A DNA stretch of 64,000 nucleotides from Sideroxyarcus sp. (GTDB lineage: Bacteria > Pseudomonadota > Gammaproteobacteria > Burkholderiales > Gallionellaceae): contig JAUSBR010000014.1 in the NCBI GenBank assembly GCA_030651895.1, positions 1 through 64,000 of the forward strand. Reading direction: 5' to 3'. Numbering within the stretch: position 1 is the first letter of the stretch; each line of letters opens with the position of its first letter. Below the pieces are notes generated by a model. That model was given only the letters and a program-made list of their open reading frames with translations, had not been told where the DNA came from and did not search any database. The translations under genes were made by a program, and so were the position numbers. Below are positions 1-64,000 of the stretch, one piece after another.

Positions 1-41
1 TATTTCAGTTATCCGATGTTGTCATTCGACTGACGATATGA

Positions 42-80
42 AAGTCGCACCGACCAGCGCTGTGCTGCTCGGTGCGACTT
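42..80 (-). terminator. Hairpin downstream of the first leftward gene
   Basis: A perfect 12-bp inverted repeat (AAGTCGCACCGA at 42-53, TCGGTGCGACTT at 69-80) encloses a 15-base loop that can pair further (CAGC/GCTG). It lies about 30 bases past the stop codon of the leftward gene at 109-582. The T-run is poor (ACTTTCAT on the minus strand), so intrinsic termination is inferred from position and stem strength. It could also serve a rightward gene outside the window. Confidence 0.45.
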
Positions 81-108
81 GTGTAACGGTCAGTTATATT
101 GCGTGCGA

Positions 109-582
109 TCAGCATCCAATCCGCTCAAGCCCTTCTTTGAGTCCGGCGAAGGATTTCATCTGCACGCCCTCGGTCTTGCCCAGTTGCGATATGCCCTGGG
201 CACCGCCCGTACCGAACATGATGGGTGATCCGTGGCTTGCCGCAGAGTCGAAATGGTCGTCGTTGCCGCTATGCTCCAGGTGCTGCTTGAGCCTGGCGTT
301 CATCTGCTCCCACTGGTTCTTGGTGTCGGACGACATGCCGTGTGCGACGTTGCGGTTGACCTGATGGTCGATGCGGTTGTCGCCACATCCCAGTTCGTCG
401 AAGTTGCCATGGCGGTCGGCGGTGTTGCCCTTCTGGAACCAGTCGCGGATGAGGTCGTCGATGCAATCGTCTTTTTTGCCGTTCGCATGCGATTCGTTAT
501 TGCGGTCGTGGCGGCTATGGTCGTCCTGCCGCATGAGGATATGGCCTGCTTGGACGTGCCCGTATTCTGCGGCGAGGTTCAT
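109..582 (-). CDS. Hypothetical His/Asp/Asn-rich protein
   Basis: I do not recognise this 157-residue protein. It is hydrophilic, very rich in His, Asp, Asn and Gly (for example RQDDHSRHDRNNESHANG near residues 18-35), has no signal peptide or membrane segment, and has only three Cys. Coding is supported by GC-rich third positions on this strand and by an in-frame TAG three codons before the ATG, which fixes the longest start. No good Shine-Dalgarno is visible, and Met17 is an alternative start. About 35 bases upstream is a 25-bp palindromic element that recurs in the same relative orientation before the adenylate cyclase gene at 27639, suggesting shared regulation. A hairpin follows the stop. 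Function unknown. Confidence 0.55.
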   Translation of the reverse strand: MNLAAEYGHVQAGHILMRQDDHSRHDRNNESHANGKKDDCIDDLIRDWFQKGNTADRHGNFDELGCGDNRIDHQVNRNVAHGMSSDTKNQWEQMNARLKQHLEHSGNDDHFDSAASHGSPIMFGTGGAQGISQLGKTEGVQMKSFAGLKEGLERIGC

Positions 583-615
583 GCCTGCAAACTAACCCAC
601 CCTTGGTACAGGGTC

Positions 616-640
616 AATATGCCAATTGGCCTATATCTCT
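616..640 (-). promoter_or_regulatory. 25-bp palindromic element, copy A
   Basis: Read on the minus strand, this is an exact 25-base match to 27541-27565 on the plus strand. Its centre is the perfect palindrome GCCAATTGGC with AT-rich flanks (ATATAG before, ATATT after). It sits 34 bases upstream of the ATG of the leftward gene at 582 and about 64 bases upstream of the leuC promoter. The form suits a binding site for a dimeric regulator; which regulator is unknown. Confidence 0.5.
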
Positions 641-703
641 GGATATGCCCAACAGGCATTCGTCCAATCGCGCAGCACAGAAGGAGCTGAATAACAGTGC
701 TGT

Positions 704-732
704 TTGGGATGGCTGACGCCCTGTGGCATAAT
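704..732 (+). promoter_or_regulatory. Predicted sigma-70 promoter of leuC
   Basis: TTGGGA at 704-709 and CATAAT at 727-732 are separated by 17 bases, and the -10 is preceded by TGG, giving an extended -10. Transcription would start near 739, leaving a short leader to the leuC ATG at 756. No leader-peptide attenuator is visible in that short space. Consensus matching only. Confidence 0.5.
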
Positions 733-755
733 CGCCCGCTCAATCGGGAACAGCA

Positions 756-2159
756 ATGAGCGCAAAAACCTTATACGACAAACTCTGGGATTCTCACGTG
801 GTGCGGCAGGATGCCGACGGCACCGCGCTGATCTATATCGACCGTCAATTGGTTCATGAAGTCACCAGCCCGCAGGCATTCGAAGGCCTGAAGCTGGCGC
901 AGCGCAAGCCCTGGCGCACGGCGTCGATGCTGGCGGTGCCGGACCACAACGTGCCGACCACCAACCGGGCGGCAGGTATTTCCGATCCGATCTCGCGCTT
1001 GCAGGTGGAGACGCTGGACGCCAACTGCGTCGAGTACGGCGTGGTTGAATTCAAGATGAACGACATCCGTCAGGGCATCGTGCACGTGATCGGTCCCGAG
1101 CAGGGTGCGACCTTGCCCGGCATGACCGTGGTGTGCGGCGACTCGCATACCAGCACGCACGGCGCGTTCGCGGCGCTGGCACACGGAATCGGCACTTCCG
1201 AAGTCGAGCATGTGATGGCGACGCAGTGCCTGGTGGCAAAGAAATCCAAAGCCATGCTGGTTAAAGTGGAGGGTGCGCTGGGCAAAGGCGTGACTGCCAA
1301 GGACATCGCGCTGGCCGTGATCGGCAAGATCGGCACGGCAGGCGGCACCGGCTATGCCATCGAGTTCGCCGGTTCGGCGATCCGCGCCTTGAGCATGGAA
1401 GGCCGCATGACCTTGTGCAACATGGCCATCGAGGCGGGCGCACGTGCAGGGATGGTGGCGGCGGATGATACGACTATCGCTTACGTGAAGGGGCGTCCGT
1501 TCGCTCCCAAGGGTGGCGACTGGGACAAGGCAGTAGCCTACTGGAAGACATTGCACAGTGATGCCGAGGCGAAGTTCGACGCGACGGTGGAACTGGATGC
1601 CGCGCAGATCAAGCCGCAAGTGACCTGGGGTACTTCGCCCGAGATGGTGGTGGCGGTGGACGGGCGCGTGCCCGATCCGGCATCCGCGACCGATGCGGTG
1701 AAGCGCGGCGATTGGGAGCGCGCACTGGCTTACATGGGATTGAAGGCGAACACGCCGATCACCGAGATCAAGATCGACAAGGTGTTCATCGGTTCCTGCA
1801 CCAACGGGCGCATCGAAGACATGCGCGCGGCCGCCGCAATGGCCAAGGGCAAGAAGGTCGCGGCCAACGTGAAGCTGGCGATGGTGGTGCCGGGTTCCGG
1901 GCTGGTGAAGCAGCAGGCCGAGCAGGAAGGGCTGGACAAGATACTCATCGCCGCCGGCTTCGAGTGGCGCGATCCCGGCTGTTCGATGTGCCTGGCGATG
2001 AACGATGACCGGCTTGAGCCGGGCGAGCGTTGTGCCGCCACCTCTAACCGCAACTTCGAGGGGCGGCAGGGGCAGGGCGGGCGCACGCATCTGGTCAGTC
2101 CCGAGATGGCTGCAGCCGCAGCGGTCGCGGGGCATTTTGTCGATATCAGCAAGGAGTGA
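756..2159 (+). CDS. leuC: 3-isopropylmalate dehydratase large subunit
   Basis: Large subunit of isopropylmalate isomerase, which with LeuD converts 2-isopropylmalate to 3-isopropylmalate in leucine synthesis. The 467 residues match the family length. Visible signatures are [19 protein letters not shown] and the three cluster-ligating cysteines: Cys348 in GSCTNGR, and Cys409 and Cys412 in [11 protein letters not shown], which bind the catalytic [4Fe-4S] cluster of the aconitase superfamily. The C-terminal [10 protein letters not shown] motif is intact. The start ATG follows a weak GGGAAC. It is first in a leuC-small gene-leuD-leuB-asd run, and the next gene begins 3 bases after its stop. Confidence 0.98.
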
Positions 2160-2162
2160 GCG

Positions 2163-2396
2163 ATGAAGCGAGTACTCATGCTGGGCGCAATGCTGGTGAT
2201 GGCCCAAGGTGCACTGGCTGAAGAAAAGAGCGTTGCCAAGAAGGCCGGCGAATCCGTTGAGAAAGGCGCAGAAGCCACTGAGCGCGGCATCAAGAAGGGC
2301 GCCGAAGCAACCGTTAAAGGGCTGAAAAAGGCGGGCAAGTGGGTTGGCAAGAAAATGGAAAAAGGCGGCGAAAAATTAGAGAAGGCGAGTGATTGA
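2163..2396 (+). CDS. Small secreted Lys-rich amphipathic protein between leuC and leuD
   Basis: A 77-residue protein with a clear signal peptide ([19 protein letters not shown], cleavage expected after Ala19) and a mature part made of degenerate 11-residue units rich in Lys, Glu, Ala and Gly ([33 protein letters not shown]). The units suggest an amphipathic helix. An excellent AAGGAG precedes the ATG by 8 bases, and the stop overlaps the leuD ATG by one base (TGATG), so it is translated within the leu operon. Entericidin-like small lipoproteins are known between leuC and leuD in some betaproteobacteria, but this one has no lipobox Cys. Probably exported to the periplasm; function unknown. Confidence 0.85.
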
Positions 2397-3034
2397 TGCG
2401 TAAGTTCTCATTACTGGATGGCTTGGTGGCGCCGTTGGACAGAGCCAACGTGGACACCGACGCGATCATCCCCAAGCAGTTCCTGAAGTCGATCAAGCGT
2501 TCCGGCTTCGGCCCAAACGCATTCGACGAATGGCGTTATCTCGACCACGGCGAGCCGGGTATGGACAACAGCAAGCGTCCGTTGAACAAGGACTTCGTGC
2601 TGAACCAGCCGCGCTATCAGGGTGCGCAGATCCTGCTGGCGCGCGAAAACTTTGGCTGCGGCTCCTCGCGTGAGCATGCGCCCTGGGCGCTGGATGATTA
2701 CGGCTTCCGCGTCATCATCGCGCCGAGCTATGCCGACATCTTCTTCAACAACTGTTTCAAGAACGGTCTGTTGCCGATCAAACTGGCGGCGGAAAAGGTG
2801 GATGTACTGTTCAAAGCAGTGGAAGCCCACAACGGTTACAAGCTGAGGGTCGATCTGGAACGGCAGGCCATCACTGCACCCGACGGCACGGAGTACAAGT
2901 TCGAGGTGGATGCCTTCCGCAAGGATTGCCTGCTGAACGGGCTGGATGACATCGGCCTGACGCTGCAGCATGTGGGCGAAATCAAGGCATTCGAGGCGAA
3001 ACACCGCGCGGCACAGCCGTGGTTGTTCGCGTAA
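2396..3034 (+). CDS. leuD: 3-isopropylmalate dehydratase small subunit
   Basis: Swivelling-domain subunit of isopropylmalate isomerase, partner of LeuC. The ATG at 2396 is preferred over the in-frame TTG three bases earlier, because the product then begins MRKFSLLDG like other LeuD proteins, 212 residues in all. Signatures are [13 protein letters not shown] near residues 18-30, [13 protein letters not shown], and [19 protein letters not shown]. The start overlaps the stop of the preceding small gene by one base. An AGAGAAGG inside that gene can serve as ribosome binding site. Confidence 0.98.
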
Positions 3035-3060
3035 CCAATTTTATTGGACTGGAAGAGAGT

Positions 3061-4125
3061 ATGAAGATCGCAGTTTTGCCGGGTGACGGCATCGGACCGG
3101 AAATCGTAGCGCAAGCGGTGAAAGTGTTGGAAGCGTTGCGCAGCGACGGCTTTAAGATCGAGATGGAGTATGCGCACATTGGCGGCGCGGGCTATGACGC
3201 AGCGAAAGACCCTTTGCCGGAAGCGACACTGAAACTGTCCAAGGAATCGGATGCGGTGCTGCTCGGTGCTGTGGGTGGCTATCAATATGACAACCTGCCG
3301 CGTCCGATGCGTCCGGAGCAAGGGCTGCTGCGCATTCGCAAAGGATTGGGCCTGTTCGCCAACCTGCGACCGGCGATGGTGTATCCCGAGCTGGTGAATG
3401 CGTCGACGCTGCGCTCCGACATCGTGTCCGGTCTGGACATCATGATCCTGCGCGAACTGACCGGCGACATCTACTTTGGCCAACCGCGCGGCATCCGCAC
3501 GCTGGAGAATGGCGAGCGCCAGGGCTTCGATACCATGCACTACAGTGAATCCGAGATCCGTCGTGTGGCGCATGTCGGTTTTCAGATCGCGATGAAGCGC
3601 AACAAGAAGTTGTGTTCGGTGGACAAGGCCAACGTGCTCGATACCAGCATGTTCTGGCGCGAGATCGTCACTGAAGTGGCGAAGGAATACCCGGCGGTCG
3701 CGCTGTCGCACATGTATGTCGACAATGCCGCGATGCAACTGGTGCGCGCACCCAAGCAGTTCGACGTGATCCTGACCGGGAACATCTTCGGCGACATCCT
3801 GTCGGATGAGGCATCGATGCTGACAGGCTCCATCGGCATGCTGCCGTCGGCATCGCTGGATGCGAACAACAAGGGGCTGTACGAACCCTGCCACGGCTCC
3901 GCGCCGGACATCGCGGGCAAGGACATCGCCAATCCGCTGGCGACCATCCTGTCGGTGGCGATGATGATGCAATACACCTTTGGTCGTGCCGATATCGCTC
4001 AGCGCATCGAGGCGGCTGTACGCAAGGTGTTGCAGCAGGGGCTGCGTACCGGCGATATCTATGAAGACGGCAAGCAGAAGGTCGGCTGTGCCGCAATGGG
4101 CGACGCGGTGGTCGCGGCGCTGTAA
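3061..4125 (+). CDS. leuB: 3-isopropylmalate dehydrogenase
   Basis: Oxidatively decarboxylates 3-isopropylmalate to 2-oxoisocaproate with NAD+, the third leucine-pathway step. The protein begins [15 protein letters not shown] and has 354 residues, a normal length. [14 protein letters not shown] and the metal/substrate segment [19 protein letters not shown] are clear. The ATG at 3061 is chosen over upstream in-frame codons because GGAAGAGAG lies just before it and the homologous N terminus begins there. It follows leuD by 26 bases and precedes asd by 21. Confidence 0.98.
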
Positions 4126-4146
4126 TTTCGAAGCTAAGGAAGAATC

Positions 4147-5250
4147 ATGAAAGTAGGTCTGATCGGTTGGCGCGGTATGGTGGGTTCGGTGCTCATGCAA
4201 CGCATGCGCGAGGAAAAGGATTTCGAGCTCATCGACGCGGTGTTCTTCACCACCTCCAACGTCGGCGGTGCCGCCCCCGCCGAGGGCAAGGGCGTGCCGC
4301 TGAAGGACGCGATGGACATCAACGAGCTGAAGGCGATGGATGCCATCATCTCCTGCCAGGGCGGCGACTACACCACCGAGATGTTTCCCAAGCTGCGCGC
4401 TGCCGGCTGGAACGGCTACTGGATCGACGCGGCATCCACGCTGCGCATGGAAGACGATGCGGTCATCATTCTCGATCCGGTCAACCTCGACCTCATCAAG
4501 AAGTCTCTGGCCAACGGCGGCAAGAACTTCATCGGCGGCAACTGCACCAACAGCATCCTGCTGATGGGCTTGGGCGGCCTGTTCCATGCGGGTCTGGTGG
4601 AGTGGGTCTCTTCGATGACCTATCAGGCGGCATCCGGAGCAGGCGCGCAGAACATGCGCGAACTGCTGAGCCAGATGGGTGTGGCGCACGCCTGTGTGGC
4701 TGATCTGCTGGCCGACCCGAAATCTGCCATTCTGGAAATCGACCGTCGTCTGGCGGAGAAACTGCGCTCTGCGGAGATGCCGACCGAGAACTTCGGCGCG
4801 CCGCTGGCGGGTAGCCTGATCCCGTGGATCGACAAACAACTCGACAACGGCCAGTCCAAAGAAGAGTGGAAAGGCAAAGCCGAGGTGAACAAGATGCTGG
4901 GCACGACTTCTGTCATTCCGGTGGATGGCCTGTGCGTACGCATCGGTGCGATGCGCTGTCACAGCCTGGCGCTGACCCTCAAGTTGAAGAAGGATGTGCC
5001 GCTTGCGGAGATCGAGAATCTCATCAAGGGTGGCAATCCCTGGGTCAAGTTTGTGCCGAACGAGCGCAGCATCTCCGTGCGCGAGCTGACTCCGGTCGCC
5101 GTGACCGGCAAGCTGGATATCGCTGTCGGCCGTGTGCGCAAGATGGAGCTTGGCCCCGAATATGTAAGTGCTTTTGTGTGCGGCGACCAGTTGTTGTGGG
5201 GGGCTGCCGAGCCGTTGCGCCGCATGTTGCGCATCCTTTTGAACAAGTGA
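4147..5250 (+). CDS. asd: Aspartate-semialdehyde dehydrogenase
   Basis: Reduces L-aspartyl-4-phosphate to aspartate semialdehyde with NADPH, the branch point to Lys/diaminopimelate, Met and Thr. The 367 residues match the proteobacterial long form. The N-terminal dinucleotide motif [13 protein letters not shown] is visible, the nucleophile is Cys133 in [17 protein letters not shown], and the segment [18 protein letters not shown] holds the active-site His. An AAGGA lies 8 bases before the ATG. It closes the leu-asd run; an intergenic gap of 125 bases follows. Confidence 0.98.
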
Positions 5251-5313
5251 TTGGGCGAGGTAAATCCGGTTTTTAACTGGCGGTTAACGCAGGAACTTAA
5301 GGGAAAGATGAGC

Positions 5314-5342
5314 TTGCATCACTAACCCTATGATGTTAATCT
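5314..5342 (+). promoter_or_regulatory. Possible sigma-70 promoter before fimV
   Basis: TTGCAT at 5314-5319 and TAATCT at 5337-5342 have a 17-base spacer and lie 33 bases before the GTG start of fimV. They sit in the 125-base gap after asd, which holds nothing else that I can recognise. Consensus match only. Confidence 0.3.
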
Positions 5343-5375
5343 GAATAACGTACGGGACAATAAAAGGGTGGCGGC

Positions 5376-8060
5376 GTGCTGAAATCAATTCTAAAAGCGT
5401 CTGTTTACATGGCCTGCCTGGCTTGGGCAGGTTTCGCCTGCGCAGCAGGTTTGGGAGGCATCAATGTCACCTCATCTCTCGGGCAACCGCTGAGAGCAGA
5501 GATCGAACTTGTCTCCATCGACAAGATCGACAAATCGACCCTTTCTGCCAAACTGGCTTCTGCCGAAGCATTCAAGAACGCCGGATTGGACTATCCCTAT
5601 AGTCTGCCCAAGGTCAAATTCCAGATCGAAGAGCGCACGAATGGCAATCCTTATGTGAAGCTGTCGACCATCCAGTCTGTAAACGAGCCTTTCGTTACCC
5701 TGCTGGTTGAATTGAATTGGTCTTCCGGCAAGCTGATGCGTGAATACACTTTCCTGTTAGACCCCGCCGATTACAAGATCGAGCAACCCAAACCCGAACC
5801 GGTCAAGCCTATCGAGCCAGTGTTGGCAGCGCCGGTTGTTGTGCCTGCCGTCGAACCGGTTGCAGAAGCGGCACCGGCAGCGCCTGCTGCATCCGAGCCG
5901 GCTACCGCCGAGCCTCTGGTCGAGGCGCCTGCAGAGCAGGCGGTTGCCGAAGCGCCGGCAGATGGGGCAGCCGCTCCGACCGAGCAAGCTGTCGCAGAAC
6001 AAGCTTCAACCGAGCAAGCGCTGACACAAGAGGGCGCTCCTGCCGAAGTCGCGGCTGCAACTCAGGATGACTTGAGCAAGGAAGAGGCAATCGCCGAAAC
6101 TGCACTGAGTGCTCCCGCTGAACCTATCGTGGTGAAACGCGGCGAAACGCTGGGCAAGATCGCGGCGCGAATCAAACCGGCCGATGTTAGTCTGGAGCGC
6201 ATGCTGGTTGCCTTGTATCGCGAGAACGCCGGCAAGTTCGATGCGCACAATATGAACCGGATCCGCGCCGGCAAGATTCTGACCATTCCGCAAGTCGATG
6301 CCATCGAGATGTTGCCGCAAGCTGATGCGGAAGAAGAGATCCGCGCCCAGGCCGCCGACTGGAACGTCTATCGCCAGAAACTCGCTGCTGCACGGACCGT
6401 TGCTGCGGAGCACGCCGACAAGCAGGAGGCGGCCGGCAAGATCAGTACCGCGGTGACCGACAAGGCATCCACCGACAAAGAGCCAGCCAAGGAAGTGTTG
6501 AAACTGTCCAAAGGTGAAGCTCCGACCGACAAGGCAGTGGGTGGTGGCAAGACGACTGCCCAGGAAAAGGCAATCGCCAAGGAAGAAGAAGCGATCGCCA
6601 AAAACAAGGCTTTGAAGGAAGCGCAAGAGCGCACAGCGATCCTCGAGAAGAACGTCAAGGATATGCAGCGTCTGGCCGAGCTGAAGAAAGAGACTGTAGT
6701 CGCCTCTGCGCCACCGGCTGCTGCCACTCTGGCGGCTGCAGCACCGCAAGCGGCTAGCGAGGTCGCGGCAGCGAAACCCCAACCCAAGCCCAAAGCTGTC
6801 GAGCCCAAAGTGGTCGAGCCCAAAGTGGTCGAACAGCCTTCCCTGATCGATCAGTTGCTTGAAGATCCGATGTATCTGGCAGCCGGCGCGGCAGTATTGC
6901 TCCTGCTGGGTGGCGCAGGCTTCATGGTCGCCCGACGCAGCAAACAAGGGGGCGGAGCCAAGAAAGAAGAAAAAGCCAAGAAAGAAGAAGATGTCGGTGC
7001 CTCCACCGGACGTATCGCTGCGCCGATAGCGCCTTCTCCCGACACCGGTGATTTCACGGCTTCAACTCCGGTGGCTGCGGCGCCAGACATGGCAAGTGCA
7101 GACACGGAAGAAGTGGATCCGATCGGCGAAGCAGACCTGTTCCTGACTTTCGGACGCGATGCACAGGCTGAAGAGGTGTTGAAAGAAGCGCTGAAGAAGA
7201 ACCCCAATAACATTCCGGTCAAACTGAAGCTGCTGACTATCTATTCAACACGGAAAGACACCAATTCTTTCCTGGGCTACGCACGCGAGATCAAAGAATC
7301 GGGCGACGAAAGCGCCTGGGGACAGGCAGCTTCCATGGGGCGCGAGCTGGAGCCGAGCAATCCGTTCTACGGCGGCAGCGGCGAAGCTGCGGATACGACG
7401 GGTAACCGCTCCGCGCAGGCATCGGCTGCCCCGTCGGTGGACTTCGACCTTGGTTTCGGCGCAACCACGCCGGCGAGCCCGAGTGCCGGTTTCAGCAGCC
7501 AAAGTACCGTCGTGCTGGAGAATGCCTCGCAGGAAAAGACCACCACCCTGACTTCGGACGATCTGCGTGCCGCAGTCCAGTCGTCGACGCCGATGGATTT
7601 CGATATCACCGGAACGAACCCGGGTACGCCTAGCGCCAACTTCAACACGGAAGCAACGGCCGTGATGAACATGGACGATCTGGTGTTCGATGTGACGGCT
7701 ACTCATCCCGGCGTTCCTGCGATGGGCGCCACACCGGCGCCGGCTGACGACGGTATGGCATTCACGCTGGATTTCCCGATGGAGATCAAGACGGAAGCCC
7801 CGGCGGCAAAACCATCCGCACCGGATATCGGTCTGGGGGGTATCAGTCTGGATCTGGATAGTCTCGGTGCGCCAGCCGCTGCGGGTGCTACCGGCTCCAA
7901 AGACGAGAACTGGCACGAAGTCGCCACCAAACTCGATCTGGCCAAGGCCTATCAGGAGATGGGCGATTCGGCCGGCGCGAAGGAGATACTGGACGAAGTG
8001 TTGCGTGACGGCGACGAGCAACAACGCGAGACCGCTCAGAAGCTGCTGCAACAGTTGTAA
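5376..8060 (+). CDS. fimV: FimV-family polar hub / pilus motility protein
   Basis: Inner-membrane, peptidoglycan-binding protein that organises the cell pole and supports type IV pilus function in relatives. 894 residues: a signal/anchor segment, the FimV N-terminal domain (GLGGINVTSSLGQPLRAEI, residues about 25-130), an Ala/Glu/Pro-rich linker, a LysM domain (about 248-305, with RGETLGKIAARI), a coiled charged stretch, one membrane helix near 503-523 (AAGAAVLLLLGGAGFMVARR), an acidic cytoplasmic part with TPR-like segments, and the conserved C-terminal FimV motif (DLAKAYQEMGDSAGAKEIL). The GTG start follows AGGGTGG. It stands alone and ends at a strong terminator. Its presence fits the pilus-tip operon at 44-55 kb. 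Confidence 0.93.
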   Translation: MLKSILKASVYMACLAWAGFACAAGLGGINVTSSLGQPLRAEIELVSIDKIDKSTLSAKLASAEAFKNAGLDYPYSLPKVKFQIEERTNGNPYVKLSTIQSVNEPFVTLLVELNWSSGKLMREYTFLLDPADYKIEQPKPEPVKPIEPVLAAPVVVPAVEPVAEAAPAAPAASEPATAEPLVEAPAEQAVAEAPADGAAAPTEQAVAEQASTEQALTQEGAPAEVAAATQDDLSKEEAIAETALSAPAEPIVVKRGETLGKIAARIKPADVSLERMLVALYRENAGKFDAHNMNRIRAGKILTIPQVDAIEMLPQADAEEEIRAQAADWNVYRQKLAAARTVAAEHADKQEAAGKISTAVTDKASTDKEPAKEVLKLSKGEAPTDKAVGGGKTTAQEKAIAKEEEAIAKNKALKEAQERTAILEKNVKDMQRLAELKKETVVASAPPAAATLAAAAPQAASEVAAAKPQPKPKAVEPKVVEPKVVEQPSLIDQLLEDPMYLAAGAAVLLLLGGAGFMVARRSKQGGGAKKEEKAKKEEDVGASTGRIAAPIAPSPDTGDFTASTPVAAAPDMASADTEEVDPIGEADLFLTFGRDAQAEEVLKEALKKNPNNIPVKLKLLTIYSTRKDTNSFLGYAREIKESGDESAWGQAASMGRELEPSNPFYGGSGEAADTTGNRSAQASAAPSVDFDLGFGATTPASPSAGFSSQSTVVLENASQEKTTTLTSDDLRAAVQSSTPMDFDITGTNPGTPSANFNTEATAVMNMDDLVFDVTATHPGVPAMGATPAPADDGMAFTLDFPMEIKTEAPAAKPSAPDIGLGGISLDLDSLGAPAAAGATGSKDENWHEVATKLDLAKAYQEMGDSAGAKEILDEVLRDGDEQQRETAQKLLQQL

Positions 8061-8077
8061 GCCGCGAATGCGGAACG

Positions 8078-8107
8078 AACGGCAGCCACATCAGGCTGCC
8101 GTTTTTA
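8078..8107 (+). terminator. Rho-independent terminator of fimV
   Basis: The stem AACGGCAGCC (8078-8087) pairs with GGCTGCCGTT (8094-8103) around ACATCA and is followed by TTTATTT. This is a textbook intrinsic terminator 18 bases past the fimV stop. It lies immediately before the next gene, which must therefore rely on read-through or its own promoter. Confidence 0.85.
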
Positions 8108-8122
8108 TTTGGTGAACACGAG

Positions 8123-8740
8123 ATGAGACCGCTACATCCCACCGTGCAGATACTGCTGTGGATATTGCTGGTGCTGCTGGCGCAACGCTGGCAGCCATCT
8201 GTGCTGCTGGCAGCCTGTCTGTTGAGCAGCTCGGTTGCTCTGTGGCTGGACTCGGCGCATTTCCTGCGTCTGCTGCGGCGCACGCGCTGGATCGCCTTCT
8301 CCCTGTTATTGATCTATGCCTGGGCAACGCCGGGCATAGCGTTGTTCAATGAGCTTGGCAGTTTGTCTCCGACGTACGAGGGATTGCAGGACGGGTTGTT
8401 GCAGTTGGGGCGCTTGCTGTGTGCACTGGCTGGACTGGCAGTCTTGCTTGCCACCCTGACACGGGGGCGACTCATCAGCGGCCTGTTCGCGCTGGCCTAT
8501 CCTTTGCGCTTGTTTGGCTTGTCGCGCGAACGCTTTGCTGTGCGCTTGGCGCTGACGCTGGAATACGCGGAGACGACGATGCACGACACAGCCAAGGATT
8601 GGCGTGGCGCGATAGCGCAGGCCATGAAAGCGGGAGAAACGGGGACGGCGCAGATCGAACTGCAACGGCAGCGCTACAGCATGCTGGATGTTGCGCTATT
8701 GGCTGCTTGTGCGGCCGTGTTGATCGGAGCGTGGCGATGA
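8123..8740 (+). CDS. CbiQ/EcfT-like integral membrane protein
   Basis: A 205-residue membrane protein with hydrophobic segments near residues 8-25, 27-42, 55-72 and 98-112 and again at the C terminus (MLDVALLAACAAVLIGAW). The cytoplasmic part between them resembles the coupling region of CbiQ/EcfT transmembrane subunits of energy-coupling-factor transporters. The assignment rests on general resemblance: no CbiO-type ATPase or substrate-binding S-component lies nearby, so function as a transporter is unproven. Its stop overlaps the truA start (ATGA), tying its expression to the downstream truA-trp-acc-pur run. No strong ribosome binding site is visible before the ATG. Confidence 0.7.
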   Translation: MRPLHPTVQILLWILLVLLAQRWQPSVLLAACLLSSSVALWLDSAHFLRLLRRTRWIAFSLLLIYAWATPGIALFNELGSLSPTYEGLQDGLLQLGRLLCALAGLAVLLATLTRGRLISGLFALAYPLRLFGLSRERFAVRLALTLEYAETTMHDTAKDWRGAIAQAMKAGETGTAQIELQRQRYSMLDVALLAACAAVLIGAWR

Positions 8741-9513
8741 GGATCGCGTTGGGTATTGAATACGACGGCAGCGGCTACAACGGCTGGCAGAGCCAGCCCG
8801 ATGTGCCGAACGTGCAGGATGCGCTGCAGAAGGCGTTGAGCGAGATTGCGGGTGAGAGCATCGCCATTCTTGCCGCCGGCCGCACCGATACCGGCGTGCA
8901 TGCGCTGGAGCAGGTCATCCATTTCGACACCAACACCGAACGGCCGCTCAGTGCCTGGGTGCGCGGCACGAATGCGCTGCTGCCGAAGGATATCGCCGTG
9001 CTGTGGGCGCATCCGGTTTCCGACGAATTCCATGCGCGTTTCTCGGCGCAGGCGCGCAGCTACCAGTATGTGCTGATCAACCGGCCCTCGCGCAGTGCCG
9101 TGCACCACGGCAAGGTGGGCTGGTTCCATTTGCCGCTGGATGTGGCTGCCATGCGCAAGGCTGCGCAATACCTGCTGGGAGAACACGATTTCACCTCCTT
9201 CCGCTCCTCGCAATGCCAAGCCAAGACTCCGGTGAAGAACCTGGCGCAACTCGACATCCGGCAGCAGGGCGAGACCATCATCTTCGATCTGACTGCCAAC
9301 GCCTTTTTGCACCACATGGTGCGCAACATCCTGGGATGCCTGCTGTACGTGGGCAAGGGCAAGCACCCGCCGGAATGGGTGGAGGAGGTGCTGACAGGCG
9401 CGGACCGCAAGTTCGCCGCCCCGACCTTTGCCCCGGACGGCCTGTATCTGCGCCATATCACCTACGACAGGAAGTGGGGCCTGCCGCAAGGTACAATGCC
9501 GCCTCGTGCCTGA
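8737..9513 (+). CDS. truA: tRNA pseudouridine(38-40) synthase
   Basis: Isomerises uridines 38, 39 and 40 in tRNA anticodon arms. 258 residues beginning [17 protein letters not shown], typical for TruA. The catalytic Asp51 is in [11 protein letters not shown], and [13 protein letters not shown] is the second family motif. The ATG overlaps the preceding stop by four bases, indicating translational coupling. trpF follows after 13 bases. Confidence 0.98.
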
Positions 9514-9526
9514 AGCAAGAATCGCC

Positions 9527-10147
9527 ATGACCCGTATCAAGATCTGCGGTATCACCCGCGAGCAGGATGTGCTGGCTGTCGCCGATAGCGGCGCGGACGC
9601 GCTCGGGCTGGTGTTCTACGAGAAAAGCCCGCGCCATGTCGGCACGGAACAAGCCGCGAAGTTGGCAGGCGCTGTGCCGCCGTTCGTTACCGTGGTCGGC
9701 CTGTTCGTGAACCCATCTGTCGCCTACGTGCGCGAAGTGCTGGCAAAAGTCCCGCTGGATCTGTTGCAGTTCCACGGCGAAGAAACTCCCGAGTTCTGCC
9801 GCCAGTTCGGCAGGCCTTACCTGAAGGCGATTCGGGTCAAGGCGGGGGTGGATTTGGTAGAATGCGCAGCTCGTTATGCTGACGCTCAGGGGCTGTTGCT
9901 GGATGCCTACGTGGAGGGCACGCAGGGCGGCACAGGAGAATCGTTCGACTGGGCGTTGATCCCGCGGAAGTTGCCTTTGCCGGTGATTCTGTCCGGCGGT
10001 TTGCATGCGGGCAATGTGGCGCAGGCGATCAAACAAGTCAGACCTTACGCGGTGGATGTGTCCAGCGGCGTGGAGGCGAGCAAAGGTATCAAGGATGTGG
10101 CGAAGGTCGCCGCGTTCATCAAAGAGGTCAAGAGCATTGAGTTATAA
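9527..10147 (+). CDS. trpF: Phosphoribosylanthranilate isomerase
   Basis: Catalyses the Amadori rearrangement of N-(5-phosphoribosyl)anthranilate in tryptophan synthesis. 206 residues starting [14 protein letters not shown], with catalytic Cys7 in KICGIT. The general-acid Asp is in the central part ([15 protein letters not shown]), and the phosphate-binding loop is [10 protein letters not shown]. The ATG at 9527 is the first that gives a normal TrpF N terminus. Its 3' end overlaps the proposed trpB start by 11 bases. Confidence 0.97.
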
Positions 10148-11336
10148 CTATCCAGACAGCAGCGGCCACTTCGAGCAGTTCGGCGGCATCTACATGGCCG
10201 AGACGCTCATCCCCGCTGTGGAAGAGCTGCGCCAGCAATACCTGCGCTTCCGCGACGATCCAGAATTCAAGGCTGAGTTCGCCTATGAGCTGAAGCACTA
10301 CGTCGGCCGTCCCAGCCCCATCTATCACGCCAAACGCCTGTCGGAGAGTCTGGGCGGTGCACAGATCTACCTGAAGCGCGAAGACCTTAACCACACCGGC
10401 GCGCACAAGATCAACAACGCCATCGGCCAGGCTTTGCTCGCCAAGCGCATGGGCAAGAAGCGCGTCATCGCCGAGACTGGCGCGGGCATGCATGGCGTGG
10501 CGACCGCCACCGTGGCGGCGCGCTTCGGCATGGAATGCATCGTCTACATGGGCGCGGAAGACATCCAGCGCCAGGCGCCCAATGTGTTCCGCATGAAGTT
10601 GCTGGGTGCGACGGTTGTTCCCGTGGAGAGCGGTTCCAGGACACTCAAGGATGCTTGCAACGAAGCCATCCGCGACTGGGTTACCAACGTCGAGAGCACC
10701 TTCTACATCTTCGGCACGGCGGCGGGTCCGCATCCGTACCCGATGATGGTGCGCGATTTCCAGTGCGTCATCGGCAACGAGGCCAAAGTACAGATGCCCG
10801 AGATGATCGGTCGCCAGCCGGATGCGGTGATTGCCTGCGTGGGCGGCGGCTCCAATGCGATCGGCTTGTTCCATCCCTATATCGAAGAGAAAAGCGTGCA
10901 GATCATCGGCGTGGAAGCGGGCGGTCACGGCATCGCCTCGGGCAAACATGCCGCACCGCTCACCGGCAACGCCAAGGTCGGCGTGTTGCACGGCAACAAG
11001 GTCTACCTGATGCAGGACGAGAACGGCCAGATCATCGAGACGCATTCCATCTCCGCCGGACTGGACTACCCCGGCGTTGGTCCCGAGCATTGCCTGTTGA
11101 AAGACATCGGTCGCGCGCAATACGTCGCCATCAACGACGACGAAGCCATTGCAGCCTTCGATGCGCTGTGCCGTTTCGAAGGCATCATCCCCGCACTGGA
11201 ATCCAGCCATGCGCTGGCGCATGCGATCAAGATCGCGCCGGGCATGAGCAAGGATAAAGTGTTGTTGGTGAACCTCTCCGGTCGCGGCGACAAGGACATG
11301 AATACCGTGGCGAAATTGAAGGGCATCACGCTATGA
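10137..11336 (+). CDS. trpB: Tryptophan synthase beta chain (TTG start)
   Basis: Condenses indole with serine using pyridoxal phosphate. With a TTG start at 10137 the product is 399 residues beginning (M)[16 protein letters not shown], as expected for TrpB. AGAGG at 10123-10127 gives a nine-base spacing to the TTG; no in-frame ATG lies nearby except ones implying a long unrelated extension. The cofactor Lys91 is in [13 protein letters not shown], and the phosphate loop is [10 protein letters not shown]. It overlaps trpF by 11 bases and trpA by four (ATGA), so the three trp genes are translationally coupled. Confidence 0.97.
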
Positions 11337-12130
11337 GCCGCATCGATACGACCTTCGCCAAACTGAAACAGCAGCAGCGCAAGGCGCTCATCCCCTTCAT
11401 CACCGCAGGCGATCCATCGCAGCAACTCACCGTGCCGCTGATGCACGGTCTGGTGGCTGCGGGCGCGGATGTGCTCGAACTGGGTGTGCCGTTCTCCGAT
11501 CCGATGGCGGACGGCCCCACCATCCAGCGTGCTTCCGAGCGCGCGCTCAAGAACGGTATGTCGCTGCGCGGTGTGCTGGGCATGGTGGCAGAGTTTCGCA
11601 AGCAGGATGCAGCAACCCCGGTGGTGCTGATGGGCTACGGCAACCCGATTGAGGCGATGGGCTGGGAGATTTTCGCGCAGCGTTGCGCGGAAGTCGGCGT
11701 GGACGGCGTGCTGACGGTGGATTTTCCGCCGGAAGAGAGCCACGAAGCGTTCGAGCATCTGCAGCGCCACAACATCGCGCCCATCTTTCTGCTGGCACCG
11801 ACCACCAACGAGGCGCGCATTGAACAGGTCGCCAAGCTGGCGCGCGGCTATGTATATTACGTCTCGCTCAAGGGCGTCACCGGCGCGGGCAACCTCGACC
11901 TGTCGGCCATCGAACAGAAGCTGCCGCAACTGCGCAAGCACATCAAGCTGCCCATCGGCGTCGGCTTCGGCATCCGCGATGCGGCGACGGCCAGGGCGGT
12001 AGCAAAATTGTGCGACGGCGTGGTGGTGGGTAGCCGCATCGTGCAGGAAATCGAGGATTCGACCGAAAAAAATGTAGTCGCCAATGTGGGCAAATTGGTG
12101 AAAGAATTACGTCAGGCGATAGATCAATAA
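11333..12130 (+). CDS. trpA: Tryptophan synthase alpha chain
   Basis: Cleaves indole-3-glycerol phosphate and passes indole to TrpB. 265 residues; catalytic Glu49 and Asp60 are in the stretch [17 protein letters not shown], and the phosphate site [13 protein letters not shown] is near the C terminus. The start overlaps the trpB stop. accD follows after 13 bases, the usual betaproteobacterial order. trpE, trpG, trpD and trpC are not in the window. Confidence 0.98.
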
Positions 12131-12143
12131 AGAGGAGAACGAT

Positions 12144-13028
12144 ATGAGCTGGTTCCAAAAACTGTTACCGCCCAAGATCAAGCGCAGGGGAGAGGCCGAC
12201 GCCAAGAAGAGCGTGCCGGATGGTCTGTGGCACAAATGCCCGTCCTGCCAGGCAGTGCTGTATCACGCCGACCTGGAAAAGAACTTCAGCGTCTGCCCCA
12301 AGTGCAGCCACCATCACCGCATCGGCGCGCGTACCCGTCTCGACTGGCTGCTGGATAGTGAAGGCCGTTTCGAGATCGGCTCGGAAGTACTGTCGGTCGA
12401 TACCCTGAAATTCAAGGACCAGAAGAAATACAGCGACCGTCTGGTCGAGGCGAAAAAGAAGACCGATGAAGACGATGCGCTGATCGTGCTGCAGGGCAGC
12501 ATCCATGCCTTGCCTGTCGTGGTCGCCGCGTTCGAGTTCGACTTCATGGGCGGCTCCATGGGCTCGGTCGTCGGCGAACGTTTCGTGCGCGGCGTGCAGG
12601 TCGCGCTGGAACAGCAATGCCCCTTCGTCTGCTACTCCGCCAGCGGCGGTGCGCGCATGCAGGAAGGCCTGCTGTCGCTGATGCAGATGGCCAAGACCAG
12701 CGCCGCGCTCACCCAGTTGAGCGAAGCACGCCTACCCTTCATCTCCGTACTCACCGACCCGACCATGGGTGGCGTCTCCGCCAGCTTCGCCTTCCTCGGT
12801 GACGTGGTCATCGCCGAACCTGGCGCGCTGATCGGCTTCGCTGGTGCGCGTGTGATCCAGCAGACCGTGCGCGAGACCTTGCCCGATGGTTTCCAGCGTG
12901 CCGAGTTCCTGCTCGAACACGGCGCCATCGACATGATCGTTGATCGCCGCCAGATGCGCGACCAACTGGCTACGTTGATCACCCTGCTGACCAAGCAGGA
13001 TGCGGTTGCGAAGCTGGAGGCGGCGTAA
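12144..13028 (+). CDS. accD: Acetyl-CoA carboxylase carboxyltransferase subunit beta
   Basis: Beta subunit of the carboxyltransferase that makes malonyl-CoA for fatty-acid synthesis; AccA is elsewhere. 294 residues, with the N-terminal zinc ribbon formed by Cys32, Cys35, Cys51 and Cys54, then the crotonase-fold carboxyltransferase core ([47 protein letters not shown]). A strong AGGAGA precedes the ATG. Confidence 0.98.
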
Positions 13029-13040
13029 TCTTCAGTTCAG

Positions 13041-13067
13041 TGATCAGCGGGGAAGCCTCGCTGATCA
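13041..13067 (+). other. Hairpin between accD and folC
   Basis: TGATCAGCG (13041-13049) and CGCTGATCA (13059-13067) form a perfect 9-bp stem, extendable by three inner pairs to a 3-base loop. Only TTCTCT follows, so if it terminates it does so weakly. It may set relative expression of accD and folC, or protect the upstream mRNA 3' end. Confidence 0.4.
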
Positions 13068-13086
13068 TTCTCTAGTCGGTGATGAA

Positions 13087-14352
13087 ATGCCTACTTCCCT
13101 GGCCGACTGGCTAAGCTACCTAGAATCCCTTCACCCCAAAACCATCGCCCTCGGCCTTGAGCGCGTGGTGCAAGTCAAACAACGTCTCGATCTGCAACCC
13201 GATTTCCCCGTCATCGTCGTCGGCGGCACCAACGGCAAGGGCTCGGTGTGCGCGATGCTGGAAGCCATCCTCCATGCCGCCGGCTACAAGGTCGGCTGCT
13301 ACACCTCGCCGCATCTGCTGGATTACAACGAGCGCGTGCGCGTCGCCAAACAGCAGGCGAGCGATGCGGAGTTGTGTGCTTCGTTCGAACAGATCGAGCA
13401 GGTGCGCGGCGATATCGCGCTGACCTATTTCGAGTTCGGCACGCTGGCGGCGATGCAGTGCTTCATCTCGCACAAGGTGGATGTCGCCATCCTCGAGGTC
13501 GGGTTGGGCGGCCGATTGGATGCGGTGAATGTGTTCGACGCCGATGTCGCGGTGGTGACCAGTGTGGATATCGACCATGTCGATTATCTGGGTGATACGC
13601 GCGAAAAGATCGCCTTCGAGAAGGCCGGAATCTTCCGCAAGGGCAAAGTAGCCATCTGTGCTGACGGCAATGTGCCGCAGGCGTTGCGCCAGCATGCGCA
13701 GCAGATCGGCGCGGAGTTGTGGTGCATAGGCAGCGAGTTCGGATTCCTCAAACATGACGGGCAGTGGGACTATCGCAGCAAGGCTGGATCGCGCAGCGCC
13801 TTGCCATACCCGGCTTTGCGCGGGGCGTTCCAGTTGAACAACGCCAGCGCCGTGCTGGCGGCGCTGGATGCGCTCAGGGACAATCTGCCCGTGAACATGG
13901 GGGTGATCCGGCGCGGGCTGGTCGAGGTGGAGTTGGCCGGGCGCTTCCAGTTCATTCCGGGTAAACCGCAGCTCATTCTTGATGTGGCGCACAACCCGCA
14001 TGCGGCGCGCTCGCTGGCGCAGAATCTGGCCAACCTGCCGCCCGCAAAGACCTTTGCCGTGTTCGCCATGCTCAAGGACAAGGATATGGCCGGGGTGGTG
14101 CAGGCGCTGGATCCGCACGTCGACGAATGGCTGGTGGCGGGCATAGCTGCGCCGCGCGGGGCGACGGCTGCCGAACTGGCGCAGGTGTTGCGGGATAACC
14201 GTGTCCGCGGTGCGGTCCGGGTCTGCGATTCCATAGCAAGTGCGCTGCATGAGGCCAGCAATCGCGCGGGCGAAAATGATAGAATCGCGGCGTTCGGTTC
14301 CTTTTACACAGTGGCGGAAGTGATGCGCGTGCGCGGCCTGCGCTGCGGCTGA
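13087..14352 (+). CDS. folC: Bifunctional folylpolyglutamate/dihydrofolate synthase
   Basis: Adds glutamate to dihydropteroate and to folates with ATP. 421 residues from the ATG at 13087. The P-loop GGTNGKGS lies at residues 46-53, followed by CYTSPHLLDYNERVR, the Mur-ligase-like EVGLGGRLDAVN, and DVAHNPHAA in the C-terminal domain. This start is preferred to an in-frame ATG at 13000, which would overlap the end of accD and add an unrelated N terminus. The SPOR gene begins 18 bases downstream. Confidence 0.96.
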   Translation: MPTSLADWLSYLESLHPKTIALGLERVVQVKQRLDLQPDFPVIVVGGTNGKGSVCAMLEAILHAAGYKVGCYTSPHLLDYNERVRVAKQQASDAELCASFEQIEQVRGDIALTYFEFGTLAAMQCFISHKVDVAILEVGLGGRLDAVNVFDADVAVVTSVDIDHVDYLGDTREKIAFEKAGIFRKGKVAICADGNVPQALRQHAQQIGAELWCIGSEFGFLKHDGQWDYRSKAGSRSALPYPALRGAFQLNNASAVLAALDALRDNLPVNMGVIRRGLVEVELAGRFQFIPGKPQLILDVAHNPHAARSLAQNLANLPPAKTFAVFAMLKDKDMAGVVQALDPHVDEWLVAGIAAPRGATAAELAQVLRDNRVRGAVRVCDSIASALHEASNRAGENDRIAAFGSFYTVAEVMRVRGLRCG

Positions 14353-14370
14353 TCTTCCCGGGAAAATACG

Positions 14371-15006
14371 ATGGCAAAACAGCTTTCTACAGAAGAAGAG
14401 TTAAATATCAAGCGCCAATCGCGTCGCCGACTGATCGGTGCAGTGACACTGGTCGTGGTGGTGGTGATCTTCCTGCCCATCGTGTTCGACAGCGAGCAGT
14501 CGCCGACCGCGGGCAATAACATCGAGTTGCGCATTCCGGACAAGGACAAGGTGCCGGAGTTCCAGCCCAAGATCGATCTGCCCCAGATCGACAAGATGGC
14601 ATCCGAGGTCGAGGCTGCTCCGGTAGTAGCAAGCGCGCCGGTCGCGGTCAGTGCGCCCGCTGCGGTGCCCGCTCCGGTGGTGGTCAAGCCGGCCGTCACC
14701 CCTCCCGCCGTGACCAAACCCAAGACTGAAGTCAAACCCAAGGTGGAAAGCAAGCCCGCCGCCAAGCCGCAAGCCGCCGTGCCGAAGACGGGCTGGGGTG
14801 TGCAGGTCGGCGCATTCGCGAATATCGATACTGCCAAGAGCCTGCAAGCCAAGCTGAGCAAGCAGGGATATCACGCTTATACGGAAAAAGCAGGAAACGT
14901 CACGCGCGTGCGTATTGGCAGTTATCCGACGCGCGAGGCTGCAGAAAAGGTGCAGGTCAAGCTGGTAGCGCAGGGAACGCAGGCCAACGTGGTCAGCCTC
15001 GAATAA
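14371..15006 (+). CDS. dedD: SPOR-domain membrane protein (DedD-like)
   Basis: 211 residues: a short cytoplasmic N terminus, one membrane helix near residues 23-40 (LIGAVTLVVVVVIFLPIVF), a Pro/Ala/Val/Lys-rich periplasmic linker with repeated KP and AP motifs, and a C-terminal SPOR domain (about 140-211, beginning GWGVQVGAFANIDTA). SPOR domains bind denuded septal peptidoglycan, so this is probably a division-site protein like DedD. The folC-dedD-cvpA-purF order is conserved in betaproteobacteria. Confidence 0.92.
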   Translation: MAKQLSTEEELNIKRQSRRRLIGAVTLVVVVVIFLPIVFDSEQSPTAGNNIELRIPDKDKVPEFQPKIDLPQIDKMASEVEAAPVVASAPVAVSAPAAVPAPVVVKPAVTPPAVTKPKTEVKPKVESKPAAKPQAAVPKTGWGVQVGAFANIDTAKSLQAKLSKQGYHAYTEKAGNVTRVRIGSYPTREAAEKVQVKLVAQGTQANVVSLE

Positions 15007-15016
15007 AGGTCAGCCG

Positions 15017-15496
15017 GTGACGTCGTTCGATTACGCGGTCATTGCGGTCGTCATACTTTCGGCGTTGGTGGGTTGGTGGCGCGGCTTCATGTACGAGCTG
15101 TTCTCGCTGATCGGCTGGCTGGCGGCGTACATCGTGGCGCGCACGTTCACCGATCAAGCGCTGCCGTTCGTACCCGAGGCGGTCGGAGCAGCGCATCTGC
15201 GTTCGGCGGCGGCGTTTGCGGCGCTTTTCATCGCGACGCTGATCGTCGGCGCTTTGTTCGCCTGGTTTTTGGCGCGGCTGGCGAAGTTCGCCGGACTGTC
15301 GGGCATGGACGGCAAGTTCGGCGCGATATTCGGCATGCTGCGCGGCGGCTTGGTGGTGATCGCGCTGGTGTGGCTGGGCGGGCTGACCGATCTGCCGCAA
15401 CTGCCGTTCTGGCGCGATGCGCTGACGAGCAAGCCGCTGCAGGAAGCTGCGCTGTACGCGAAAGATTATCTGCCGCAGGACGCGGTGAAAAAGTAA
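15017..15496 (+). CDS. cvpA: CvpA family membrane protein
   Basis: 159-residue inner-membrane protein with four hydrophobic segments (near 5-22, 27-45, 62-84, 100-120) and the family pattern beginning MTSFDYAVIAVVILSALVGW. The gene next to purF in many proteobacteria is CvpA, first linked to colicin V production; its molecular role is unsettled. The GTG start is preceded by AAAGG, and an upstream ATG is absent. Confidence 0.93.
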   Translation: MTSFDYAVIAVVILSALVGWWRGFMYELFSLIGWLAAYIVARTFTDQALPFVPEAVGAAHLRSAAAFAALFIATLIVGALFAWFLARLAKFAGLSGMDGKFGAIFGMLRGGLVVIALVWLGGLTDLPQLPFWRDALTSKPLQEAALYAKDYLPQDAVKK

Positions 15497-15523
15497 CACT
15501 GGATCAACTAACCGGAACGAATC

Positions 15524-17050
<1,527 letters not shown>

Positions 17051-17052
17051 GT

Positions 17053-17077
17053 TGACACTGCCGCAAGGCGGGTGTTA
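17053..17077 (+). terminator. Hairpin immediately after purF
   Basis: ACAC-T-GCC (17055-17062) pairs with GGC-G-GTGT across a GCAA tetraloop, starting five bases past the purF stop and followed by TACTTTCC. The U-tract is weak. It may be the purF 3' end or the first helix of the metZ leader. Confidence 0.35.
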
Positions 17078-17129
17078 CTTTCCGTCTGCGCCGATTTGAG
17101 GAACAGCTTGCGGGCGCATTACAAATACA

Positions 17130-17177
17130 GCTAAAGCGAGGGAGACCCGGTTTAGCGCTAAGCTTTCCGGGTTTTTT
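17130..17177 (+). promoter_or_regulatory. Terminator with alternative pairing upstream of metZ
   Basis: ACCCGG (17145-17150) pairs with CCGGGT (17167-17172), and the U-run begins at 17172, a good intrinsic terminator ending 44 bases before the metZ ATG. An alternative helix, GCTAAA (17130-17135) with TTTAGC (17151-17156), encloses GGG-AGA-CCC and uses bases of the terminator's left arm and loop, so the two structures are mutually exclusive. That geometry is what a transcription attenuator or riboswitch shows. A simple terminator for purF is the plainer reading. Confidence 0.55.
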
Positions 17178-17221
17178 ATTTGGCGGCATGTCGGCGTGGA
17201 CAGGCCGCAAGGACGAAGAGA

Positions 17222-18388
17222 ATGACCGATACCTATCAACCTGAGACATTGGCGGTTCGCGCCGGTGGTGTGCAAAGCCAGTTCCATGAGCACAGCGAAG
17301 CCTTGTTCCTGACCTCGAGCTTCACCTTCGACAATGCGGAGCAGGCAGCCAAGCGCTTCATCGGCGAGGAGCCGGGCAACATCTACGCGCGCTTCACCAA
17401 TCCCACTGTGACCATGTTCGAAGAACGCCTGGCCGCGCTGGAAGGTGCCGAGCAATGTGTGGCGGTGGCTTCCGGCATGGCCGCCATTCTGGCGACCTGC
17501 ATGGGTCTGCTGAAGGCGGGCGACCATATCGTCGCGTCGCGCAGCCTGTTCGGTGCCACCATCAACACCTTCAACAACTACTTCAAGAAGTTCGGCGTGG
17601 AGACCACCTACGTCTCCGCCACTGATGTCGCCGAGTGGAAGGCAGCGGTGCGCCCGAACACGAAACTGTTCTTCCTGGAGACACCCTCCAATCCGCTGAC
17701 CGAGATTTCCGATATCGCGGCCATCGCGACCGTGGCGAAAGCTTGCGGCGCTTTGCTCGCGGTGGACAATTGTTTCTGCACGCCCATCCTGCAACGCCCG
17801 CTGGAACAGGGCGCGGACATCGTGATCCATTCCGCCACCAAATACATCGACGGCCAGGGCCGCGTGCTGGGCGGTGCGGTGTTGGGTAGCAAGAAGCTGA
17901 TGGAGCCGGTGTACGGTTTCCTGCGCACTACCGGTCCGACCATGAGCGCCTTCAACGCCTGGGTGTTCCTGAAAGGGCTGGAGACGCTCAAGCTGCGCAT
18001 GGATGCGCACTCGGCCTCCGCACTGCAACTGGCGCAATGGCTGGAACAGCAGCCCAATGTGGCGCGCGTGTTCTATCCCGGTCTGCCGTCGCATCCGCAG
18101 CACGCACTGGCGATGAAGCAGCAGAAGACCGGCGGCGGCATCGTCGCGTTCGAGGTGAAGGGCGGCAAGGCGGCTGCCTGGAAGGTGATCGACAACACGA
18201 AGATGCTATCCATCACCGCCAATCTGGGCGACACCAAGACCACCATCACCCATCCGGCGAGCACCACGCACGCACGCATCACGCCGGAAGCGCGGGCAGC
18301 AGCGGGGATCACCGAAGGACTCATCCGCATTGCGGTGGGTCTGGAAGCAGTCATCGATATCCAGAACGATCTGGCACGGGGGCTGTGA
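17222..18388 (+). CDS. metZ: O-succinylhomoserine sulfhydrylase
   Basis: Pyridoxal-phosphate enzyme that makes homocysteine directly from O-succinylhomoserine and sulfide in methionine synthesis. 388 residues; the cofactor Lys207 is in SATKYIDGQGRVLGG, and YARFTNPTVTMFEERLAALEGAE is the expected N-terminal signature of the Cys/Met metabolism family. MetZ rather than MetB is inferred from family resemblance and from the purF-metZ neighbourhood typical of betaproteobacteria. The ATG at 17222 follows AAGGACGAAGAGA. A structured leader with a terminator lies upstream, and pncC begins two bases after the stop. Confidence 0.93.
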   Translation: MTDTYQPETLAVRAGGVQSQFHEHSEALFLTSSFTFDNAEQAAKRFIGEEPGNIYARFTNPTVTMFEERLAALEGAEQCVAVASGMAAILATCMGLLKAGDHIVASRSLFGATINTFNNYFKKFGVETTYVSATDVAEWKAAVRPNTKLFFLETPSNPLTEISDIAAIATVAKACGALLAVDNCFCTPILQRPLEQGADIVIHSATKYIDGQGRVLGGAVLGSKKLMEPVYGFLRTTGPTMSAFNAWVFLKGLETLKLRMDAHSASALQLAQWLEQQPNVARVFYPGLPSHPQHALAMKQQKTGGGIVAFEVKGGKAAAWKVIDNTKMLSITANLGDTKTTITHPASTTHARITPEARAAAGITEGLIRIAVGLEAVIDIQNDLARGL

Positions 18389-18390
18389 AG

Positions 18391-18933
18391 ATGAGGCGAG
18401 CCAAGAAAAAACCAGCGCGGCCTGCCGTCGTCAGCGCACCGGAATCGGGTCTGCTGGCGCGCCAGGTCGGCGAGGCGCTCATGCAGTACGGCATGACGCT
18501 GGTGACGGCGGAATCCTGTACCGGCGGCGGTGTCGCGCAGGCGGTCACCCGCATCTCGGGCAGCTCGGCCTGGTTCGATAGAGGTTTCGTGACCTACTCG
18601 AACGAATCGAAAGAAGAGATGCTGGGCGTTTCGCCGGAGACATTGGAGCAACACGGCGCAGTGAGCGAGGCGACCGTGCGCGAGATGGCCGACGGCGCTA
18701 TGCAGTACAGCCGCGCCAAAGTTGCGCTGTCGGTGAGCGGCATTGCCGGGCCCACCGGCGGCACGCCGGAGAAGCCGGTCGGCACGGTCTGGTTCGCCTG
18801 GGCGACCGGCGACAATGTGCAAACGGCCTGCCATCAACTCTCCGGTGATCGCGACGCCATTCGCGCGAAAGCCGTGCAAATCTCCCTTCAGGGTGTAATC
18901 AACCTGTTGAATGGCATCATAAAAATAGCCTGA
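18391..18933 (+). CDS. pncC: Nicotinamide-nucleotide amidohydrolase (CinA C-terminal domain)
   Basis: 180-residue stand-alone CinA C-terminal domain protein, which deamidates nicotinamide mononucleotide to nicotinate mononucleotide in NAD recycling. Family motifs visible: LVTAESCTGGGVAQAVTRI, GFVTYSNESKEEMLGV, and SGIAGPTGGTPEKPVGTVW. A Lys/Arg-rich extension of about 20 residues precedes the domain. It is translated right after metZ, and recA follows 83 bases later, the common cinA-recA adjacency. Confidence 0.93.
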   Translation: MRRAKKKPARPAVVSAPESGLLARQVGEALMQYGMTLVTAESCTGGGVAQAVTRISGSSAWFDRGFVTYSNESKEEMLGVSPETLEQHGAVSEATVREMADGAMQYSRAKVALSVSGIAGPTGGTPEKPVGTVWFAWATGDNVQTACHQLSGDRDAIRAKAVQISLQGVINLLNGIIKIA

Positions 18934-18943
18934 TTCACAAAGA

Positions 18944-18955
18944 GAACGAACGTTC
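18944..18955 (+). promoter_or_regulatory. LexA-binding site (Gallionella-type SOS box)
   Basis: GAACGAACGTTC, flanked by A and T (arms AGAAC/GTTCT around GAAC), lies 61 bases before the recA ATG and just upstream of the predicted -35. It equals the LexA consensus reported for Sideroxydans lithotrophicus and shared by Gallionella and other Nitrosomonadales, and resembles the Bacillus box. There is no CTGT-N8-ACAG in the gap. Confidence 0.85.
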
Positions 18956-18984
18956 TGTACAAGTCCGAATTGTTGTGCCACAAT
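18956..18984 (+). promoter_or_regulatory. Predicted recA promoter
   Basis: TGTACA at 18956-18961, a 17-base spacer, and an extended -10 (TGC then CACAAT, 18979-18984). The SOS box abuts the -35 on its upstream side, so bound LexA would block RNA polymerase. Transcription would start about 25 bases before the ATG. Confidence 0.5.
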
Positions 18985-19016
18985 CCGCCCCATCGAATTT
19001 TTGAAAGGGGAACAAA

Positions 19017-20019
<1,003 letters not shown>

Positions 20020-20042
<23 letters not shown>

Positions 20043-20493
20043 ATTAAGCCTGCGTGTCCGCGCCATGCGGTATCTGGCGCGGCGCGAGCATAGCCGTGCC
20101 GAACTGCAGGGCAAGTTGCAGCCGTACGTGCTGGAAGGCGAGGACCTCGAAGCCGTTCTGGACGAGCTGGAGAAACGCAACTGGCTTTCCGATTCACGCG
20201 CCGTCACGCTATTTGTTGATACCAAGCGCGGCCGCTTCGGCAGCCAGCGCATCGCCCACGAACTCCGCCAGAAAGGTATCGCCGAGAACCTGATCGCCGA
20301 TGCCATGCCGCAATTGAAGGAAACCGAACTCGATGCGGCACGCGAGGTGTGGCAAAGGAAGTTCGGTATTTCCCCTGCAGACCCCAAGGAAAAAGCCAGG
20401 CAGATACGTTTTCTGCAGTCGCGCGGATTCGCTATGGAAGTCATCTTCAAGGTGCTGAAGCTTTCCTCCGCAACGGAGGAGGGCGAGTACTGA
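20020..20493 (+). CDS. recX: RecA regulator RecX
   Basis: Small helical-repeat protein that limits RecA filament growth. From a GTG at 20020 it has 157 residues and begins [16 protein letters not shown], retaining the family's N-terminal [20 protein letters not shown] pattern. The only nearby ATG (20065) would remove SLRVRA, part of that pattern, so GTG is preferred although its ribosome binding site is not obvious. It overlaps recA by 23 bases and probably shares its SOS-controlled transcript. Confidence 0.88.
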
Positions 20494-20520
20494 CACGTTG
20501 TGCCGATTTTGGGCGTCAAA

Positions 20521-20557
20521 TGGTATGATTCATGCCTTGATGCCGCCATTCTGGCGG
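20521..20557 (+). promoter_or_regulatory. Possible alaS promoter -10 and leader hairpin
   Basis: An extended -10 (TGG then TATGAT, 20524-20529) lies 65 bases before the alaS ATG without a convincing -35. It is followed by a small hairpin, CCGCC (20543-20547) with GGCGG (20553-20557), then TGTATTTG. The hairpin could be a weak recX terminator or part of the alaS leader. Confidence 0.35.
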
Positions 20558-20594
20558 TGTATTTGTTGAATGAATCGCATCGATTGGTGTCCAG

Positions 20595-23216
<2,622 letters not shown>

Positions 23217-23370
23217 TAGAGAAGCACCTGAAGTTCTAGCGCATTCGGAGTCTGGTCCGGTTGCCAAGGCGGTCGTTGCAGGTGTAGGGTTGCACACGGA
23301 TCGGGGATCACCATGCTTGCATGGTTGTCCGAGTGGTTGATTCCTGATAATTCAGAAGGCGAAGCTGGTG

Positions 23371-23829
23371 ATGCTCAGACAAGAGAACGAAACCATACTG
23401 CTGGTGGAAGACGGCGAAGCCGAGGTGCTATTGGTGCAGCAGGCCGTTGCCAGTTGTCCGGGTGGCTTGCATCTCACTGTGGTGCGCGACACCGAAGCAG
23501 CACTGGAGTGGCTGAGCGACACCGCGCAACGCGGTTACGAGATGCCGCGCCTGATACTCCTTGATCTGAAGCTGCCCAAATTGGCCGGTCTTGCCGTGCT
23601 GCGCACCCTGCGCATGGATGTGCGCCTGCAGGATGTGCCCATCGTCGTATTCTCCGCAGTGCATGAACCTTCCGACGTGGTATTGAGTTACCAGATCGGT
23701 GCCAACAGCTTCGTCAAGAAACCGAGCAATCTGGAAGAGTTCAACCAGCTCTTGCGCGAACTGAGTGAGCTCGGCTGGTTGAGCGGCAAGGGTTTGAAGA
23801 AGACGCACTCGCAGTCCATACCGCTGTAG
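23371..23829 (+). CDS. Stand-alone response-regulator receiver protein (Rcp1-like)
   Basis: 152 residues consisting of one receiver domain: acidic pair Glu13-Asp14, phosphoacceptor Asp65 in LILLDLKLP, switch Ser95, and Lys116/Lys117 in SFVKKPS. It has no output domain. Sequence style (VEDGEAEVLLVQQAV, DLKLPKLAGLAVLRTLR) resembles the Rcp1 group that pairs with phytochrome-type or hybrid kinases. The ATG at 23371 follows a GTG codon that could also start; AGAAGG is 11 bases upstream. No histidine kinase is nearby, so its partner is unknown. The 154-base gap before it shows no other feature. Confidence 0.88.
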   Translation: MLRQENETILLVEDGEAEVLLVQQAVASCPGGLHLTVVRDTEAALEWLSDTAQRGYEMPRLILLDLKLPKLAGLAVLRTLRMDVRLQDVPIVVFSAVHEPSDVVLSYQIGANSFVKKPSNLEEFNQLLRELSELGWLSGKGLKKTHSQSIPL

Positions 23830-23882
23830 GCGAGTACTGCCCGCGGCAATCCTTCAGTAACGGCTTGGGTATTCCCGGGCGA

Positions 23883-25259
23883 TCAGAACGGCAGCGTCAA
23901 ATCTGGCGCGGCACCCAGCAAGATCTTCCTGAAATCATCCTGGATTCGCTCCAATGCAGCGGCATCGTCCGCCTCGAAACGCAGCACGATCACCGGTGTG
24001 GTGTTGGACGGGCGCATCAGGCCGAAGCCGTCGGCATATTCGACACGCAGTCCGTCGATGGTGATGATGTCTTTGGCATCGCTGAAACGGGCTTCCTTTT
24101 GCAGGCGCGCGATCAGGCTGTGGTTCACGCCCTCGGCAGTGTGGATGTGCAATTCCGGTGTGCACACTGCATCCGGCAGGGCATTCAACGTTGCGTTGGA
24201 ATCGGCCACCTTGCTCAGAATCTCCAGCAGGCGTGCGCCGGCATAGAGGCCGTCGTCGAAACCGTACCAGCGCTCCTTGAAGAACACATGGCCGCTCATC
24301 TCGCCGGCCAGCAAAGCGCCGGTCTCCTTCATCTTGGCTTTCACCAGCGAATGGCCGGTCTTCCACAAAGTCGGTTTGCCGCCATGCTCGCGTATCCAGG
24401 CGAACAGGTTGCGCGTGGACTTTACGTCGAAGATGATCTCGGCGCCGGGATTGCGTGACAGCACATCGGCGGCGAACAACATCAACTGGCGATCGGGGAA
24501 GATGATCTTGCCGTCCTTGGTGACCACGCCGAGGCGGTCGCCGTCGCCGTCGAAGGCCAGGCCCAGTTCGCTGTCGTTGTTGCGTAGCGCCTTGATCAGG
24601 TCTTCGAGGTTATGCGGATCGGACGGATCGGGATGGTGGTTGGGGAAGTGGCCATCGACTTCACAAAACAGCTCGGTAACGGAGCAGCCGATGCCGCGAT
24701 ACAGCTCGGCGGCGAAATCGCCCGCCACGCCGTTGCCGCAATCGACGGTGATGTTGAGCGGGCGTGCCAGCTTGATGTCGCCGATGATGCGCGCCAGATA
24801 TTCCGGCGCGATGTCGTATTGCGAATAGCTGCCGTTACCGTGCGCCAGATCGTTCGTTTCGATGCGGGTGCGCAGCTTCTGAATGGTTTCGCCGGACAGC
24901 GTTTCGCCAGCCAGCACCATTTTCAGGCCGTTGTAATCGGGCGGGTTGTGGCTGCCGGTGATCATCACGGCGCAATCGGTCTTCAGTTGGAAAGCGGCGA
25001 AGTAGGTCATCGGCGTGGCGACCATGCCCACGTCGATGACGTTGATGCCGCTCTTCTGGATGCCGCGCGCCAGCGCCTTGGCGAAGTCTGGGCCGGACAG
25101 ACGGCCATCGCGGCCGATGGCGATGGTGTGCTGTTTGCGTGCGAGGGCTTCGGAACCGAGGGCGTGGCCGATGGCTTCGACGATCTCGTCCGTCAGCGAC
25201 TTGCCGACGATGCCACGGATGTCATAGGCCTTGAATATCTCTTTGGGGACGTTTGCCAT
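23883..25259 (-). CDS. Phosphomannomutase/phosphoglucomutase (AlgC type)
   Basis: Interconverts hexose 1- and 6-phosphates for LPS or exopolysaccharide precursors. The 458 residues are close to Pseudomonas AlgC. The phosphoserine is Ser103 in TGSHNPPDYNG, metal ligands are in DGDGDR (residues 237-242), and the sugar-binding loop is GEMSGH (319-324). The start is the ATG giving MANVPKEIFKAYDIRG, two bases after the waaF stop in the same leftward run, which supports a role in envelope sugar supply. A longer upstream reading in this frame is only an overlap with waaF in another frame. Confidence 0.95.
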   Translation of the reverse strand: MANVPKEIFKAYDIRGIVGKSLTDEIVEAIGHALGSEALARKQHTIAIGRDGRLSGPDFAKALARGIQKSGINVIDVGMVATPMTYFAAFQLKTDCAVMITGSHNPPDYNGLKMVLAGETLSGETIQKLRTRIETNDLAHGNGSYSQYDIAPEYLARIIGDIKLARPLNITVDCGNGVAGDFAAELYRGIGCSVTELFCEVDGHFPNHHPDPSDPHNLEDLIKALRNNDSELGLAFDGDGDRLGVVTKDGKIIFPDRQLMLFAADVLSRNPGAEIIFDVKSTRNLFAWIREHGGKPTLWKTGHSLVKAKMKETGALLAGEMSGHVFFKERWYGFDDGLYAGARLLEILSKVADSNATLNALPDAVCTPELHIHTAEGVNHSLIARLQKEARFSDAKDIITIDGLRVEYADGFGLMRPSNTTPVIVLRFEADDAAALERIQDDFRKILLGAAPDLTLPF

Positions 25260-25261
25260 GC

Positions 25262-26275
25262 TTACTTTCTCGTTTGCAGGGTGATGTGGCGCGCGACATC
25301 CTTCGGCGTCAGTTTGATCATGCAGTTGAAATGGCCCAGCGGGCACTCGCGCTTGAAGCAGGGGCTGCAAGCGATATCGAGCTTCAGCACTTGCGCCTTG
25401 TCGGACAAGGGCGGGGTGAATTGCGGACTGCTGGAGCCGAAGATCGCCAGCATCGGCCTGTCCAGGGCGGCGGCGATGTGCATCAGGCCGGAATCGTTGC
25501 TGACCACCAGGTCGGCGCAGGACAGCAGGTTGATGGCTTCGCGCAGATCGGTCACGCCGCACAGGTTGCGGCAGGGTTCGTTGCCCAGCGCGACGATCTT
25601 GTCGGCGACCTCTTTGTCTTTGGGGGAGCCGATCAGCCAGATCGTATAGCCCTGTGCGCGCAGATACTGTGCCAGTTCGGCGTAATAATGCGGGGGCCAG
25701 CGTTTCGCGGGGCCGTACTCGGCGCCGGGGCAGAATACGGCGACGGGTTTGTCCAGCGTCAGGCCGAACTTGGACAGGATGGCGGTTCGTTGCGCATCGC
25801 CTATCGGCAACACAGGAGCAGGGAGCGGGCGCACGATGTCTGCGTTCGCGTCTTCGGCGAGATAGGCGAAACGCTCCACCATCAGCGGCCAGCGTTTTTT
25901 GTCCAGCTTGCGCGCGTCGTTGAGCAGACCGTAGCGCATCTCGCCGCTGAAGCCGGTACGCAGCGGGATGCGTGCATAGACAGGCACCAGTGCCGACTTC
26001 CACGAGTTGGGCAGCACGATGGCCTGGTCGTAGGCCGATTCACGCAGCTGCAACCCCAGCCGACGGCGCGCGAACAGGCCGAACATGCCGTGCGGGAAAG
26101 GATTGATGATGACGTCGCCGACCTCGGGCATCTGGCGCAACAGTTTCTCGGTCCAGGGCGGCGCCAACACGTCGACGCGCACGCCGGGATGGCGCTGATG
26201 CAGGCGGCGCAGCATGGGCTGCATCAGCATGCAGTCGCCGACCCAGCTGGGAGCGATGATGAGGATCTTTTGCAT
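25262..26275 (-). CDS. waaF: ADP-heptose:LPS heptosyltransferase II
   Basis: Glycosyltransferase family 9 enzyme that adds the second heptose to the LPS inner core at the cytoplasmic face. 337 residues, beginning MQKILIIAPSWVGDCMLMQP with the Asp of the family's GDxxMxxP motif. The nucleotide-binding C-terminal half is recognisable (FCPGAEYGPAKRWP; SNDSGLMHIAAALDRPMLAIFG). It sits between the zinc-finger gene and the phosphohexomutase gene, both leftward. Confidence 0.95.
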   Translation of the reverse strand: MQKILIIAPSWVGDCMLMQPMLRRLHQRHPGVRVDVLAPPWTEKLLRQMPEVGDVIINPFPHGMFGLFARRRLGLQLRESAYDQAIVLPNSWKSALVPVYARIPLRTGFSGEMRYGLLNDARKLDKKRWPLMVERFAYLAEDANADIVRPLPAPVLPIGDAQRTAILSKFGLTLDKPVAVFCPGAEYGPAKRWPPHYYAELAQYLRAQGYTIWLIGSPKDKEVADKIVALGNEPCRNLCGVTDLREAINLLSCADLVVSNDSGLMHIAAALDRPMLAIFGSSSPQFTPPLSDKAQVLKLDIACSPCFKRECPLGHFNCMIKLTPKDVARHITLQTRK

Positions 26276-26290
26276 CAGTGTCGGATGGGG

Positions 26291-26485
26291 TTAATGGTGG
26301 CCGCGGGGCAGTTCGCCCTTGAACTTGTATAGCGTGCCGCAATACGGACAGCGCGCTTCACCCAGTTTGTCCACCGGGATGGCGATGCGCGGGTGCGCGC
26401 TCCACAGGCTGACCGCCGGAGTCGGGCAGAACAGGGGCAATGCTTCTGCCGTGACTTCGACGTAATGCGCGTTCTCGTTGGACAT
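26291..26485 (-). CDS. Zinc-finger CHCC domain protein
   Basis: 64 residues with the CHCC zinc pattern Cys20, His31, Cys46 and Cys49 (FCPTP...HPRIAIPV...ARCPYCGTLYKF). This resembles the zinc-finger domain of mitochondrial complex I subunit NDUFS6 and its small bacterial homologues, whose bacterial role is not established. The ilvE-CHCC-waaF order is common in betaproteobacteria. It is 15 bases from waaF and 23 from ilvE. Confidence 0.92.
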   Translation of the reverse strand: MSNENAHYVEVTAEALPLFCPTPAVSLWSAHPRIAIPVDKLGEARCPYCGTLYKFKGELPRGHH

Positions 26486-26508
26486 GCTTTCTCCCCGGTC
26501 TGTTGTTG

Positions 26509-27429
26509 TTATACGTGCGCCAGCCAGTCGGCGTATTTCGGATTCTTGCCGCCGACGATGTCGAAGAACGCTGCCTGCAGTTTGGTCGTGATGGGACCGC
26601 GGCTGCCGATGCCGATGGTTCGGTTGTCCAGCTCGCGGATAGGCGTCACTTCGGCGGCGGTGCCGGTGAAGAACGCCTCTTCGGCGCAGTACACCTCATC
26701 GCGCGTGATGCGCTTCTCGATCAGTTCCAGTCCCATGTCCTTGGCCAGCGTGACGATGGAGTCGCGCGTGATACCTTCCAGGCAGGAGGTCAGGTCGGGC
26801 GTGTACAGCTTGCCTTTCTTCACGATGAAGATGTTCTCGCCCGCACCTTCGGCAACATAGCCGTCCACGTCCAGCAGCAGCGCCTCGTCGTAGCCGTCAT
26901 GCGCCACTTCCTGGTGCGCCAGGATGGAGTTGGTGTAGGTGCCCACCGATTTGGAGCGGCACATGTTGATGTTGACGTGATGACGGGTGAAGCTGGATGT
27001 CTTCACGCGGATGCCTTTGGCCATGCCTTCTTCGCCCAGATAGGCGCCCCATGGCCATGCCGCGACGGCGACATGCACGCTGATGGCGGTGGCGGCGATA
27101 CCCATCGCTTCCGAGCCGTAGAACACGATGGGGCGGATGTAGCAGGACTCAAGCTTGTTAGTACGCACGACTTCCTTCTGCGCTTCCATCAGGGTCTCTT
27201 TGTCGAACGGCATTTTCATCTTGAATATATAGGCCGAGTTGAACAGGCGGTCGGTATGTTCCTGAAGGCGGAATATCGCTGTTCCCTGTGTGGTCTTGTA
27301 TGCCCGCACTCCCTCGAATACGCCCATGCCGTAATGCAAGGTATGGGTGAGCACGTGGGTGGTGGCTTCGCGCCATGGTACGAGGTTGCCGTCGTACCAG
27401 ATGAAGCCGTCGCGGTCGGACATGGACAT
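26509..27429 (-). CDS. ilvE: Branched-chain amino acid aminotransferase
   Basis: Fold-type IV pyridoxal-phosphate transaminase for the last step of Leu, Ile and Val synthesis. 306 residues. Landmarks are [15 protein letters not shown], the cofactor Lys in [15 protein letters not shown], and [15 protein letters not shown]. Two ATGs are close; the first (27429) is chosen because AGGG lies eight bases before it. It starts the leftward ilvE-CHCC-waaF-phosphohexomutase run and diverges from the adenylate cyclase gene across a 209-base gap. Confidence 0.97.
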
Positions 27430-27540
27430 GTTGATTTCCCTTGATGAATGATGTGACGAAGGCCGTGATTCTAGCCTTTCCCGGACACTTTATGAAGCAC
27501 CGGAAGGAGCAATTGCATCACGGCCGCAAGCTTTTTGGTA

Positions 27541-27565
27541 AGAGATATAGGCCAATTGGCATATT
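27541..27565 (+). promoter_or_regulatory. 25-bp palindromic element, copy B
   Basis: Identical over 25 bases to the minus-strand element at 616-640, with the same core GCCAATTGGC and in the same orientation relative to the downstream gene. It lies 73 bases before the adenylate cyclase ATG in the 209-base divergent ilvE/cyclase region. Probably an operator for an unidentified dimeric regulator acting on the cyclase gene. Confidence 0.55.
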
Positions 27566-27638
27566 TTCTTTGTTCCCGGTTCGTGTAATGATTCGTGCGC
27601 GACTGATTCGCTAAAGAGTTGCACCACAAGGGGGTAGT

Positions 27639-28940
27639 ATGGGGGATGGGAAGCGGTTACCGGATATCGGTGCCGATGTCATGGACAGTCAAGAGGACAA
27701 GCTGCGCAAGAGCCTGCTGATCTTCGCCAGCGCCTTCATGACGTTCGCGGTGATGTTCTGGCTGGCCATCTACTGGATGATGGGGTTGAACTTCTCCAGC
27801 AACGTGCCGCTCGCCTATCAGGCGATCTCGGTCGGTTCGCTGATCTACTACATGCGCTCGCGCAACTTCGAAGTCTTCCGTTTCATCCAGCTCACCCTGT
27901 TCCTGTTCGCTCCCTTCATCATGCAATGGAGCATCGGCAGTTCGGTCACCTCAAGCGGCGTGGCCCTGTGGGCGCTGCTGGCGCCGATCGGTGCACTGGT
28001 GGTGTCGAGCTGGAAGGAATCCATCCCCTGGTTCTTCGCCTACATCGTGCTGACCGCCGTTTCCGGCTTCTTCGATTATTATCTCGGCGCGGGTACGGCG
28101 ACCGGCATCCCGCTGAACACCATCGGCCTGTTCTTCGCGCTCAATTTCGCGGCGATGTCTTCCATCCTGTATTTCCTCGTGCGCTACTTCGTCATCGAGA
28201 CCGAGAAGATCAAGACCCAGCTCGACCAGCAACACGCCCTGCTCGCGGAAGAGCAGAAGAAGTCCGAGCGGGTGCTGTTCAACGTGCTGCCGTCCAACAT
28301 CGCCGAGCGCCTGAAGAACAACCAGGGTTTGATCGCCGACGGCTATGCCGATGTCACTGTGATGTTCGCCGATCTGGTGAACTTCACCCAGTTGACCGAG
28401 CAGATGTCGCCGGAGCAGATGGTCGGTCTGCTCAATACCGTGTTCTCCGGTTTCGACGAGCTGTCCGAGAAATACGGGCTGGAGAAGATCAAGACCATAG
28501 GCGACGCCTATATGGTTGTGGGCGGCCTGACACGCGAGCGCCCGGATTATGTGGAGGACATGGCGAACATGGCCGTGGAGATGCTCGATTTCGTTTCCAA
28601 ACATCCGGCGTTGGTAAAGCGCGATCTGGGTATTCACATCGGCATCGCCACCGGCCCGGTGGTGGCGGGTGTGATTGGCACCAAGCGTTTCATCTACGAC
28701 CTGTGGGGAGACACGGTGAATATCGCAAGTCGTCTCACCGACGATGCCAAGCAGGGCAACATCCTGACCGACAAACTGACCTACAACCGCCTGCGTCAGG
28801 AATTCCTGTTCGAGCCGCCCAATGTGCTCAACGTCAAGGGCAAGGGTGAGATGGTTTCCTACCGGCTGGTGGGGCGTATCGGACATGCCAGCGGCACTGT
28901 CTATCATCTGCCGACATCCGGCGCGCCCGTCTCGGGTTAA
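27639..28940 (+). CDS. Membrane-bound class III adenylate cyclase
   Basis: Makes cAMP from ATP at the inner membrane. 433 residues: about six transmembrane helices between 24 and 184, a linker helix (186-215), then the catalytic domain. Metal-binding Asp245 (VMFADLVNF) and Asp289 (KTIGDAYM) are present; Lys285 and Asp354 (YDLWGD) are the pair that selects adenine over guanine; transition-state Asn361 and Arg365 are in TVNIASR. All catalytic residues are intact. AAGGGGG precedes the ATG. Its stop codon overlaps that of glnE on the other strand. A 25-bp palindromic element lies upstream. The membrane sensor resembles no named domain that I can assign. Confidence 0.93.
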   Translation: MGDGKRLPDIGADVMDSQEDKLRKSLLIFASAFMTFAVMFWLAIYWMMGLNFSSNVPLAYQAISVGSLIYYMRSRNFEVFRFIQLTLFLFAPFIMQWSIGSSVTSSGVALWALLAPIGALVVSSWKESIPWFFAYIVLTAVSGFFDYYLGAGTATGIPLNTIGLFFALNFAAMSSILYFLVRYFVIETEKIKTQLDQQHALLAEEQKKSERVLFNVLPSNIAERLKNNQGLIADGYADVTVMFADLVNFTQLTEQMSPEQMVGLLNTVFSGFDELSEKYGLEKIKTIGDAYMVVGGLTRERPDYVEDMANMAVEMLDFVSKHPALVKRDLGIHIGIATGPVVAGVIGTKRFIYDLWGDTVNIASRLTDDAKQGNILTDKLTYNRLRQEFLFEPPNVLNVKGKGEMVSYRLVGRIGHASGTVYHLPTSGAPVSG

Positions 28941-31639
28941 GCTCGTTCCAGCAATTCTTTCCAGAGTGCCAGCACGACGGTAGTGTCCAGTCTGCCCTGT
29001 TCGATGCGGCAGGCGTTCTGGTTGTTCAGTCGCATCTGGTGCTGGATGCGGCGCAATTCCCGATAGCTCTCGCGGACCTTCTCGCTGGTTTCTGCATCGA
29101 TCAATCCCAATTTTGCGGCACTGGCCAGCAGGGCGAGGTTGCCGCTGTTGGCGGTGAGTTCCGGATGTGCAGCGGCATGCGCCAGCACCAGGAATTGCAC
29201 CATGAACTCGATGTCCACCATGCCGCCCCTGTCGTGCTTGATGTCGAACAGCGCGGTCTGGTTCGGATGGCCGTCGCGCATCTTCTGGCGCATCTCGAGG
29301 ACATCCAACCTGAGCTTGTCCAGGTTGCGCGGCAGACACAACACCTCGCAGCGGATGCGTTCGAACTGCGCCCCCACCGCCGCATCCCCGGCGCAATAGC
29401 GGGCGCGCGTCAGTGCCTGATGTTCCCACACCCAGGCATGCTGGCGCTGGTATTCGTCGAACGCCTCTATCGAACTCACCAGCAATCCGCTCTCGCCGTT
29501 GGGGCGCAGGCGCAGGTCGACCTCGTACAGGCGGCCGGATGAGGTATGGCTGGAGAGCATGGTGTTGATGCGCTGCGCCAGCCGCGCGTAGATCTCGCCC
29601 GCTTCCGGATGGTCGTCGTCGTAGAGGAACACGATGTCGAGGTCGGAGGCATAGCCGAGCTCCTTGCCGCCCAGCTTGCCGTAGGCGACAACGGCGAACT
29701 GCGGTTGTTCGCGGTGCTTCTTGCGCGCGTCGCGCCAGCACAGGCGCAGCGTATGGCGCAGGATGAGGTCGGCCAGGTCGCTCAGATGGTCGCTGAGTCT
29801 TTCCAGCGGTAACAGCCCTTGCAGGTCCATCGCCAGCAGGTGGAAGGTCTGCGCCTGCTGGAACTGGCGCAGTGTGTCCATCTCGCGCTCGATGTCGCCG
29901 ACATAGGCTTCGAGTTGGAAGGCGAGTCGGGCGTCCAGCGCGGTCCAGTCCGGGGCGACATACAGTTCGCGCGTGTCCAGCAACTCGTCGAGCAGGATGG
30001 GATGCTGGGTCAGGAAATCTCCCGCCCAGGCGCTGGCGGCAAGCAGCCGTACCAGCCGCGGCAGCGCCTGCGGGTATTCGGCGAGGAAGGCGAGATAGGA
30101 GGCGCGGCGGGCGATGGCTTCGAGCAGGACGAGCGTGCGGCGCAGTGCATCGTCGGGACCGGCTGTCTCGGCACAGAGTTCGGCGATGCGGGGCAACAGG
30201 GTATCTATGCGCTGGCGGCTGAGTTCCGGCAATTGGCGGTAGCGGCTGCCGTCGCGGAATTGCAGCAGCATATCAGACAGGTTCGCCGCTTCCCGGAAAC
30301 CCAGCGCGGCGAGGGCGGAGACGAGTTCATCCGCTGCAGTGTCTTCCCGCCACCAGGTACCGCTGCTGTTCTCCTGCTTCACACCGAAGACGGCATCGAA
30401 CTGCTGGCTGACGAAATCGCGCAGCGGTGTCAGCGCGGCGAGCAGCGCGTCGTAGTCGGCATAACCCATTGCCATGGCGACGACGGCCTGTTGCTCCGCT
30501 TTCTCCGGCAGTTCCTGGGTCTGCTGGTCCTCCAGGTATTGCAGGCGGTGTTCGAGGTTGCGCAGGAAGATGTAGCTCTCGTCCAGACGCGCCACGATGT
30601 CATCTTTCAGTTCGCCGTTGAGCACCAGTTGGTGCAGCACATGTTGCGTGGGACGGATGCGCAGTGCGGTCTCGCGGCCGCCGCGTATCAGCTGGAACAC
30701 CTGCGCGATGAACTCGATCTCACGGATGCCGCCGGGGCCGAGCTTGATATTGTTGTGGCGCTCGCGGCGGGCGACCTCCGCGCTTATCTGCGCATGCAGT
30801 TTGCGCATGGACTCGAAGGCGCCGAAATCCAGGTATTTGCGGAACACAAAGGGTTGTGCGAGTTTCTCCAGTTCGGCGCTGTAAGGGCTGTGCTCGGGCG
30901 AAACCACGCGCGCCTTGATCCAGGCATAGCGTTCCCACTCGCGCCCCTGTGCGACCAGATACTCCTCCAGCGCGGCGAAGCTGGTCACCAGCGGTCCGCT
31001 GTCGCCATAGGGACGCAGGCGCATGTCGACGCGGAACACATAGCCGTCGGCGGTGAGGTCGTTGATCAGGGCGATGACCTTGCGGCCGAGGCGGCTGAAG
31101 AACTCGTGGTTGGACAAAGTGCGGGGGCCGTCGGTATCGCCATCCTCCGGATAGACGAAGATCAGGTCGATATCGGAAGAGACATTGAGTTCGCCGCCGC
31201 CCAGTTTGCCCATGCCGATCACCAGCAATTCCTGGCGTGCCCCGCTCTCGGCGCCGACGGGTTGGCCGAACTGTTCGACCAAGGTGTTCATGACCATGTT
31301 CTGCGCACGCCGTACGGAGATCTCGGCGAGGGCGGTCATGCTGCCCATCACTTCGTCCAGGCCGGACAAGCCGTTCAGGTCGCGCGTCAGCACATGTGCC
31401 ATCACGCGCTTGCGCAGGTTGCGCAATGCCCGCGCCAACTGTTCCTCATCGGCGGCGGGGATATCATTCGACCAGTCCTGCATGACTTTGCGGTCGCAAG
31501 ATACGTGAAGATATGTTCGCAACCAGACCAACAATTCAGGCTCCGCCTCCAGCAGGCGGTCGAGATAGTGGCTGCACTGTCTGGCATGGCGCAGCAGTTC
31601 GTCGAAATCGCCGGATGAGTGTGGGTTTGCGGTATTCAT
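28937..31639 (-). CDS. glnE: Bifunctional glutamine synthetase adenylyltransferase/adenylyl-removing enzyme
   Basis: Adenylylates and deadenylylates glutamine synthetase according to nitrogen status. 900 residues, slightly shorter than E. coli GlnE, with two nucleotidyltransferase domains: the N-terminal one with GMGKLGGGELNVSSDIDLIF near residue 150, and the C-terminal one with YGKLGGKELGYASDLDIVF near 660, plus helical domains between and after. Both catalytic motifs keep their Asp pairs. It is transcribed toward the cyclase gene (the stops share TTAA) and diverges from yhdP across 109 bases. Confidence 0.97.
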   Translation of the reverse strand: MNTANPHSSGDFDELLRHARQCSHYLDRLLEAEPELLVWLRTYLHVSCDRKVMQDWSNDIPAADEEQLARALRNLRKRVMAHVLTRDLNGLSGLDEVMGSMTALAEISVRRAQNMVMNTLVEQFGQPVGAESGARQELLVIGMGKLGGGELNVSSDIDLIFVYPEDGDTDGPRTLSNHEFFSRLGRKVIALINDLTADGYVFRVDMRLRPYGDSGPLVTSFAALEEYLVAQGREWERYAWIKARVVSPEHSPYSAELEKLAQPFVFRKYLDFGAFESMRKLHAQISAEVARRERHNNIKLGPGGIREIEFIAQVFQLIRGGRETALRIRPTQHVLHQLVLNGELKDDIVARLDESYIFLRNLEHRLQYLEDQQTQELPEKAEQQAVVAMAMGYADYDALLAALTPLRDFVSQQFDAVFGVKQENSSGTWWREDTAADELVSALAALGFREAANLSDMLLQFRDGSRYRQLPELSRQRIDTLLPRIAELCAETAGPDDALRRTLVLLEAIARRASYLAFLAEYPQALPRLVRLLAASAWAGDFLTQHPILLDELLDTRELYVAPDWTALDARLAFQLEAYVGDIEREMDTLRQFQQAQTFHLLAMDLQGLLPLERLSDHLSDLADLILRHTLRLCWRDARKKHREQPQFAVVAYGKLGGKELGYASDLDIVFLYDDDHPEAGEIYARLAQRINTMLSSHTSSGRLYEVDLRLRPNGESGLLVSSIEAFDEYQRQHAWVWEHQALTRARYCAGDAAVGAQFERIRCEVLCLPRNLDKLRLDVLEMRQKMRDGHPNQTALFDIKHDRGGMVDIEFMVQFLVLAHAAAHPELTANSGNLALLASAAKLGLIDAETSEKVRESYRELRRIQHQMRLNNQNACRIEQGRLDTTVVLALWKELLERA

Positions 31640-31748
31640 GATGATCGCTTCGGGTTAAAATGCGGACACTGAGTCACACGCCGCATTATAGGTTCTCCAT
31701 GTCCAGCACGCCCCACTACTTCCTGTCCTTTTCTTTGCTGCCGGCACG

Positions 31749-34700
31749 ATGCTGAAGAATTCGCTCGTATTGGCTTGGCGCGGTCTGGGCCGCATGACCC
31801 GCATGTCGCTGGAAGTGCTGCTGCTGCTGGCCTTCGCCGGCGCCTTGGTGGTGCTGACCCTGCGTTATCGCATCCTGCCCGATATCGAGCGCTACCACGA
31901 CGAGATCACGACCGCCGCGGTCATGGCTGTCGGCCAGCCGCTGACCATCGGCAGGATTGAGGCTGACTGGGACGGTTTCCGTCCGCGCCTGTTGTTCTCC
32001 GATGTGAAGATACTGGATAGTCAGGGGCAGGTCGCGCTGAGTCTGCCGCGTATCGAGAACACGGTGGCGTGGACCAGTCTGCCCATGCTGGAACTGCGTT
32101 TCCACAGCCTGCTGATCGACAGTCCAGATCTGTCGGTGCGGCGCGACACTGAGGGGCGCTGGCATGTGGCCGGTATCACGCTTGCGGCCCCCACTGCCGG
32201 AGACCAGAGGAGTGCCGACTGGCTTTTGCACCAGTCCAGCATGGTGATCCGCAACGGGCGTGTCAGCTGGCTGGACGAATTGCGCGGGGCGCCGTTGCTA
32301 GAGCTGGAACGGGTCGACCTGAATATCGAGAACCGGCACGGGCGCCACCGCTTCGCCTTGCTCGCATCGCCGCCGGAAAAATTGGCATCCCGTCTCGATG
32401 TGCGCGGCAGTTTTTACGGCGACAGCTTCGCCGACACCGGCGACTGGCGCGGACAACTTTTCACCCAGCTGGACTATGCCGATGTGTCGGCCTGGAGGCC
32501 GTGGCTGTCGTTGCCGAAGATATTCAGGCGCGGTCGAGGTGCCTTGCGCATGTGGCTGGGGTTCGACGAGGGGCAGTTGCGCAGCATGGATGCGGATGTC
32601 GCGCTGGCCGGCGTCCGGGCGCGGCTGGCGGAAGAGTTGCCACCGCTCGACCTGAGCGAGTTGCGCGGACGCATCGGCTGGCACTTGACCGAGCGCGGTT
32701 TCGAAGTCGTCAGCGAAGGCCTGGCCTTGCAGATGCGCGACGGTTTCAGGATGAAGCCAACCGATTTCTATCTGCGCCTGGCGGATGAGGCGGACGGCGA
32801 ACACGGTTCCGGCGAGGTGCGGGCGAATGCGCTGAATCTGGGCGATATGGTCGTGCTGGCCTCCTACCTGCCGCTGGATGCGGAACTGAAACAGAAGATC
32901 GTCGAGGCGGCGCCGCATGGCAAGGTCAGCGGGATGGATGTGCGGTGGCGCAACCGGGCCGACGATTCGCTGCGCTTCGATGTGAAGGGCCGCTTCGACG
33001 GTCTGGCACTGCGCCGGGTCGGCGACCGTCCCGGTTTCTCCGGGCTGAGCGGCGAGGTGGACGGCGGCGACAACGGCGGATCGATCACGCTCGACAGCCG
33101 CAAATTCATGCTCGATGCGCCGCAATTGTTCTCCGCCCCGGTCGAGTTCGACACGCTCACTGCCCGGCTCGGTTGGCAGCGCAATTCGCGCGGACTGGAA
33201 TTCAAGCTCGGCAATGTGGCACTCGCCAACGCCGACCTTGCCGGGACGATCTACGGCAGTTACCAGACCGAGGCGGAGGGACCGGGATCGGTGGATGCCA
33301 CGGTCGACATGAAGCGGGTCGCGGTGAAGATGGCCGGTCTTTACACTCCCGTACCCGCAGTCAACAAGGAGACGCGCGAATGGCTGCAGGCCGCGCTGCA
33401 GGGCGGGCAGGCGGACAAGTTCCGCGTGCGTCTGCGCGGCGATCTGCGCGATTTCCCCTTCGTCGGCAACGAACGCGGCATCTTCCGGCTGGAAGCGCAC
33501 GCCAAGGGCGTGGTGATGGAGTTCGTCAAGGGGTGGCCCAGGCTCGAAGAGGCGGACACCCGCCTGCTGATTGAAGGCAAGCAACTGGAGGTCAACGCGC
33601 TGACGGCGACAACCAACGGTGCGCGACTGCAAAACGTCAAGGTGGGCATCCCCGATCTGCTGGAGAGCAATCTGGTCCTGCAGGTACGCGGCGAGGCGGC
33701 GGACTCGACGCAGCGCTGTCTCGACTACATCGTCAACAGTCCGGTCAACGGCTATCTGGACGGATTCACCGAAGGGATCAAAGCGCGCGGAGACGGCAAG
33801 CTGAACCTCCAACTCGACATCCCTTTGATCGGCGATGCGGCGGTCAAGGTGCGCGGCGATTACCATTTTGCGAACAACGAGGTCGACCTCGGCCTGAACG
33901 TACCGTTGCTGCGCAACGTGAGCGGCATCCTGATGTTCACCGAGTCGTCGGTGAATGCGGGCGATATCGGCGCGCAGATACTCGGCGGCCCAGCCCACCT
34001 GACGGTGACAAGCGAGCAGGGCGCACTGCTGACCAGAGCGCGCGGCAGGCTCGACCTGGGCAACCTGAACAAGTTGTCGCCGCATCCGCTGTGGCGCCGC
34101 CTGCACGGCAGCACCGACTGGAGTGCGGATATCCGTGTGAAAGACAAGTTGGTCGATGTGACGGTGGATAGCGAACTGCAGGGTCTCGTTTCCGACTTGC
34201 CCGCTCCCTTGGCAAAATCCGCCGGCGAGCGCATCCCGCTGCATTTTGAACAAAAGAGCATCAACCCGAAACAGGAGATGCTGGGCCTGCGTTACGGTTC
34301 ACTGATCGATGCCAAATTGGCAAGCCTGCGTGATGCGGACGGGGACTGGGTCATCCGGCGCGGGAGGGTGGCGCTTGGCGGGAGCGCGGCTGCCGGAGGC
34401 AAAAACGGAGTCTGGGTGGTCGGCAAGTTGCCGCGGGCGTCGCTGGAAGGCTGGAGTGGACTGGGCTTGTCCGCTGGCGGCAAAGGCATGCTGCCCAATA
34501 TCGCGGGCATCGACGTCGCAGTGGACAAGCTGAGCGGATACGGCAGTACTGTGAACGAACTTGAAATCAAGGGCAGCGGGCGCAACGGATTGCTGAGCCT
34601 GCGGCTGGCCTCAACGGAGATGAGCGGCGACGTGATCTGGCAACCCCAGGGTAACGGCAAACTGCTGGGGCGTTTCCGCCACCTGATGCTGGGTGAGGGT

Positions 34701-35582
34701 CCCGCTGGGACAGTGCAGCCGGTGAAGCTCGTCGACGACAAGCGCGCGCCGCCCGACAACAGCACTTTCCCGGAAGTGGATGTGAACGTCGAGAAACTCA
34801 CCTACAAGGGACGCCAGCTCGGCAGGCTCGAATTGGCGCTGAGCCAGTCGGACGGGAATGTGTCGCTGGACGAACTGCGGCTGACCAACCCTGATGGCGT
34901 GCTGAACATGACCGGCAAATGGCAGGCCGCTCCCGAACAGACCCAGATCAATCTGCGCGCGGATATCAGCGATGCGGGCAACATCCTGTCGCGTTCCGGC
35001 TATCCGGGCAGCCTCAAGGACGGCAGCGGCACGCTGGAGAGCAATCTGTACTGGTCCGGGGCGCCTGAGACATTCAACATGCACAAGCTGAACGGCATCC
35101 TGAATCTGAAGGTCGGCAAAGGACGCTTCCTCAAGGTCGATGCCGGAGCCGCCAAGTTGCTCGGGGTGCTGAGCCTGCAGCGCGTCTCGCTCGACTTTAC
35201 CGATGTGTTCGCCAAGGGTTTTCAGTTCGAGAGCATCACCGGCAATGCCCAGATCGTGAACGGCCTGTTGCTGACCAGCGACATGAAACTCACCGGGGCG
35301 GCGGCCAAGGTCACCATGTCCGGTCAGGTCGACATGAACCGCGAGACGCAGGACCTCAAAGTTCGGATACTGCCGTCCATCGGCGACAACGTCTCGCTGC
35401 TGTCTTTTGCCGCGGGACCGGTGGTCGGGGTGGGGGTATTGCTGACCAGCAAGATTTTGCGCGATCCGCTCGATAAGCTGGCGTCGATTGAATACAATGT
35501 CAGCGGAAGCTGGGCCGATCCCAAGGTGGAAAAGGTCAGCCAGAGCAAACCGGCCGCGACCGATGCGATCCAGACACCATGA
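31749..35582 (+). CDS. yhdP: YhdP family AsmA-like inter-membrane transport protein
   Basis: 1277 residues with an N-terminal membrane anchor (about 20-38, LEVLLLLAFAGALVVLTL) and a very long periplasmic part of repeated beta-rich segments. It ends with the conserved LSFAAGPVVGVGVLLTSKIL region typical of YhdP. Members of this AsmA-like group form bridge-like structures that move phospholipid between inner and outer membrane. The length matches the family (about 1266 in E. coli). Start ATG at 31749; the ribosome binding site is weak. It heads a yhdP-nitrilase-tldD run, an order known in other proteobacteria. Confidence 0.94.
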   Translation: MLKNSLVLAWRGLGRMTRMSLEVLLLLAFAGALVVLTLRYRILPDIERYHDEITTAAVMAVGQPLTIGRIEADWDGFRPRLLFSDVKILDSQGQVALSLPRIENTVAWTSLPMLELRFHSLLIDSPDLSVRRDTEGRWHVAGITLAAPTAGDQRSADWLLHQSSMVIRNGRVSWLDELRGAPLLELERVDLNIENRHGRHRFALLASPPEKLASRLDVRGSFYGDSFADTGDWRGQLFTQLDYADVSAWRPWLSLPKIFRRGRGALRMWLGFDEGQLRSMDADVALAGVRARLAEELPPLDLSELRGRIGWHLTERGFEVVSEGLALQMRDGFRMKPTDFYLRLADEADGEHGSGEVRANALNLGDMVVLASYLPLDAELKQKIVEAAPHGKVSGMDVRWRNRADDSLRFDVKGRFDGLALRRVGDRPGFSGLSGEVDGGDNGGSITLDSRKFMLDAPQLFSAPVEFDTLTARLGWQRNSRGLEFKLGNVALANADLAGTIYGSYQTEAEGPGSVDATVDMKRVAVKMAGLYTPVPAVNKETREWLQAALQGGQADKFRVRLRGDLRDFPFVGNERGIFRLEAHAKGVVMEFVKGWPRLEEADTRLLIEGKQLEVNALTATTNGARLQNVKVGIPDLLESNLVLQVRGEAADSTQRCLDYIVNSPVNGYLDGFTEGIKARGDGKLNLQLDIPLIGDAAVKVRGDYHFANNEVDLGLNVPLLRNVSGILMFTESSVNAGDIGAQILGGPAHLTVTSEQGALLTRARGRLDLGNLNKLSPHPLWRRLHGSTDWSADIRVKDKLVDVTVDSELQGLVSDLPAPLAKSAGERIPLHFEQKSINPKQEMLGLRYGSLIDAKLASLRDADGDWVIRRGRVALGGSAAAGGKNGVWVVGKLPRASLEGWSGLGLSAGGKGMLPNIAGIDVAVDKLSGYGSTVNELEIKGSGRNGLLSLRLASTEMSGDVIWQPQGNGKLLGRFRHLMLGEGPAGTVQPVKLVDDKRAPPDNSTFPEVDVNVEKLTYKGRQLGRLELALSQSDGNVSLDELRLTNPDGVLNMTGKWQAAPEQTQINLRADISDAGNILSRSGYPGSLKDGSGTLESNLYWSGAPETFNMHKLNGILNLKVGKGRFLKVDAGAAKLLGVLSLQRVSLDFTDVFAKGFQFESITGNAQIVNGLLLTSDMKLTGAAAKVTMSGQVDMNRETQDLKVRILPSIGDNVSLLSFAAGPVVGVGVLLTSKILRDPLDKLASIEYNVSGSWADPKVEKVSQSKPAATDAIQTP

Positions 35583-35636
35583 TGCGAATCAGCGTACGTA
35601 ACGTCCTATAACCGAACGATGGAAAGCCCAGGAATC

Positions 35637-36491
35637 ATGTCCAATATCGAAAACACCCAGACCCGTATCGCTGCCCAGCAGAACGCCTTCAAGGTCGCCG
35701 CCATCCAGATGGCGTCCGGCCCCAATGTCGAAGGCAACCTGAGCGAAGCGCGCCGTCTGGTGGCCAATGCGGCGGAACAGGGCGCAAAGCTGGTGGTGCT
35801 GCCCGAGTTCTTCGCCATCATGGGCATGACCGAGCAGGACAAGGTCAAGGTCTGCGAGAAGCCGGGCGAAGGTCCTATCCAGCGCTTCCTCAGCGAAACG
35901 GCGCGCAAGCACAAGATCTGGCTGATGGGTTCGCTGCCGCTGGTGGCGAGCACGCCGGACAAGGTGCGCAACAGCCTGCTGGTGTTCGACGAGACCGGCG
36001 CCCAAGCCGCGCGTTACGACAAGATCCACCTGTTCAATCTGACCCTGGGCAACGAAAGCTACAACGAGGCGCAGACCATCGAGGCGGGCGACAAGGTCGT
36101 GGTGGTGGACAGCCCGTTCGGCCGTATCGGCCTGGCCGTATGCTACGACCTGCGCTTCCCCGAGATATTCCGTGCCATGAAGGACGTCAATATCATCGTG
36201 CTGCCGTCCGCCTTCACTGCGACCACCGGCAAGGTGCATTGGGAGCCGCTGATCCGCGCGCGTGCCATCGAGAATCTGTCCTACGTCATCGCCGCAGCGC
36301 AGGGCGGTTACCATGTGAGCGGCCGCGAGACGCACGGCCACACCATGATCGTCGACCCCTGGGGGCGCATCGTGGATGAACTGCCGCGCGGTTCCGGCGT
36401 GGTCGTCGCCGAAGTGAATCCCTCTTATCAGGCCAGCCTGCGCAAGAGCCTGCCCGCGCTCTCGCACCGCACCCTGTCCTGCGACAGATGA
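35637..36491 (+). CDS. Nitrilase-superfamily amidohydrolase (Nit/YbeM-like)
   Basis: 284 residues with the Glu-Lys-Cys triad of carbon-nitrogen hydrolases: Glu57 (VVLPEFF), Lys129 (RYDKIHLF) and Cys169 ([10 protein letters not shown]). Its closest named relatives are the Nit1/YbeM deaminated-glutathione amidases, so repair of deaminated glutathione is likely but not proven. The ATG at 35637 is preferred to one 18 bases upstream because CAGGAATC immediately precedes it. Its stop overlaps the tldD start (ATGA). Confidence 0.9.
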
Positions 36492-37924
36492 GCTCAGCAC
36501 TGCAACTGGCGCAAGGTGCGCTGCTCACCGCGCACGGTCTGGACGCGCGCCATCTGGAACAGGTGTTCGGCAAGATGCTTGCGCACCGCGTCGACTACGC
36601 CGACCTGTATTTTCAATATAGCCGCGCCGAGAGCTGGTCGCTGGAAGAAGGCATCGTCAAATCCGGCAGCTTCAGCATCGACCAGGGCGTCGGCGTGCGC
36701 GCGGTCTCCGGCGAGAAGACCGCCTTCGCCTATTCCGATGACATCACTCTGCCCGCGCTGGAAGACGCCGCGCTGGCCACCCGCGCCATCGCGCGCCAGG
36801 GCGGCAAACATGCCGCACCGCATCTGCATGCGGGCAAGGCGCACACGCTCTATCTGCCGCACGATCCCATCGCCACACTGAAAGCCGACGACAAGGTCGC
36901 ACTGCTGGAAAGACTGGAGCGCATGGCGCGCGCGCTCGACCCGCGCGTGACGCAGGTGATGGCGAATCTGGCCGGGGAATACGACGTGGTGCTGGTGGCG
37001 CGCAGCGATGGTCTGCTGAATGCCGACATCCGCCCGCTGGTGCGCTTGTCGCTGCAGGTGATCGTCGAGAGCGACGGCCGCCGCGAACAGGGTTCGGCAG
37101 GCGGCGGCGGACGTTTCGGCTACGACTATTTCAACGAAGAGATCTTGCAGCGCTACGCCAAAGAGGCCGTTCACCAAGCCACGGTAGCGCTCGAAGCGCG
37201 TCCAGCTCCGGCCGGCAACATGACCGTGGTGCTCGGTTCCGGCTGGCCCGGCATCCTGCTGCATGAAGCGGTGGGGCACGGTCTCGAGGGCGACTTCAAC
37301 CGCAAGGGCAGCTCGGCCTTCTCCGGTCGTGTCGGTCAGCGCGTCGCCGCCAAGGGGGTCACCGTGGTGGACGACGGCACCATCAAGGACAGGCGCGGCT
37401 CGCTCAACATGGACGATGAAGGCAACCCGACCCAGCGCACCGTGCTGATTGAGGATGGCATCCTGCGCGGCTATCTGCAGGACAGCATGAACGCGCGCCT
37501 GATGAAAGTGCCGGTCACCGGCAACGCACGGCGCGAATCGTTCGCCCACCTGCCCATCCCGCGCATGACCAACACCATGATGCTCAACGGCGACAAGACG
37601 CCGGAAGAGATCATCGCCTCTGTCAAGCACGGCCTGTATGCGGCCAACTTCGGCGGTGGTCAGGTCGACATCACCAGCGGCAAGTTCGTGTTCTCCACCA
37701 CCGAAGCCTACATGATCGAGAACGGCAAGATCACTTATCCGGTCAAGGGCGCGACGCTGATCGGCAACGGCCCGGAAGCGCTTACTCGCGTGAGCATGAT
37801 CGGCAACGACATGGCGCTGGATTCGGGGGTGGGCACCTGCGGCAAAGAAGGGCAGAGCGTGCCGGTGGGCGTCGGGCAGCCGACGGTGCGGATCGACGGC
37901 CTGACCGTCGGCGGAACTGCTTAA
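36488..37924 (+). CDS. tldD: Metalloprotease TldD
   Basis: With TldE/PmbA forms a hetero-oligomeric zinc protease that trims unfolded peptides and, in some hosts, matures microcins. 478 residues; the zinc motif HEAVGH lies at residues 259-264, within [18 protein letters not shown]. The C-terminal [19 protein letters not shown] segment is characteristic. pmbA is not in the window. Its TAA overlaps the stop of the convergent hemerythrin gene. Confidence 0.97.
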
Positions 37925-38322
37925 GATGGATTCGCGTCCTGTCGCGGCAGCGACAGGTGTTGCGCGGTGACGAAATCGCGCACGTTCACATGACTGACGA
38001 ACCACTCGGCCAGTTCATTCTCCAGATAATCCTGTAGCACCTTGCGGTCGTGACCCTGCTGCCACTGCGCGATGCGCTGCGCAAGCTTGTCCAGTGCATG
38101 GTCGTGGTGTTTCTTGTGCGCGGCGGTTGCTGGGAAGGCGGTTGCCAACATGGCTTCTTCCTCGGCGGCGAACTGCCCTTGCAGGTGCTGTTGCAGGCAC
38201 AGCAGTTGCGCGGCTATCCCGGCTTCGGGCGCCTGGTCATCAAGCAGGTCGAGCAGGGCGTTGAGCAGTTCGGCGAAGCGGCTGTGGTCGAACAGGCGGG
38301 CGGTGTCCACGGTTTGGCTCAT
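37921..38322 (-). CDS. Hemerythrin-like protein, one iron-ligand His replaced by Gln
   Basis: 133-residue four-helix hemerythrin-like protein, second of a tandem pair. Aligned to canonical ligands it keeps His13, Glu54, His69, His73, His111 and Asp116, but the His of the HxxxE motif is Gln50 ([10 protein letters not shown]). This may alter or abolish the second iron site. The start ([11 protein letters not shown]) overlaps the stop of the upstream hemerythrin gene by four bases (ATGA). Hemerythrins bind O2 or NO, or sense oxygen; the specific role here is unknown. The stop overlaps that of tldD. Confidence 0.85.
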
Positions 38323-38723
38323 GTCCGGCCTCCACCCTGTGCCTTGATGAATCCCGCGGTGACGAAATCCATGGTGCTGACGTGGTTGACGAACCAGTCG
38401 CCGACATCGCGTTCCAGCCATTCCCGCAACGCGACAGCATCATGCCCCTGGCCCCAGCTTTCGACCATTGCAGCCATGTCCATCAGGACCTTGTCGTGTT
38501 CGGCCTTGTGCATCGTGTAGGGCGGGAAACGGACCTCCTGCATCAGGCGTTCTTCTTCGGCGAAGTGGTGGCGGGTGTGCTCCAGCAATTCGGCCAGCAG
38601 CTTGTCCACCCGGGCATCGGGCGGTGTGGTCGCGAGCAGTTCCAGCAATTGGGCACGCAAGCCGACGAACTCGGCGTGGTCGCGGTTCATGAAATCGAGG
38701 GCGACCTGAGGATAGTCCTGCAT
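38319..38723 (-). CDS. Bacteriohemerythrin
   Basis: 134-residue single-domain hemerythrin with the full ligand set for a diiron-oxo site: His16, His53, Glu57 (HFAEEERLM), His72, His76 (HKAEHDK), His114 and Asp119 (HVSTMDF). TAAGGAAAAACC precedes the ATG, a good ribosome binding site. It is the first gene of a two-hemerythrin operon. O2 carriage, storage or sensing is expected of the family and suits a microaerophilic life style (inference). Confidence 0.92.
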   Translation of the reverse strand: MQDYPQVALDFMNRDHAEFVGLRAQLLELLATTPPDARVDKLLAELLEHTRHHFAEEERLMQEVRFPPYTMHKAEHDKVLMDMAAMVESWGQGHDAVALREWLERDVGDWFVNHVSTMDFVTAGFIKAQGGGRT

Positions 38724-38767
38724 GGTTTTTCCTTATGAGTGGCGGGCGGCGAAGGTGTATCTCACGG

Positions 38768-38773
38768 TATAAT
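38768..38773 (+). promoter_or_regulatory. ribF promoter -10 with GC-rich discriminator
   Basis: A perfect TATAAT is followed by CCGCGCC and, only nine bases after the -10, the ribF ATG. The transcript would be nearly leaderless. No good -35 is visible. No FMN riboswitch fits in this space. Confidence 0.4.
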
Positions 38774-38782
38774 CCGCGCCCT

Positions 38783-39709
38783 ATGCAGATTCTACGCGGA
38801 CTCCATTCCAACGACACCGAAAAAGTTGCGGTCACCGTCGGTAATTTCGACGGGGTGCATCTCGGTCATCAGGCGCTGCTCAACGAGCTGCGCGCCGTCG
38901 CGCACCAGCGCGGTCTTGAGACTGCAGTGGTGATCTTCGAGCCGCATCCGCGCGAGTTCTTTACGCCGCAGCAGGCACCCGCACGACTGACCAGCCTGCG
39001 CGAGAAGCTGGAACTGTTCCGCACCCTGGGGGTGGATCGCGTGCATGTATGCCGCTTCGATGCGCTGTTCGCGCAGAGGTCGGCGGCGGATTTCATTCAG
39101 GCGCTGCAGGAGAAGCTGCATGCCAAGTTCGTGCTGATCGGTGACGATTTCCGTTTCGGCAGCGGTCGTGCCGGCGATTTCGCACTGGTGCAGAAGATCG
39201 GCCTGGAGCGCGGCTTCGATGTCGCGGCGGTGCACAGCGTGCTGCACAATGGCGTGCGTATCTCCAGTACCGCGATCCGTGCGGCGCTGGCGGAAGGGCA
39301 GATCCGCGTGGCGAAGGATTATCTGGGGCGCCCCTACAGCATCAGCGGGCGCGTGGTGCACGGCGATGCCACCGGGCGCAAACTGGGTTATCCAACAGCG
39401 AACATCCAGATGAAACACAACCTGCCGCCGCTCAAGGGCGTGTATGTGGTGCTGGCACATGCCGAGGAGTTGGGGATTTTGCAGGGGGTGGCTAGTCTGG
39501 GTGTGCGGCCGACGCTGAAAGACGATGCCAAGGCCGTGCTGGAAGTACACCTGTTCGAATTCGCCCAGCAGATCTACGGCAAGCACCTGCGCGTGGAGTT
39601 CCTGCAGAAACTGCGCGATGAACAGAAGTTCAATGGGCTGGATGAGTTGACGCGGCAGATCGCGTTGGATGTTGATAATGCAAAGAGATGGTTTATCGAA
39701 CATGAGTGA
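38783..39709 (+). CDS. ribF: Bifunctional riboflavin kinase/FAD synthetase
   Basis: Phosphorylates riboflavin to FMN and adenylylates it to FAD. 308 residues. The FAD-synthetase nucleotidyltransferase motif is [10 protein letters not shown] (residues 20-29), and the C-terminal riboflavin-kinase domain begins near [26 protein letters not shown]. The ATG at 38783 is used because homologous N termini begin there. Its 3' end overlaps ileS by eight bases, starting the conserved ribF-ileS-lspA-ispH operon. Confidence 0.97.
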
Positions 39710-42512
39710 AGACAAGAAAAAATATCCGCTGAATCTCCCCGACACATCATTCCCGATGCGCGGCGACCTCGCCAAGCGCGAGCCGCTGATGCTGGCGCAA
39801 TGGCAGGCGCAACAGCGCTACCAGCGCATCCGCGCGGCGAGCAAGGGTCGCAAGCAATTCATCCTGCACGACGGCCCGCCCTACGCCAACGGCGACATCC
39901 ATATCGGCCACGCGGTGAACAAGGTGTTGAAGGACATCATCATCAAGAGCAAGACGCTGAGCAACTTCGATGCGCCTTATGTGCCGGGCTGGGATTGCCA
40001 CGGCCTGCCGATCGAATTGCAGGTGGAGAAGAAACACGGCAAAGCCATCCCCGCTTCACAGTTCCGCCAGCTGTGCCGCGATTACGCGAAGGAGCAGGTC
40101 GAGCGCCAGAAGAAGGACTTCATCCGCCTCGGCGTACTGGGCGATTGGGACAAGCCATATCTGACCATGGATTTCCAGACCGAGGCGGACATCATCCGCG
40201 CGCTCGGCAAGATCCATGCGCAGGGCTATCTTTACCAGGGCCGCAAGCCGGTGAACTGGTGCCTGGATTGCCAGTCGGCACTGGCCGAGGCCGAAGTGGA
40301 ATACGAGGACAAGGTCTCGGCGGCCATCGACGTCGGTTTCGAGGTTAAGGACAAGCATGCCGTGGAGAAAGCCTTCGGCGTATCGCTGCCGGGCAGTGCC
40401 AAAGTCTATGCGGTGATCTGGACCACCACGCCGTGGACGTTGCCTGCCAACCAGGGCGTGAGCGTGCATCCCAAACTGGAATACGACCTGATCCGCACCG
40501 ACAAGGGCTATCTGATCCTGGCGTTCGATCTGGCGACCGATTGCCTGAAGCGTTACCAGCTGGCCGGACACAACGACCGCGGTGACGGTCTCGCCGCCTC
40601 TTGCTACGGTGCGGCGCTTGAAGGTCTGCCCTTGCAACATCCGTTCTACGACCGCATCGTGCCGGCCATCTGCGGCGAGCATGTCACTCTGGAAGCGGGT
40701 ACCGGCCTGGTGCATACCGCACCTGCACACGGCGTGGACGACTATGTGGTCGGCCAACGCTACAACCTGCCGAACGAGAATCCGGTCGGCGATGACGGCA
40801 AGTTCATCTCCACCACACCCGCAGTCGGCGGCACGCCGCTGGCCGGCGTGTTCGTGTGGAAGGCCAATGACATCGTGTTGCAGGCAATCGAGGCGAGCGG
40901 ACACCTGTTGTGCCAGAAGAAGGTCGAGCACAGCTATCCGCATTGCTGGCGCCACAAGACGCCGATCATCTTCCGCTCCACGCCGCAGTGGTTCATCGGC
41001 ATGGAGCAGGGTGAAGAAGGCGTCTCACTGCGCGAGCTGGCCAACGATGCGGTGGCCGATACCAAGTTCTTCCCCTCATGGGGTCGTGCCCGCCTCGAAG
41101 CAATGATCAAGAACCGTCCCGACTGGTGCGTGTCGCGCCAGCGCAACTGGGGAGTGCCGATGCCGTTCTTCGTGCACAAGGAGACCATGCAACTGCACCC
41201 GCGCACGCCGGAATTGCTGGAGCAGGTCGCCATACTGGTGGAGCAGTCAGGCATCGAGGCATGGTTCTCGCTGAACAGCGCCGAACTACTGGGCGAAGAT
41301 GCGGCGCATTACCGCAAGCTCTCCGATACGCTGGATGTGTGGTTCGATTCCGGTGCGACGCACTATGCGGTGCTGGCGAAACGCGCGGGACTGCGTGCTC
41401 CGGCCGACCTGTATCTGGAGGGTTCCGACCAGCACAGGGGCTGGTTCCAGTCCTCGCTGCTCACCGGCTGCGCCATCAACGGCCGCGCGCCATATGATGC
41501 CCTGCTCACGCACGGTTTCGTGGTGGACGGTCACGGCCACAAGATGTCGAAATCCAAGGGCAACGTCATCGTGCCGCAGAAGATCATCGACACACTGGGG
41601 GCGGACATCCTGCGCCTGTGGACGGCTTCGACCGACTACTCGGGCGAACTGACCATCTCCGACGAGATTTTGAAACGCGTGGTGGAAAGCTACCGCCGCA
41701 TCCGCAACACACTGCGCTTCCTGCTGGCCAACATCGCCGACTTCGACATCAAGCGCGATGCGATGCCGGTGGAGCAATGGCTGGAGATCGACCGCTATGC
41801 ACTATCACTTGCACAGAAACTGCAGGATGAAGTGTGCGGTGACTACGAGCGTTATGAGTTCCACTTCGCCGTGCAGAAGCTGTTGAGTTTCTGCTCGGAA
41901 GACTTGGGCGGTTTCTACCTCGATATCCTGAAAGACCGTCTCTACACTGCGGGTGAGAGTTCAAAAGCGCGCCGCTCGGCACAGAACGCGCTGTACCACA
42001 TCACCCAGTCGCTGGCACGCCTGATCGCGCCTATCCTGAGCTTTACCGGCGAAGAGGTGTGGAACACCTTGCAGGGCAAGGACGACGTGAGTGTGTTCGA
42101 ACAGCTGTGGTACAAATTGCCGGATGCCGGCTTGAGCGGCGCGGCGGTGAGTGCCTGGAGCGACATCCGTGCCGTGCGCGAGCAGGTGAACAAGAAGCTG
42201 GAAGAGCAGCGCAGCACCGGCACTATCGGTTCGGCCTTGCAGGCCGAGGTTGATGTCTTTGCGCAGAAGGAGATTTTTGAGTTGCTTTCGCGCTTGGGCG
42301 ACGATCTGCGTCTGGTGTTCATCACCTCGCGCGCCAATGTGCATTTGCGCGAAGGCGAGCTGGAGATCCGGGTCACGCCGAGCGCGCAGCAGAAATGCGA
42401 ACGCTGCTGGCACTATCGCGAAGATGTCGGCAGCGATGCCAACCATCCGACTTTGTGCGGCCGCTGCGTGAGCAATCTGTTCGGCGCGGGCGAGGCAAGG
42501 AAATATGCTTAA
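39702..42512 (+). CDS. ileS: Isoleucyl-tRNA synthetase
   Basis: Class I synthetase with editing domain. 936 residues from the ATG at 39702 ([15 protein letters not shown]). The HIGH motif is at residues 67-70, the CP1 editing domain contains [18 protein letters not shown] lies near residue 615, and a C-terminal zinc knuckle is formed by [10 protein letters not shown]...CGRC. Starts inside the ribF 3' end and ends eight bases into lspA. Confidence 0.98.
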
Positions 42513-42981
42513 GCGCTGGTTGCTGCTCGCCGTTGTCGTCATCGTGCTCGACCAGTTGAGCAAGGCGGCGATCAATAGCCATTTTGTCTATAGCGAAAGC
42601 ATGGCGGTGACATCGTTCTTCAATCTGGTGCTGGCGCACAATACCGGCGCGGCGTTCAGTTTCCTGAGCGACGCGGGTGGCATGCAGCGCTGGTTCTTCA
42701 GCATCATCGCCATCGTCGCCTCGGTGTGGATCGTCTGGTTGCTGCGCAAGCACCAGACAGAGAAGCTGTTCAGCTTTGCGCTGGCGTTCATCCTCGGCGG
42801 AGCATTGGGCAACCTGATCGACCGCATCGCCTACGGTTACGTGGTGGACTTTCTCGACTTCCACTGGGCGGGCTATCATTTTGCCGCCTTCAATGTGGCC
42901 GACTCCGCCATCACCTGCGGCGCCGCTTTGCTGATCTGGGACAGTTTCAAGGGCAAACAACATGAAGCTGCTGCTCGCTAA
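42505..42981 (+). CDS. lspA: Lipoprotein signal peptidase
   Basis: Inner-membrane aspartyl protease that removes signal peptides from diacylated prolipoproteins. 158 residues with four membrane helices and the catalytic Asp pair Asp115 (VVDFLDFH) and Asp133 (FNVADSAI). NTGAAFSF is the other conserved loop. Overlaps ileS by eight bases and ispH by 20. Confidence 0.98.
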
Positions 42982-43882
42982 CCCGCGCGGCTTCTGCGCC
43001 GGGGTCGACCGCGCCATCGCGATCGTCGAGCGCGCGCTGGAACTGCACGGCGCCCCCATCTACGTCCGCCATGAAGTGGTGCACAACAAATTCGTGGTGG
43101 AAGGGTTGAAAGCCAAGGGTGCTGTGTTCATCGAGAATCTCTCCGATGTGCCGCCAGGCAGCATCCTCATCTTCAGCGCACACGGCGTGCCGCAATCGGT
43201 GCGGCGTGAGGCCGAAGCGCGCAACCTCACCGTGTTCGACGCCACCTGCCCGCTGGTGACCAAGGTGCACATCGAAGTCTCGCGCATGCGCAGCCAAGGG
43301 AAGGAGATCATCATGATCGGCCACAAGGGCCACCCCGAGGTCGAAGGCACTATGGGGCAGAGCGAGGGAGGCATGTATCTGGTCGAATCGCCGGAGGATG
43401 TCGCGAAGCTGCAGGTGCAGGACGAACAGAACTTGGCCTACGTGACACAGACCACGTTGTCGGTGGACGATGCCAGCACGATCATCGCTGCCCTCAAGAA
43501 CCGTTTTCCGTTCATCACCGGTCCGCGCAAGGACGACATCTGTTACGCCACGCAGAACCGCCAGGATTCGGTGAAGCTGCTGGCGAAGCAATGCGACCTC
43601 GTCCTCGTGGTCGGCTCGCCCAACAGCTCCAATTCCAACCGTCTGAGAGAGGTGGCGAAGAACCTCGGCATACCCGCTTACCTCATCGATAACGCCAGTG
43701 AACTCCGGCCCGAGTGGCTGCAGGACAAGCCGCGTGTGGGAATCACCGCCGGTGCATCCGCCCCGGAGGTGCTGGTGCAGGAAGTCATCGCCAGGTTGAG
43801 TGAGTTGGGAGCGGTCAGTGTGATCGAGGCGGAGGGGATACAGGAAAATGTCGTGTTCCCGTTGCCCAAGTCACTTATCTGA
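42962..43882 (+). CDS. ispH: 4-hydroxy-3-methylbut-2-enyl diphosphate reductase
   Basis: Last step of the MEP isoprenoid pathway, producing IPP and DMAPP. 306 residues, with the three cluster cysteines Cys12, Cys96 and Cys194, and His41, His124 and Glu126 around the active site. AAGGGC lies about ten bases before the ATG, inside lspA. It ends the ribF-ileS-lspA-ispH operon at a strong hairpin. Confidence 0.98.
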
Positions 43883-43907
43883 TTTTCATTTCTGAACGGT
43901 ATAAAGA

Positions 43908-43933
43908 ACTACGGCGCCCGAGGGCGCCGTAGT
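43908..43933. terminator. Bidirectional terminator between ispH and pilY1
   Basis: ACTACGGCGCC (43908-43918) and GGCGCCGTAGT (43923-43933) form a perfect 11-bp stem with a CGAG loop. ATTTGTT follows on the plus strand and TCTTTATA on the minus strand. It sits between the convergent ends of the ispH and pilY1 operons and can serve both. Confidence 0.8.
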
Positions 43934-43954
43934 ATTTGTTGCCTGTGCCGCTTC

Positions 43955-46900
43955 TTACTGCACCATCAGTTCGCGCCACGATATCCGCCGCGCGACACCA
44001 TCAGCACTGACGTTGTCCCAGACCTGGTTGACCTGCGGTGCCTGACCGCCGGATCCCTGGGTGTAGGTGCGGGTCGTTCCGTCTTGCAGCATCGCAACGA
44101 CAGGGCGTGAGGTCAATTCGTGCCCAAGCAGCACTCCCACGATCCCGTTCGGTGCAGTGGAGACTGCACCGCCGGTGCGGTAGTCGAGCTGGTACAGGAA
44201 GCTGTCACCACCGATGGAGCACGAGCTGGCGCTGGGCACGTTGGTTGCGATCACCAGTGTTCCCTTGATGATGGCCGGATCGGTGTTGTCGCGCTCGCCT
44301 GTCTGCGTGAAATCGACATACCAGCCTGAGTTGGTATTGAAGTTCACCGGATAGTTGCTCGAAACATACACCGCTTCCCCTGTCGCACAGACCGATGCCG
44401 GGGTACCCACCGGGCAACTAATCGAAGTCTGGGTTTGCTCCACGAACGTGCCTATGCTGCCCGTGTAGGTGCGCGGATCGCCGTAGATCGCCGTGCTTGG
44501 CACACTGGATGTCGGGAAGGTGTCCTTGATGGCATAGAACGAATCATGGGTGGCGGAATTCTGGTCGGTCGCCCCCAGATAACGTCCGGTGCCGATGTTC
44601 ACCACGATGTTGCCGCTCACCACGGTGATCAGCGGTTTGGCCGTGATCGGCTGCACATTGTTCGATGCATCGCGCAAGGTGGCTAGCAACTGCGCGTCGT
44701 ATCCGGATCCGGCATCGCCCAGCGTGTCATTGATATCGAAACGCCACAGGTTTCCTTCCAGATCGCCGCCGTAGACCGCCGTGGCAGTGGCATCGATACC
44801 GGGTGTCGTCACAGGCGCATCGATGCGGGCCAAACCGCTCGGCGTCGCGGCACTGCCGACGCCGGTGTCGATATCGAGGAGCAGAGTGCCGGTATCGGCG
44901 TTCAGCACATACAAGTGACCGTGGCCGTCTCCGGAAGGCGCATACGGCGGCACGTTGTTGTAACCGGAAGTCACCAGCACCACCCAGGTACCGTCGGCGA
45001 GTTTGACCACCTTGGGATTACCGTAGGTGTAGCCCATGTTGTTGTCGGTGAATTCCCACAGCGCCTTCGGGCTGGCCGGATCAGTGACATCGAGCGCGTA
45101 ATAACCCCTGCCGCCGTGGTTGAGACCGCCAATCACGATCGTCTTCCACTCTGCGGTCGCTGCATTCGTGCAGAAGCTCACACAGATATCCGCCGCGACC
45201 GGAGAACCGTCGACATAGAAGCGGTGGTTGTCGCCGTAATGCTTGTCGGCCAAGTGGTACAGGTCGGGCATGACGAGGAGCGGAATATAAGCCCAGTCTT
45301 CCTGGCCGCCTTCATCGACAAGCGCGGTCGCCGTGTTATCGGCAGCGCGGAAAGCGTGCAACATGCCGTCGTTCGCGCCGACATAGACCATCGCGCGCCG
45401 GTTGGTGTTGATGGTCTTGAAGCTCTCATAGCCCGGGTCGGAATAACTGGCGGTGGGCGCCTTGATGTAGACCGACTCCGAGTCGACGATGTCGCCGAGC
45501 AGGTGCGAACGCTCGCGGAAATACTTGGTGGCGTCGGTCTTGCCTCCCTCGTTGGTGCGCTCGCCTTTTATGTAGTTCACCAGCGTCGCCCCGGCAGCAT
45601 TCGACTCGTCAGTCGCGGTCATGCAGACCAGATCGGTCGGGCAGACTACGGAGAACTGCGCCAGGTTAGGCAGGTTGGGAAGGTCGAAATATCCCTGCTG
45701 CGTAACAGTCAGATTGGCGAAGGCGAACGATTTCAGTTTGTTGGTACCGCCACCGTTGTTCGCATTGGTCGGATCGTACGTGTAGATGACACGAGAGGTG
45801 TTCCCGTCCAGCTTGCCTTGTGCCGACCAGTCGATCGAGGCGAGCACGGCACCGGTGAGCGGATTCAGTTGCTGCCTGGTCAACTCGCCGACCCAGTTGA
45901 GGGACACATAAGAGGAGCGGAACAGGAAGTTGTCGCCCTCGGTGACGAACGCGGTACTGGTGGTGGCGGCTGCAGCCGATCCCAGACGCGCCTGGATGTC
46001 CGCCAGTGCACTGGTCAGGCCGACACCCAGATCGGACGGATTCTTGGCGCTGAAGTAGGTGCCGCGTCCATCCACGGCAGCATGCCACAGGTCGTCGATA
46101 TCCTCCGGCGTATCGTAAGCGGGGATGGGCCAGTCACAGGTCGAACCGGCCAGTTGCCACGAGCAGACCGATGCGCCGTCGGCGATATCGGGCGGCTCAT
46201 GGCCAAGCGAGTAGAAATCACTGTTGGTGGTGTTGGTGGCGTTGGCGAGGACAGACTGGTAGGCCGGGTCGAACACCATGCGGCCGCGCGCGCCCAGACC
46301 CAGGGTGAAGGTCGTCATGTGCTGGTGTTGGGCTGTATCCAGCGCGGTGGTGGGCACGTTGTCGTCGCTGACGTCGGTGCCATTGACCAGTCCGGGGGCG
46401 GCGGTGTTCTCATTGCCCCAAGTGCTGTGGCGCAGATCGGTCTTCCAGTAATACTCGGCGACGTCGGCCAGGGTATCGAAGGTGCCGCCGCTGGGGGCCG
46501 AGCAGAAGGTCGCTATCCAGCCATTGCCTGCATTGGCCGCTTCCGCGACACAGCCGGCTGCGGGCACGCCCGCGGTCGTGGTGGTGAGGCACGTTGTAGT
46601 GCGATTGGTCAGGGCGTTAAAGCCCGGCGTGCACGAAGCGACACCATGTGCGGCCACCACCGTGTTATTGACGCAGGTTGTGGTGGTCCAGGGTGATACC
46701 CCTAAGGTGCCGGCGGTGCAAGACCCGACCGCGGTCGGGCCGGTTGTGAGCGTCTGGCAGTTGATCCGCTGGCCGGAAGCATTGAACGCAGGCGCATTGG
46801 CGGTACAGCTGGAGGCTGGCAGCCAGGCCTGGCTTGGCCACGCCGGCGTGTTGGCCGGGGTGGTGTTGGCGTTGACTACCCGGCACTCGCGCGCCTGTGC

Positions 46901-49900
46901 GGTAGAAGAACCGGAGGCGGCGGGCTGTGCCACAGCCGGGCACACAGCCCCGGCATAATCGGACCAGCCGGTCCAGGTCGAGTACTGGCAGTTCGTGCCG
47001 CTAAGGATGGTCATGGCAACGCCAAACGATTCCGAACTGTAGTTGTTGGTACAGGAAGCAATGTTGCCCCATCCTCCCCAGTTGTATCGGCAATCGACCG
47101 TGCCGCTTGGGGTGCAACTCACATTGGCTGCCGTGGTGTTGATCCAACCGCTCATTGCACCCGTGGGGCAAGCGGTCGTGACCTTGTTGGCCGTTGGGGT
47201 AGACACGCCGACCGTGGTGGTTCCGGTAAGACCGTTGTAGTTGATCGCGCAAGTCGGCGGATAGGTCGTGACATAATTTGTACTCACATTAGTGGTCGCC
47301 GGGCAGCGGATGGTGCTACCCCAGGTCGGCGTACCAGCTGCGCGCGTGCCGCCGGTACAGGTTTCGCCCGCGACCAAGTTCCGGTCTCCGCCATAAGTCG
47401 CGCCGTTCAGAGGGCAAGCGATGACGACCTTGTTGGCCGCCGGCGGGGCGGAAAGGGCAGGGACGGCCGAGCCGACCGTGGTGGTTCCGGTGAGTCCGCC
47501 GTAATTGACCGTGCAATCGGGGGTGGCGAAGGTGACATAGGTATTCGCCACGCCTGTGGTGGCCGGGCACTGGATCGTGCTACCCCAGGTCGGTGAGCCG
47601 GCTGCCTGCACGCCGCCGGTACAGGTTTGGCCCGAGGTCAGGTTCTGGGTTCCGCCATAAGTCGTGCCGGTCGTTGGGCAAGCGGTGATGACCGTGCCGG
47701 CGGTGGGCACAGTGGTGGTTCCGGAGGCGCCGCCATAATTGATCGTACAGGTGGGGGCGGCAAAAGTGACATAAGTGCTCGTCGCACCGGTGGTCGGGCA
47801 GTTGATGGTGCTGCCCCAGGTCGGGGAACCGGCCGCGCGCACGCCGCCGGTACAGGTTTGGCCTGCGGTCAGGCTCTGGGTCCCGCCATAGGTCGCGCCA
47901 GTCGTGGGACAGGCGGTGATGACATTGCCGCTGGGGTTGGCTGAGCTGATTCCGCCGGTGCCGTTGTAACCGATCGTGCAAGTGTTCGCGGCGTAGGTGA
48001 CATAAACAGGTGCCAGCGCGGCACCGGTCACGCACTCGACGGTGTTACCCCAGGTAGGCGTGCCGGCAGCGCGTGTTCCGCCGGTGCAGGTAGCGCTTGC
48101 GCCTATGTTCTGGGCAGGGCTATAAGTTGCGTTAAGTGTACAGGCCGTGGTGACCTGGCCGCCCACATTGCCGAGCGTGCAGGTCGGTGGATAGGTGTCG
48201 ATGTAGTCCGTTACACCAGTTCCCAGTGAGCAGGCCACATGCGCCGATGCGGCACAAGTGGCGATGGCTGCCGGCGGGGTCCAGGCTGCCGTGGGGCAGG
48301 CCGTGACGACGATGCCACCCGTGCCGGCCGTGCTGGTACCGCTGAGGCCGCCGTAATTGACCGCGCAAGATCCCGCCGAGGCCATCGCGTAGTTTACATA
48401 AGCCGTGGTGGCTGCGCCGGTCGGGCACTGGATGGTGGTTCCGTTACCGGTACAGGTCTGTCCGGCGGCAAGCGTGGTCACTGCTGACCAGGCTGCATTG
48501 ACCGGGCAGGCGGTGACGACCAGGCCGCCGCTGGCCGTGCTGGTTCCCGGATTGTTATAGGTAACGGTGCAAGTCGGCGCGGCATAGGTGACATAGTTCG
48601 TGGTCGCAGCGCCGGTCGAGCACTGCACGTTGGCGCCGGTGGTGCAGGACTGGCTGCCGGTCAGCGTGGTGGTTCCGCTGAACGCCCCAGCAGTGGAGCA
48701 AAGCGTGACGTTGCCGCCGCTGGCCGTGCTGGTGCCGCCTGCATTGTAGGTGTTGGTGCAAGTCGCGCCGTAAGTCAGATAAGCGGGGGTCGCGGCAGCC
48801 ATTGAGCACTGCACATTGGCCAAGGTGGCATTGCACGAGGCTACACCGCTGGAGATTGGGCCAAAAGCTGCATTGACCGGGCAGGCAGTAACGACTGTCG
48901 TGCCAACGGCATTCGCAGTGGATGTATTGGTGCTGGTATTGTAAGTGGTCGTGCAAGACGGTGCGACCGCACTCCACGCTAGATAACTTGTGGCTGCGCC
49001 AATGACTTGGCATTGCTTCGCCAAACCCACCGTATAGTTCGGGCCGGCGGATTGCGCGGCGGGAATACATTGGCCGTTCGCTGAGATGTTAGCGAAACCC
49101 GTCCACGGCAAATATTGGCATTGCGTAGTGTATCCGCTGGTATCGGGCGACGAGTCCACAGTACAAGATGCGGCGTTGGTCCAGGCGGTGGTCACCAGCG
49201 ATTGACACTGGGTGGCAGTGCCGACGGTGTAATTGGGGTTGACGGACTGCGCCAGGGCAGTGCAGGTATCTGTACCGGCCCAGCCGCTCCAGCCCGTGTA
49301 TTGGCATTGCGTGGTTTGGCCGCTGCCGTTGGGAACGGTGGTCGCCGTGCAGGATGCCACGTTGTGATAGGCGGTGGAGACCACGCTCTGGCACTGGGTC
49401 GCTGTTGCCACTGTGTAATTCGGTGCCGCGGACTGGGGCAGAGCAGTGCAGGAAGTTGCATTGGCATAAGCAGTCCAGGCCGTGTAACGGCAGCTGCTGC
49501 CGTTGCCGGACCAGGTCGTGCCGGCTGTGGTGACGGTGCCGAAGCTAGAGGTGCAGCTTGCCGGGTTCGTCCAGGTGCCTGCCGCCGCGGTCCAGAGCGT
49601 GCTGCCGCCCGCAGCCGTGACATAGCGGCATTCACGCCAGAAGCCGTCGATCTGTTGCGCCCAGGTGCAGGAACCCACATCGGACCAGCCGCCCCATGTG
49701 CCTCCGGAATTGAAGGATGTCCGGGTCTGCAGGTACATGGTGGAGCCCTGCAGTGTGCTGGTGCTGGACTGCAGTTGCGATGTCTGTTCCTGCAGCGACG
49801 AGGTGCGACGCTGCAATTGCGTGACCTGTCTCTGCAACTGGGATGTATTTATTTGCAGTGTGGCGGTCGTTTGTTGCTGCTTGGTCTGCCATTGCAATGC

Positions 49901-51481
49901 GGCGGTCGTCGCTTGCAGGTTGGTGGCCCACAGCAGCGGAGCGGTGGTTCTTTGCAGTTTGGTCTGCCATTGCAGGGGGGCCGTGGTCTGTTGCTGGTCG
50001 GTCGACCAGAGTTGCTGCTGGATGGTCTGTTGCAGGTTGGTGCGCCATTGCAGCGGCGCATCGGTATGTTGCAGGTTGCTCTGCCACTGCAGGTTGGCAT
50101 CGGTATGTTGCAGGTTGCTTTGCCACTGCAGGGTCGCGTCGGTATGACGCAGGTTGCTTTGCCACCGCAGGGTCGCGTCGGTATGGCGCTGGGTCGTCGC
50201 CCATTGCAACGGGCCGGTCTGGCGTTGCAGATCGCTGGTCCGCGACTGGGTCTGCTCCGTCCATCTCTGTATGTTGCTGGTGCTCCGGGTGATCTCTGTC
50301 AGGGTCTCCGTGGTGTGGCTGGTGGAGCGCAAGCGGTAGGCACCGTCGAACATCGGGCGCGGTTCATCACCGTCCTGATTGCCGATAGCAGTGGTGTTAT
50401 CTAGCTGGGTGGCGGCATTGCCGTTCCATGAGCCGTCAGAGGTCAGGATGGTGAAGTTCTGCTGGCAGGAATACTGGATCGGGTCGTCTACGGCGACAGT
50501 GTTGAATGTGGCGAGTCGGCCCGCATACATCTTGCCGACATTGGCCAGCACTTCCCGCAACGGGGAGATGAAGCCCGGGGTCGCGGCATACAACTTGTCA
50601 TACCAGAGGCCTTTTTGCGTTAAGTCGAATTGGCTCAAGCCCAGGAAATCGGTGCCGGTGTTGTTGTTGATACTTGCAAAACCGATGCGGAAACCGTTGC
50701 CGATGGTGCGGAAAGCGAGGCCGGTGGCGGTTTTCATCGTTTGCATGCGGGTACGGTAGTAGCTGTACCAGTTGGCGAAGTTCTGGCTCTCTTCGGCAAA
50801 GGTGCAGGTGGCGCCGGCGCAGTCGGTGCGTGCAAGCCCTTTGGTGTAGGACGGAGTGGCAGCGCTGAGGGTGATCTTGGTGAACAGGGTATTGACCGGA
50901 TGGACGCCGTCCACTGCGGTCACCGAACCTACGACACTGTTGCATTCACGGTAGAAGAAGCTGCTGGTGTCGTAGTAGTTTTGCTCCAGCGGGGTGTCCT
51001 GGAAGCCGCTATAGACATAGTAGAAGGCCGTCTGCGCAGCATCCGCGCTGCGGTATGTGGTGTCCGCATCGACGAAACTGGTGCTCAGATTGACGATTCC
51101 CAGTGCAGTATTGAAACCATCCCGCCAGGCGGCGGTGAAAGTGGAATTTCCGTCCGGGTTCAGTCCGGTGGCATTGAGTCTTGTGCCGTCAGCCAGGACC
51201 GGCGTCTCGTAGCGGATGGCCGGATCGTAGTAGACGCCGTTGCATTGGTTCGATGCGATGCCGTATTTTCCGGCATTGAAGTCGCTGGCTTCATTCGGCA
51301 TGAAGTCGGATTGCATGGTGAGCGAGTCGTCCAGCACCAGGAACACGTTGGGTAATACCGCCGCGGTCGGATCGGTGATCAAAGGCTTGTCGGCGAGATC
51401 GGTGGTGGCTGCCTGCGCGTGCAAGGCCGCTGCCAGCAGCATGCCGAAGGCGAGGGAGCGGGTGTATTGGCGGGTGTTCAT
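43955..51481 (-). CDS. pilY1: Giant PilY1-like type IV pilus tip adhesin
   Basis: Secreted pilus-tip and pilus-biogenesis factor of 2508 residues; PilY1 proteins are usually 1000-1400. A signal peptide (cleavage after AQA, about residue 24) leads into a von Willebrand A-like domain whose metal site reads DDSLT (about 49-53). Normal PilY1 order is kept to SDGSWNG (about 347) and resumes at LADVAEYYWKTDL (about 1670). Between them is an insertion of about 1300 residues: a Trp/Gln-rich heptad and 13-residue repeat region (about 400-590) and a Cys/Thr/Gly-rich repeat region (about 590-1660). The C-terminal PilC-type beta-propeller is intact (YVGANDGMLHAF near 2030, GGLNHGGRGYYALDV, YGGDLEGNLWRFDI near 2235, GTGRYLG). 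AAGGAG precedes the ATG. It is the last gene of the minor-pilin operon. Confidence 0.93.
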   Translation of the reverse strand: MNTRQYTRSLAFGMLLAAALHAQAATTDLADKPLITDPTAAVLPNVFLVLDDSLTMQSDFMPNEASDFNAGKYGIASNQCNGVYYDPAIRYETPVLADGTRLNATGLNPDGNSTFTAAWRDGFNTALGIVNLSTSFVDADTTYRSADAAQTAFYYVYSGFQDTPLEQNYYDTSSFFYRECNSVVGSVTAVDGVHPVNTLFTKITLSAATPSYTKGLARTDCAGATCTFAEESQNFANWYSYYRTRMQTMKTATGLAFRTIGNGFRIGFASINNNTGTDFLGLSQFDLTQKGLWYDKLYAATPGFISPLREVLANVGKMYAGRLATFNTVAVDDPIQYSCQQNFTILTSDGSWNGNAATQLDNTTAIGNQDGDEPRPMFDGAYRLRSTSHTTETLTEITRSTSNIQRWTEQTQSRTSDLQRQTGPLQWATTQRHTDATLRWQSNLRHTDATLQWQSNLQHTDANLQWQSNLQHTDAPLQWRTNLQQTIQQQLWSTDQQQTTAPLQWQTKLQRTTAPLLWATNLQATTAALQWQTKQQQTTATLQINTSQLQRQVTQLQRRTSSLQEQTSQLQSSTSTLQGSTMYLQTRTSFNSGGTWGGWSDVGSCTWAQQIDGFWRECRYVTAAGGSTLWTAAAGTWTNPASCTSSFGTVTTAGTTWSGNGSSCRYTAWTAYANATSCTALPQSAAPNYTVATATQCQSVVSTAYHNVASCTATTVPNGSGQTTQCQYTGWSGWAGTDTCTALAQSVNPNYTVGTATQCQSLVTTAWTNAASCTVDSSPDTSGYTTQCQYLPWTGFANISANGQCIPAAQSAGPNYTVGLAKQCQVIGAATSYLAWSAVAPSCTTTYNTSTNTSTANAVGTTVVTACPVNAAFGPISSGVASCNATLANVQCSMAAATPAYLTYGATCTNTYNAGGTSTASGGNVTLCSTAGAFSGTTTLTGSQSCTTGANVQCSTGAATTNYVTYAAPTCTVTYNNPGTSTASGGLVVTACPVNAAWSAVTTLAAGQTCTGNGTTIQCPTGAATTAYVNYAMASAGSCAVNYGGLSGTSTAGTGGIVVTACPTAAWTPPAAIATCAASAHVACSLGTGVTDYIDTYPPTCTLGNVGGQVTTACTLNATYSPAQNIGASATCTGGTRAAGTPTWGNTVECVTGAALAPVYVTYAANTCTIGYNGTGGISSANPSGNVITACPTTGATYGGTQSLTAGQTCTGGVRAAGSPTWGSTINCPTTGATSTYVTFAAPTCTINYGGASGTTTVPTAGTVITACPTTGTTYGGTQNLTSGQTCTGGVQAAGSPTWGSTIQCPATTGVANTYVTFATPDCTVNYGGLTGTTTVGSAVPALSAPPAANKVVIACPLNGATYGGDRNLVAGETCTGGTRAAGTPTWGSTIRCPATTNVSTNYVTTYPPTCAINYNGLTGTTTVGVSTPTANKVTTACPTGAMSGWINTTAANVSCTPSGTVDCRYNWGGWGNIASCTNNYSSESFGVAMTILSGTNCQYSTWTGWSDYAGAVCPAVAQPAASGSSTAQARECRVVNANTTPANTPAWPSQAWLPASSCTANAPAFNASGQRINCQTLTTGPTAVGSCTAGTLGVSPWTTTTCVNNTVVAAHGVASCTPGFNALTNRTTTCLTTTTAGVPAAGCVAEAANAGNGWIATFCSAPSGGTFDTLADVAEYYWKTDLRHSTWGNENTAAPGLVNGTDVSDDNVPTTALDTAQHQHMTTFTLGLGARGRMVFDPAYQSVLANATNTTNSDFYSLGHEPPDIADGASVCSWQLAGSTCDWPIPAYDTPEDIDDLWHAAVDGRGTYFSAKNPSDLGVGLTSALADIQARLGSAAAATTSTAFVTEGDNFLFRSSYVSLNWVGELTRQQLNPLTGAVLASIDWSAQGKLDGNTSRVIYTYDPTNANNGGGTNKLKSFAFANLTVTQQGYFDLPNLPNLAQFSVVCPTDLVCMTATDESNAAGATLVNYIKGERTNEGGKTDATKYFRERSHLLGDIVDSESVYIKAPTASYSDPGYESFKTINTNRRAMVYVGANDGMLHAFRAADNTATALVDEGGQEDWAYIPLLVMPDLYHLADKHYGDNHRFYVDGSPVAADICVSFCTNAATAEWKTIVIGGLNHGGRGYYALDVTDPASPKALWEFTDNNMGYTYGNPKVVKLADGTWVVLVTSGYNNVPPYAPSGDGHGHLYVLNADTGTLLLDIDTGVGSAATPSGLARIDAPVTTPGIDATATAVYGGDLEGNLWRFDINDTLGDAGSGYDAQLLATLRDASNNVQPITAKPLITVVSGNIVVNIGTGRYLGATDQNSATHDSFYAIKDTFPTSSVPSTAIYGDPRTYTGSIGTFVEQTQTSISCPVGTPASVCATGEAVYVSSNYPVNFNTNSGWYVDFTQTGERDNTDPAIIKGTLVIATNVPSASSCSIGGDSFLYQLDYRTGGAVSTAPNGIVGVLLGHELTSRPVVAMLQDGTTRTYTQGSGGQAPQVNQVWDNVSADGVARRISWRELMVQ
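47150..48995 (-). repeat. Cys-rich tandem repeats of about 78 residues inside pilY1
   Basis: At least seven degenerate copies of one module in the coding direction. Each has a Cys after the motif STIxC, a YVTxAxPTC turn followed by xINYxGxxGTT, then an ACP motif and QxLxxGxTCTGG. The TWG segment recurs with its DNA counterpart (CCCCAGG on the plus strand) at about 47317, 47581, 47812 and 48046, giving spacings of 264, 231 and 234 bases, all multiples of three. Four conserved Cys per unit suggest disulphide-stabilised small domains outside the cell. Confidence 0.85.
49720..50290 (-). repeat. Trp/Gln-rich 39-bp repeat and heptad region inside pilY1
   Basis: The clearest copies start at 50058, 50097, 50136 and 50175 on the plus strand, exactly 39 bases apart. 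They encode 13-residue units such as LQWQSNLQHTDAN, with about nine recognisable units. They pass into strict seven-residue units (LQRQVTQ, LQRRTSS, LQEQTSQ, LQSSTST, LQGSTMY). Leu at the first and seventh positions and a Trp in most units indicate a long amphipathic helix or coiled coil, residues about 400-590. Confidence 0.9.
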
Positions 51482-51497
51482 GGCTGACTCCTTGGTG

Positions 51498-52139
51498 TTA
51501 CATGGCTAACATGACTTGGACATAACTCACGGTATTGCGCGGCCCCTGTACGCGGGAAGTGACGCGGTAATAGCGGCGGGTGAGGGCGATACATTGCTGG
51601 CTGCCGGCACCCAGGTCGCTGCCGCTGCAATTGCCCGACATGCTGGGCGGCGCCTTGACGCACGGCTCGACTTGTCCCTCGCCATCGCACATGCTTTCCA
51701 CAATGTAGGAGACGCTATTGCCGAAGGCATCATTGGGGACGACCGGGCACGGGGTGAGCAGGGTCGAGGTGCTGCTGTCGCAGGCGCTGGCTGAGATGGC
51801 GGCCCAGTAGGTTTGCCAGCTGACATGCGGAGGTTCTTGTTGCGGGTTGCGCCAGGAGATGTAACCCAAGGGGCAGGTGCCGATGCATGTGAGCTGGTGA
51901 TTGGCGACGACTGCAGGCAACAGATTTCTGGCGGCCTCTTCGGCGCCCGCATCGGCAGCATGGGCTGCCGCTTGCTGGAAGGCCAGATTGCCCGCGATGA
52001 TGTTCGAGGTATCCACCGAGCGCATCAGCGCAATGGTGGCCAGGGTCATGGCGACCAGGATCACCAGAGTGATGATCAGCGTCGCGCCAGTTTGCTTCCG
52101 ACGCGGAATGCCGCTTTGTTGGGTAGTTAGGGTTAACAT
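51498..52139 (-). CDS. pilX: Type IV pilus assembly protein PilX
   Basis: Minor pilin-associated protein of 213 residues. PilX N-terminal pattern: KQTGATLIITLVILVAMTLATIALM, a hydrophobic helix after a basic stretch, followed by the conserved DTSNIIAGNLAFQQAAAHAADAG segment, which marks the PilX family. Seven Cys in the C-terminal part may form disulphides. The ATG overlaps the pilW stop by seven bases. pilY1 begins 16 bases downstream with its own AAGGAG. Confidence 0.92.
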   Translation of the reverse strand: MLTLTTQQSGIPRRKQTGATLIITLVILVAMTLATIALMRSVDTSNIIAGNLAFQQAAAHAADAGAEEAARNLLPAVVANHQLTCIGTCPLGYISWRNPQQEPPHVSWQTYWAAISASACDSSTSTLLTPCPVVPNDAFGNSVSYIVESMCDGEGQVEPCVKAPPSMSGNCSGSDLGAGSQQCIALTRRYYRVTSRVQGPRNTVSYVQVMLAM

Positions 52140-53179
52140 CCTTTTGCTCCTGACCAGACGCTGTTACGGATAGGAATGATGGTTTCAAAAGTCTTGTAAC
52201 GGTAACGGCCCCAGTCAGCCCCCCAGGAGCTCACCGGGTTCGCGGCAACCGCGGCAGAGGCGCCGTTCGGGTTCCAGATCGGGGTTGTCGTCGTGACCTG
52301 GGTGGTGGCGATCTGGCTGTTGCGCGCCACCAGGGCTACACGCAGGGCTGCTTCTCCGACACACTGCGCACGCATGCTGACGATGTCGCCGGTAAGCGGC
52401 TGCCATGTGGCGGAAGCATTGGCGCAGTCCTGGGTCAGGTAATCGCAGACGCTCAATGAGCCGTTGCGCACGGCATAGGCCAATATCGATGGCGATGGCC
52501 CCAGGTTGAAGAGGAGCGGATGCGGGCCTGCGGCGGTGTCTTGCAGCAGGGGAACGGGATAACCATCCGCGCTGGTGACAGGAACGGTGATGGGATCGAC
52601 TCCCGTCACCCTGAGGAGGTAATGCGTGTTGGCCGCGCCGCCATTGCCGGTCCCGTCGTCCGCAATCACATAATCACCGTCTGCAAAACCGTGCCCGCCC
52701 GTTCCAGTGACGCCGCTTGCGGAGGTTCCCCCGATGATCGTGTAGGGAGCCGGGGAGGAGTTCACGATCACACCGCCTTCAGGCGTGGTGTTGCTGTTGC
52801 CATAGATGATAATGAAGGTGTCGGTTTCCGCATCGCGAACGGCGTTCAGGCTCGCATGATTGAGCACGACACCGCTCAGCGAAGGGAAGGTGACAAAGGG
52901 GGTCACAAAACTGCGGTTCACGCCGGAGATGCTGGTCAGGTTCAGTGAGCTGAGGCCGTAACCGGCCTGAGCGACATCGCGCTGCAGCGAAAACAGGGCG
53001 ATCGCCCCGCTGTTCTGGGCATCGTCACCGCCGGAGGTGGTGCGTTTCTGACTCTCGAACACCGAGGTCACCTGCATGATGATGATGATGCCAAGCAGCC
53101 CGATGACCATACCGACCATTATCTCGGTCAGGCTGAAACCCCGCTGGCGACCTTTCAAAGAAAACATGTATGTGTGCAT
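52133..53179 (-). CDS. pilW: Type IV pilus minor pilin PilW
   Basis: 348 residues. A class III prepilin leader (MHTYMFSLKGRQRG) is cut before FSLTEIMVGMVIGLLGIIII, with Glu at mature position 5. The remainder is a large globular domain with SLQRDVAQAGYG, typical of PilW. AGGAGAA precedes the ATG. Minor pilins PilVWX with PilY1 form the priming and tip complex of the type IVa pilus. Confidence 0.93.
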   Translation of the reverse strand: MHTYMFSLKGRQRGFSLTEIMVGMVIGLLGIIIIMQVTSVFESQKRTTSGGDDAQNSGAIALFSLQRDVAQAGYGLSSLNLTSISGVNRSFVTPFVTFPSLSGVVLNHASLNAVRDAETDTFIIIYGNSNTTPEGGVIVNSSPAPYTIIGGTSASGVTGTGGHGFADGDYVIADDGTGNGGAANTHYLLRVTGVDPITVPVTSADGYPVPLLQDTAAGPHPLLFNLGPSPSILAYAVRNGSLSVCDYLTQDCANASATWQPLTGDIVSMRAQCVGEAALRVALVARNSQIATTQVTTTTPIWNPNGASAAVAANPVSSWGADWGRYRYKTFETIIPIRNSVWSGAKGC

Positions 53180-53189
53180 GATTCTTCTC

Positions 53190-53693
53190 CTACAGCATTT
53201 TCTGCGCGCTGATCAGCGCGCTGGTCGAGTATGTGTGGGCGCCCTCTCCCGGCAATTGCCAGTTGATGGTGATGGTCACATCGGTACGGGTGGTCTGCAG
53301 CACGCCGGTGGGGCCCACAGGGCATGGGTTGTTGTCGCAACGCAGTATCGTATCGGTAGCAACCGTGGCGGATGCGTTCGGCAGCGCAGCGGCGATGCTG
53401 TTGAGCCACGGGGTGAAGTTCGTGCCTCCGCTGGCGTAGCTGGTGAACTCGATCGGGTCGAATGCACCGGCCACGTTTGTGGCGGATGCGACATCCGCCC
53501 ACATCATGGCGAGATGCTGGTTGGCCAGCATGCCTGCATCAGAACGGAACTTGGCGTCGCTGGACATCCTGATCGAGGCGGCCTGGAGTCCGATGATCGC
53601 CAGGATGCCGATCGAGAAAATGAGGATGGAGATGAGCGCTTCCAGCATCATGGAGCCATGTTGCTTGCGCGGTGTCGGTATCAGGATGTTCAT
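53190..53693 (-). CDS. pilV: Type IV pilus minor pilin PilV
   Basis: 167 residues from the ATG at 53693. The leader MNILIPTPRKQHGS is followed by MMLEALISILIFSIGILAIIGLQ. The family keeps a Glu at position 5 after the leader Gly; here processing would be after HGS or at Gly-Ser, which is a little unusual. WADVASATN and the Cys pair CDNNPCP resemble PilV. It starts two bases after the fimT stop. Confidence 0.9.
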   Translation of the reverse strand: MNILIPTPRKQHGSMMLEALISILIFSIGILAIIGLQAASIRMSSDAKFRSDAGMLANQHLAMMWADVASATNVAGAFDPIEFTSYASGGTNFTPWLNSIAAALPNASATVATDTILRCDNNPCPVGPTGVLQTTRTDVTITINWQLPGEGAHTYSTSALISAQKML

Positions 53694-53695
53694 GG

Positions 53696-54265
53696 TTAGC
53701 ACCCCTGGGGACTGGAACTGGACATTGCCGGGTTGCACATGCGTATCTGGCCGCCCAGGGCGACAATGACATTCAGACAACGCATCTGTCCGTTGTTTTG
53801 CAGGCATTCTCCGCCGACCTCGTTGGTGATGTTTATGGTCAGTGTGTTGTTTGTGCTGTTGCTGGAACGGCCTAAGCCATTGAAATTCACCGTGGCGCTG
53901 CCTGCGGCCACCGAGACGTTGGGCGTTCCCTCCGAGCCGGAACGAGACTGGATAACGGCGGGGCAATCGTCAACACCATCTCCGTTCAGATCGGCTACGG
54001 TGGTTACGCAACCGACTGTCCAGGAAGAATCGACGCTCGCTGTGCCGTTAAGAGTGAAATGGACATTCGCGTTGCGGCGCACGGCCTCGGCACGCGCCAA
54101 TTGCAGGCCGGACGATATGGATTCGGCAGCGGTACGTATCTGCGAGCTCTGCATCCAGGACATGAAGCTCGGTGCACCCGCGCTGGCGATGATTGCAAGT
54201 ATCGCGATTCCCATCAGCAATTCAATCATCGAGAATCCTTCCGAATTGTGCCGAACGCTTAGCAT
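53696..54265 (-). CDS. fimT: FimT/GspH-type minor pseudopilin
   Basis: 189 residues. The leader MLSVRHNSEG precedes FSMIELLMGIAILAIIASAGAP, a prepilin-peptidase site with Glu5, followed by the GspH/FimT core (AAESISSGLQLARAEAVRRNANV). In other bacteria this position in the operon is fimT or fimU. The ATG at 54265 overlaps the pilE-like stop by seven bases and follows GGTGGCGGCAG. FimT-type pilins take part in DNA uptake in some species; that function is not inferable here. Confidence 0.9.
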   Translation of the reverse strand: MLSVRHNSEGFSMIELLMGIAILAIIASAGAPSFMSWMQSSQIRTAAESISSGLQLARAEAVRRNANVHFTLNGTASVDSSWTVGCVTTVADLNGDGVDDCPAVIQSRSGSEGTPNVSVAAGSATVNFNGLGRSSNSTNNTLTINITNEVGGECLQNNGQMRCLNVIVALGGQIRMCNPAMSSSSPQGC

Positions 54266-54699
54266 CTGCCGCCACCCTTGGTGAGCCAGCAGGACGCATT
54301 TGTCCCTATCCATCCAGCAGGCGCGGGTGACGCAATGGCGGATGTCTTGGTGTTGTTCTGATTGATGGTGTAGGCAAAACCATCCGTGGGCGTGTTCGCC
54401 TTGCCTGTTGCCGTGATCGTGTAAGTGGTATCCGTTGCTGTACAGGTGATGTTGAAGTTGTTTGTGGCCGGGGATGTGACGCCACAGTCAGTGCCGCCGA
54501 GAACATCTGAATAGCGACGGTTGTCCTGAAAGTATTGCTCCATCTGCACACGGCTGGCAGCCAGAGCGGAGGTTGCTTCGGGAAGTCTGGATTTCAACAC
54601 GTAGTCGTTATAGGCGGGCATGGCCACTGTTGCTAGAATGGCGACGATGGCCACAGCAATCATTAACTCGATCAGCGTAAATCCTCTGTGCAATTTCAT
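54259..54699 (-). CDS. pilE: Type IV pilin (PilE-like)
   Basis: 146 residues. The leader MKLHRG is cut before FTLIELMIAVAIVAILATVAMPAYNDYV, with Glu5 and the long N-terminal helix. The ARMEQYFQDNRRYSD-like segment (SRVQMEQYFQDNRRYSD) and the C-terminal Cys loop (CWLTKGGGRC) fit the PilE minor-pilin group. GGGAGCG precedes the ATG. It is the first gene of the operon; in many betaproteobacteria the PilE gene follows pilY1 instead. Confidence 0.92.
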   Translation of the reverse strand: MKLHRGFTLIELMIAVAIVAILATVAMPAYNDYVLKSRLPEATSALAASRVQMEQYFQDNRRYSDVLGGTDCGVTSPATNNFNITCTATDTTYTITATGKANTPTDGFAYTINQNNTKTSAIASPAPAGWIGTNASCWLTKGGGRC

Positions 54700-54730
54700 T
54701 ATTTCGCTCCCAATTCTTGTGATGTGAAAG

Positions 54731-54761
54731 TTAATACTGATGTATCTTTGCGGCCAGTCAA
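54731..54761 (-). promoter_or_regulatory. Possible promoter of the minor-pilin operon
   Basis: On the minus strand TTGACT (54761-54756) is followed after 18-19 bases by GTATTA/TATTAA, ending about 32 bases before the pilE ATG. The spacing is slightly long. The 108-base divergent gap to thiO shows nothing else clear. Confidence 0.3.
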
Positions 54762-54807
54762 AACCGATGAGCGGGCATTTTGCCAGACCGGCGGCAGTAT
54801 AGGGTAA

Positions 54808-55848
54808 GTGATTTTGGATTCTGAATTCATAGTGATAGGCGGTGGAGCGCTGGGGTTGGCGACGGCCGGCGCGCTGTTGAGCCAAGGAACTGCCGTGACC
54901 CTGCTGGAGCGGGGCGAGATCGGGCGCGAATCCTCCTGGGCTGGCGGGGGCATTCTGTCGCCATTGTGTCCCTGGGACTATCCGGACGAGGTGAATCGCC
55001 TGGCCTTGCGCGGGATGGGCCTGTTAAGCGGCTTGGCCGAGACGTTGCAGGAGACCACGGGCATCGACCCGCAGTATCGGCGCTGCGGCATGCTGGTATT
55101 GCCGCCGTTGGATGTGCAGGCCGCATTGGAATGGTGCGCGACGCATAGGATGAAGGCGGAGGAACGCGGCGATGGCCTGTTCCTGCCCGAAGTCGCGCAG
55201 GCCCGCAATCCGCGTCTACTGCAAGCCTTGCGTGCCCGGGTCGAAAAGCTCGGCGGACGCATCGTCGAGCAATGTGAAGTCAAGCAGATCGTTGCGGAAG
55301 CGGGGCGGGTCAAGTGCTTGGCTACGACGCGGGGTGATTTCAGCGCGGATGCATACATCGTCACCGCGGGTGCGTGGAGCAAGGTACTGCTGGGTGAACA
55401 TGCCCTGAAGACCGACATCAAACCCATACGCGGACAGATGCTGCTGTTCAAATTCGATACGCCACCCTTGCCGCATATCGTGCTGCAAGGCGACATTTAC
55501 CTCATTCCGCGCAGTGACGGCCATTTGCTGCTCGGCAGCACGCGCGAGGATGTGGGTTTCGACAAATCCACCACCGACGAAGTGCGCGAGATGTTGTTGC
55601 AACGGGGCATTGCCCTGCTGCCGGCTTTGCGCGACATGCCGGTCGTCAAGCATTGGGCGGGACTGCGCCCGGCCTCTCCCGGCAACATCCCCACCATCGG
55701 TCGCCATCCGCAACTGCCTAACCTCTACATCAACAGTGGCCATTTCCGTTACGGCGTGACCATGTCACCTGCGGCCGTGGAAGTGCTGCTGAATACCATC
55801 AACGGAACGCCGCAACCGTTCGACGTGACGCCTTATCTTTGGCGTTAA
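54808..55848 (+). CDS. thiO: Glycine oxidase
   Basis: FAD-dependent oxidase giving the iminoglycine used for the thiazole part of thiamine; D-amino-acid oxidase family. 346 residues, with the N-terminal dinucleotide fold VIGGGALGLATAGALL then LLERGEIGRESSWAGGGILSP, the ThiO hallmark. C-terminal WAGLRPASPGNIPTIG and SGHFRYGVTMSP are also typical. A GTG at 54808 gives MILDSEF; a TTG two codons later is better spaced from AGGG (54801-54804) and may be the real start. No other thi genes are nearby. Confidence 0.93.
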   Translation: MILDSEFIVIGGGALGLATAGALLSQGTAVTLLERGEIGRESSWAGGGILSPLCPWDYPDEVNRLALRGMGLLSGLAETLQETTGIDPQYRRCGMLVLPPLDVQAALEWCATHRMKAEERGDGLFLPEVAQARNPRLLQALRARVEKLGGRIVEQCEVKQIVAEAGRVKCLATTRGDFSADAYIVTAGAWSKVLLGEHALKTDIKPIRGQMLLFKFDTPPLPHIVLQGDIYLIPRSDGHLLLGSTREDVGFDKSTTDEVREMLLQRGIALLPALRDMPVVKHWAGLRPASPGNIPTIGRHPQLPNLYINSGHFRYGVTMSPAAVEVLLNTINGTPQPFDVTPYLWR

Positions 55849-55851
55849 GCG

Positions 55852-55881
55852 TTGCCGCTGGGCAGGCACTCCGCTTATAAT
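55852..55881 (+). promoter_or_regulatory. Promoter of tRNA-Thr
   Basis: TTGCCG (55852-55857), an 18-base spacer and a perfect TATAAT (55876-55881) are followed by the GC-rich discriminator CCGCGCC. The tRNA begins 12 bases after the -10. A GC-rich discriminator is typical of stable-RNA promoters under stringent control. Confidence 0.6.
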
Positions 55882-55893
55882 CCGCGCCGGAAG

Positions 55894-55969
55894 GCCGATG
55901 TAGCTCAGTCGGTAGAGCAACGCACTCGTAACGCGTAGGTCACCAGTTCGATTCCGGTCATCGGCACCA
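55894..55969 (+). tRNA. tRNA-Thr (anticodon CGU)
   Basis: A 76-base cloverleaf: acceptor GCCGATG/CATCGGC, D arm GCTC/GAGC, anticodon CGT at 55927-55929 (reads ACG), T loop TTCGATT, and an encoded 3' CCA. Two helix positions are A-C mismatches, the last pair of the anticodon stem (31-39) and the second-last of the T stem (52-62). The acceptor and D stems are perfect. Confidence 0.97.
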
Positions 55970-56011
55970 CCTTCCAGTATTTTCTTTCGCAGTGAACAGT
56001 CAGGAGCAGCA

Positions 56012-57190
56012 ATGACTTTCCCGCAACTCGGCAGTATTCCCTCAAAGTACAAAAAACTAGCCATCCTTGTTGTCGTCGCCATCGCACTGGCGGCCGGTAT
56101 CGGTTTCCTCACGCGCAGCAAACCCATCGCGGTGGTGTTGCAGACAGTGGAGCGCGGCATCGTCGAAGCCTCGGTGAGCAACACCCGCGCCGGTACGGTG
56201 AATGCCTGCCGCCGCGCCAAGATGTCGCCTTCCGCCGGCGGGCAGATCGCCAAGTTGCTGGTGAAGAAGGGCGACCGCGTGAAGAAAGGCGCGGTGTTGC
56301 TGGAGTTATGGAGCAACGACTTGCATGCGCAGGAACGCTTGGCCCAGGAGCAGCTCAAGGTCTCGCAATCCAGAGTGGAAGAGGTGTGCACCATGGCCGA
56401 TGCCGCGCAACGCGATGCGGTTCGCTCGCAGGAGCTGCGCGACAAGGGCTTCATCTCCGCCCAGCAACTGGACCGCGCTATCACCGATGCCTCGGCGCGC
56501 CAGTCCGCTTGCGCTTCGGCAAAAGGTGATATCGAACAGAGCCGGTCGCGCATCTCGCTGGCCCGTGCCGGTCTGGAGCGCATGGTGTTGCGCGCGCCGT
56601 TCGACGGCGTGGTGGCGGATATCAGCGGCGAGCTGGGCGAATACGCCACGCCGTCGCCGCCCGGGATACTGACCTTGCCGGCCATCGACCTGATCGATGA
56701 CAGCTGTCTGTATGTGAGTGCGCCCATCGACGAAGTTGATGCCGCCAAACTCAAGGTCGGACAGCGCAGCCGTATCACGCTGGACGCGATCAAGGGGCGC
56801 ACATTTGGCGGCAAGGTGCGGCGCATCGCGCCTTACGTACTCGATCTGGAGAAACAGGCGCGCACCGTCGAGGTGGAGGTCGAGTTCGACAAGCTTGCCA
56901 AGAACGACAACCTGCTGGTGGGCTACAGCGCGGATGTCGAGATCATCCACGACACACGCCAGAACGTGCTGCGTATCCCCACCCAGACCCTGCTCGAAGG
57001 CGGTCGCGTGCTGCTGTACGGCAACAAGGGCGTGCTGGAAGAGCGCAAGGTGATGACCGGCCTGTCCAATTGGGAACACGCCGAAGTCACCTCGGGCCTG
57101 ACCGAAGGCGACCGTGTGGTGCTGTCGCTCGATCGTGCCGGTGTGAAGGCGGGAGTCAAGGTCGTGCCGGAAGAACCTGCCGCAAAATGA
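56012..57190 (+). CDS. Efflux periplasmic adaptor (MacA/HlyD family)
   Basis: 392 residues with an N-terminal membrane anchor (about 17-34, LAILVVVAIALAAGIGFL), biotinyl-lipoyl halves (MSPSAGGQIAKLLVKKGDRVKKG and LRAPFDGVVADISGELGE), a helical hairpin between them (about 107-190), and a beta-barrel domain. This is the membrane-fusion partner of the ABC transporter encoded next. Its stop overlaps the ATPase start (ATGA). No outer-membrane TolC gene is present in the window. Substrate unknown. Confidence 0.92.
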   Translation: MTFPQLGSIPSKYKKLAILVVVAIALAAGIGFLTRSKPIAVVLQTVERGIVEASVSNTRAGTVNACRRAKMSPSAGGQIAKLLVKKGDRVKKGAVLLELWSNDLHAQERLAQEQLKVSQSRVEEVCTMADAAQRDAVRSQELRDKGFISAQQLDRAITDASARQSACASAKGDIEQSRSRISLARAGLERMVLRAPFDGVVADISGELGEYATPSPPGILTLPAIDLIDDSCLYVSAPIDEVDAAKLKVGQRSRITLDAIKGRTFGGKVRRIAPYVLDLEKQARTVEVEVEFDKLAKNDNLLVGYSADVEIIHDTRQNVLRIPTQTLLEGGRVLLYGNKGVLEERKVMTGLSNWEHAEVTSGLTEGDRVVLSLDRAGVKAGVKVVPEEPAAK

Positions 57191-57867
57191 TCGAACTGCA
57201 GAACGTCTGCCGCACCTTCACCGTCGGCGACCAGCAAGTCGCGGCGTTGCGCGACATCGATCTCAAACTCGACGCGGGCGAGTACATCTCCATCATGGGG
57301 CCATCCGGCTCCGGCAAATCCACCATGCTCAACATGCTCGGTCTGCTCGACCGGCCGAGCTCCGGCAACTATCTGCTCGACGGCGGCAATGTCACCGACC
57401 TCAACGACGAGCAGCAGGCGCGCGTGCGGCGCGAAAAGATCGGCTTCGTGTTCCAGTCCTTCCACTTGGTGCCGCGCCTCACTGCCGCGCAGAACGTCGA
57501 ATTGCCGATGATCCTGGCGAGCATCCCGGCAGAGGAGCGCAAGGCGCGCGTACAGGTGCTGATGCAGAACTACGGTCTGTCGGACCGCGCCGACCACAAA
57601 CCCGACCAGCTCTCCGGCGGCCAGCGCCAGCGTGTCGCCATCGCGCGCGCCACGGTAATGAATCCCACCGTGCTGCTGGCCGACGAACCGACCGGCAACC
57701 TCGACCGCAACACAGGATGGGAAGTGCTAAAACTGCTGGAAGGTCTGCTGGAAAAGGGCATCACGCTGGTGGTGGTGACCCATGATGCCGAGATCGGCGC
57801 GCGCGCGCAGCGCCAGATACATATGCTGGACGGGCGTATCGTTTCAGATGAGCGGCGCGCAAAATGA
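57187..57867 (+). CDS. ABC transporter ATP-binding protein (MacB/LolD type)
   Basis: 226 residues. Walker A GPSGSGKST at 38-46, the signature LSGGQRQR near 141, Walker B VLLADEPTGNLD near 160-171, and the switch His in VVVTHDAE. This group energises MacB/FtsX-type permeases that work as mechanotransmission pumps. It overlaps the adaptor gene by four bases, but a 145-base spacer with a REP-like palindrome separates it from the permease genes. Confidence 0.95.
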   Translation: MIELQNVCRTFTVGDQQVAALRDIDLKLDAGEYISIMGPSGSGKSTMLNMLGLLDRPSSGNYLLDGGNVTDLNDEQQARVRREKIGFVFQSFHLVPRLTAAQNVELPMILASIPAEERKARVQVLMQNYGLSDRADHKPDQLSGGQRQRVAIARATVMNPTVLLADEPTGNLDRNTGWEVLKLLEGLLEKGITLVVVTHDAEIGARAQRQIHMLDGRIVSDERRAK

Positions 57868-57889
57868 AACCCGCCAATACCTGTGGTTA

Positions 57890-57983
57890 TCCGTTCGTGC
57901 TGGGCTTGTCGAAGGGCGGATCGCGGCTCGGGAATTACTCCCGGAGCGCCGTTCATTCCTTCGACGGGCTCAGGACGAACGGA
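57890..57983. repeat. REP-like palindromic intergenic repeat
   Basis: Two 26-base arms, 57890-57915 (TCCGTTCGTGCTGGGCTTGT...) and 57958-57983 (CCTTCGACGGGCTCAGGACG...), are near-perfect reverse complements (22 of 26) around a 42-base spacer. The TTCGACGGGCTCAGGACGAA type of sequence is a dispersed intergenic repeat in many proteobacteria. Here it lies inside an operon, between ATPase and permease genes, and may stabilise or attenuate the mRNA. Confidence 0.8.
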
Positions 57984-58012
57984 GTCGAAGTGATGTTTAA
58001 GTCCTGATAGAT

Positions 58013-59221
58013 ATGAAACTCGCCGACACCATCCAGTTCGCCTCCGGCAGCTTGCGCGGCAGTCCCACGCGCACGCTGCTGATGATGCTGGCGATGTCCA
58101 TCGGCGTGGCGGCGGTGGTGGTGCTCACCGCGCTGGGCGAAGGCGCGCGCCGCTACGTGATCGACCAGTTCTCCTCGCTGGGCACCAATCTCGTCATCGT
58201 GCTGCCGGGCCGCACCGAGACTGCCGGGATCGGGCCCGGCCTGATGTCGGGGCAGACCCCGCGCGAGATCACGCTGGAAGATGCGCAGGCGCTGCTGCGC
58301 AGCCATGCGGTCAAACGCTTCGCGCCGCTGACCGTGGGTTCGGCCACGCTGTCGCGCGATGCGCTGAACCGCGAGGTCGTGGTGCTCGGCTCGACTTCCG
58401 ATCTGCTGGAAGTGCGCCACATGGGCATCGCCCTCGGCCGCTTCCTGCCCGCGGGCGACATCAACGATGCGACGCCGGTGTGCGTGCTGGGCAACCAGAT
58501 GAAGCGCGAACTGTTCGGCAACGAGCAGGCGGTGGGGCAGTGGGTGCGGCTGGGCGACCGGCGTTTTCGCGTCATCGGCGTGCTGGCATCGCAGGGCGAA
58601 TCCATGGGTATGCGCACCGACGAACTGGTGATCATCCCGGTCGCTGCCGCGCACCAGTTGTTCAACACCTCCGGCCTGTTCCGCGTGCTCATCGAGGCGA
58701 AGAGCCGCGACGCCATCGAGCAGGTCGTGCGCGATGCCGAGGCCATCATGACCGAGCGCCACGGCGGCGAGCGCGACGTGACCGTCATCACCCAGGACGC
58801 GGTGCTGCAGACCTTCGACCGCATCCTCACTGCGCTGACCATGGCTGTGGGTGGCATCGCTGCCATCAGCCTGGCCGTGGCGGGCGTGCTGATCATGAAC
58901 GTGATGCTGATCGCGGTGGCACAGCGCATCAAGGAGATCGGCCTGCTCAAGGCGCTCGGTGCGCCCGGCAAACAGATCCGCCATCTGTTCTTCGCCGAGG
59001 CAGTGCTGCTGTCCGGGATTGGCAGCGTGGCCGGATTGGTGCTGGGTTACACCGGCAGCTTCATCATCGGCCAGGTCTACCCGATGCTGCCGGTGTCGCC
59101 GCCCTGGTGGGCGGTACTGGCCGCGACCATAACCGCGCTCGGTACCGGCATCCTGTTCAGCGTGTGGCCCGCACGGCGCGCGGCGAAGCTTGATCCGGTC
59201 GCGGCACTGGCGGGGAAATAA
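58013..59221 (+). CDS. ABC transporter permease (MacB/FtsX family), first copy
   Basis: 402 residues with the MacB plan: one N-terminal membrane helix (about 21-42), a large periplasmic domain (about 45-270), and three C-terminal helices with the conserved IAVAQRIKEIGLLKALGA coupling loop, ending in the ARRAAKLDPVAAL motif. No good ribosome binding site is seen just after the REP-like spacer. It probably forms a heterodimer with the following paralogue. Confidence 0.93.
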   Translation: MKLADTIQFASGSLRGSPTRTLLMMLAMSIGVAAVVVLTALGEGARRYVIDQFSSLGTNLVIVLPGRTETAGIGPGLMSGQTPREITLEDAQALLRSHAVKRFAPLTVGSATLSRDALNREVVVLGSTSDLLEVRHMGIALGRFLPAGDINDATPVCVLGNQMKRELFGNEQAVGQWVRLGDRRFRVIGVLASQGESMGMRTDELVIIPVAAAHQLFNTSGLFRVLIEAKSRDAIEQVVRDAEAIMTERHGGERDVTVITQDAVLQTFDRILTALTMAVGGIAAISLAVAGVLIMNVMLIAVAQRIKEIGLLKALGAPGKQIRHLFFAEAVLLSGIGSVAGLVLGYTGSFIIGQVYPMLPVSPPWWAVLAATITALGTGILFSVWPARRAAKLDPVAALAGK

Positions 59222-59224
59222 GCC

Positions 59225-60424
59225 ATGTACCTGCGCGACCTCATCACGCTCACCAGTTCCAGTTTCCTCACCTACCGCATGCGCAGCTTCCTTACCGGGC
59301 TGGGCATCGCCATCGGTATTGCAGCGGTCATCCTGCTCACTTCCATCGGTGAGGGCCTGCACCAGTTCATGCTGGCCGAGTTCTCGCAATTCGGCACCAA
59401 CATCATCAGCGTGCAGCCGGGCAAGACGCAGACGCAGGGCGGCAATGTCGGCATCTTCGGCTCGTCCAGGCCGCTGACGCTGGAGGACGCGGATGCGTTG
59501 CGCCGCCTGCCTTACGTTGAATATGTGATTCCCGGTCTTGTGGGTAATGCCGAGGTGCGCTACGAAGGCCGCACGCGCCGCACCATGGTGCTGGGCGAGG
59601 GGCGCGACTTCGGCAAGGCCTTCACCATGAAGGTGCAGAGCGGCAGCTTCTGGACCGACGAGGACAACGAGCAGGCGCGCGCGCAGGCGGTGATCGGCTC
59701 CAAGATCCAGCAGGAGATGTACGGTGGCCGCAACCCGCTCGGCAGTTGGCTGCGCATCGGCGGGCAGCGTTACCGCGTGGTCGGTGTGATGGAATCCAAG
59801 GGGCAGATACTCGGCATGGACATGGACGATGCCGTGTTCATCCCGGCGGCGCGCGCGATGGAACTGCTCAACCGCCCCGGCCTGATGGAAGTCAATGTCA
59901 GCTACCGCGCCGATGTGCCCGCCGACACGGTGATCCGGCTCATCAAGGGGCGCATGACCGAACGGCACGGGCGCGAGGATTTCACCATCATCTCGCAGGA
60001 GCAGGCGCTGGAAGTGCTGAGCTCGGTGCTCGATATCATCACCTTCGCGGTCGCTGCGCTGGGCGGTATCTCGCTGCTGGTCGGCGCGGTCGGCATCCTT
60101 ACCATCATGACCATGGCCGTCACCGAGCGCACCGCCGAGATCGGCTTGTTGCGCGCTTTGGGTGCGCGCGAGAAGCAGGTGCTGACGCTGTTTTTGAGCG
60201 AAGCCATGATCCTCTCCGCGCTGGGAGGTTTGCTGGGGCTGATCATCGGCGTCGGTATCTCGCAGGGCCTGCATCTGTTGTTCCCCGCGCTGCCGGTGCA
60301 CACGCCCTGGCTGTATGCCGTGCTGGCGGAACTGACCGCGATCACGATCGGCCTTGCGGCGGGTGTTGCACCGGCCATGCGCGCAGCGCGGCTCGACCCG
60401 GTCGAGGCTTTGCATGCAGAGTAA
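59225..60424 (+). CDS. ABC transporter permease (MacB/FtsX family), second copy
   Basis: 399 residues with the same layout: N-terminal helix (about 20-40), periplasmic domain, three C-terminal helices, and the coupling motif VTERTAEIGLLRALGA and MRAARLDPVEAL. It is paralogous to the preceding gene and starts three bases after its stop. Four genes (adaptor, ATPase, two permeases) make a complete inner-membrane export unit. Confidence 0.94.
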   Translation: MYLRDLITLTSSSFLTYRMRSFLTGLGIAIGIAAVILLTSIGEGLHQFMLAEFSQFGTNIISVQPGKTQTQGGNVGIFGSSRPLTLEDADALRRLPYVEYVIPGLVGNAEVRYEGRTRRTMVLGEGRDFGKAFTMKVQSGSFWTDEDNEQARAQAVIGSKIQQEMYGGRNPLGSWLRIGGQRYRVVGVMESKGQILGMDMDDAVFIPAARAMELLNRPGLMEVNVSYRADVPADTVIRLIKGRMTERHGREDFTIISQEQALEVLSSVLDIITFAVAALGGISLLVGAVGILTIMTMAVTERTAEIGLLRALGAREKQVLTLFLSEAMILSALGGLLGLIIGVGISQGLHLLFPALPVHTPWLYAVLAELTAITIGLAAGVAPAMRAARLDPVEALHAE

Positions 60425-60475
60425 AATTTAGCCACGGATGAAATTTTCGTTGGAAAAAATGTTGATAGGATTTTT

Positions 60476-61321
60476 ATGCTGAGTTATCGCCACGCTTTCC
60501 ACGCCGGCAACCATGCCGATGTGCTCAAGCATTTCGTCGAGTTGCAACTGCTGCGTTACCTCGCGCAGAAAGACAAACCGTTCTGGTACATTGACACCCA
60601 TGCCGGTGCCGGCTGTTACGAACTGGATAGCGAATACGCCGAGAAGAACGCCGAATACGAGAGCGGCATCGCGCGGCTGTGGCAAGCCGATGATCTGCCT
60701 GCATCGCTGGCGGAATACGTGGCGATGGTCAAATTCTTCAACCCGGAAGGCGTGCTGCATCTTTATCCCGGCTCACCACTGGTCGCGCTGGATTCCATGC
60801 GCGAACAGGATAGATTGCGACTGTTTGAATTGCATCCGTCCGACTTCGACATCCTCGAACAGAACTTCGCCGGTCATGACACCCACGTCCTCATGCAGAA
60901 GGCGGATGGGTTCGGTGCCCTCAAAGCCCTGCTGCCACCGCCACCGCGCCGCGCACTGGTGCTCATCGATCCGCCCTATGAAGAAAAACAGGACTACCAG
61001 CGCGTGGTCAGTGCGCTGCAGGAAGGCCTGAGACGCTTCGCCACCGGCACCTATGCCGTATGGTATCCGCAATTGCAGCGCACGGAATCTGTGCAACTGC
61101 CCGAGAAGTTGAAACGGCTGGACGTGAAGAGTTGGCTACATGTTGCCTTGAGCGTGCAAGCTCCGTCTGCGGACGGCTTCGGCATGCACGGCAGCGGCAT
61201 GTTCGTCATCAACCCGCCGTGGACTTTGCATGCCACCTTGCAGGAAGTGATGCCGGTGCTGGCATCGCGCCTGGGACAGAACGGCGAGGGAAGCTTTGTG
61301 CTGGAGCAACAGGCTGCGTGA
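60476..61321 (+). CDS. rlmJ: 23S rRNA (adenine(2030)-N6)-methyltransferase
   Basis: 281 residues, as in E. coli RlmJ (280). The N-terminal MLSYRHAFHAGNHADVLKH is diagnostic, the SAM motif is DTHAGAGCYEL, and the catalytic DPPY begins at Asp165. It methylates A2030 in 23S rRNA. It stands 51 bases after the transporter genes and just before earP. Confidence 0.96.
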   Translation: MLSYRHAFHAGNHADVLKHFVELQLLRYLAQKDKPFWYIDTHAGAGCYELDSEYAEKNAEYESGIARLWQADDLPASLAEYVAMVKFFNPEGVLHLYPGSPLVALDSMREQDRLRLFELHPSDFDILEQNFAGHDTHVLMQKADGFGALKALLPPPPRRALVLIDPPYEEKQDYQRVVSALQEGLRRFATGTYAVWYPQLQRTESVQLPEKLKRLDVKSWLHVALSVQAPSADGFGMHGSGMFVINPPWTLHATLQEVMPVLASRLGQNGEGSFVLEQQAA

Positions 61322-61327
61322 ATCGAC

Positions 61328-62488
61328 ATGACAAGGACTGCGACATCCTGCGACATCTTCTGCGCCGTAGTCGATAACTACGGCGACATCGGCGTGTGCT
61401 GGCGCCTGGCGCGGCAACTGGCGAACGAGCACGGCGTTGAGGTGCGGCTGTGGGTGGACGATCTGAAGAGTTTCGGCAAGCTGTGTCCGGAACTGGATGC
61501 GGCGTTGGACGAGCAGCATTGTCGCGGTGTGGAAGTGCGACGCTGGAGCGCCGATTTTCCCGCCGTCGAACCCGCCGGGTTGGTGATCGAGGCATTCGCC
61601 TGCCGCTTGCCCGAATCCTATGTGTCGGCGATGGCCGCACGCGAGCAAAAACCGGTCTGGGTCAATCTGGAATACCTCTCGGCCGAAGACTGGGTGGAAG
61701 GCTGCCACAAACTGCCATCGCCGCATCCGAGCCTGCCACTGACCAAGTACTTTTTCTTTCCCGGCTTCACGGCAAAGACCGGCGGCCTATTGCTGGAACG
61801 CGACCTGCTGGCGCGGCGGGATGCTTTTCAGTCGGATACCGGGGCGCAGCAGCGCTATTGGCAGAGTATGGGCGTGCCGGAGCGGTTCGCGGGGGAGTTA
61901 AGGGTGTCCTTGTTCGGCTATGAGAACGAGGCGATGGATAATCTATTGAGTGTCTGGGAGCGCGGCGATCAACCTGCGACCTGTCTGTTGCCGGAAGGAC
62001 GTTCTCTACCGCAGGTGGCAGCGTTCTTTGGGCATGAATCAGGGAAGGCAGGAGATGTCTGGCAGCGGGGCCAGTTGCGCGTGCATGTGCTGCCTTTCGT
62101 CGAGCAGGAGTGTTATGACGAGTTGTTGTGGGCCTGCGACGTCAATTTCGTGCGCGGCGAGGACTCCTGCATCAGGGCGCAATGGGCGGCCAAACCATTC
62201 ATTTGGCAGATATATCCGCAGCATGACGGCGTGCATCTGGAGAAGTTGGAGGCATTGCGGGCACTATATTCGGCATATCTGCCGCCCGAAGCGGGCCTGG
62301 CTGTGCGTGAGCTTTGGCTGGCCTGGAACGGCGGGTCGGATATCGTCGGGGCTTGGCAGCGCTTTGTGGCGCAGCGGGTTGTGTTGACCAGGCATAGTGC
62401 CGAATGGGCGCAGCGCCTGACGCCCAATAACCTTGCATTGAATTTGCTGGATTTTTACCGTCAAACTAGCAACCCGAGAATTCCATAA
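61328..62488 (+). CDS. earP: EF-P arginine rhamnosyltransferase
   Basis: 386 residues of the EarP (formerly DUF2331) inverting glycosyltransferase, which transfers rhamnose from dTDP-rhamnose to Arg32 of elongation factor P. The N-terminal motif DNYGDIGVCWRLARQLA holds the catalytic Asp, and the C-terminal nucleotide site is NFVRGEDSCIRAQWAAKPFIWQ. efp follows 180 bases downstream, the standard earP-efp pairing. dTDP-rhamnose genes are not in the window. Confidence 0.96.
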   Translation: MTRTATSCDIFCAVVDNYGDIGVCWRLARQLANEHGVEVRLWVDDLKSFGKLCPELDAALDEQHCRGVEVRRWSADFPAVEPAGLVIEAFACRLPESYVSAMAAREQKPVWVNLEYLSAEDWVEGCHKLPSPHPSLPLTKYFFFPGFTAKTGGLLLERDLLARRDAFQSDTGAQQRYWQSMGVPERFAGELRVSLFGYENEAMDNLLSVWERGDQPATCLLPEGRSLPQVAAFFGHESGKAGDVWQRGQLRVHVLPFVEQECYDELLWACDVNFVRGEDSCIRAQWAAKPFIWQIYPQHDGVHLEKLEALRALYSAYLPPEAGLAVRELWLAWNGGSDIVGAWQRFVAQRVVLTRHSAEWAQRLTPNNLALNLLDFYRQTSNPRIP

Positions 62489-62509
62489 ATTTGCGCGCCC
62501 TCGCTAGTC

Positions 62510-62638
62510 TTTTGTTTGATATGAAAGATTTTGCTCAGTCGGGTGTATGAGTCACTACACCACTCCTTCACAAAACTTCCCTATCAAACAAAATCCTGCG
62601 CGATCATCTCGCAAATTTAAGAAATTTTCGGGTAGAAT
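62510..62638 (+). promoter_or_regulatory. earP-efp intergenic region: long-range inverted repeat and efp promoter
   Basis: TTTTGTTTGATA (62510-62521) and TATCAAACAAAA (62582-62593) are perfect 12-bp inverted repeats 60 bases apart, able to form a long-looped stem or a looped operator. Downstream is an AT-rich stretch, then TAGAAT (62633-62638) followed by CCGCGCC, a likely -10 and discriminator for efp. No good -35 is visible. Confidence 0.4.
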
Positions 62639-62668
62639 CCGCGCCTTGAATTTTGAGGGGCAGCAAAC

Positions 62669-63235
62669 ATGAAAACAGCACAAGAACTCCGCGCCGGTAA
62701 CGTGATCAACGTTGGTGGCGATCCCATGGTCATCCTGAAGGCCGAATACAGCCGTTCCGGCCGTAACGGTTCCGTGGTCAAGATGAAGATGAAGAACCTG
62801 TTGACCGAAACGGCCAAAGAGACGGTGTACGCTGCCGACGACAAGTTCGACCAGATCATCCTCGACAAGAAGGAATGCACTTACACCTACTTCGCCGACC
62901 CGATGTACGTGTTCATGGACACCGAGTACAACCAGTACGAAGTCGAGAAGGAAAACGTCGGCGACGTGGTGAACTATCTGGCCGACGGCATGGAAGATAT
63001 CTGCGAAGTGGTGTTCTACGACGGCAAGGCGATTTCCGTCGAATTGCCCAACACCATCATCCGCGAGATCGAGTACACCGAACCCGCGGTGCGCGGCGAC
63101 ACTTCCGGCAAGGTGATGAAGCCGGCCCGTCTGAAAGGTTCCGGTTTCGAACTGCCCGTGGCGGCGTTCATCGAGATCGGCGACAAGATCGAGATCGACA
63201 CCCGCACCAATGAGTACAAGAAACGCGCGAACTGA
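62669..63235 (+). CDS. efp: Elongation factor P
   Basis: Relieves ribosome stalling at polyproline stretches. 188 residues; KOW-like domain I with the modification loop YSRSGRNGS, where residue 32 is Arg. This is the EarP-type, rhamnosylated form rather than the Lys form modified by EpmA. GAGGGGCAG precedes the ATG. It ends at a strong terminator. Confidence 0.98.
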
Positions 63236-63257
63236 GTCTGGTTCGTTGAAGCGATAA

Positions 63258-63285
63258 AAAAGAGCCGCTGCGAAGCGGCTCTTTT
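63258..63285. terminator. Bidirectional terminator between efp and the mutarotase gene
   Basis: AAAAGAGCCGCT (63258-63269) and AGCGGCTCTTTT (63274-63285) form a perfect 12-bp stem with a GCGA tetraloop. U-runs occur in both directions (CTTTTGTTTT rightward, a T-run reading leftward through 63256-63260). It serves efp and the convergent leftward gene. Confidence 0.9.
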
Positions 63286-63307
63286 GTTTTGTGCAGGCTG
63301 AGGTGGC

Positions 63308-64000
63308 TTACAGTTTTTCCACGCTGTACACCGCCACCAGCCTGTGCGTCTCGCCCGGTGCCAGTGAGACTACATTCTCCAGCGCGTTGCCACTTTCCAC
63401 ACACACCATGTCGCCGTGCAGTGCCGGGCCGAAGTCGCCCATCTTCTCGGCTTTTTCCGTCCACGGGTTCCACACTACGGTGGATTTGCTACCCTGTTTG
63501 GCGATGCGGATGGCACGCTTCAGGCCTTTGTCCTCGATCACGCAGTCGGCAGCGGTGTTTACATACACGCGGTCCACTTCGCTCTCGACGACGATGCCAT
63601 CCTGCTGGTTGAAGCGCGCGAAATCCTTCACCTTGTCCAGGTATTCGCAGTTCTCCAAACCGTAAATGGTCATGTTGGCGACATCGCTGATCTGGAGGTA
63701 GGTGTGCAGGGCTTCGCCGAGCTCGAATGTCTCCTTGCCGGTGTTGGTCGTTACCAGTTCGACGCGCAGTGCCTTGCCCACGGTCACTTCGAGCTGCACG
63801 GAGGAAGCATGCGGCCATTGCGCGCGGGTGGCATCGCTCTCGACCAGGCCGAAGCGCAGGAAGGTCGAACCATCCGGCAGCGCCTTCGTTTCCAGCACGT
63901 CCCATGGCACGGTGCGCGCATAGCCGTGGCCTGGCAGTTTGCTGTCATTTTTGTGCGGGCCGAACCACGGCCAACAGATCGGCACGCCGCCGCGGATAGA
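63308..64000 (-). CDS. D-hexose-6-phosphate mutarotase, 5' part beyond the window
   Basis: The 3' part (231 codons including the stop) of a YeaD-like aldose-1-epimerase family protein that interconverts anomers of glucose 6-phosphate and related sugars. The reading frame runs off the right edge; the first visible residues are SIRGGVPICWPWFGP, a family signature, so the GTG at 63985 is internal. Further motifs include EALHTYLQISD and VVWNPWTEKAEKM with the conserved Asp in GDFG. The start and upstream signals are not in the window. Confidence 0.93.
   Translation of the reverse strand, partial: SIRGGVPICWPWFGPHKNDSKLPGHGYARTVPWDVLETKALPDGSTFLRFGLVESDATRAQWPHASSVQLEVTVGKALRVELVTTNTGKETFELGEALHTYLQISDVANMTIYGLENCEYLDKVKDFARFNQQDGIVVESEVDRVYVNTAADCVIEDKGLKRAIRIAKQGSKSTVVWNPWTEKAEKMGDFGPALHGDMVCVESGNALENVVSLAPGETHRLVAVYSVEKL

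Follow-up and report, generated by a model that had tools for sequence, protein, structure and literature searches.

A long cysteine-rich repeat arm, probably inserted in the vWA-like domain of a PilY1 pilus tip protein from Sideroxyarcus

Results

The pilY1 gene and its minor-pilin operon

The DNA analysed here, hereafter the window, is a stretch of 64,000 nt from Sideroxyarcus sp., and its minus strand encodes a protein of 2,508 residues with a C-terminal PilY1 beta-propeller, whose match to PF05567 (E 1.6e-36, residues 1995-2320) identifies it as a PilY1, presumably located at the type IV pilus tip. The gene is the last of an operon in which it is preceded, in this order, by ComP/PilE-like, FimT/GspH-like, PilV-like, PilW-like and PilX-like genes (Table 1); that is, the minor pilins fimT, pilV, pilW and pilX are encoded alongside pilY1. 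The GspH and ComP_DUS matches and three N_methyl matches of these pilins lie above the curated cut-offs, and those to PilX, PilW and PilV lie below. The start of the pilV-like gene at 53693 was chosen by us within a longer open reading frame, and the true start of the ComP/PilE-like pilin is probably also internal to the frame listed. Published work locates PilY1, together with the minor pilins, at the tip of the pilus (PMC8179133). On the opposite strand, the pil operon is adjoined by ispH (LytB; 42962-43882) and a class I tRNA synthetase gene with an FPG/IleRS zinc finger (39669-42512), and a FAD synthetase/riboflavin kinase gene (38735-39709) is found nearby on that strand too.

Table 1. 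Features of the pilY1 locus, with positions in the window and residues of PilY1
Feature	Residues	Position	Strand	Basis
pilY1 gene	1-2,508	43955..51481	-	ORF and Pfam match; same frame in genome G093
MIDAS motif 1, DDSLT	51-55	51317..51331	-	DxSxS in at least 90% of the 12 rows of alignment A1
N-terminal half, vWA-like domain	45-354	50420..51349	-	alignment A1; weak hhalign match to vWA domains
Asp-Gly after strand beta-4 ('TDG' equivalent; presumed MIDAS Asp)	349-350	50432..50437	-	invariant in A1
Insert, 1,284 aa	about 382-1665	46487..50338	-	comparison with insert-less relatives
Leu-Gln/Thr array, 6/7-residue spacing	about 396-590	49712..50296	-	39-bp DNA repeats
Cysteine-pair array, 31 two-cysteine units, 62 Cys	about 592-1662	46496..49708	-	sequence reading, Cys counts
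231-bp higher-order DNA repeat, in cysteine-pair array		47478..48005	-	Tandem Repeats Finder
C-terminal half, vWA-like domain	1671-1835 (end estimated)	45977..46471	-	alignments A1 and A4; weak hhalign last segment
PilY1 beta-propeller	1995-2320	44522..45499	-	PF05567; profile A1 matches PDB 3hx6, E 3.6e-99
pilX-like minor pilin		51498..52139	-	PilX_N E 2.1e-5, just under curated cut-off
pilW-like minor pilin		52133..53179	-	N_methyl above cut-off; PilW E 1.6e-4, under its cut-off
pilV-like minor pilin		53190..53693	-	TIGR02523 E 7.7e-13, just under curated cut-off
fimT/GspH-like minor pilin		53696..54313	-	GspH and N_methyl above cut-off
ComP/PilE-like minor pilin		54259..54885	-	ComP_DUS above cut-off; N_methyl at residues 63-89

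Anatomy of the insert

A preliminary description of the locus had proposed that two different repeat arrays, together an insertion of about 1300 residues in the vWA-like domain, double the length of PilY1. The comparison with relatives bore this out: about 1,284 extra residues lie between collinear flanks, a Leu-Gln/Thr array is followed by a cysteine-pair array, and the protein measures 2,508 aa vs 1,138-1,300 aa for the frames of many ordinary relatives. The extra residues sit between a segment ...DGSWNG...RPMFDG (SDGSWNG starts at residue 348) and TLADVAEYYW (LADVAEYYW starts at residue 1671). Since the pattern IG.QD...P..D that follows TDG is also present in the insert-less relatives (consensus A4), the boundaries of the insert were set at about 382 and 1665.

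The composition of the insert is simple and rich in Thr, Ala, Ser and Gly. Over residues 382-604 the hydrophobic periodicity is 6.5 residues, a value for which none of 300 shuffles was equally high. As regards a possible coiled coil, most of 15 related arrays have 7 as their most frequent Leu-Gln spacing; in the window PilY1 a period of 6.5 reaches significance, and periods of 3.5 and 7 do not. The 31 units of the cysteine-pair array span residues 605-1660, and the array is covered only in part by the 231-bp DNA repeats. A motif WxxW/Y/F before a cysteine occurs seven times in this array, at six of the 31 units, vs 0.7 times in shuffled sequences, and 70 times in 26 arrays taken together vs 7.5 in shuffles (maximum 14), one of these arrays (row L036) being reduced to 6 residues, so that 25 are valid. 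The motif is missing from several arrays (e.g. L158, L173 and L140).

Searches for known families gave no match to the cysteine-pair array in Pfam at E <= 5, among PHROGs at E <= 0.01 or among PDB sequences at E <= 1, and no NCBIfam model matched it. When 12 array pieces were compared with Pfam, nothing rose above chance, the best E value being 0.028 in one of the 12. Thrombospondin type 1 repeats were considered and rejected: no TSP_1 match at E <= 1 was obtained in the 12 pieces, and the units have two cysteines each, vs six in TSP_1 domains (PMC9198472).

The insertion site in the vWA-like domain

At the presumed MIDAS positions, taken in order, the window PilY1 has DxSxT, Ser306 in the place of Thr, and Asp349. 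Thr55 and Ser306 are conservative replacements, at least 90% of the 12 rows of alignment A1 having Ser and Thr at these positions. The sequence NFTILTSDG just before the insert resembles strand beta-4 of a vWA domain with its TDG motif, and TTFTLGLG after it resembles strand beta-5. For comparison, vWA sequences of the same order were taken from 16 loci, two of them without sequence: the TDG motif is found in 13 of the 14 (three being repeats), and TDG or SDG is followed by a VYTVGIG-like strand in 11 of the 14 (eight of 11 distinct sequences), at a distance of 27 residues, start to start, in each of the latter.

Profile matches of the flanks to vWA domains are collinear, partial and weak, and lie below the curated cut-offs. 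PF00092 matches the relative L178 at residues 307-415 (positions 16-117 of the 174 of the profile), below the curated cut-off, and stops just past the TDG motif. With hhalign, three collinear segments were aligned (11-28, 271-298 and 524-546 vs 7-24, 26-53 and 194-216), at a best probability of 17.6%; in global mode hhalign yielded no useful alignment. VWA_2 gives weak matches in six of 15 insert-less relatives at E <= 1. When a profile of the insert-less vWA-like domain was compared with solved structures, no vWA domain was reached by sequence; the antibody and complement chains that did appear (E 0.22-2.2) were taken as noise, and the 'Cake' matches of profile A1 to solved structures fall in the propeller part.

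The placement within one vWA-like domain, as the preliminary description had it, is thus a matter of weak profile matches combined with motif order: the motif order, the PF00092 match in L178 and the collinear hhalign segments agree, each of them weak, and no alignment assigned the flanks to anything other than one vWA domain. These sequence comparisons indicate that the flanks probably form one vWA domain, the insert occupying its beta4-alpha5 loop next to the MIDAS. As the insert follows TDG, which corresponds to the end of strand beta-4 with the presumed MIDAS aspartate, the arm should project from the ligand face.

Inserts at the same site across relatives

A match to the PilY1 C-terminus was found in 108 of 150 Gallionellaceae genomes, the window's own counted. 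The loci compared were best matches from the family plus the best 80 of 582 matches in named relatives, and the gap between the two flanking motifs could be measured in 109 of 140 loci; in the other 31, part of the gene is missing or no motif pattern matched, and these include the long-framed Accumulibacter loci L115 and L121, whose inserts enter no count. In 48 of the 109 loci the flanking motifs are separated by 26-52 residues, the spacing of an ordinary PilY1. The gaps of the other 61 span 119-1,322 residues, and no gap of intermediate length was found. Insert length and cysteine number are closely correlated (18 aa per Cys, r 0.96). Beyond the measured loci, an insert of 1,396 aa with 72 Cys was observed, and two loci (L222 and L223, in genomes G605 and G635) have 104 Cys each in inserts that measure 1,965 and 1,967 aa; the PilY1 frames of these two, of 3,153 and 3,164 aa, hold inserts longer than that of the window. 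In one Gallionellaceae bin (palsa_1006, L135) the PilY1 motifs are spread over three reading frames.

Arms are present at the same site in several betaproteobacterial families and, among the best 80 of 582 matches, arrays with at least 18 Cys are carried by Accumulibacter, a Rhodocyclales bin and Ramlibacter. A shorter insert, of 264 aa with 12 Cys, is present in Curvibacter sp. PAE-UM. A tree of PilY1 C-termini was built by a quick method (LG+G4) from 105 rows, namely 104 relatives and the window, five rows with duplicate C-termini having been dropped. On this tree the arrays with at least 22 Cys (12 rows) require at least six changes. Besides a second genome of the genus (G093; see below), the nearest kin of the window PilY1 have shorter inserts of 320-333 aa with 6-8 Cys, and one of these near kin (L038) has no Leu-Gln array in its insert. 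With a profile of array pieces, nine of 250 genomes of the order, presumably Burkholderiales, matched, the window's own included, and across the class one of 274, again the window's own. Within the profile and sample used, the array module therefore looks confined to the order, a single array profile being liable to miss divergent arrays. Among six genomes searched with the window array, one of them the window's own bin (73% complete), matches were found in four, every one within PilY1 frames. What had been described as one odd protein is instead a widespread module of variable length (119-1,967 aa) in many relatives, and the arm looks like a real, swappable attachment module and not an assembly error.

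Cysteine parity

Cysteines are present in 61 of the 109 measured gaps. In the 105-row tree set, the cysteine count is even in all 59 cysteine-bearing gaps (57 inserts of at least 70 aa and two ordinary gaps; range 2-62), the remaining 46 rows having no Cys; two short gaps of this set bear Cys and two inserts lack them. Parity stays even throughout 34 or more changes of the exact count along the tree, vs an even count in 50.8% of 4,348 random stretches of inserts with at least 6 Cys. Six further inserts outside the tree set are all even as well. Elsewhere in the protein, the count is even in 90 of 91 loci for the segment from DxSxS to CQQ and in 95 of the 98 loci with Cys in the C-terminal half of the vWA-like domain; it is odd in 34 of 108 for a fixed 250-aa window of the N-terminal half and in 106 of 109 for the remaining C-terminal part. 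The even counts in other vWA segments mean that parity supports pairing in general and not a special role of the arm; the pattern as a whole suggests that the insert is self-contained for disulfides. Families of DsbA and DsbB are present in all four genomes searched.

Comparison with a second genome of the genus

Genome G093, of the same genus, encodes an uninterrupted full-length PilY1 frame of 2,512 aa with the same start. One of its contigs matches the window in pieces from 41,676 to 64,000 at 92-96% DNA identity, and a second contig covers most of the window's initial 12 kb at the same identity. The bin that holds the window has 17 contigs and is 73% complete, a circumstance in favour of an assembly artefact; with the same full frame in G093 and related arrays in many other assemblies, we regard such an artefact as extremely unlikely and reject it as the origin of the insert.

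Of the 76 cysteines compared over the whole protein, 75 are common to the two proteins. Synonymous divergence, on the other hand, is patchy: it amounts to 0-2 changes per 60 codons from residue 1501 to the end, and to as many as 19 in blocks 661-900 and 1081-1260 of the array. Expressed as dS, it is lowest in the two C-terminal parts (0.007 and 0.021); the N-terminal half has 0.11 and the Leu-Gln array 0.13, and along the cysteine array three consecutive parts have 0.62, 0.28 and 0.044. The 38 codons (348-385) just before the insert have a dS of 0.60, so the divergence reaches beyond the array. In each of eight segments dN/dS is below 0.45. Synonymous divergence peaks in certain patches of the array and in the codons directly ahead of it, which suggests recombination; the pattern fits recombination or unit shuffling under constraint, the raised stretch slightly exceeding the insert. 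At 48811-49101, a stretch of the array is absent from the nucleotide match to G093 while both sides match at 92-96%, and at the protein level this stretch contains a strongly diverged patch.

Discussion

The anatomy of the PilY1 arm is well supported by these comparisons, and its function moderately so. We think it probable that the protein is a pilus tip adhesin in which a vWA scaffold bears a long, disulfide-clamped, fast-evolving and exchangeable adhesive arm, the adhesive role being one that we infer. Each two-cysteine unit would be closed by one disulfide, made in the periplasm by DsbA and DsbB, and the arm would leave the vWA domain on its ligand-binding (MIDAS) face, with the Leu-Gln array as a stalk and the units as a rigid surface resisting protease and force. 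When the pilus extends, the units may be the first part to touch a surface, a matrix polymer or a neighbouring cell; when it retracts, they may hold the load; and duplication and recombination of units may retune the length and binding of the arm. An arm of putatively disulfide-closed units, enriched in WxxW/Y/F in many arrays, would most simply touch surfaces or polymers and withstand the pull of retraction. More tentatively, and with less confidence, a large class of betaproteobacterial pili may bear at the tip, on the ligand face of the vWA domain, a recombining arm assembled like a cassette from single-disulfide units; the number and sequence of units would set the grip, and specificity would evolve through the shuffling of units rather than through point mutations.

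Several other explanations can be weighed against an adhesive arm. The arm could serve as a mechanosensor or shock absorber, in which retraction force opens the Leu-Gln stalk and the disulfide-locked units step by step, so that the tip grows longer and vWA signalling is tuned, binding being secondary. Set within the vWA-like domain and close to the presumed MIDAS, the arm would be well placed for such a role, and vWA cysteines of Pseudomonas aeruginosa PilY1 do influence surface sensing (PMC9210963). An arm held in a loop, however, would bear load only when a ligand binds the arm itself, and lengths of 119-1,967 aa at one site argue against a finely tuned lever, so that we find this explanation unlikely. 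A passive spacer or shield, which would keep the binding face off the cell's own sheath or matrix or cover it against phages or predators, its sequence mattering little beyond folding, appears improbable to a similar degree: the simple composition, a length far more variable than the position and a patchy fast divergence that would also suit escape from phages all agree with it, but many arrays, if not every one, hold more of the aromatic motif than shuffles do, and the low dN/dS indicates constraint on the sequence.

The insert could also be a repeat expansion that is merely tolerated, a functionless by-product of recombination between repeats. The tandem repeats at the DNA level, the mosaic patches and the 46 of 105 tree rows without an insert are what such a process would leave behind; even cysteine counts maintained through at least 34 changes, nearly all cysteines shared by the sister proteins despite the divergent patches, purifying selection and arrays in several separate lineages speak against it, and we hold it to be very unlikely. 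As to what the proposed adhesive arm would bind, the suggestion of an adhesin for mineral surfaces finds no support in the range of hosts: among the best 80 of 582 matches, the carriers of such arms include Accumulibacter, Curvibacter and Ramlibacter, which are not known to be iron oxidisers.

Among known systems, the closest is the ordinary PilY1/PilC/ComC family, including P. aeruginosa PilY1 (PDB 3hx6), which has in common with the window protein the beta-propeller C-terminus, the N-terminal vWA-like domain with a MIDAS-like motif and the minor-pilin operon, but which lacks the arm; the window protein, whose vWA-like domain holds the arm of about 1,284 aa, is about twice as long. A PilY1 orthologue whose vWA scaffold has received an insertion peculiar to its lineage is Acinetobacter baumannii ComC; its finger of 91 aa (residues 166-256) protrudes as antiparallel beta structure and bears a Tyr-rich motif, and deletion of the finger alone was equivalent to loss of the vWA domain for adhesion, twitching and transformation, the three functions tested (PMC10374093). 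In the window protein, an insertion within the vWA scaffold is indicated by the order of the motifs and by the comparison of insert-bearing with insert-less relatives, the vWA matches being weak, and it consists of cysteine-pair repeats reaching 1,967 aa in relatives. Extra arms around the MIDAS of a pilus vWA domain are also described for RrgA and for Streptococcus sanguinis PilB, the structure of which has been solved (PMC8179133), yet these are short, and PilB is a modular pilin and RrgA a sortase-pilus adhesin, neither being a PilY1. Dozens of short two-cysteine repeats with a Trp motif recall the Blastomyces adhesin BAD-1, with 41 repeats, each a single-disulfide loop bearing WxxWxxW (PMC3708853). 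In the window protein the closure by single disulfides is predicted from sequence; two cysteines per repeat are found and the WxxWxxW loop is not, the looser WxxW/Y/F standing before Cys at six units only, vs a motif in each loop of the fungal protein, and the likeness is one of description. Long cysteine-rich PilY1 proteins of myxobacteria, with 5-20 predicted disulfides and DUF4114 N-termini (PMC13190605), are likewise extended forms of PilY1 with many predicted disulfides; the accessible text of that paper mentions no array at the TDG site, the terms 'insertion' and 'repeats' occurring 0 times in it.

The idea of vWA inserts in PilY1 relatives is already known, and the window protein represents a far larger version of the ComC insert. 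No array of this size and kind at the TDG site is described in the accessible parts of PMC9210963, PMC9109919, PMC11891296, PMC8179133, PMC10374093 and PMC13190605, nor was one evident from the titles and abstract openings of further literature, in a survey mostly of open-access papers. The view of vWA as a scaffold for lineage-specific inserts (PMC10374093), so far based on an insert of about 90 residues, is hereby extended to one that outweighs all other parts of the protein together.

To our knowledge, which ligands are bound by environmental type IV pili, and how their tips change specificity, are largely open questions. For these the arm offers a well-defined module that is inserted at a constant site and ranges naturally from absent to about 2,000 residues in length, a testable rule, namely that cysteines come in even numbers, and a natural set of repeat proteins for the study of mechanics under pilus forces. 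A second length-variable region was also observed in the first half of the vWA-like domain, between DxSxS and CQQNF, where it spans about 235-870 aa in those named relatives (L101-L180, the best 80 of 582) in which both motifs were found.
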